A stretch of DNA of 24,664 nucleotides from a virus, in the IMG/VR virus record IMGVR_UViG_3300032286_000531, positions 1 to 24,664 of that record; one strand, written 5' to 3'. Of this stretch, positions 1 through 24,664 are shown piece by piece (within the stretch, counting starts at the first letter, position 1; each line of letters opens with the position of its first letter). The notes under the pieces were generated by a model. It saw only the letters and a list, made by a program, of their open reading frames with translations. It did not search any database and was not told the DNA's origin. A program made the position numbers and the translations under genes.

Positions 1-138
1 TCATACATAATCCTCTGCTAATACCACATATTCAATATAGAGATTTTCCAAAGTCTCATCGTCAAAGCTCATCAACTTATCGGTAGTAAACCAGAAGGAG
101 AGCAACTCAATTAATTCAGCACGGTTTTTAGTAATCAT
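1..138 (-). CDS. Small hypothetical protein, 45 aa
   Basis: Read directly on the minus strand: ATG at 138-136, TGA at 3-1. The protein is acidic (MITKNRAELIELLSF start, AEDYV end) and I do not recognise it. Its ATG overlaps the TGA of the upstream small membrane gene (ATGA), so translational coupling is likely. There is no clear Shine-Dalgarno of its own. It is the last gene before the window edge in the group behind promoter P1. Confidence 0.5.
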   Translation of the reverse strand: MITKNRAELIELLSFWFTTDKLMSFDDETLENLYIEYVVLAEDYV

Positions 139-230
139 GCAATCACCATCACAAAATAGATTAATGAAGCCAGCACAGTCATTAGGAGACTGGTCTGGAG
201 GAGGGAGAAAAAGTCTTTATTTGTCATCAT
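135..230 (-). CDS. Small single-helix membrane protein, 31 aa
   Basis: A 31-codon frame starting at tandem ATG ATG (230-225). Almost all of it is one hydrophobic segment (SLLMTVLASLIYFVMVIA), so a membrane peptide is likely. The first ATG lies only 7 nt past the -10 box of promoter P1 and has no Shine-Dalgarno, so translation would be leaderless. The stop overlaps the next start (ATGA). Function unknown; the short length keeps confidence moderate. Confidence 0.45.
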   Translation of the reverse strand: MMTNKDFFSLLQTSLLMTVLASLIYFVMVIA

Positions 231-237
231 GTAAACC

Positions 238-265
238 ATTATACAGGTACCACGGCAATTGTCAA
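238..265 (-). promoter_or_regulatory. Promoter P1 (sigma-70 consensus)
   Basis: Minus strand: TTGACA (265-260), 16-bp spacer, TATAAT (243-238), then GGTTTAC and ATG at 230. The spacer GCCGTGGTACCTG closely matches P2 at 715-742. The whole promoter lies inside the last codons of the 239-388 gene, and its -10 box contains that gene's TAA stop. Confidence 0.85.
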
Positions 266-388
266 TGGCTCATTTAGGACCTGTTGTGAAAATACAACAC
301 CGCCATATAAGTTCTTATAGGTGTTGGCAACCGATTCCAGATAGAATTGCATTACTTTTCCTTCTTTGGTAATCAATGTATATTCCAT
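239..388 (-). CDS. Small hypothetical protein, 49 aa
   Basis: ATG at 388-386 behind a good Shine-Dalgarno (AAGGA, 5-nt spacing); TAA at 241-239. The sequence starts MEYTLITKEGKVMQFYLE and ends in a hydrophobic beta-like tail, LTIAVVPV. No family recognised. The C-terminal codons double as promoter P1, so this stretch is constrained both as protein and as promoter. It follows the GIY-YIG gene with an 8-nt gap. Confidence 0.6.
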   Translation of the reverse strand: MEYTLITKEGKVMQFYLESVANTYKNLYGGVVFSQQVLNEPLTIAVVPV

Positions 389-396
389 AATATTCC

Positions 397-705
397 TTAA
401 AATGTATTCAGTTCTGGCGCCCGCTCGGCAATTATCTCTCTCTCACGCTGGTGGGCTGGTTTACGACCACGAACCACCTCTACAACCTCATAAGTCAATT
501 GGACTTCAGGATTCGAACGGAGGAAGGCGTATAGAGACCAGTCTTTATCCTCACGCTTGGCTCTGCTTAAATGCTTCTGGACACGCACCTTTACACTACG
601 CAAAAATGCATTACCCTCTGCAACGGTGAGGCCAATGTACTGCTCACCACTCTCTGCGGTAATACAGTAAATTACATGGTTACGGTCACAACGCTTTTTT
701 CTCAT
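397..705 (-). CDS. GIY-YIG family endonuclease-like protein
   Basis: 102 aa. The N-terminal VIYCITAESGEQYIGLT matches the GIY-YIG core (here IY...YIG, residues about 12-28). A downstream Arg-rich helix and the C-terminal REREIIAERAPELN resemble the conserved Glu-containing end of small phage GIY-YIG nucleases. In phages such enzymes act as free-standing homing or host-DNA nucleases. The ATG at 705 has no Shine-Dalgarno and sits 9 nt after the -10 box of P2, so the message may be leaderless. Family assignment is from motif recall, not a search. Confidence 0.8.
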   Translation of the reverse strand: MRKKRCDRNHVIYCITAESGEQYIGLTVAEGNAFLRSVKVRVQKHLSRAKREDKDWSLYAFLRSNPEVQLTYEVVEVVRGRKPAHQREREIIAERAPELNTF

Positions 706-714
706 TATGTAACC

Positions 715-742
715 ATTATACAGGTATTACGGCAAATGTCAA
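715..742 (-). promoter_or_regulatory. Promoter P2 (sigma-70 consensus, repeated element)
   Basis: Minus strand: TTGACA (742-737), 16-bp spacer, TATAAT (720-715), followed by GGTTACATA and the ATG at 705. The upstream GGTTACGGTGGGGC is shared with P3 and P4. It lies directly after the stop of the 763-933 gene and drives the GIY-YIG gene. Confidence 0.88.
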
Positions 743-762
743 GCCCCACCGTAACCTATTGA

Positions 763-933
763 TTAATAAGGGCTTTTTTCATTACTCCATATACGGCTGA
801 AGATAGTTTTTACCTCCTTGCCTCTATGATAGTATTTTAACAACTCTCCAAGGTGGTCTAAATCTTCTGCATAAAAGAATTTAAACTCACCATTGGTAAA
901 GAGGACTACGTATTCACTATGCGTCCTCATCAT
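763..933 (-). CDS. Small hypothetical protein, about 56 aa
   Basis: The frame ends at TAA 765-763. Possible ATG starts are at 948, 933 and 930; none has a convincing Shine-Dalgarno and all overlap the upstream 50-aa gene, suggesting coupling. I chose 933 as a compromise. The protein (RTHSEYVVLFTNGEFKFFYAEDLDHLGELL...) looks like a compact alpha/beta fold. No family recognised. Confidence 0.55.
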   Translation of the reverse strand: MMRTHSEYVVLFTNGEFKFFYAEDLDHLGELLKYYHRGKEVKTIFSRIWSNEKSPY

Positions 934-1069
934 CGAAATCAGGACCATAGAAGCGAGGGTCTGCTAGATAATTCAGTTCCTCATCCATTTCAATTTCATC
1001 AATATGGTTATCAATGTTCCGTTCCTTTCGGCTCTCTCTAGCCGATTGTAAAATATCATCTAAATCCAT
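917..1069 (-). CDS. Small acidic hypothetical protein, 50 aa
   Basis: ATG at 1069-1067 behind GAGGAG (6-nt spacing); TAG at 919-917. The sequence starts MDLDDILQSARESRKE and ends GPDFDDEDA: very acidic and probably largely helical. No family recognised. It follows the 1072-1386 gene by 2 nt and overlaps the next gene. Confidence 0.65.
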   Translation of the reverse strand: MDLDDILQSARESRKERNIDNHIDEIEMDEELNYLADPRFYGPDFDDEDA

Positions 1070-1071
1070 TA

Positions 1072-1386
1072 TTACTCCTCACTCATATCATTAGCCCAGC
1101 GAACACCACGCCAGAAGGCTGCTCTCTCAGCTCTCAATATCATAGTATCACGAGCTGACCTCATATACACATCGAAAGCCCTAGCATCACGCTTACGGGT
1201 GGATGACTGGTTAAACTTCGGTCTGGGACCACGGAACATCACATAATACTTGGTGAAATCAATATAGGGTAACACCTCAGCATATCGACCAAACGGCACA
1301 CCTTTATAGGATGACCTGAATCCAATAGGTGTAACATAGTCCGCCAGACAGTTTTGCATTAAGACTTCTCTCTCTCGGTAGTTCAC
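1072..1386 (-). CDS. Hypothetical protein, 104 aa (GTG start)
   Basis: The start is set by AAGGAGG 8 nt upstream of a GTG at 1386 that overlaps the previous gene's TGA (GTGA). The internal ATG at 1359 has only a weak site. The protein is rich in Arg and aromatic residues (YYVMFRGPRPKFNQ, then an Arg/Ala helix ending RWANDMSEE). I do not recognise a family; nucleic-acid contact would be a guess from charge only. Confidence 0.75.
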   Translation of the reverse strand: MNYREREVLMQNCLADYVTPIGFRSSYKGVPFGRYAEVLPYIDFTKYYVMFRGPRPKFNQSSTRKRDARAFDVYMRSARDTMILRAERAAFWRGVRWANDMSEE

Positions 1387-1577
1387 GCAAATACCTCCTT
1401 AGATAGAATCTCATCTTCCACCAGCTTATTACAAGCATTCATGGTCATCTGAAATACCAAGTACAATGTCGCCTTCTCCTTGGAAGGGAACTGTTCAATT
1501 TGCTCTTGGATTTGTTCTAGGGTAGGAGTAGCCCATAGGTTACTCTTAGGAATAGGGTTGGTTACAGTATCGTACAT
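1383..1577 (-). CDS. Small hypothetical protein, 64 aa
   Basis: ATG at 1577 behind AAAGG. The sequence MYDTVTNPIPKSNLWATPTLE leads into an acidic helical half (QIQEQIEQFPSKEKATLYLVFQMTMNACNKLVEDEIL). No family recognised. It sits 10 nt after the 59-aa gene and overlaps the next gene by GTGA, in the group driven by promoter P3. Confidence 0.65.
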   Translation of the reverse strand: MYDTVTNPIPKSNLWATPTLEQIQEQIEQFPSKEKATLYLVFQMTMNACNKLVEDEILSKEVFA

Positions 1578-1587
1578 AGTTTGCCTT

Positions 1588-1767
1588 TCACAGTATTTTA
1601 ATATCAGTATCAGTAATTATTTTCTTGAACAAATTTAAACCTACATAATTTTTTGATTTTTTCTTCTCATAATCTTCTAGAGCCTCTACCATGTCATTAA
1701 AGGTAACAGTTCTAAGTTGACCTGTAACATAGGTATAATGGGCGACATAATATAACTCAATCTTCAT
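1588..1767 (-). CDS. Small hypothetical protein, 59 aa
   Basis: ATG at 1767-1765 with a near-perfect Shine-Dalgarno (AGGAGGTAAT before ATG); TGA at 1590-1588. Begins MKIELYYVAHYTYVTGQLRT, with a Lys-rich middle (EKKKSKNY). No family recognised. It is the first gene behind promoter P3 and has a normal leader of about 20 nt, unlike the genes behind P1 and P2. Confidence 0.7.
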   Translation of the reverse strand: MKIELYYVAHYTYVTGQLRTVTFNDMVEALEDYEKKKSKNYVGLNLFKKIITDTDIKIL

Positions 1768-1792
1768 ATTACCTCCTAATCAATAAGAAACC

Positions 1793-1820
1793 ATTATAAC
1801 ACAATGAAGGTAAATGTCAA
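1793..1820 (-). promoter_or_regulatory. Promoter P3 (sigma-70 consensus, extended -10)
   Basis: Minus strand: TTGACA (1820-1815), 16-bp spacer ending TGT, TATAAT (1798-1793). It has a consensus -35, an extended -10 and the family GGT after the -10 box. Upstream GGTTTACCGAGGGC matches P2 and P4. It starts directly after the terminator at 1848-1877. Confidence 0.88.
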
Positions 1821-1847
1821 GCCCTCGGTAAACCATTGATTTTAAAC

Positions 1848-1877
1848 AAAAAAATACCTGACCAAACCGGTCAGGTA
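1848..1877 (-). terminator. Strong intrinsic terminator
   Basis: Minus strand: perfect 9-bp stem TACCTGACC / GGTCAGGTA with loop GGTTT, followed by seven T. It ends transcription from the gene-poor gap to the right and insulates P3. Confidence 0.92.
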
Positions 1878-1946
1878 CTCTGCTGATTCACCGATTAACC
1901 TTTAATGACCCGTTAGGGTGTCGCCAGGTGTCGCTCACATCGGTGC
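1848..1946 (-). ncRNA. Candidate structured small RNA ending at the terminator
   Basis: No gene with good start signals covers this stretch. On the minus strand CACCGAT (1945-1939) can pair with ATCGGTG (1895-1889), enclosing a 10-bp-period direct repeat of GCGACACC (1934-1927 and 1924-1917) and a short ACCC-TAAC-GGGT hairpin. The strong terminator closes it. A promoter-like TTGCGC, 17 bp, TACAAT lies just upstream (1975-1947), with CTATAC...GTATAG dyad arms between the boxes. P4 upstream could also supply a longer form of about 280 nt. This is inference from sequence only; covariation or RNA data would be needed. Confidence 0.35.
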
Positions 1947-1958
1947 ATTGTACTATAC

Positions 1959-2084
1959 TCAGCTGTATAGCGCAAGAAGGCGACCAAATAATAAAGTATT
2001 TTTGGAGCAGAACCTTTGCTTGCATACTATGACCAACGTCTTGGGTTTAGATGGTTCATCCGCCGACAAACCACTATGCATCAT
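1959..2084 (-). CDS. Doubtful 41-aa reading frame in the P4 leader
   Basis: ATG ATG at 2084-2079, TGA at 1961-1959. Sequence MMHSGLSADEPSKPKTLVIV then a Cys/Arg-containing tail. The upstream GGCGGGAAC is only a poor Shine-Dalgarno. It is the only frame of any length on the P4 transcript in this gap and may be chance. Confidence 0.15.
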   Translation of the reverse strand: MMHSGLSADEPSKPKTLVIVCKQRFCSKNTLLFGRLLALYS

Positions 2085-2132
2085 TCCAAAGTTCCCGCCA
2101 GAAATACTCTCTTTATCAACTCAACAAATACC

Positions 2133-2160
2133 ATTATACAGGTTATCCTTCAAATGTCAA
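2133..2160 (-). promoter_or_regulatory. Promoter P4 (sigma-70 consensus) facing a gene-poor gap
   Basis: Minus strand: TTGACA (2160-2155), 16-bp spacer, TATAAT (2138-2133), then GGTATT. Upstream GCTTACGGAGGGC matches P2 and P3. The next well-supported gene in its direction starts 366 nt away, beyond a strong terminator, so its product is a short transcript from about 2126 to 1848. The gap 1768-2194 holds P3, P4, the terminator, the candidate RNA and one doubtful frame. Confidence 0.85.
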
Positions 2161-2194
2161 GCCCTCCGTAAGCTCTTGATTCCATTAGGTATTT

Positions 2195-2473
2195 TTAGAA
2201 ATCTGGTGTATAACCTTCTGGTAGTTCATAGAATTCAGGTATCTCTATGGCAAAATCATCAACGGTTAGAGAGTTTAATGGAGTATTAAGCATAGATTGT
2301 TTTGCGAGGGCTGCAGGAGTTTTATTATAGTCCTCTGCGACTTCTTTCATATTCTCTCGGACTCTCTCTGATACTTCTCTGTTGGAGTTACTGCATGCCT
2401 TAGAACAGAATACTCCTTGTTTCCTAAAGGGTTTCTCGCAATATTTACAGTTTTTTTCTCGGTATTGCCCCAT
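2195..2473 (-). CDS. Zinc-finger-like hypothetical protein, 92 aa
   Basis: The N-terminus carries CKYCEKPFRKQGVFCSKACS (residues about 9-28), a CxxC...CxxxC pattern like treble-clef or FCS-type zinc fingers. The rest is helical and acidic, ending PEFYELPEGYTPDF. A zinc-binding, nucleic-acid-associated role is likely, but the family is not identified. The ATG at 2473 has only a weak upstream purine run. It lies just upstream of promoter P4. Confidence 0.65.
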   Translation of the reverse strand: MGQYREKNCKYCEKPFRKQGVFCSKACSNSNREVSERVRENMKEVAEDYNKTPAALAKQSMLNTPLNSLTVDDFAIEIPEFYELPEGYTPDF

Positions 2474-2523
2474 ACAATTCTCTACACTTTTCTATGTTTG
2501 CCTGGCAAGTCATTCATTACCTA

Positions 2524-2700
2524 TTATATATTAGTAAGGTATAATCGGTCTTTATATACATGGAAGGTTACTATATGATTACCATGGTATTCTACTATCT
2601 TCCTACCAAATAGGAATAGTTTTAGTCTGGTAATCAATGACGGATGTAATAATAACTGGTAATTATCTATTATCTCTTTGGGTAGGTTATACGGTGTCAT
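2524..2700 (-). CDS. Small hypothetical protein, 58 aa
   Basis: ATG at 2700-2698, TAA at 2526-2524. Sequence MTPYNLPKEIIDNYQLLLHP followed by a basic half rich in Leu, Ile and aromatics, ending DRLYLTNI. The start lies 4 nt after the stop of the 43-aa gene, with only AAGTGA as a possible ribosome site. The protein-like composition and tight spacing support it. No family recognised. Confidence 0.45.
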   Translation of the reverse strand: MTPYNLPKEIIDNYQLLLHPSLITRLKLFLFGRKIVEYHGNHIVTFHVYKDRLYLTNI

Positions 2701-2704
2701 TATA

Positions 2705-2836
2705 TCACTTTACTGCGGTGGTATTCTTATGCTTCAATGACTTCTTGGTTATCTTCTTATACAATTTTCTCTCTTTTATGAGGTCATGTAATAGTATAGC
2801 CTTATATAACTTTTTGATTAGTTTCTTTACTTTCAT
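2705..2836 (-). CDS. Very basic small protein, 43 aa
   Basis: ATG at 2836-2834 behind a good Shine-Dalgarno (AAAGGA, 5-nt spacing) inside the end of the upstream gene, which it overlaps by 35 nt in another frame. About one third of residues are Lys or Arg (MKVKKLIKKLYKAILLHDLI start), consistent with an amphipathic basic helix. A DNA-, RNA- or membrane-binding peptide is possible; no family recognised. Confidence 0.55.
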   Translation of the reverse strand: MKVKKLIKKLYKAILLHDLIKERKLYKKITKKSLKHKNTTAVK

Positions 2837-3002
2837 CGTGTTCCTTTATCCATTTTAGTGCCTGTCCTATGTCTTTATACTCTGGACTAACAGGTTTATT
2901 CTTTATTGTTGACCATTGGTATCTTAACCTCTCGGCAATATCCCACTTATTATTGTCTTTATCCCACTTGGCAGAGGTATGGTAGATTTTATTCAGTATC
3001 AT
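2802..3002 (-). CDS. Hypothetical protein, 66 aa
   Basis: The ATG overlaps the TGA of the LigA-related gene (ATGA). Sequence MILNKIYHTSAKWDKDNNKW, a basic middle (RLRYQWSTIKNKPVSPEYKD), then GQALKWIKEHDESKE. Looks like a small helical protein; no family recognised. Its 3' end overlaps the 43-aa basic gene. Confidence 0.6.
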   Translation of the reverse strand: MILNKIYHTSAKWDKDNNKWDIAERLRYQWSTIKNKPVSPEYKDIGQALKWIKEHDESKETNQKVI

Positions 3003-3295
3003 TTAATCTTATTCTTCTTGCGGTATTCAAGGAGTTCTAGGGCTTTCTTATAAGTCCAAGGATGTCTATGGTTTAGATGGTTACCGGTCGCACCAGTCCA
3101 GTCATAGAATTCGGCATCCATAAAACCAATCTTCATACATTCTGGATGCTTCTTCTGTAACTGTTCTAATTCATCTGCCCATCTCTGCCATTGGTCATCC
3201 GATATTATATTCTCATCTAGCATATAATAGAGGCAAGAATGGACTGCCATCTGTTTACGGCGTTGGAGTATAATCTCTTTGGGAGTTCTGGTCAT
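2999..3295 (-). CDS. DNA ligase LigA-related small protein
   Basis: 98 aa. Residues about 17-53 (VHSCLYYMLDENIISDDQWQ and the following WADELEQLQKKHPE) match the pattern of the N-terminal Ia domain of NAD-dependent DNA ligases, H..YY.LD...ISD..Y..L..EL..LE..HPE, which binds the NMN half of NAD. There is no adenylation Lys, OB-fold or BRCT domain, so it is not a ligase. Stand-alone proteins of this type recur in phages, role unknown; NAD or NMN binding is inference. Followed by GFMDAEFYDWTGATGNHL. It sits between an HNH nuclease and a 66-aa gene. Confidence 0.7.
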   Translation of the reverse strand: MTRTPKEIILQRRKQMAVHSCLYYMLDENIISDDQWQRWADELEQLQKKHPECMKIGFMDAEFYDWTGATGNHLNHRHPWTYKKALELLEYRKKNKIK

Positions 3296-3301
3296 AATTT
3301 C

Positions 3302-3736
3302 TTATATACTATTTTCAAGTTCTTCTTCTAGTATCTTTGAAATGAAACCTTTTCTTTTGTGTGCTGGAAGATTTTCTTCATGCAACATTGTTTTGTATCT
3401 ATGACAGCAATTGCAAAGTGATTGTAGGTTACTCACATCATTATTGTTTGGATCGCCGTCTATATGGTCAACCTCTATTTGCCAGTTAGGTGCCATAATG
3501 GTGGTGGTGCATTTGAACCCCAATCGACCATCAATATTCTCACAGTATTCTTTACGATATTGTTTATAATTCCAACCTGCCATTTGATATTTTCCTTTGT
3601 GGTGTGAGGAACACAACTTATGATATTTACCATTACCTGAATTATCGGCATATTTACCGCAACCGGGTTTGGCACATTTTGGTGCGGGGTTTATGACATC
3701 TTTTCCCCATAGAGTATTAGCTATTTCCCATGCCAT
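3302..3736 (-). CDS. HNH endonuclease
   Basis: 144 aa. The C-terminal half has the HNH core: VDHIDGDPNNNDVSNLQSLC (H...N...) then NCCHRYKT, with Cys pairs that would bind structural zinc. The N-terminal half has CAKPGCGKYADNSGNG and a further Cys/His cluster (LCSSHH), a likely DNA-binding zinc knuckle as in phage homing-type HNH proteins. It cuts DNA; target unknown. ATG at 3736 with AAGGAA upstream. A possible promoter with TATAAT at 3777-3772 lies just upstream but lacks a clear -35 box. Confidence 0.88.
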   Translation of the reverse strand: MAWEIANTLWGKDVINPAPKCAKPGCGKYADNSGNGKYHKLCSSHHKGKYQMAGWNYKQYRKEYCENIDGRLGFKCTTTIMAPNWQIEVDHIDGDPNNNDVSNLQSLCNCCHRYKTMLHEENLPAHKRKGFISKILEEELENSI

Positions 3737-3812
3737 TTCCGTTCCTTCTACACATATTATATAATACTATCATTATACATGAATACAACTAAAAATGAGG
3801 CAAACTTAATGT

Positions 3813-3995
3813 TTACCAGGAACCGTCATCTACCCATACTCGGATAGTCAAGAACAACCAAGTGAAGGCATAGGCATAGATGTTCTCATTTGGCCATTCA
3901 TTGGTTGTTTCGTCTCTTGCCCATGGTTTTAATCGCCATTGTATAGGATTCAATGTAATCACAATCGAGGCACCAGAATATTTTAACCAGTTCAT
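3813..3995 (-). CDS. Small hypothetical protein, 60 aa, possibly membrane-associated
   Basis: Start set at ATG 3995, behind GGAGAGC (9-nt spacing) and overlapping the previous TGA (ATGA). A TTG 15 nt upstream would extend the frame but has no better site. Sequence MNWLKYSGASIVITLNPIQW, then WPNENIYAYAFTWLFLTIRV, ending DDGSW. Tryptophan-rich, with two moderately hydrophobic stretches. It recalls small conserved phage proteins; function unknown. Confidence 0.65.
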   Translation of the reverse strand: MNWLKYSGASIVITLNPIQWRLKPWARDETTNEWPNENIYAYAFTWLFLTIRVWVDDGSW

Positions 3996-4138
3996 TTTAT
4001 TGCTCTCCAATCGTCTCTACTCCTAATCTCATCGAGGTATTCAAATTTCTTGTATAAGGTGGTAACATCAAAATCAGGAGTGTCCAGTTCTATCACCATC
4101 TGCCTTAGTTCCTCGATTGTATATTCGGATAAGTTCAT
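3992..4138 (-). CDS. Small hypothetical protein, 48 aa
   Basis: ATG at 4138 overlaps the TGA of the MazG-like gene (ATGA), and its own TGA overlaps the next ATG in the same way. Sequence MNLSEYTIEELRQMVIELDT, then KKFEYLDEIRSRDDWRAIK: acidic and helical. No family recognised. The double stop/start coupling supports a real gene. Confidence 0.6.
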   Translation of the reverse strand: MNLSEYTIEELRQMVIELDTPDFDVTTLYKKFEYLDEIRSRDDWRAIK

Positions 4139-4431
4139 AGTATATTAGACCAACTCTTTAGTTTCTCTCGTTTATATACAGAGCTGGTCTCAACCATACT
4201 CTGCGATATAATACCCTTTTCATAGAGAATATCAATCATACACATCAGGTCACCAATTTCTTCTTCAAGGCGTTCTTTATTAGTTCTATCCTCATAATGA
4301 CCAGATAATCCAAATCGGAGTATTTTACTAATGGCCTGACTGACCTCAGCACACTCTTCTTGGGTGATAATTAATGCTTCTTCGGATGCCAATCGGCCTC
4401 TGAGGAAGGTAACAACTGGTTTATTTTCCAT
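4135..4431 (-). CDS. MazG-like nucleotide pyrophosphohydrolase
   Basis: 98 aa. The all-alpha NTP-pyrophosphatase signature is visible: EECAEVSQAISKILRFG (EExxE helix, residues about 25-41) and ERLEEEIGDLMCMIDIL (ExxxD helix, about 53-69), which together bind Mg2+ and the NTP. Such proteins hydrolyse (d)NTPs to monophosphates. In phages they may adjust nucleotide pools or (p)ppGpp, which fits the NrdAB/ThyX genes elsewhere in the window. It overlaps the upstream gene by 11 nt. Confidence 0.75.
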   Translation of the reverse strand: MENKPVVTFLRGRLASEEALIITQEECAEVSQAISKILRFGLSGHYEDRTNKERLEEEIGDLMCMIDILYEKGIISQSMVETSSVYKREKLKSWSNIL

Positions 4432-4657
4432 TTAATTGGTCTCTCATCGCTTTACATTCATCTTCAAGCATTAGATTATGTTTCTTCAGTTTATCGGTAT
4501 TATCCACATGCCATTTACAAAGGTCTTTATAATACTTTATTCGTTCTTCTAGTTTAGTGGTATCAACTGGTATCGGTTGTGTTTTACTTCGACCTAGAAA
4601 TAAACCAAAAGCAAACCAGCAAAAGTATGTCAAAAATTCTATCATCATATTTCCCAT
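4421..4657 (-). CDS. Single-pass membrane coiled-coil protein, 78 aa
   Basis: One N-terminal membrane helix (IEFLTYFCWFAFGLFLG, residues about 6-22) is followed by a charged coiled-coil (TTKLEERIKYYKDLCKWHVD to the end). ATGs at 4657, 4648 and 4645 are all possible; GGGA before the later ones is the better ribosome site. Topology is probably N-out, C-in. No family recognised. Confidence 0.6.
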   Translation of the reverse strand: MGNMMIEFLTYFCWFAFGLFLGRSKTQPIPVDTTKLEERIKYYKDLCKWHVDNTDKLKKHNLMLEDECKAMRDQLNGK

Positions 4658-4938
4658 TTCAAACCCATTAATCGGTAAACCAACCTTCGGTATAGAGGTG
4701 GCTTAGTTTTCGACTTTATAATAGTGGATTGTACATCAATAGTGAGTTTAGATGCGGTAAATGTTGCGATGGGTTGTACGGCAACGGTAGTGAATTCGTG
4801 TATAGAACCTAGAATCGGCATACTATGGGTGCCTGCAATCCCTTTGGCTCGGTAATACAAGTGTGTGGGACCATAATCGAGGTCTAGTGGCATCTGTTCG
4901 GTAAGTGGAAAAAACATTTCAAGTTCTAACTGTTTCAT
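4645..4938 (-). CDS. Hypothetical protein, 97 aa
   Basis: ATG at 4938 with AAGGAG (7-nt spacing). Sequence MKQLELEMFFPLTEQMPLDL, beta-rich middle (EFTTVAVQPIATFTASKLTI), basic end (KPPLYRRLVYRLMGLKWEI). No family recognised. It follows the metallopeptidase-like lipoprotein gene by 3 nt and overlaps the next gene by 13 nt. Confidence 0.65.
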   Translation of the reverse strand: MKQLELEMFFPLTEQMPLDLDYGPTHLYYRAKGIAGTHSMPILGSIHEFTTVAVQPIATFTASKLTIDVQSTIIKSKTKPPLYRRLVYRLMGLKWEI

Positions 4939-4941
4939 ACA

Positions 4942-5283
4942 TCACTCCTTGGATTTTAGGTAATTGTTGTAATCTCTCTGCATTTGGCCATAATGGTCAC
5001 CGCCAGCACAATGTTCTAGTTCATGCTCAAGAGCCGAGGTGTGATTCGGTAACACATAGATGGTACAGGTATTTTGGTTGAAATTATAGATGGCACATCC
5101 GAATGATACGGCACCTAGTAATTTAAACCATAATGGAATATATTTGTAACATTGTGATTGTAGTTCAAAGAAACCAACTTCATTAACAGTAATGTCCAGT
5201 TTTGGCATATTGGCTATTCTAGGTTGCATTGGATAGCAGGCAACTAACAATAACACCATTATAATACAAATTAGGCGTTTCAT
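4942..5283 (-). CDS. Lipoprotein with a metzincin-like HExxHxxGxxH motif
   Basis: 113 aa. Residues 1-16 form a lipoprotein signal (MKRLICIIMVLLLVAC), lipobox Cys16, so the mature protein should be anchored in the envelope. HELEHCAGGDH at 87-97 fits the long zinc motif HExxHxxGxxH of metzincin peptidases, although the protein is very short for that family. Further Cys residues (45, 63, 73) could form disulfides. A role in surface exclusion or envelope modification is inference. The start overlaps the previous gene (ATGA). Confidence 0.7.
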   Translation of the reverse strand: MKRLICIIMVLLLVACYPMQPRIANMPKLDITVNEVGFFELQSQCYKYIPLWFKLLGAVSFGCAIYNFNQNTCTIYVLPNHTSALEHELEHCAGGDHYGQMQRDYNNYLKSKE

Positions 5284-5846
5284 GCCAAATCCTTAATCAA
5301 TATAATCTTTTTGTTCTCACCAGTAGGCTTTACGAATAGTTCTTTCAACTGTTCACCTGTATTCCATTTCATACTAGATGACTTATGTTTAGGTAGACCG
5401 GCAGTCTCACCAATTCTCTTCCAATTATCGGCCAAATAGACTGCACCATTCTTACCAGCACCAACAAAGGTAATGATATGTTTCAAGTCATCGCCATACT
5501 TTTCTTTCCATGCCGATGGTGCCTTCTGCCTCAATTGTTTTAATATTTGAGTACCACCGTTCTTTATGGATTGTATCATACAAAACCGCCAATTGTTGGC
5601 AATAGTATTGAACAATGCCTTGTATTCTTGCTTGCTGACACCGAGATGGTTTAGTATATCTTTAGGTGGTGGGTAGACCGATGAGCCAAGACCAATCATA
5701 CCGACAAGCACATCATCATGGTAGATTAACCAATCAATACGGCGACCAACACTTGAATTGGTTGGCACATATGAATGGTAGTTTTCAATGATATGTTTTA
5801 CTTGTGATTTTTGTATTGGTGTGGTTACTTGTACCAGTTTAATCAT
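5280..5846 (-). CDS. Mom/DUF4338-like GNAT-related protein
   Basis: 188 aa. The pattern HSYVPTNSSVGRRIDWLIYH, then LVGMIGLGSSVYPPPKDIL, NNWRFCMI, TQILKQL, KYGDDLKHIITFVGAG and VYLADNWKRIGETAG follows the order I recall for DUF4338 and Mom-type proteins (GNAT-like fold). Phage Mu Mom modifies adenines to evade restriction. Whether this protein modifies DNA is inference, and no catalytic assignment is possible here. It overlaps the coiled-coil gene upstream by ATGA. Confidence 0.5.
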   Translation of the reverse strand: MIKLVQVTTPIQKSQVKHIIENYHSYVPTNSSVGRRIDWLIYHDDVLVGMIGLGSSVYPPPKDILNHLGVSKQEYKALFNTIANNWRFCMIQSIKNGGTQILKQLRQKAPSAWKEKYGDDLKHIITFVGAGKNGAVYLADNWKRIGETAGLPKHKSSSMKWNTGEQLKELFVKPTGENKKIILIKDLA

Positions 5847-5977
5847 CTAGAACCATACAATTGTTTCTCCAACTCTTGGATTCTTTCCAATGCGGATGCC
5901 AATTGATTCTGTAATTCTTTAATTGTTTCACCCATCCTAAGGATGGCTTCAGTTTCGGATTCTTTTAATGTTTTCAT
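5843..5977 (-). CDS. Small coiled-coil protein, 44 aa
   Basis: ATG at 5977 forms a TAATG junction with the previous gene, and its TGA overlaps the next ATG. Sequence MKTLKESETEAILRMGETIK, then ELQNQLASALERIQELEKQL: a clear heptad pattern. Probably a small oligomerising protein; no function assigned. Confidence 0.6.
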   Translation of the reverse strand: MKTLKESETEAILRMGETIKELQNQLASALERIQELEKQLYGSR

Positions 5978-6318
5978 TATACACTTTTAATTCTTAATAG
6001 TTTACCATCCATGAATAGTGCTGAGTATGTAATCCATGCATCTTTCTCCCAACCACCATTATCTTTATCTTCACGGTAGAATCGAATGTTACCATCAAAA
6101 TCATGGCATTGAACCCATCGTTCATTAAATGTTCTCAGATAACCACCAAGAAAAGAATCTTCATCGGCATGCCATTCAGAATCATACTCTTCATGCCAAA
6201 GGAAAATATGACCAGAGCATTGGTCGTGTTCTATCTTATAATTATCAATTGACTGCATTGGTGTATCTTTAGTCTGATACTGATGGCCATTATAGTGTAG
6301 GTTGTCAAACATTCCCAT
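5977..6318 (-). CDS. Conserved phage hypothetical protein, 113 aa (MGMFDNL type)
   Basis: Begins MGMFDNLHYNGHQYQTKDTP, an N-terminus I recall from many uncharacterised phage proteins. It is rich in His, Trp and acidic residues (FLWHEEYDSEWHADEDSF), with a beta-rich remainder ending GKLLRIKSV. Function unknown. Starts at a TAATG junction with the preceding gene. Confidence 0.7.
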   Translation of the reverse strand: MGMFDNLHYNGHQYQTKDTPMQSIDNYKIEHDQCSGHIFLWHEEYDSEWHADEDSFLGGYLRTFNERWVQCHDFDGNIRFYREDKDNGGWEKDAWITYSALFMDGKLLRIKSV

Positions 6319-6503
6319 TAATACATCACCTCTAAGATGCTTCGTTCAAGTTCAACCCATTCAGTACCCATATACTGTTCGGTGACCTGATAGGTTTCTA
6401 ACCATATAGTCCAAGTATCAATCTTGGTGGGTTTCCAAGCAAAACGGCGGTAAGTTCTAGTCTCACCGCCTTTTGGCTTATACTCTACATTAGACCACTT
6501 CAT
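6318..6503 (-). CDS. Small hypothetical protein, 61 aa
   Basis: Sequence MKWSNVEYKPKGGETRTYRR, then FAWKPTKIDTWTIWLETYQV, ending ERSILEVMY. Beta-rich, Trp/Tyr-rich. Coupled on both sides: ATGA overlap with the 129-aa gene and TAATG with the 113-aa gene. No family recognised. Confidence 0.65.
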   Translation of the reverse strand: MKWSNVEYKPKGGETRTYRRFAWKPTKIDTWTIWLETYQVTEQYMGTEWVELERSILEVMY

Positions 6504-6889
6504 TCTGTATCTTCAACACGCTCAATACTTACTTCACATGTGATAATCATTTCAGTATCATCTTGTGACCAACCATCACTTTCTAAATCCCAAAGAGAAT
6601 TACCATCATCAAACCATTCTTGTTTCTCAGCAATTTCTTCTTCAGTCATGCCTTCATATTCATAATCACACCAGCAACCATCATCGGTAGACCAATCGAC
6701 CACTTCATAATCACAATTGAATAGGTCTATGCCTTCTTCAATAACAGGTGGTTCATCACCTTCTGTTTCAATAATAAATTCACCCCAACGCCAACCAGTT
6801 TCCATAGTAATCGATTGGCCATCTTTATGCCATGTCTCTCGTTCAATACAAGATTTTTTCCAAGTAGGTTCAACTTTCCATAATGCCAT
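6500..6889 (-). CDS. Very acidic hypothetical protein, 129 aa
   Basis: Begins MALWKVEPTWKKSCIERETW. A long acidic, Trp-rich body follows (WSTDDGCWCDYEYEGMTEEE, WSQDDTEMIITCEVSIE). The strong negative charge is reminiscent of DNA-mimic or host-protein-binding phage proteins, but nothing specific supports that. AAAGGA lies 10 nt before the ATG. The gene overlaps the end of the 58-aa gene upstream by 20 nt. Confidence 0.7.
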   Translation of the reverse strand: MALWKVEPTWKKSCIERETWHKDGQSITMETGWRWGEFIIETEGDEPPVIEEGIDLFNCDYEVVDWSTDDGCWCDYEYEGMTEEEIAEKQEWFDDGNSLWDLESDGWSQDDTEMIITCEVSIERVEDTE

Positions 6890-7046
6890 GATTTATATTT
6901 CCTTTAAGTGTAACATCATATGCGTATAGAGAACGGATAACAAATTCAGCCAAAATAAAATCAGGTGTATTCATAGTGTTATCTATACTGTAACGATTTA
7001 GTAAAGAAGCCAATTCTCTACGAAAATCCTCTTCTTTATTTACCAT
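6870..7046 (-). CDS. Small conserved phage protein, 58 aa (NTPDFILAEF type)
   Basis: ATG at 7046-7044, TGA at 6872-6870. Sequence MVNKEEDFRRELASLLNRYS, then NTPDFILAEFVIRSLYAYDV. The NTPDFILAxxL signature after a short helix recurs, from memory, in small uncharacterised phage proteins. No strong ribosome site. It overlaps its neighbours by 11 and 20 nt, and coupling is likely. Confidence 0.6.
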   Translation of the reverse strand: MVNKEEDFRRELASLLNRYSIDNTMNTPDFILAEFVIRSLYAYDVTLKGNINHGIMES

Positions 7047-7179
7047 CTTTTGTTTGTTTTTGATTGACTATCGGTGCAAACTTTTGAAAAGTTCTTCGAA
7101 TGTCGGTGTCGCAAGCTGGATTATATTTCCAGTTTGGATTCTTCCAATGGGGGTTTTTGTTTAAGCATTTCATGTCCAT
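7036..7179 (-). CDS. Small basic hypothetical protein, 47 aa
   Basis: ATG at 7179 behind CGGAG (7-nt spacing); TAA at 7038-7036. Sequence MDMKCLNKNPHWKNPNWKYN, then PACDTDIRRTFQKFAP. Two Cys and several Trp, His and Lys residues; possibly a small nucleic-acid or metal-binding peptide. No family recognised. Confidence 0.55.
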   Translation of the reverse strand: MDMKCLNKNPHWKNPNWKYNPACDTDIRRTFQKFAPIVNQKQTKDGK

Positions 7180-7181
7180 GA

Positions 7182-7367
7182 TTAATCTCCGTTCAATTCA
7201 CCGCTAAGATACTTCTTCCACAAATCCTCGTTATCACCCATTTCAGCAGGCTTACGAACAAGGTGCTCTTGTACTAGGGATTCATATGTCTCAATGATAT
7301 CCTTTAATTCTTTGATATACTGCCTCTGCTTGAGTATTACCTCTTGCATTACCTCTAATTCATTCAT
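7182..7367 (-). CDS. Small coiled-coil protein, 61 aa
   Basis: Residues 1-36 form a heptad-like helix (MNELEVMQEVILKQRQYIKE, then LKDIIETYESLVQEHL); the rest is KPAEMGDNEDLWKKYLSGEL. It starts 2 nt after the membrane gene upstream. No family recognised. Confidence 0.6.
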   Translation of the reverse strand: MNELEVMQEVILKQRQYIKELKDIIETYESLVQEHLVRKPAEMGDNEDLWKKYLSGELNGD

Positions 7368-7369
7368 AA

Positions 7370-7570
7370 TTATATCACATTTAATTTAGAATAGCAATAG
7401 AAATCGCCTTGCCGAACCACTACTTTGCCGTCTAATTGTTGACAGGCTCGGTTAAACTCACTATATTCTTGCCGAACATCATAATACATACCGAAAACAG
7501 ATAGTACAATAAGTAGGCAAACTATTGTAATTGATACCCATTTACCCAGCACATTCGTTGCGTACCTCAT
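7370..7570 (-). CDS. Single-pass membrane protein, 66 aa
   Basis: A membrane helix at residues about 10-29 (KWVSITIVCLLIVLSVFGMY) is followed by a charged segment and a two-Cys tail (NRACQQLDGK, DFYCYSKL) that could form a periplasmic disulfide. It lies 12 nt from the next membrane gene. No family recognised. Confidence 0.6.
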   Translation of the reverse strand: MRYATNVLGKWVSITIVCLLIVLSVFGMYYDVRQEYSEFNRACQQLDGKVVVRQGDFYCYSKLNVI

Positions 7571-7582
7571 TTAAAACTCCAT

Positions 7583-7792
7583 TTATTTAATCATATAACT
7601 TATAACTCCTGACACATACATTATTACGGCAACGAATTCAACCAAGAATAGTGGCTTATCTTTTTGTAGATAACCAGCATATGTCCATAATGCCGAACCC
7701 ACCAAACTTAAAAATATGTTCAATGGGTATATATTAAAACTTGTTAGGCCTATTCCCAATAAACACAATATGGTGCCTGCCCATTTAATCAC
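7583..7792 (-). CDS. Multi-pass small membrane protein, 69 aa (DUF6552-like)
   Basis: GTG start at 7792 overlaps the previous TGA (GTGA). Two to three hydrophobic helices: WAGTILCLLGIGLTSFNIYP, LNIFLSLVGSALWTYAGYL and LFLVEFVAVIMYVSGVI. The pattern GIGLTSFNIYPLN recalls the DUF6552 family of small phage and bacterial membrane proteins (from memory). Function unknown. Confidence 0.6.
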   Translation of the reverse strand: MIKWAGTILCLLGIGLTSFNIYPLNIFLSLVGSALWTYAGYLQKDKPLFLVEFVAVIMYVSGVISYMIK

Positions 7793-7965
7793 AACTTAGG
7801 TTCTCTATCTTCAACTATTGGTACAGGTGGTTTCTTTAATGCCTCATTGATAGCATCCGTTAGCGAGTTTCTACTACGACCAAATTTAGGCTTTGGATTA
7901 CGATATGTTTCAGGATTCATCCAATCTGGTAATGGTTCATCATCACTATCATACTGCCAATTCAT
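7789..7965 (-). CDS. Small hypothetical protein, 58 aa
   Basis: ATG at 7965 behind AAAGGA (10-nt spacing), overlapping the previous TGA. Sequence MNWQYDSDDEPLPDWMNPET, basic middle (RNPKPKFGRSRNS), Pro-rich end. Probably partly disordered. Its TGA overlaps the GTG of the following membrane gene. No family recognised. Confidence 0.6.
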   Translation of the reverse strand: MNWQYDSDDEPLPDWMNPETYRNPKPKFGRSRNSLTDAINEALKKPPVPIVEDREPKL

Positions 7966-8096
7966 TTTTCATCATCCTTTTGTTTCATTAATAACATCGA
8001 AAGAAATGCGTTGATTTGATTCTTCAATGTCTGAACCAATTGGCATTGAGCTTCAACTTTCTCTTCCAGTTCTTCAGTTTGTTTATTGTCATTCAT
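7962..8096 (-). CDS. Small coiled-coil protein, 44 aa
   Basis: Starts MNDNKQTEELEEKVEAQCQL and continues VQTLKNQINAFLSMLLMKQ: one amphipathic helix with heptad spacing. ATGA overlaps at both ends. No family recognised. Confidence 0.6.
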   Translation of the reverse strand: MNDNKQTEELEEKVEAQCQLVQTLKNQINAFLSMLLMKQKDDEK

Positions 8097-8308
8097 GGCT
8101 TTGCCTTTATTTTATCTAATACACTTTTTGCTGCTGATAAATCCGATTGGTCTATTTTTCCTTCAACAGCAATAATAGCCTTCAAATACTGTTGACGAAT
8201 GAATGCCTTATCTTCCCAAATGATTTTACCATCAACTGTAATACTGGTGATGTTGGCATTTTTGTTTCGTGTGATAATTGTTACTCTTGCTTTTTTGGGT
8301 TCACTCAT
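8093..8308 (-). CDS. Small hypothetical protein, 71 aa
   Basis: I chose ATG 8308 (MSEPKKARVTIITRNKNANI) over an in-frame ATG at 8353, because the longer N-terminus lies almost entirely inside the upstream membrane gene. GGCGGTGAAG precedes the chosen start. An N-terminal beta region (ITSITVDGKIIW) leads into a helical end (VEGKIDQSDLSAAKSVLDKI). No family recognised. Confidence 0.6.
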   Translation of the reverse strand: MSEPKKARVTIITRNKNANITSITVDGKIIWEDKAFIRQQYLKAIIAVEGKIDQSDLSAAKSVLDKIKAKP

Positions 8309-8450
8309 CTTCACCGCCTCTAAAGTCCAATAAGAACAAATAGCTAAAAACATACCACCAAGGCGACCAGTCTAACAATACAACTAGTGCCGTGGTGCCT
8401 GCCAATACTATCAGGTTATATACTGCCACTACAAGAACATGCCAGTTCAT
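8301..8450 (-). CDS. Two-helix small membrane protein, 49 aa
   Basis: ATG at 8450 overlaps the stop of the Cys-rich gene (ATGA); an in-frame ATG at 8465 is less likely. Sequence MNWHVLVVAVYNLIVLAGTT leads into a second hydrophobic stretch (WSPWWYVFSYLFLL) and an acidic end. Membrane protein of unknown role. Confidence 0.55.
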   Translation of the reverse strand: MNWHVLVVAVYNLIVLAGTTALVVLLDWSPWWYVFSYLFLLDFRGGEDE

Positions 8451-8551
8451 TTCTTGAATAGCCATTTATGTAACCATTCTATTAAATTGAATTCTTTTCT
8501 GTTTGGGCAGGTTCGGCCTTGATTACATTCGTTATTGCAACATTTTGACAT
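8447..8551 (-). CDS. Cys-rich small protein, 34 aa (CNxxCNQGRxCP)
   Basis: ATG at 8551, TGA at 8449-8447. Sequence MSKCCNNECNQGRTCPNRKE then NLIEWLHKWLFKK. The CNxxCNQGRxCP signature recalls tiny uncharacterised proteins of betaproteobacteria and their phages. Four Cys could bind zinc, and the amphipathic tail could touch a membrane. Only a weak GAG precedes the start. It comes directly after the methyltransferase gene. Confidence 0.5.
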   Translation of the reverse strand: MSKCCNNECNQGRTCPNRKEFNLIEWLHKWLFKK

Positions 8552-8563
8552 ATTATTTCTCGA

Positions 8564-9205
8564 TTATTGTACTTTTTGTACATATAGTTGGTAAAGTGGG
8601 GCACAATCAATATAAAGTTTTCTACCATAGATAGTCGTGAAAGCATCAATAGCAATCTTAGGGCACCTTAAAGGATCTTTTTTTTCAATCGGATATTCAG
8701 ACCATGTATAATCATCAAATGCAATATAGCCACCTGGTCGTACTAATTGATATGACATCAGAGCATCAAAAAGTACATCAGGTGCTTGGTGTGAACCGTC
8801 CACATAAACAAAATCAAAATAGTTTTTCTTGCCTTGAACCAACATAGTAGGTAAAACAATATCACTCGGTGCTTTATGCTTAATGATTTGAATATTCTGA
8901 CCTGTAATAGATTTAATTGTACCAATATTGTGGTCGTAACGCATTTCTACACCAGCCATATCATCACTTGAATGTGATTGGTCATAATCCAACCATGGAT
9001 CAACACAATGAATTTCAGCAGGTTGTGATGGATCAAGTTCAGCCAGTTTTTCTATCAGATAACATGTTGCTTGACCTTCATTCGAACCAATTTCTAAAAT
9101 TCTTCGTGGATTAAATTGTGGTAATAAAAAATCCCAAAATGGTTTGCATGTGCTTTCAAACCAATTATTTGTATATTGAAATTTACTTCTATCTAAAAAC
9201 ATCAT
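8564..9205 (-). CDS. Class I SAM-dependent methyltransferase (Methyltransf_24-like)
   Basis: About 213 aa. Motif I is ILEIGSNEGQAT (SAM-binding Gly loop). An acidic strand follows (IHCVDPWLD), then FDFVYVDGSHQAPDVLFDAL (motif IV region) and LVRPGGYIAFDDY (motif VI). This order matches small-molecule or cephalosporin-hydroxylase-like methyltransferases of the Methyltransf_24 type; no DNA target-recognition domain is visible, so the substrate is unknown. ATGs at 9205 and 9202 and a GTG at 9214 are possible starts; 9205 follows the previous stop most closely. Confidence 0.82.
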   Translation of the reverse strand: MMFLDRSKFQYTNNWFESTCKPFWDFLLPQFNPRRILEIGSNEGQATCYLIEKLAELDPSQPAEIHCVDPWLDYDQSHSSDDMAGVEMRYDHNIGTIKSITGQNIQIIKHKAPSDIVLPTMLVQGKKNYFDFVYVDGSHQAPDVLFDALMSYQLVRPGGYIAFDDYTWSEYPIEKKDPLRCPKIAIDAFTTIYGRKLYIDCAPLYQLYVQKVQ

Positions 9206-9206
9206 A

Positions 9207-9623
9207 TTATTCACTCATTTCTTTTATAAAATTATCATAGAGTATATCACCAACTTGGTGTGCTTCTATTTCCCATGGCCTATCGTGATAAGGTATCTCA
9301 TCTGGATTAACCTTCTCACCCATCCACCTATTCATCTCTTCATTCAATTGCCGTTTGCAATATTGTTTCACATGAACCATCTCATGGGCAATAGTTCTTA
9401 GTATCTCTTCTTGACCTATTTTTCTATGTATATGGAATTTGAAACAACGAGGAATGCCACGCATGTTATAATCGGTAACTTCTATTTCACCGGCAATATC
9501 AATCTTTTGTGTAAATGCGATTTCAACCATTATATATGGTTGTAACTGTTTTGTCAATAGTTTATCGGCAAAGAATTGGACAGCCAATCTTTGTTGTTTT
9601 GATAACCTTCCATTGATAATCAT
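9207..9623 (-). CDS. SprT-like zinc metallopeptidase-like protein, 138 aa
   Basis: HEMVH at residues 80-84 gives the zinc HExxH site, and the downstream RPWEIEAHQ (about 115-123) supplies a Glu as likely third ligand. This is the arrangement of small phage proteins related to SprT/WSS-type peptidases. No signal peptide, so it is cytoplasmic. Substrate unknown. ATG 9623 is chosen because the longer TTG frame runs through the terminator. The -10 box TATAAT is 6 nt upstream and there is no Shine-Dalgarno, so the first mRNA base may be the A of ATG. Confidence 0.78.
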   Translation of the reverse strand: MIINGRLSKQQRLAVQFFADKLLTKQLQPYIMVEIAFTQKIDIAGEIEVTDYNMRGIPRCFKFHIHRKIGQEEILRTIAHEMVHVKQYCKRQLNEEMNRWMGEKVNPDEIPYHDRPWEIEAHQVGDILYDNFIKEMSE

Positions 9624-9629
9624 ATGTTC

Positions 9630-9638
9630 ATTATAACA
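9630..9638 (-). promoter_or_regulatory. Extended -10 promoter before the metallopeptidase gene
   Basis: Minus strand TGTTATAAT: TATAAT at 9635-9630 with TGn before it. No good -35 box, because the T-tract of the terminator lies there. Followed by GAACAT and the ATG at 9623, so a start 7 nt after the -10 box would give a leaderless mRNA. Confidence 0.55.
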
Positions 9639-9641
9639 CAC

Positions 9642-9677
9642 AAAAAACAAAAAAACGGCAATTGTTAAGTTGCCGTT
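9642..9677 (-). terminator. Intrinsic terminator
   Basis: Minus strand: perfect 8-bp stem AACGGCAA / TTGCCGTT (9677-9670 with 9661-9654), 8-nt loop, then T-rich TTTTTTTGTTTTTT. The stop codon of the 9676 gene lies within the stem. It ends the transcript that carries the phasin-like gene. Confidence 0.92.
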
Positions 9678-9927
9678 AGTATTCTAGTATAAAAAGGGTA
9701 GAGTCCATCGAAATGATGTAATTGATATAAGTTACCGCATCATCTTCATCAGTAAAATACCGGACAATTGACTGTCCGGTATGTTGAGATACAAATAGTA
9801 ATAGGATGTTTGTGTCGCAATAGGTGGAAAATTTGATTATCCACCCATTACGAACAATTGGGGTCCAAGACTTACTTTTTGCTTCCACTTCCGAATAACG
9901 AAGCGATTTCTGTTTTTTCAATGGCAT
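9676..9927 (-). CDS. Hypothetical protein, up to 83 aa
   Basis: The 3' half is protein-like (WTPIVRNGWIIKFSTYCDTN, then LLLFVSQHTGQSIVRYFTDE) with alternating strands and helices, ending just before the terminator. The start is uncertain: ATGs at 9954, 9936 and 9927 all lie deep inside the phasin-like gene, and a GTG at about 9888 would reduce the overlap but lacks a clear ribosome site. No family recognised. Confidence 0.55.
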   Translation of the reverse strand: MPLKKQKSLRYSEVEAKSKSWTPIVRNGWIIKFSTYCDTNILLLFVSQHTGQSIVRYFTDEDDAVTYINYIISMDSTLFILEY

Positions 9928-10108
9928 CTTTAACATTGTTGTTGATAGTCTCAAAGGCTTCTGTTGCCTTTAAGGTATATATGTTAAAGAAGTTGTTGGT
10001 AGATTTGTCGAATAGTTTTGCTGATTCGGCAAAAGTATCTGCATTGAAATTGATAATATTCAATGCAACCTGCTTAGATTGTTTTTCGATTTGTGATAGG
10101 TCAAACAT
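9872..10108 (-). CDS. Phasin-like small helical protein, 78 aa
   Basis: Strong Shine-Dalgarno (AAGGAG, 7-nt spacing) before ATG 10108. Sequence MFDLSQIEKQSKQVALNIIN, then FNADTFAESAKLFDKSTNNF, ending ASLFGSGSKK. The amphipathic, Ala/Lys-rich helix and the pattern F...t...a..l......n.f resemble the phasin superfamily (granule-surface proteins). Assignment is tentative; a phage scaffold or decoration role is equally possible. Confidence 0.55.
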   Translation of the reverse strand: MFDLSQIEKQSKQVALNIINFNADTFAESAKLFDKSTNNFFNIYTLKATEAFETINNNVKDAIEKTEIASLFGSGSKK

Positions 10109-10126
10109 GGTAATCTCCTTAGACGA

Positions 10127-10270
10127 TTAGTAATTAAATGTAGTGAGACGTTCAAAATCTCTAACCAATCTTTCAACATCGGCATGAGTTGCTGGTTGGC
10201 GACTGGCAATATAACTCTCCAGTATAGATTGCCTGTCAATGGTAAATAGTGATAGTATTCTTTTAAACAT
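10127..10270 (-). CDS. Small hypothetical protein, 47 aa
   Basis: ATG at 10270 behind CGGAG (6-nt spacing); TAA at 10129-10127. Sequence MFKRILSLFTIDRQSILESY, then IASRQPATHADVERLVRDFE. A helical hairpin is likely; the ESYIASRQPxxxADVERL pattern looks like a conserved small protein, but I cannot name a family. First gene of the group that ends at the 9642-9677 terminator. Confidence 0.65.
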   Translation of the reverse strand: MFKRILSLFTIDRQSILESYIASRQPATHADVERLVRDFERLTTFNY

Positions 10271-10309
10271 TTTGTCTCCGTTTAGGCCTCGTTATTGAGC
10301 ACCTATACA

Positions 10310-10315
10310 ATTATA
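10310..10315 (-). promoter_or_regulatory. Possible -10 box upstream of the phasin-like operon
   Basis: TATAAT on the minus strand, 39 nt before the ATG at 10270, in the only gap (10271-10382) where a promoter for this group could lie. The nearest -35-like sequence, TTGCAA, is only 14 bp away, so the assignment is weak. Confidence 0.35.
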
Positions 10316-10345
10316 TATGTTTTTTTATGTTGCAACCGCACATTT

Positions 10346-10376
10346 TTTATCACATTCGCCTAAGGTTTATCACATT
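10346..10376. repeat. Two direct repeats TTTATCACATT, 20 bp apart
   Basis: TTTATCACATT at 10346-10356 and again at 10366-10376, with start points exactly 20 bp apart (about two helical turns) and CGCCTAAGG between. They lie just after the phoH stop and upstream of the next operon, a plausible place for a paired operator. Confidence 0.6.
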
Positions 10377-10382
10377 ATGAAA

Positions 10383-11129
10383 TCAATCGTTGGCATCTTC
10401 CCATTTCATCTTAGCAAGAATATAATCTTTAACCAATGAAGAACGGACAATATCATCTGCCGTAAATTCTATTCTAGTAAAGGCATTCATGTGCATGGCA
10501 ATATCAAAAAACTTTAAAATGCCTGACATATCATTCTTTTTCTTATTCAGGTCGGTTTGCCTATAATCTCCACACCAGATGATTTTCGACATATGGCCGA
10601 CACGGGTCATTACCGTATCAATCTCTTCATAGGTAAGATTCTGCATTTCATCCACAATGATAATGGCGTTATCAAAAGACATTCCACGAATGAATGATGT
10701 ACTAATGAATTGAATATGGTGTTGTTCCTCCAATCTATCCCATGCATCCTTGCGACCAAATAGTGTCTCGCATATCTGTCTGTATGGTTGTTGGAAGATT
10801 TCCATTTTCTCATTCACATCACCTGGTAAGTGGCCAATCTCTCGGCTTTGTACTGCTGACCTAACCACAATAATTTTATCGAATGGATTAGCTTTGTCCA
10901 TCACCTCTTCTATTGCTTTATACAAGGCACAAAAGGTCTTACCTGTACCGGCAACACCGTGTAGTGCTACAAAATAATCACCTCGGTTGTATGCTTCAAA
11001 AAACAACCTTTGGTTCTCAGTTAATGGTTGAAATGTCTTTAAGTCATCAATCCGTAACTTCAGATGATTGGTTGGTCTGGCTGGTTTAGTTGTTTCTGTT
11101 TCGTTTATTAGTGCTTTATTGCGAGCCAT
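10383..11129 (-). CDS. phoH: PhoH-family P-loop ATPase
   Basis: 248 aa, a typical phage PhoH size without extra domains. Walker A GVAGTGKT at 58-65, the family signature VVRSAVQSREIGHLPGD at about 88-104, Walker B IIIVDEMQN at 156-164 and the GDYRQTDL sensor at 187-194. PhoH proteins are predicted RNA/DNA-stimulated ATPases and are common in marine and freshwater phages; their phage role is not settled. AGGAAAATTAA precedes ATG 11129. It overlaps the GIY-YIG gene by 14 nt. Confidence 0.95.
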   Translation of the reverse strand: MARNKALINETETTKPARPTNHLKLRIDDLKTFQPLTENQRLFFEAYNRGDYFVALHGVAGTGKTFCALYKAIEEVMDKANPFDKIIVVRSAVQSREIGHLPGDVNEKMEIFQQPYRQICETLFGRKDAWDRLEEQHHIQFISTSFIRGMSFDNAIIIVDEMQNLTYEEIDTVMTRVGHMSKIIWCGDYRQTDLNKKKNDMSGILKFFDIAMHMNAFTRIEFTADDIVRSSLVKDYILAKMKWEDAND

Positions 11130-11535
11130 TTAATTTTCCTAGAACGTGAGCTTTGTGAATTTTACAGGTCACCCATGCATTATAGTATGATTCACTCAAT
11201 AGGGCATGGCGAGTGAATATCTCCCATGTTTCCCAATAATTACATGCGGACCTAGTTTTGCATAAATGTAGAATTTCTCTTGTGTATTGGTCCTCTCCAT
11301 TAAGTTTAACTTCAGCTTTCAATTCTTCACTAGAACTCCAGTAAGTCTCCCAATCAGAGGCAACTCTGATTTTCTTTTTCTTACCTTTAACTTGTTTTGT
11401 TTTTGCCTTAGTAAAGAACTTCTTGCCAATATATTTACGGCCAGTTAGGTTGTGTGTGATAAGATATACGAAACCCATATGGTCTTGTATATCTTCCTCT
11501 TGGAATGGTTCTGCGGTGTTATGGTAAACCCACAT
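11116..11535 (-). CDS. Putative GIY-YIG endonuclease, 139 aa
   Basis: GFVYLITHNLTGRKYIGKKF (residues about 21-40) is a GIY-YIG core (VYL...YIG), followed by a Lys-rich loop (KAKTKQVKGKKKKIRVASDW) and the helical TREILHLCKTRSACNYWETW, which carries the conserved Glu region. This layout recurs in T4-like phage genomes as a 'putative endonuclease'. The start forms a TAATG junction with the zinc-ribbon gene, so the two are likely coupled. Confidence 0.8.
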   Translation of the reverse strand: MWVYHNTAEPFQEEDIQDHMGFVYLITHNLTGRKYIGKKFFTKAKTKQVKGKKKKIRVASDWETYWSSSEELKAEVKLNGEDQYTREILHLCKTRSACNYWETWEIFTRHALLSESYYNAWVTCKIHKAHVLGKLNGSQ

Positions 11536-11687
11536 TAAAAATTGTCGTCCTCGTCTAGTTCATCTTCAATGAACATCATTTCAGCACAAAAGGGACAGAA
11601 TGTGGGGTCTGATTCACATACTGTCTCTTCGTAACTTACACTAAAACGACTAGTACAATTTTCACATTGGTGTTTGATTGTTGTCAT
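11535..11687 (-). CDS. Small zinc-ribbon protein, 50 aa
   Basis: ATG at 11687 behind a very strong AAGGAGG; TAA at 11537-11535. CENC at residues 8-11 and CPFC at 31-34 form a two-knuckle zinc ribbon; the C-terminus is acidic (EDELDEDDNF). Probably a nucleic-acid- or polymerase-binding adaptor. The ribosome site lies in a CCTCC-ATAA-GGAGG hairpin, so translation could be controlled. Confidence 0.75.
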   Translation of the reverse strand: MTTIKHQCENCTSRFSVSYEETVCESDPTFCPFCAEMMFIEDELDEDDNF

Positions 11688-11694
11688 GCAATAT

Positions 11695-11708
11695 CCTCCT
11701 TATGGAGG
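11695..11708 (-). promoter_or_regulatory. Hairpin enclosing the Shine-Dalgarno of the zinc-ribbon gene
   Basis: Minus strand CCTCC ATAA GGAGG: a perfect 5-bp G+C-rich stem whose 3' arm is the ribosome binding site 7 nt before the ATG at 11687. If formed, it would hide or present the site. Confidence 0.5.
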
Positions 11709-11719
11709 TATATATACGA

Positions 11720-12142
11720 CTAATTACACCAAGTTTGCTTCTTATCTCCGTAGTATTCACGAGCATAACCACTATCAATCAATGATTTGCGTAAACTTTG
11801 GCCATCAAGAATGATATCTCCCAACACACGGCCACCGTACTTGTCCCATGAGATAATCACAATAGTTTGTTTCTGACTATCAGCAACCAATTTCTTGGTG
11901 TATGCTGTGGCTGCATCACCTTTGGCGGCCTCTTCTGGACAGGCAGCTCTGAAACCTTTTTCTGGAGTATCAACACCATAGATACGAACAGACAATACAG
12001 GTTTCAATGGTGCAGGTAAAAACGGTGCTTTGATTTCTACTGTATCACCATCAATCACTCTTGTAATTGGGTAAACATTAGTGGTAGTTTGTGCCAACAC
12101 CAATGTTGGTACTAATAACAATAACATCAATAACTTTTTCAT
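11720..12142 (-). CDS. Secreted staphylococcal-nuclease-like (thermonuclease) protein
   Basis: 140 aa from ATG 12142, chosen because AGGAAATAAA precedes it and the N-terminus becomes a clean signal peptide (MKKLLMLLLLVPTLVLAQ). SNase motifs are all present: RVIDGDTVEI (Ca-binding Asp), VRIYGVDTPE (Arg, Asp, Glu) and YGGRVLGDI (catalytic Arg). It cleaves DNA and RNA with Ca2+. Export to the periplasm suggests destruction of incoming DNA or scavenging, but this is inference. It follows nrdB by 8 nt. Confidence 0.88.
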   Translation of the reverse strand: MKKLLMLLLLVPTLVLAQTTTNVYPITRVIDGDTVEIKAPFLPAPLKPVLSVRIYGVDTPEKGFRAACPEEAAKGDAATAYTKKLVADSQKQTIVIISWDKYGGRVLGDIILDGQSLRKSLIDSGYAREYYGDKKQTWCN

Positions 12143-12150
12143 TTTATTTC

Positions 12151-13137
12151 CTATCGAGCCCATACATCAGACCAATCTCCAGATAAAGCACCTTTTGCAT
12201 AATCGGTTGCTCTGTTCTCAAAGAAGTTGGTGTGTGTTGGTGCATTAATCATTTCCTCAACCCATGGTAAAGGATTTCTTTTTACTTTAAAGATACCTTT
12301 GAGGCCTAATGAAATCAATCTACGGTCAGCAATATAACGAATGTACTTCTTAACATCTTCAGATGATAAATCTTCCATGGCACCCATAGCAAATGCCAAA
12401 TCAATAAACTTATCTTCAAGTTCAACCATGCGTTCAGCAATAGTATATAAACGGCCTTTCAAATCATCATTCCAGATTTCATTGTTCTCTTGAATGTATG
12501 TTCTGAATAGTTTAACCATGTTCTCTGTATGTTGAGTTTCATCAACGATAGACCAAGTAACAATCTGACCCATACCTTTCATTTTACCATGTCGTGGAAA
12601 ATTAAGTAACATAATAAAAGAGCTAAACAACTGCATACCTTCGGTAAATGCCGAGAATACAGCGATGTGAGTTGCAGTATTTTCTTTAGTAGTATTCTTT
12701 GCAGAGATGTCCATAACATAATCGTGTTTCTCTTTCATTTCAGCATAGGCCATAAACTCATTGTATGTGGTATCAGGCAGTCCTAATGTTTCAATCAGGT
12801 GTGAGTAAGCAGCAATATGTAATGCTTCACGAGCTGCAAAGCCCAATAACATCATGCGAATCTCTGGTTGTGGAAAGTATGGTAGATAGTTATTAACATA
12901 ACCACCGGCCACATCAATATCACCTTGTGTAAAGAAACGGAAGATATGAGTTAGAAATTGTTTCTCTTCTTTAGAAAGTTTCTTTTTCCAATCTTTAACA
13001 TCTTCATGCATTGGTACTTCAGTATGCATCCAATGGGACTGTTCGTGCTTCAGCCAAGCATCATATGCCCATGCATAGTTAAAAGGTTTAAAATACGACC
13101 GTTCATCGGTCATTTTTGAATCTATTTTTTTAATCAT
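12151..13137 (-). CDS. nrdB: Ribonucleotide reductase class I beta subunit
   Basis: 328 aa. The ligand set lines up with E. coli NrdB by spacing: D73, E104, H107, E166, E200 and H203 (E104-A-L-H107 and DETQH), with the radical Tyr at Y111 (E...Y +7 as in E115/Y122). It therefore looks like a canonical tyrosyl-radical diiron enzyme that makes dNTP synthesis radicals for NrdA. AGGATAAAAT precedes the ATG. Sits directly after nrdA with a 3-nt gap. Confidence 0.97.
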   Translation of the reverse strand: MIKKIDSKMTDERSYFKPFNYAWAYDAWLKHEQSHWMHTEVPMHEDVKDWKKKLSKEEKQFLTHIFRFFTQGDIDVAGGYVNNYLPYFPQPEIRMMLLGFAAREALHIAAYSHLIETLGLPDTTYNEFMAYAEMKEKHDYVMDISAKNTTKENTATHIAVFSAFTEGMQLFSSFIMLLNFPRHGKMKGMGQIVTWSIVDETQHTENMVKLFRTYIQENNEIWNDDLKGRLYTIAERMVELEDKFIDLAFAMGAMEDLSSEDVKKYIRYIADRRLISLGLKGIFKVKRNPLPWVEEMINAPTHTNFFENRATDYAKGALSGDWSDVWAR

Positions 13138-13140
13138 ATT

Positions 13141-14949
13141 TTATCCTTCACACGCAATACAATCGTTGCCTTGGGCAATTTGTGTCATGTCTAGTTCCTT
13201 AATAACATTACGTTCAATTTTCTTTGAAACTTTATCGGCCTTACCAATCTTTTCAGAACGGCAATAGTATAGAGTTTTTAATCCTTTTTTCCATGCCATA
13301 AAATGAATAGCATGAAGATATTTAATATTAGCATCAGGCCTAAAGAATAGGTTTAATGATTGTGCTTGGTCAATATATTGTTGTCTATCGGCAGCCAAGT
13401 CAATCACCCAACGCTGGTCAATTTCCATAGATGTTTTGAATACATCTTTTTCATTATCATCTAAGATATCCAAATGTTGAACAGAACCATCATTAGCAAT
13501 AATCGATGACCAAATATCATCATACTTATCAGTATTGATTGCACCACTTTCATCGGCCAATTTATCTTCAATCAGTTTATTTAACCAACGATTCTTATTT
13601 AAAAAAGAACCGGATAGTGTATCTTGGCGATAAGCATTGGCACGGTATGGTTCAACAGAAGGAGAAGTATTCCCCATGATGATAGAAGAAGAAGCATTAG
13701 GAGCAATAGCCATAAGATGACTAAAGCGATTACCAGTACCTTCTGCATCAGGCGCTTCACCTCTCTCCAATCCAAGTTTCTTATTAGCATCATCTAATCC
13801 CCCTCTAATATGTTTGAACATTCTATTGTTTGCAACTTTTGCCATTACTCCTTCCCACGCAATACCATTTCGCTGTAAATAAGCATGAAAACCCAAAGCA
13901 CCGACACCAATAGAGCGCTCACGACTGGCAGAATACCTTGCACGCTCAATGGCGGAAGGAGCATTATCAATAAAATACTGAAGAACATTGTCAAGCATTT
14001 CCGCAACATCAGCAAGAAATAAAGGATCGTTTTTCCATTCATCATAGTTTTCCAAATTTAATGAAGATAAACAACATACAGCTGTGCGTTGTTCATTGGT
14101 TGGTAGAATAATTTCTGAGCAAAGGTTTGATTGATGTACTTTCAAACTTTTATCTTTTAACCATTGTGGTAGATGGCGATTACTTGTATCAATATAGTGA
14201 ATGTATGGTTCACCAGTATGCATACGAATTTCTAAAATTTGTTGCCAAAGATGTTTGGCTGATACTGTCTCACGAATCTCTAGTGATGCTGGATCGATTA
14301 AGTCCCATGAATCATCAGCATCCGGATCCAACATACACTTCTCAATAATTTCCATAAATGTATCAGGAATATTAATACCATGGTGCATGTTAAGGGTTCG
14401 CATATTCTGGTCACCCGTTGGTTTTCTCATTTCGAGAAACGATATAATATCAGGATGACTAATATCCAAGTAGGCGGCATACGAACCACGCCTTGTTCTT
14501 CCTTGACGATATGCTAAAGACGAAGCATCATAAATTTTTAAGTGAGGCATAACACCAGTTGACTTATCATCAGCAGAGCGAATACCAAACCCAATACCAA
14601 CACCGCCTCCAAGCATAGAGAGCCAATTGGTCTCAGAAAGATTCTGTACTAATCCTTCCGCAGTATCTTCAATATAATTAAGGAAACATGATATAGGCAG
14701 GCCACGCTTACTACGACCAAAAGAGAGAATGGGAGTAGAATAACTGAGCCAATGCTTACTGCTGTATTCATATAATCTTTGTGCATGTTCTTTATTACTC
14801 CCAAATGAATGTGATACAAATGCAAATCTATGTTGCGGTGAGGTTTCATCTTCTTTCATATACGATTCTTGCAATCGTTTAATACCTAATTCATCAAACA
14901 GAGAATCCCGAGAATAATCTACCTTAATACCGTGAACAATATCTTCCAT
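13141..14949 (-). CDS. nrdA: Ribonucleotide reductase class I alpha subunit
   Basis: 602 aa from ATG 14949, chosen because GGAG lies 7 nt upstream; a TTG 12 nt earlier is not needed. Active-site features: GLPISCFLN (redox Cys), NLCSEIILP (Asn-Cys-Glu radical site), AVCCLSSLNL (second redox Cys) and a C-terminal CIACEG pair for re-reduction. About 160 aa shorter than E. coli NrdA, with no N-terminal ATP-cone, so overall activity control by dATP is probably absent, as in several phage enzymes. Reduces NDPs with NrdB. Confidence 0.96.
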   Translation of the reverse strand: MEDIVHGIKVDYSRDSLFDELGIKRLQESYMKEDETSPQHRFAFVSHSFGSNKEHAQRLYEYSSKHWLSYSTPILSFGRSKRGLPISCFLNYIEDTAEGLVQNLSETNWLSMLGGGVGIGFGIRSADDKSTGVMPHLKIYDASSLAYRQGRTRRGSYAAYLDISHPDIISFLEMRKPTGDQNMRTLNMHHGINIPDTFMEIIEKCMLDPDADDSWDLIDPASLEIRETVSAKHLWQQILEIRMHTGEPYIHYIDTSNRHLPQWLKDKSLKVHQSNLCSEIILPTNEQRTAVCCLSSLNLENYDEWKNDPLFLADVAEMLDNVLQYFIDNAPSAIERARYSASRERSIGVGALGFHAYLQRNGIAWEGVMAKVANNRMFKHIRGGLDDANKKLGLERGEAPDAEGTGNRFSHLMAIAPNASSSIIMGNTSPSVEPYRANAYRQDTLSGSFLNKNRWLNKLIEDKLADESGAINTDKYDDIWSSIIANDGSVQHLDILDDNEKDVFKTSMEIDQRWVIDLAADRQQYIDQAQSLNLFFRPDANIKYLHAIHFMAWKKGLKTLYYCRSEKIGKADKVSKKIERNVIKELDMTQIAQGNDCIACEG

Positions 14950-14970
14950 TAAAAACTCCAATTATTATTA

Positions 14971-15627
14971 TTATTTTGTTATAAATTCTTTAGCCATAGG
15001 AAATACTGTGGCGATTACTTCAGCACATTTCTGTGCAATCTCTCTGTGTTCCTTCTGTGTACCATTCTCCGAACGGAGTTGAATATAATGTATCCATGAC
15101 CTTAGAGTACCATTCATATACAACCTTGATACTGTAAGGCCTTCAGGCAATACTGCACGAGCCTGTTCTTTTGCGATGCCTTTTTCAATAGCCCAACGAT
15201 ATGCCTTTTGAGCAGCCGCTAGTACATAATCTTGTTGTGTTTCCCAATTCATCTGTAAACCAACATCATCGGTTTCAATACTGTTCTGGCGATTCTTATC
15301 ATCTTGCAATCGTGCCTCACGAAATACAAAATCCAATTCTTTAGTTGGATCCGCATATCTTTGAGAAAACTCTTGGAATGAAAAGGAACGATGCCTTAAC
15401 ATTTGTCTTGCGATATCTCTGGTGGTTTCTATTTCTAAACACATGCTCACCATTTCAAGTGGTGACCAATGTTGATTTTTGATGAGATAACGAATCAGTT
15501 TCTCACTTGTATCTTTGTTACTTTGATTACTTGGGTTGGAAACCCTCGCACAAAAGGCAACCAACTCTGTCATATTCTCAGCAAAATACTCCGCTGGCTG
15601 AGAATAACTAATCAATTCAATCTTCAT
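14971..15627 (-). CDS. thyX: Flavin-dependent thymidylate synthase ThyX
   Basis: 218 aa. The ThyX signature RHRX7S is present as RHRSFSFQEFS (R78, H79, R80, S88), followed by RYADP. Uses FAD, NADPH and methylene-tetrahydrofolate to turn dUMP into dTMP, unrelated to ThyA. Placed between primase and nrdA, so nucleotide and DNA synthesis genes are together. The start follows the primase stop within 2 nt. Confidence 0.96.
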   Translation of the reverse strand: MKIELISYSQPAEYFAENMTELVAFCARVSNPSNQSNKDTSEKLIRYLIKNQHWSPLEMVSMCLEIETTRDIARQMLRHRSFSFQEFSQRYADPTKELDFVFREARLQDDKNRQNSIETDDVGLQMNWETQQDYVLAAAQKAYRWAIEKGIAKEQARAVLPEGLTVSRLYMNGTLRSWIHYIQLRSENGTQKEHREIAQKCAEVIATVFPMAKEFITK

Positions 15628-15628
15628 A

Positions 15629-16660
15629 CTAAACTTTCTTCCACATGTTAAATTTTAATTGTGCTTGAATACCTTTGAATGTATTACTACTTATAATACT
15701 TTGTATCTCAATAGGTGTAAGACCATTCAAGACCATCTCATTAATGTCTTTGCCTTTAATATTACTAGGCCAAATTACAACATCATGCCCCATCTTTATT
15801 GCATTTTGTATTAACTTCACGACTTCTTTGTTGCGAGGTTCATTATCAAAAATTAAAACTTTATCACCTGATGAAATCTCTTTGGCAGTCAAGGCCAAGT
15901 TGGCATCACCTGAGGCTAGGCAGTTATTTATGAATAAACTGTCGATAGGACCTTCAACTAGAAAGATTTTTTCGGTTATCTTTATTCGTTCCATACCATA
16001 GACTAATTTATTTTCATCATCATTAGTTCGCATGGTTATGTATCGTAAGGTTTTATCGCTGGTTTCCAATGCACGACCTGAAACCGCAATAAGGTCATTA
16101 TACTTGTTATAGAATGGGATTACAAGCCTAGCATCGTCTATTACCACCTTATCTTGACCGGGTACCAAAGCTGTTACGAATTGTTTATACTTATTAGTAA
16201 ACAACAACATTTTGTAACACTCTTTTGGTATCTGTCTGGCCTTGAGATAGGCAATACAGAAATGTTCTTCAGGTAATTTATCACACCATTCAGCATGTTC
16301 AAATACTTTCTGCTTATCCACCTTACCAAATTTAGGCGAGGTGATTTGTAGTATAGAATTGGCCTTCTGGTGATTGTTTGTTTGACCTGTCTTGTAGTTC
16401 TCTAGTACATATTCTTTATGTAGAGATGGGTCAACATCTTTGAGTAGGTTGCCGAGTGTCGTACTTACACCACAATTGTGGCATCGGTAGAAGTAGTCAT
16501 TACCCTTTGAGAAGGCATAACCACGGGCTTTAGTGAGGTTCTTTTTAGAATCGCCGCAAATTGGGCAAGAAAAATTGAATAGTCCCTCTTTCTTCTGTTT
16601 GAAGTTACGCAAACGGGAGGAAATAAGGCGCAGGTACTTCGTGTCTGTTGATATGCTCAT
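15629..16660 (-). CDS. DNA primase, T4 gp61-like
   Basis: 343 aa from ATG 16660, almost the length I recall for T4 gp61; the longer frame upstream runs through the promoter. Zinc finger C32-C35...C60-C63 (CPICGDS, CHNCG). TOPRIM-type catalytic core: FLVEGPIDSLF (Glu, about 233-243) and LIFDNEPRNKEV (Asp-x-Glu, about 269-280), the T4-type signature. Makes RNA primers for lagging strands with a gp41-type helicase, which is not in this window. No Shine-Dalgarno; the -10 box is 7 nt upstream. Confidence 0.93.
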   Translation of the reverse strand: MSISTDTKYLRLISSRLRNFKQKKEGLFNFSCPICGDSKKNLTKARGYAFSKGNDYFYRCHNCGVSTTLGNLLKDVDPSLHKEYVLENYKTGQTNNHQKANSILQITSPKFGKVDKQKVFEHAEWCDKLPEEHFCIAYLKARQIPKECYKMLLFTNKYKQFVTALVPGQDKVVIDDARLVIPFYNKYNDLIAVSGRALETSDKTLRYITMRTNDDENKLVYGMERIKITEKIFLVEGPIDSLFINNCLASGDANLALTAKEISSGDKVLIFDNEPRNKEVVKLIQNAIKMGHDVVIWPSNIKGKDINEMVLNGLTPIEIQSIISSNTFKGIQAQLKFNMWKKV

Positions 16661-16667
16661 AAACCAT

Positions 16668-16696
16668 AATATAACACACTCCTTGCGGAGTGTCAA
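16668..16696 (-). promoter_or_regulatory. Promoter of the primase gene with internal dyad
   Basis: Minus strand: TTGACA (16696-16691), 17-bp spacer, extended -10 TGTTATATT (TATATT 16673-16668), ATG at 16660. A perfect 7-bp inverted repeat ACACTCC-GCAA-GGAGTGT (16693-16676) fills the -35/spacer region, like an operator. The same arms would make a GNRA-loop hairpin in any read-through RNA. Confidence 0.7.
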
Positions 16697-16698
16697 GA

Positions 16699-17184
16699 CT
16701 ATTTAAAGAATTTGCCTAAGAAAGCCAAATCAATGTTACCTAAAATCCAACCTAGTGTTACGGCAACTGAAATAGCGGCAAATTTGTATTTGTTGATTTC
16801 TTCCATCGCACCGCCATCGGTTTCTTTTTTGCGACTTTCAGTATCATTATCTTCCCGTTGTTTTAGTTCAACACGGAGAAGGTCAAGCTTGGCTGCAAGA
16901 TGATGTTCAACTTCATCAATCTTATCCAGTAACTCTCGGTTTACTGTACTAATTCTAGAATGAAGGTCTTTAATATCTTCTTTCAATTCTGTTTCCGTCC
17001 TTATATGATTGTCGTGTTTTTGGTCATGTAACGAAATCATTCTAAGTAAATTCGAATTCATCTCCTGTATTTTGTCGATGGATTCAGACAATTTATTGGT
17101 GATATTCATTACCACCTCATTGTCTTTTTTTAAGAGGCCAACTTGTAATTTGATGTTGCCCATTTCTTGTTCTTCTGGATACAT
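16699..17184 (-). CDS. C-terminally anchored coiled-coil protein, 161 aa
   Basis: Residues about 10-120 are a long coiled coil (NITNKLSESIDKIQEMNSNL, VNRELLDKIDEVEHHLAAKL). A linker (ESRKKETDGGAMEE) leads to a single membrane helix at the C-terminus (FAAISVAVTLGWILGNIDLA). Position after the holin candidate suggests a lysis-timing or membrane-organising role, unproven. ATG 17184 follows the previous gene by 1 nt. Similar proteins occur in marine T4-like phages (recall only). Confidence 0.65.
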   Translation of the reverse strand: MYPEEQEMGNIKLQVGLLKKDNEVVMNITNKLSESIDKIQEMNSNLLRMISLHDQKHDNHIRTETELKEDIKDLHSRISTVNRELLDKIDEVEHHLAAKLDLLRVELKQREDNDTESRKKETDGGAMEEINKYKFAAISVAVTLGWILGNIDLAFLGKFFK

Positions 17185-17185
17185 T

Positions 17186-17416
17186 TTATTTCTCTGGATT
17201 TGTTTGTGGTGAAAATCTCTCAGAAGCAGTAAAACCTAATCCTGCTATAGCAATATACATCATACCTTCATATACATTAGGAGCTACCGACAAATCATAA
17301 AACAAATCTGCGAGAAATGCTACAGAGCAGAGAATGAACGCCAAAAGGGTTACAACTCTCTTACTGCTTATTACATTACTTCTACCGTCAGATAATAAAC
17401 TTACTATCCATTTCAT
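17186..17416 (-). CDS. Putative holin, 76 aa, two membrane helices
   Basis: Basic N-terminus (MKWIVSLLSDGRSNVISSKR), then VVTLLAFILCSVAFLADLFY (helix 1), a short loop, YEGMMYIAIAGLGFTASERF (helix 2) and a polar tail. Size, two helices and position beside the spanin-like and endolysin genes fit a class II-type holin that opens the inner membrane. No sequence family is diagnostic, so the role rests on context. An AATAAATA box (one mismatch to a T4 late promoter) lies about 20 nt upstream. Confidence 0.6.
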   Translation of the reverse strand: MKWIVSLLSDGRSNVISSKRVVTLLAFILCSVAFLADLFYDLSVAPNVYEGMMYIAIAGLGFTASERFSPQTNPEK

Positions 17417-17430
17417 TGGGTGTCCAGTTC

Positions 17431-17694
17431 TTATTTATTAGAATTATAGTTCTCTTTTTGTGTTTTATACCATTCCTGCCAACCTTTTAATTTGTTGGCA
17501 ACTTCATAGTATGTACCATAATTAATAATAACTACACTAAACACTTCTGTTGCTGAGGCACCAGCAGGAACTTCGTGTAACTCTGGTGGTGCTTCCATTA
17601 ATACATCAATATTATTGGGAAACTTCTGACTTGAAGGTACTGATACGCAACCTGTCAGCAATAAGAAACCTAATATAACTAATAATTTTTTCAT
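17431..17694 (-). CDS. Rz1-like outer-membrane spanin lipoprotein
   Basis: 87 aa. Signal MKKLLVILGFLLLTGC with lipobox LTGC (Cys16), then VSVPSSQ, a Pro-containing stretch (EAPPELHEVPAG) and a helical C-terminus (YEVANKLKGWQEWYKTQKEN). This matches an o-spanin that joins an inner-membrane spanin to fuse the membranes at the end of lysis. Its ATG overlaps the TGA of the coiled-coil membrane gene. Confidence 0.7.
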   Translation of the reverse strand: MKKLLVILGFLLLTGCVSVPSSQKFPNNIDVLMEAPPELHEVPAGASATEVFSVVIINYGTYYEVANKLKGWQEWYKTQKENYNSNK

Positions 17695-18140
17695 TTCTTG
17701 TTCTCCTTACGGTTCTTAGCCGCATTGTTGAGAACAGCTATTACATCCGAATTAACTGTACATTGTTTATCTAACTGGCCAGATAATCCTTCTAATTTTT
17801 TACGATTCGCATTATTTATGTCTCGAATGTTCTGTTGGTTCAATAGTACCAACTGAGCAATCTTAGTATTTGCTTCTGCTGATGCAGCTTCTGCTTTTGC
17901 AGCCTTAATCTGTTGTTCTTTTACTTGTGCTTGCCACACATCATTACTACCAATGGCACCTTCAAGATAAACTGAAAATACTAATAATACAATGGCAATT
18001 ACTTTAGTTGGCATCAAATACTTATCAACAAAAGGTATAAAACTAAAGAATTGTGTAGCCACAAGTGCGAGAATACTCAATACAACAACCAAGTGTACTG
18101 TGAAATTAGGAATTAAATTTAACAACCAAAGCATTATCAT
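17691..18140 (-). CDS. Membrane coiled-coil protein, possible inner-membrane spanin
   Basis: 149 aa. Two hydrophobic helices (VHLVVVLSILALVATQFF; KVIAIVLLVFSVYLEGAI), then an Ala/Glu/Lys coiled coil (VKEQQIKAAKAEAASAEANT, LLNQQNIRDINNANRKKLEG). A classical i-spanin has one helix, so two is unusual, but the pairing with an Rz1-like lipoprotein and the endolysin gene supports the spanin role. Overlaps both neighbours by ATGA. Confidence 0.55.
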   Translation of the reverse strand: MIMLWLLNLIPNFTVHLVVVLSILALVATQFFSFIPFVDKYLMPTKVIAIVLLVFSVYLEGAIGSNDVWQAQVKEQQIKAAKAEAASAEANTKIAQLVLLNQQNIRDINNANRKKLEGLSGQLDKQCTVNSDVIAVLNNAAKNRKENKK

Positions 18141-18757
18141 AGTATTACCTTATTAATCTCGAATCGTTGGTTTCTCTCAGGTAACCCAAGCAAACCAGTA
18201 TTAATCTTTTTTGTCATCAACTTAATATCATTAGCATCACATGCAGAATTGATATTATTAACTTTCCAATACCAACATGATGATTCTATACTGCCTTTTA
18301 ATGTTGTACAATATTCAACTGTCTCATCAATTGATTTGTTGATATATTTGGCAAAACCTGCATAGTTATCATGGCCAGTTAATTGTATTGCACCACGACC
18401 TCTATATTTCCATCCATCACCAGATGCTTCGTTGCCATTACCCATACGATTAGAATAAACTAGGTTGGCAATCTTTTCTGGTTGTCTTTCATACTGCTTA
18501 GCAAGTTCCATTGTAGGAAAATACTTTTTAAATGTTGCCATCAAACCTTTGGCACCATAGTTCAAATTCTCGGTTAATGCATTGAAATCATTACTCTCAT
18601 GGCCGCATTGTGCTAAAAATCCAGCAACACGGAATCTTGTATTGATATCATACTTTGGTAACAATTCATTTAAAACTCTAAACAACTCTACATGTTGTTT
18701 ATTAGTTGGTACACATTGGTGTACCTTAGCCGAATCGAAATCAAATTCGAAACTCAT
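18137..18757 (-). CDS. Endolysin, glycoside hydrolase family 19
   Basis: 206 aa. GH19 motifs: FLAQCGHESNDF with catalytic Glu54, LTENLNYGAKGL with the second Glu63, YSNRMGNGNEASGDGWKYRG and GRGAIQLTGHDNY. Cleaves the glycan backbone of peptidoglycan. There is no signal peptide, so it needs a holin to reach the wall, consistent with the adjacent lysis genes. The ATG overlaps the previous TGA (ATGA). Confidence 0.93.
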   Translation of the reverse strand: MSFEFDFDSAKVHQCVPTNKQHVELFRVLNELLPKYDINTRFRVAGFLAQCGHESNDFNALTENLNYGAKGLMATFKKYFPTMELAKQYERQPEKIANLVYSNRMGNGNEASGDGWKYRGRGAIQLTGHDNYAGFAKYINKSIDETVEYCTTLKGSIESSCWYWKVNNINSACDANDIKLMTKKINTGLLGLPERNQRFEINKVIL

Positions 18758-18939
18758 GCTAGTTTAGGTGGGTTTCTATTGAAGAATGATTTAAATGGTA
18801 TCACAGATTTCTTCTTTTTGCGGTTAACACCTGGTTCGCCGTTTTTACCAATGCCGAGTCCAGCAATCTCACCAGCACCAGCATTGTTGACAGGTACACC
18901 ACCAACTAGACCAACACCATCTTCTTTAATTGTTTTCAT
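18754..18939 (-). CDS. Small virion-associated-type protein, 61 aa
   Basis: MKTIKEDGVGLVGGVPVNNA is followed by GAGEIAGLGIGKNGEPGVNR and a basic tail (KKKKSVIPFKSFFNRNPPK). The PVNNAGxGxIAGxGxxxxGEPGV pattern recurs in small proteins of T4-like phages (recall). The MKT start resembles, but does not complete, the capsid-targeting leader of the neighbouring genes. Function unknown; coupled to neighbours by ATGA overlaps. Confidence 0.65.
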   Translation of the reverse strand: MKTIKEDGVGLVGGVPVNNAGAGEIAGLGIGKNGEPGVNRKKKKSVIPFKSFFNRNPPKLA

Positions 18940-19163
18940 TTTGGTTTCAATTCAGGATATTTTTTATGCATTTCTTCTTTTGGTAATTCGTGCAAGTCTT
19001 TCCAAAGTTTAGCTTCTTTTTTAGTTTTTGTGGTTCTAATATGTTGGCCATTTTCGTCATGTACATGGTACTCTACATCAGCAGTTGTTCTACCACGATA
19101 CATTGCTTTTTTGGTTATAATTGCTTTTTTTTCTTCTGATATGAAACTCTTAAAAGTTTTCAT
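18936..19163 (-). CDS. Small protein with T4 internal-protein-like leader, 75 aa
   Basis: Start set to ATG 19163, which forms a TAATG junction with the preceding gene; a frame from 19175 would add MELL. The leader MKTFKSFISE parallels the T4 internal-protein leader MKTYQEFIAE, with a possible gp21-type cleavage after I-S-E. The mature part is basic (KKAIITKKAMYRGRTTADVE...KKYPELKPK). May be packaged in the head and injected; inference. Confidence 0.7.
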   Translation of the reverse strand: MKTFKSFISEEKKAIITKKAMYRGRTTADVEYHVHDENGQHIRTTKTKKEAKLWKDLHELPKEEMHKKYPELKPK

Positions 19164-19645
19164 TAACAATTCCACTTTCTTAGTGCTAGTGCCTTACGAG
19201 TGGGTTCACCGTTAGGTTTCTTCATCGGTCCTTCCATACCAGACATTCTGGCACAAAATGATTTTCTACGCTTAGCTGGTTTGGAATCTGGATCCAATTT
19301 CGATGGCTTTGTTGTTACTGCCATTGATAACTTGGAACCTGGATTTTCTCTACGATAAGAAGCAATACCTTTACGGTTTAAACCACCTTCAGGATTTTTA
19401 CCTTCTTTTCTTTGCCAAGCAGCAGATTCTTTTATTTGTTTTTTGATCCACACATCAGGAGTTTTTCCATGTTTAGATACGAAATCATTGTGTAAATCTT
19501 TGCCTGTAATATTACTTTTTTTGGATATGTCCATCATTAAATTATTGATAGAATCATAGCTGTGGTTATCCAATTTTTTTAAGCCTTTTTCTAAGGCTGT
19601 AACACAGCAGCAATTTTCATTTAAGTATTGTTTAAATGTTTTCAT
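19163..19645 (-). CDS. DUF6321-like protein with capsid-targeting-type leader
   Basis: 160 aa. Leader MKTFKQYLNE with possible protease site L-N-E, then a Cys run (NCCC). The middle helical part is SYDSINNLMMDISKKSN...VSKHGKTPDVWIKKQI. The C-terminal half (AAWQRKEGKNPEGGLNRKGI, SYRRENPGSKL, RRKSFCARMSGM, GEPTRKALALRKWNC) matches the DUF6321 pattern I recall from many phages. Strongly basic, suiting DNA contact in the head. Function unproven. Confidence 0.75.
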   Translation of the reverse strand: MKTFKQYLNENCCCVTALEKGLKKLDNHSYDSINNLMMDISKKSNITGKDLHNDFVSKHGKTPDVWIKKQIKESAAWQRKEGKNPEGGLNRKGIASYRRENPGSKLSMAVTTKPSKLDPDSKPAKRRKSFCARMSGMEGPMKKPNGEPTRKALALRKWNC

Positions 19646-20034
19646 TTTATTTTTCTTAGTGCGTCTGCTATTCTCATATCAACTTCAATATCTGAAGATA
19701 GTATGTCTTGTCCTTTAATACCAACCACTTTGGTTGGCATGTAATTTAAAAATAACAAATATGTCTTTAATGCAGGATAATCTTCTTTTGCCATCTTGAA
19801 GAACAGTAATCTTGTGGCAACTTCAGGTCCAAATACATTATAGATAACCACCAAATGGTTTAAAACTAACTGCTCACGCAATTCATCCGACTTACGGTAA
19901 CGCCGAAATAGTCGTTTTAAATAATCAAACCGCTTCATATCTTCTTTAAACTCACTCATTATCATATCTGGCCTCTCATAGGCTTTCATACAATACAATA
20001 TAATATTATCATTCATCAAGTTATCAAAACTCAT
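19642..20034 (-). CDS. Conserved T4-like phage protein, 130 aa (DUF7207-like)
   Basis: Sequence MSFDNLMNDNIILYCMKAYE, then FKEDMKRFDYLKRLFRRYRK, LNHLVVIYNVFGPEVATRLL and LLFLNYMPTKVVGIKG. This helical pattern is common next to structural genes in T4-like marine phages; I recall it as DUF7207, from memory only. Function unknown. ATGA overlap with the DUF6321-like gene. Confidence 0.7.
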   Translation of the reverse strand: MSFDNLMNDNIILYCMKAYERPDMIMSEFKEDMKRFDYLKRLFRRYRKSDELREQLVLNHLVVIYNVFGPEVATRLLFFKMAKEDYPALKTYLLFLNYMPTKVVGIKGQDILSSDIEVDMRIADALRKIK

Positions 20035-20035
20035 T

Positions 20036-20395
20036 TTAGTCTATTTCTAGTTCATCGTCCTCATCAGATAATAGTTTTTCTAAGCCTTCAGAATCGGTTA
20101 TTTCAGCAAAAAATTCGTAACCGCCATTATCTAGTGGACTGTATATTGTATATAAGTGGGTGTTTTCATTCAAATCTACAGCAAATTCATCTCCATCATT
20201 GTCAAGACTGTAATACAAAGGCAAAGCGATGTTATGCTTGGCCATTGTATTACGTATCTTTTCAATACCAATTTCGGGAGAAGGGACAATACCTTCCAAC
20301 ACCGAAAGTAATTCATCATTGATACTTTGGATGTTGGAAACGATTTGACTAGGATTATAACTAGCCATCTCTTGTAAGTATTGTTTAAAACGCAT
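20036..20395 (-). CDS. Acidic protein with capsid-targeting-type leader, 119 aa
   Basis: Leader MRFKQYLQE followed by MA: possible cleavage after L-Q-E. The rest is acidic (YYSLDNDGDEFAVDLNENTH, then LEKLLSDEDDELEID), the opposite charge to its two basic leader-bearing neighbours. The ATG forms a TAATG junction with the Ig-domain gene. A head-core role is inference. Confidence 0.65.
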   Translation of the reverse strand: MRFKQYLQEMASYNPSQIVSNIQSINDELLSVLEGIVPSPEIGIEKIRNTMAKHNIALPLYYSLDNDGDEFAVDLNENTHLYTIYSPLDNGGYEFFAEITDSEGLEKLLSDEDDELEID

Positions 20396-21042
20396 TACGA
20401 TACGGTCAATGTAGAGTTAGCTGTTGTAACTGATACTGCACCTGGAGCGGATACTGTTACACGATACTTAGCACCATTAGCATTAGTGAATGTTGGTGTA
20501 ATTACCAATGAATCGGTTGTTGTGCCAGCGTATGTTGTGTTTGCTGGTGTACCGTTTGCAACTGAAACCCATGAAGCACCTGTATTGACTTGCCAAGCAT
20601 ATGAAAGAACTGCTGAAGGCGGAGCTGCGTCAATAACAACTGCGAATGTTGCTGTATTACCACCACCGTATTTAACAGACTTATCGCCAGGTTGTGTAGT
20701 AATTGATAACAAAGCATCAGGATATATTGTATCATCTGAAGCATCGCCAGTCATAGAACCCATAGCAATTAGAGTTTCTTCTGTAACACGGCCTGCACGA
20801 CCACCAGAACCTACTGTACGAAGAACCCAACCAGCATGAGTAGAGTTATGTGAAGTACCGGCTGCATCATCTTCAGCAGTGTCAACGCCAAATAATCCTA
20901 CAGTTTTACCTGAAACGATTACATCAACGGTTGTGTTTCCATAAAGGTTATCTACATTTCCTTGTGTAGGTGCTTGTTGCACATACATTGGCGCAAAGAT
21001 AGGGGCGCTTGTGTTTGCATCTGTGTTGTTCCAAAGGGACAT
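20395..21042 (-). CDS. Virion structural protein with C-terminal Ig-like domain
   Basis: 215 aa. The N-terminus MSLWNNTDANTSAPIFAPMY and the core HAGWVLRTVGSGGRAGRVTE, ETLIAMGSM are typical of T4-like cyanophage and pelagiphage virion proteins. From residue about 120 an Ig-like beta sandwich follows: ITTQPGDKSVKYGGGNTATF, LSYAWQVNTG.SW, TDSLVITPTFTNANGAKYRV. Such domains decorate capsids or tails. AGGAGAAATTAA precedes the ATG, and an exact T4 late-promoter box lies 30 nt upstream. Confidence 0.85.
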   Translation of the reverse strand: MSLWNNTDANTSAPIFAPMYVQQAPTQGNVDNLYGNTTVDVIVSGKTVGLFGVDTAEDDAAGTSHNSTHAGWVLRTVGSGGRAGRVTEETLIAMGSMTGDASDDTIYPDALLSITTQPGDKSVKYGGGNTATFAVVIDAAPPSAVLSYAWQVNTGASWVSVANGTPANTTYAGTTTDSLVITPTFTNANGAKYRVTVSAPGAVSVTTANSTLTVS

Positions 21043-21071
21043 TTAATTTCTCCTAAATTAATTTTATATGG

Positions 21072-21079
21072 TATTTATA
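21072..21079 (-). promoter_or_regulatory. T4-type late promoter box
   Basis: TATAAATA on the minus strand (21079-21072), exactly the T4 late consensus read by a gp55-type sigma factor. It lies in the only sizeable gap of the late block, 30 nt before the ATG of the Ig-domain virion gene. I found no other exact copy in the window. Confidence 0.75.
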
Positions 21080-21087
21080 ATATATAA

Positions 21088-23001
21088 TTACTGTTTCTGA
21101 ATTTCACTTGATAATACAGGTTCAGATTCAAATTTCTCTGCTCCTGCACCATCGGATTTCTTCTTTTTTGCAGATTTCATTACATTTTTAACGATTTCTG
21201 CCTTGCGTGATTCTTCTTTTTCTTCTTTAACTGGTTTCAAAGACTTTGCTTTTTTGTTTAAAGCCAAACGAGCCAAATCTCTTGCTCTAGACATAGGTGA
21301 ATGTTTTGCACCAGATTTGTCTGTTACAGTACCTGGAGATTTCTTCCAACCTGATGTACCAGCAATAGTGGCTTCTTCCATCTTTTTCTTTTCCTGTTCA
21401 GCCTTAGCATATGCTGGATCAGTTTTGATAGTAGTTTCTTTGCCGCCAGGTCCAACACTAGTTACTTTTGCACCAATTTCTTTATTGGTTTTGATAACAA
21501 CTGGTGCCTCTTCTAACTGTTCAGCTTCTTCTTTTAATTCTGAATACATGTAGTCAGCTGCAGTTTGAATATAATCAGTAGCAAGAGTAATCTTAGATTG
21601 AACCCACTCAGGCATATCAGTATCAGGTTTCAACAATTCTTTAATCATATCAGCACAACGTGTTAGTGTTGCTAATTGATTTAAGGCCATATCACCTTCA
21701 TATCCATATTCTCGTTCATCTTTGGCTTCTTTAACTGGTACACAATTAGGAACTTCTTTACCGTTCTTCATTTTCTTACCAACCATTTGATAGTTTTTCC
21801 AACATGGGTCACCACCTTCAACTTGTTTGTTTTGACCTTCTTCAATGTGTTCAACTGATTCTCCACGCAATTCTCTTTTACCAGAACTGTGACCTTCTAA
21901 TGCACCTTTATGCCATTCGGAATGTTCTGGTGTTCCTTTTTTGTGTGGATTATCAGCCAACATTTGTTTTTTTCTTGCAGAAGCTGTATGAACAAAACCA
22001 GAATCAATAGCATGGTCTTTGGCATATTCATATCCTTTATCCCAATGTTTTTCATTTGATTCTTCTTCAATCTGTTCAGCTTCTTCTCGAATTGGATGAT
22101 ACCCTAAAGAACGATATGCTCTGATTGAATTTTGAGTAACACGAATTTCTTTACCAGAAGATTTGTGTCGTAAAGCAACCGTTTTTTCTGTGGAAGGAAC
22201 GGCACCTTCTTCTATTGTATTTTCCATTTCGGCCTCTTCTTTAATTTTACCTGCTCTACCAAAATGAACATCCATTCCTTTTTCGAGATTTTTTGTTCTT
22301 ACTGTATTAAGATGAGTTAATTCATCTCCAAATTTTGGTCGGCCAGGATCTATATCACCTTTATATTCTGTACCATATGTACCTTTGTGTTTATATACAC
22401 CACTTTTCGATTCATATTCTTGAATCTGCTCAATTTCTTCTTTATTTAATGATTTTGATAATCGGTTAATAGCACCACTCATATTTTCTTTACCTTGAGA
22501 AGCATTGGCTTGACGATTCTTTTCAATATCGTTATGCATTTTCTCTCTTTCGGTAGCACTAGCACGCCACTTATCTAATGATGACATTTTTGGTTTTAAC
22601 ATTTCATTGACCTCTGTTTCTTCTACATATTTTTTAAGTTTTGTATAATAGTTTGGTTTTTCGTTTAAATGATCCATCGCAATCTCTCGTTCTGAACCTT
22701 TATTCTTACCGTGTTCTGCCTCAACTGCCATACCAATCTTCAATTGCTTTTCAATCTCAGCAACGGATACACCATGCTTCTTGGCAATAGCCTCAACAGA
22801 TGGTGCATCCTTTGGGATATCAATCTCAGATTCTTCTTTAACTTCTTTGTACTTCTTCATTGGTTCTTTTTGTGGCTTCTCTGTAAAGGTACGAGATGCT
22901 GGAGTGTATCCACCACGAAATTGATTACCCTCTGGAGAGGACATTGTGGTAGAATCCATCGAATCTTCTTTAAGACGATTGATATCCTTGAACTTTTTCA
23001 T
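21088..23001 (-). CDS. Large modular Lys/Glu-rich head-associated protein, 637 aa
   Basis: Modules are visible. Residues 67-125 are DUF5661-like (KKHGVSVAEIEKQLKIGMAV...IAMDHLNEKPNYYTKL). At 196-230 there is a GVYKHKGTYGTEYKG unit, at 283-304 KEIRVTQNSIRAYRSLGYHP, and at 400-422 a CWKNYQMVGKKM...VPNCVP unit. A helical YGYEGDMALNQLATL...YMYSEL unit spans 432-489, and PMSRARDLARLALNKKAKS lies at 569-587. Acidic linkers EQIQE (191), EQIEE (309), EHIEE (384) and EQLEE (495) separate them and carry I/L-x-E sites like those cut by the T4 prohead protease. Probably a head-core or internal protein. Confidence 0.65.
   Translation of the reverse strand: MKKFKDINRLKEDSMDSTTMSSPEGNQFRGGYTPASRTFTEKPQKEPMKKYKEVKEESEIDIPKDAPSVEAIAKKHGVSVAEIEKQLKIGMAVEAEHGKNKGSEREIAMDHLNEKPNYYTKLKKYVEETEVNEMLKPKMSSLDKWRASATEREKMHNDIEKNRQANASQGKENMSGAINRLSKSLNKEEIEQIQEYESKSGVYKHKGTYGTEYKGDIDPGRPKFGDELTHLNTVRTKNLEKGMDVHFGRAGKIKEEAEMENTIEEGAVPSTEKTVALRHKSSGKEIRVTQNSIRAYRSLGYHPIREEAEQIEEESNEKHWDKGYEYAKDHAIDSGFVHTASARKKQMLADNPHKKGTPEHSEWHKGALEGHSSGKRELRGESVEHIEEGQNKQVEGGDPCWKNYQMVGKKMKNGKEVPNCVPVKEAKDEREYGYEGDMALNQLATLTRCADMIKELLKPDTDMPEWVQSKITLATDYIQTAADYMYSELKEEAEQLEEAPVVIKTNKEIGAKVTSVGPGGKETTIKTDPAYAKAEQEKKKMEEATIAGTSGWKKSPGTVTDKSGAKHSPMSRARDLARLALNKKAKSLKPVKEEKEESRKAEIVKNVMKSAKKKKSDGAGAEKFESEPVLSSEIQKQ
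22414..22432 (-). repeat. Linker repeat, copy in the 637-aa gene
   Basis: A 19-nt sequence (plus strand ATATTCTTGAATCTGCTCA) identical to 23814-23832. It encodes the EQIQEY linker in both large modular genes, showing recent duplication or strong codon constraint. Confidence 0.8.
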
Positions 23002-24212
23002 TATGCTTTTTCTTTAGCAGTCTTAGTAGCAGTTGCATACATTACTGACTTAGCACGGTCACCATAACGCTCTTTGAAACCAGCAATACCTTTTTTCATT
23101 GACTTAACAACTTCTTCTTTTTTAGCAGTTTCAGCAGGAGTCAAATGTTTTTCTTCCAAATCAACGGTAGAGATTTGTGGCTTCTGTGAAGCATCAGTCA
23201 AATCAACCATTTGAATTTCAGTATGGGTTGCTTCATTCTGAACAGCTTGAACTGAAGGTTTAGAAACATCAGCAGTTTTCTTTTTGCCATCAAACTTGGC
23301 CTTCTGGTCTGCCAATTCTTTTGTGAATTCTTCTTGTGAAGCTTCTTCTTTCAATGAAGATAAATGTTTATCCAAATCTCTAAAATTAAATGAACTATCA
23401 CCGTGAGCTTTAGAATGTCTTGAACCAGCTGGATAATGATTCCATTCACCGTAACGATTAATAGAAACTTCGCCTTTAGTGGGATGTTTCATTCCAGCAC
23501 CATAAGTAGCTCTTTTAAATTCCATACCATGTTTTTTAGCAATAGAATCAAGATTATCTTCATCCAACTGAATCTTATTCTCTGCAATAGTCTTAGACAA
23601 AGCTTTAAGACCACCAGTTTTCAATGATTCAATCATTTCTTTGTATAACTTGGTGTTTGTTCTGCGGTTCTGATGAGCACCATAGGCACGCTTCTTAGCG
23701 GCAGGTTTATCTGCATCTTTAGCCATCTTCTCTTCTTTATCCCAATCTGTTACACCAGCTTCAGCATCTTTAACTTCTTTTTGACGGTGAACATATTTAC
23801 CACCAACAGAGGTATATTCTTGAATCTGCTCAGTATCTTCTCTCATTTTTTCTTGAGCTCTTTTGCGAGCAGTAGTTACCAAATCTGATTTATTGAACAA
23901 TTGGTCGGCTTTATCGCTACCTGCACCACCTTTTTTACCAGCTTCATATCCTTTTTTCTCAAAATCAATATCACGGCCAATACTCTTAACTCTATATGAG
24001 TTTAAAGTACCTTTTGACAACTCATTAATCTGCTCAGATTCTTCTTTAACTGCTTTTTTGCCCTTGCGAAGCATTTCAAAATCTTTAGCGGTTAATTTAT
24101 CTTTTTCTGGCTCATGTACATCCAACTTCTGTTGATTTGGATGTAATTTTTCATTCATAATCTTAGATACTGCATCAGCAACGCTGTTTGTAATTTTGTT
24201 GTAAACTGACAT
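23001..24212 (-). CDS. Large modular Lys/Glu-rich head-associated protein, 403 aa
   Basis: Shares linkers with the next gene: EQINE at 60-64 before LSKGTLNSYRVKSIGRD, and EQIQE at 128-132 before YTSVGGKYVHRQKEV, a relative of the GVYKHKG unit in the 637-aa protein. The C-terminus GFKERYGDRAKSVMYATATK is a motif common in marine T4-like phage proteins. I/L-x-E sites lie in the linkers. Role in the prohead core is inference. AGGAGAC precedes the ATG, and the stop overlaps the next ATG at one base. Confidence 0.65.
   Translation of the reverse strand: MSVYNKITNSVADAVSKIMNEKLHPNQQKLDVHEPEKDKLTAKDFEMLRKGKKAVKEESEQINELSKGTLNSYRVKSIGRDIDFEKKGYEAGKKGGAGSDKADQLFNKSDLVTTARKRAQEKMREDTEQIQEYTSVGGKYVHRQKEVKDAEAGVTDWDKEEKMAKDADKPAAKKRAYGAHQNRRTNTKLYKEMIESLKTGGLKALSKTIAENKIQLDEDNLDSIAKKHGMEFKRATYGAGMKHPTKGEVSINRYGEWNHYPAGSRHSKAHGDSSFNFRDLDKHLSSLKEEASQEEFTKELADQKAKFDGKKKTADVSKPSVQAVQNEATHTEIQMVDLTDASQKPQISTVDLEEKHLTPAETAKKEEVVKSMKKGIAGFKERYGDRAKSVMYATATKTAKEKA
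23814..23832 (-). repeat. Linker repeat, copy in the 403-aa gene
   Basis: Identical 19-nt partner of 22414-22432, encoding EQIQEY ahead of the GKYVH unit. Confidence 0.8.
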
Positions 24213-24242
24213 TTTTGTCTCCTGTTATTATTTTAATTAATT

Positions 24243-24664
24243 TTAAGTGAATTCTATTAAGTTAAATGAGCCCCATAAATCTAATTTGGTACTACTATCA
24301 ACCCTTTTGGCCATGAGTGTAAGTAAAGTACCTGGTGTGGCTGTTCCTGTTCCATTCAATGATGTATGAACACTATCTCCACCTTGTGTGCGGCCAATAA
24401 TGATTCCAGAGTGAATCATAGTGCAACCAGCAAAACTAGTCACGGTAGTTCCATTTTGACTACTATACCAATCCGTATAGAATCTGTACTCTAATCTTGT
24501 GCCTACTGATGTAAATGCTGGAACTGCTGCTCCACCAAATGTCAATGGTCCTTGCCACCACTCATATACAATTGTACTTGCGCTTGCGTTATTATTTCCC
24601 AATTCGTAATCTTCTAATTCATTGAGCGCACTAGTGCTTATATTAGACTTGCAACGAATACTCA
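24243..24664 (-). CDS. C-terminal part of a virion protein (cut by the window edge)
   Basis: The frame is open from the right edge to TAA at 24245-24243. The visible part begins SIRCKSNISTSALNELEDYE and runs into TTG 24602, so that TTG is not the start. The phrase LNELEDYELG resembles the LxDYEEGTW element in marine phage tail or fibre proteins. The end (PLTFGGAAVPAFTSVGTRLE, YRFYTDWYSSQNGTTVTSFA) is Gly/Thr/Ser-rich beta structure. A tail-fibre or other particle-surface protein is likely. Confidence 0.55.
   Translation of the reverse strand, partial: SIRCKSNISTSALNELEDYELGNNNASASTIVYEWWQGPLTFGGAAVPAFTSVGTRLEYRFYTDWYSSQNGTTVTSFAGCTMIHSGIIIGRTQGGDSVHTSLNGTGTATPGTLLTLMAKRVDSSTKLDLWGSFNLIEFT

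Follow-up and report, generated by a model that had tools for sequence, protein, structure and literature searches.

The minus strand of an uncultured phage genome fragment carries, between positions 2126 and 1848, what is probably a self-contained gene for a structured, probably trans-acting non-coding RNA (ncRNA) of ~279 nt. This reading draws on a promoter, a terminator, the apparent lack of a credible gene, relatives in other viral contigs and a covarying closing stem, all read from the sequence (Table 1). We regard the RNA as a candidate for a new family within a known kind, the phage-encoded ncRNAs. Few ncRNAs of lytic phages are known, most of them without a function; if real, the present one adds an uncatalogued family of structured RNA, clearly bounded, from an uncultured clade of T4-like phages. 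The original prediction of an RNA at this place was probably right, on partly different grounds and with a different stem.

The window, by which the whole stretch of DNA analysed is meant, comprises 24.7 kb from the genome of a virus of bacteria that is known only from environmental DNA and belongs to an uncultured clade of T4-like phages. The genes, the majority of which lie on the minus strand, include ribonucleotide reductase, PhoH and a primase; among named phages, the primase is closest to those of Synechococcus and Methylophilales phages (~42% identity). In addition, a 188-aa protein (5280-5846, minus strand) matches the Pfam family DruA (Druantia protein DruA, E 2.5e-10), and a 98-aa protein (2999-3295, minus strand) consists of the N-terminal NAD+-binding domain of DNA ligase only (Pfam Nlig-Ia, E 2e-28; PHROG 6466).

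Table 1. Positions of the predicted RNA and its elements in the window.
Feature	Position	Strand	Remarks
Promoter P4	2133..2160	-	TTGACA-16-TATAAT, 12/12, sigma-70-type
Conserved 5' leader TTGTTGAGTTGATAAAG	2111..2127	-	Directly after the -10 box; follows 77 distinct promoters in related contigs
Predicted non-coding RNA, ~279 nt	1848..2126	-	Gene apparently absent; fold; relatives L152/L187 at the corresponding locus
Closing stem, 5' arm	2087..2117	-	Pairs with 2018-1987; covaries with L152, L232
Conserved core block CCATCTAAA-N11-GGTCATAGTAT	2024..2054	-	Predicted hairpin; L152/L187 have the identical block at the same spacing, L232 a near-identical one
Closing stem, 3' arm	1987..2018	-	Pairs with 2117-2087; covaries with L152, L232
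Intrinsic terminator stem	1851..1881	-	Followed by seven-T run 1854-1848

Promoter, terminator and leader of the predicted RNA

The predicted RNA lies in a gap (1768-2194) between two minus-strand ORFs, a zinc-finger ORF at 2473-2195 and the following one at 1767-1588. A strong consensus promoter running into a strong terminator had been claimed here, and both were confirmed: P4 (2160-2133) matches the consensus at 12 of 12 positions, and the stem at 1881-1851 with its seven T (1854-1848) is the one terminator observed in the region, against 0.4 +/- 0.6 in shuffled sequence. An own promoter and an intrinsic terminator with a U tract, as expected of an autonomous bacterial-type small RNA (sRNA) gene, are present at 2160-1848. 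The predicted extent of 1848-2160 was essentially correct, the RNA running from about 2126 to 1848 with ends deduced from the positions of promoter and terminator. Hairpins closely resembling this terminator end ordinary genes in two related contigs (L162, L191). A second perfect promoter, P3 (1820-1793, minus strand), immediately follows the terminator; it drives the next gene (1767-1588) and is outside the predicted RNA.

Within its first 5 kb the window has four promoters that score 12/12, P4 among them. All four are minus-strand TTGACA-16-TATAAT sequences within 2 kb (265-238, 742-715, 1820-1793 and 2160-2133), three of them match TTGACATTT...TATAATGG, and the sequence preceding P3 and P4 is also repeated.

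The gap itself, claimed to be gene-poor, appears to be so, as 1768-2194 seems to hold no credible gene. No Pfam matches were obtained for its two minus-strand ORFs (45 and 41 aa) or for a plus-strand ORF of 123 aa (1918-2289), and tblastn with either minus-strand ORF, or with 43 aa of the plus-strand one, found no relatives. All ORFs tested in the gap were negative under a codon model trained on relatives; for ORFs so short this is weak evidence, because the neighbouring small ORFs 763-948 and 2524-2700 were negative too.

The predicted window transcript starts UUGUUGAGUUGAUAAAG right after the -10 box. In a scan of 2.9 million viral contigs, the leader after TATAAT was recovered in 96 stretches, and among the fetched loci, from related contigs (L127-L222), TGTTGAGTTGATAAAG follows the -10 box at 77 distinct sigma-70-type promoters. 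An ATG lies 4-14 nt downstream of the leader at most of these 77 promoters, and therefore UGUUGAGUUGAUAAAG is for the most part a very short 5' UTR ahead of protein genes in this clade. The leader in the window has no start codon with a usable frame close downstream. In bacterial genomes, the leader-plus-promoter pattern gave scattered, mostly non-promoter matches. In related contigs, this leader is likewise found ahead of a conserved non-coding stretch adjoining tRNA arrays (L161 at 4764, L197 on the minus strand, and L216). Furthermore, tRNA-array promoters in L130, L180, L211 and L222 run into a leader with GTTCTTTAACAATTTG, which we take to resemble the boxA of bacterial rRNA operons, and segments of 90-250 nt that long inverted repeats close off occur in several gaps of L124, L146, L181, L182 and L222, of which some are tRNA spacers. 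The conserved promoter-leader module could help in finding further phage RNAs and in asking about their effects on the host.

Relatives, fold and closing stem

A partly syntenic set of relatives was obtained via relatives of PhoH. In L152 and L187, which are identical at this place, the predicted RNA lies directly downstream of the same small zinc-finger gene as in the window, and the unit comprises a 12/12 promoter and the window's leader, then ~230 nt in which no gene is seen, and a terminator carrying seven T. The sequence common to the window and L152/L187 is GAGTATTTCnGnnGGGAAnTTTG, with one small gap, and CCATCTAAA-N11-GGTCATAGTAT, for which a match at fixed spacing between two sequences of this length has an estimated chance of ~1e-7. 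In L074 and L218, the zinc-finger gene is followed by a short hairpin and then by a promoter and an ordinary ORF; these loci being without the RNA, it is present or absent at this site like a cassette. A further relative, 84% identical to L152 over 123 nt, occurs in L232, where it occupies a gap between two genes in which no own promoter was found. No DNA relatives of the window, L152 or L232 RNA were detected among 50,697 phage records. Scans with the core pattern returned only L152, L187 and the contig of L232 as genuine, the remainder being unrelated and many of them reverse-strand coding coincidences (e.g. YYDRxxxTLDG).

The zinc-finger protein gave no relatives as a single query, and its alignment recovered 80 loci, with none in bacterial genomes. 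A strong antisense promoter (10-12 of 12) was located within 140 nt of the zinc-finger stop in 24 of 57 distinct downstream regions of relatives, compared with 100 of 1500 random windows; examples are L091 (18648, minus strand), L094 (13268, minus strand), L261, L274 and L282. A G-rich stretch, e.g. GGAGGGGTGGTTCGGGGCGGGG, recurs at many of these antisense starts. The window and L152 have no such antisense promoter downstream of the zinc-finger gene. An automatic fold-based ranking of orphan promoters was discarded for excess noise.

The minus-strand transcript folds better than shuffled sequence (z -3.06, 0 of 200), with an MFE of -88 kcal/mol for a 283-nt RNA (z about -3), and the L152 and L232 RNAs alone fold only mildly better than shuffles (z -1.3 to -2.2). 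In the alignment of L152 with L232, a closing helix of ~20 pairs is preserved in both, and nearly all of the seven two-sided pair changes across the whole predicted structure fall within it. In the window, a helix occupies the matching position (2117-2087 with 2018-1987). When the arms of the window, L152 and L232 were cut out and joined by an artificial spacer, in the register given by the folds, 19 pairs were obtained with 91.2% of cells paired and seven two-sided changes, a result reached by 3 of 500 shuffles and drawn from three independent sequences, two of them of one sub-type. Sliding the register of the three arm pairs lowered pairing to 45-55%. The best partner for the 5' arm of L152, L232 and L280 is in each case clearly the 3' arm of the same RNA. 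For the window's 5' arm, pairing within the RNA (-20.9 kcal/mol) is barely better than pairing with the 3' arm of L152 (-20.7 kcal/mol), the 5' arms of the two being nearly identical. Conserved structure with compensatory change is seen in the closing stem only, across the window, L152 and L232.

Covariation among related phages, which had been suggested as a check, is found in another helix than the one proposed. The 7-bp CACCGAT/ATCGGTG pairing originally put forward is expected about once or more by chance in such a region (estimate), differs from the conserved stem, and has no detected relative that could show compensating changes in it. Other details of the original prediction fared less well. 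The second promoter-like sequence (1975-1947) falls under the threshold of the promoter scanner, and a 6-bp dyad such as its CTATAC/GTATAG is likewise estimated to occur about once or more by chance in a region of this size. The 10-bp-period GCGACACC repeat has only two copies, at chance level, and a scan for the spaced pair gave unrelated matches only; as a family marker, it was rejected after 44 stretches were recovered, every one in an unrelated context. What stands of the claim that the layout denotes a regulatory RNA is the layout itself, together with a predicted gene-less terminated transcript kept in L152/L187 and a covarying stem; the dyad and the repeat find no support, and any regulatory role is putative.

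No known class was claimed to match, which agrees with searches of Rfam 15 (including 6S RNA, tmRNA, ribozymes and HEARO): the window contained no gathering-score match, 1760-2200 held nothing near threshold at a relaxed E-value, and the RNAs of L187, L232 and L280 gave no family. A hammerhead ribozyme was ruled out, with the CUGANGA core absent and no Rfam match. A covariance model (R1) built from L152 and L232 was run over 190 sources and 49 whole records; it did not recognise the window itself with confidence and found no further true copies apart from L280 (5053-5245, E 3e-4), a gene-less structural look-alike without clear sequence relation (z -4.3 to -5.4). In the gene-less L280 unit (5004-5380), a closing stem of 20 pairs encloses 131 nt; the promoter again scores 12/12, and a GGCGCC hairpin with a T run lies further downstream.

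Alternative explanations and proposed working

Because UGUUGAGUUGAUAAAG normally serves protein genes of these phages as a 5' UTR, the chief rival is a decayed protein gene, in which P4 and the leader once drove a small early gene whose frame was lost, leaving the promoter, the terminator and a functionless transcript. This is unlikely, though it has several points in its favour: the ATG that follows the leader at most of the 77 promoters, the promoter and ordinary ORF at this place in L074/L218, and a sense frame with PSKxxxxVIV common to the window, L152 and L232. In L152, however, that frame comprises only 14 codons between stops and has no start codon, and the L152 copy is likewise gene-less with the same blocks. 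No sense or antisense peptide gave an intact relative, and the two-sided changes in the closing stem also argue against decay. A somewhat less probable explanation is a cis-acting intercistronic element, with the closed stem serving mRNA processing (e.g. by RNase III) or control of a neighbouring gene and no free trans-acting RNA being made. The L232 copy would suit such a role, lying between two genes with its 3' arm abutting the next gene's ribosome-binding site, and in these phages such long closing stems are frequently seen between tRNA genes. Yet the window, L152/L187 and L280 each have their own 12/12 promoter, and in the window and L187 there is also an own terminator, with the next gene having its own promoter.

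An antisense origin, as a fragment of a plus-strand protein gene or a small transposable element with inverted ends, is very improbable. It is suggested by the motif TMTxxxxLDG common to the antisense frames of the window, L152 and L232, by the 123-aa plus-strand ORF and by the inverted ends of the element. In the antisense frame, however, two single-base gaps separate L152 and L232, a search of 50,697 phage records gave no relative of the L232 antisense peptide, and the antisense peptides hit nothing but one another's loci; the protein was rejected on these frame-breaking gaps and missing peptide relatives. The plus-strand ORF has neither a Pfam match nor a positive codon score. As for a transposon, the L152 and L232 arms differ with compensation around a conserved interior, the opposite of what transposon ends show. 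A bolder proposal, which we regard as quite doubtful, would unite the window, L152/L187, L232 and perhaps L280 in an unrecognised phage RNA class with a long covarying closing stem, a variable interior and a core three-way junction that is circularly permuted between the window and L152, and would have it counter host factors or defences by serving as a decoy or scaffold. The proposed junction strands are ACCAUCUAAA, GGUCAUAGUAU and AUAGUGGU, the last of which is on the 5' side in the window and on the 3' side in L152/L232. The permuted junction is weakly supported, because L232 breaks one of its three short (three-pair) helices (CUA to CAA).

For the preferred reading, a self-contained ncRNA gene, the following working is proposed. 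A host sigma-70-type RNA polymerase would start at P4 and halt at the terminator. The first ~140 nt would form a domain closed by the long imperfect helix, which would bury the 5' leader, and a 5' end so buried should slow decay of the RNA. The conserved hairpin would be displayed inside this closed domain. In the 3' part, an A/U-rich stretch would lead into the terminator hairpin and its U7 tail, and such an arrangement is the usual chaperone-binding 3' end of bacterial sRNAs (Hfq). Most likely the RNA would accumulate stably and act in trans. It might bind a host or phage factor by way of the closed 5' domain, or it might be a base-pairing sRNA of the Hfq type.

Comparison with known phage and bacterial RNAs

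The predicted RNA shares with Hfq-type trans-acting sRNAs an own promoter, a Rho-independent terminator and a U tail after an A/U-rich stretch, the Hfq features being read from the sequence. Unlike them, it has a large closed 5' domain that would sequester the 5' end, and its predicted duplexes with the window's phage mRNAs did not exceed shuffled controls, so that no own-mRNA target was found.

Among phage RNAs, RNAC and RNAD sit in the tRNA gene cluster of T4. Both are small ncRNAs whose function is unknown; they were seen by Northern blot and are classed as late (PMC9697503). By description, the window RNA resembles them as a small ncRNA of a T4-like lytic phage. In contrast to these late, tRNA-cluster RNAs, it is set among small early-type genes as a unit with a promoter and terminator of its own, and no tRNA gene was found within the 24.7-kb window. 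Two further phage RNAs offer a comparison: misc_4 of phiR1-37 (296 nt), listed as predicted trans-acting, and CfrI of cyanophage S-PM2 (~225 nt), which lies between genes and is an antisense RNA to psbA (PMC12197685). The window RNA differs from CfrI in that it gave no antisense partner or own-mRNA target above controls. With both misc_4 and CfrI, compared by description, it has in common a similar length and the setting of phages studied in lytic infection.
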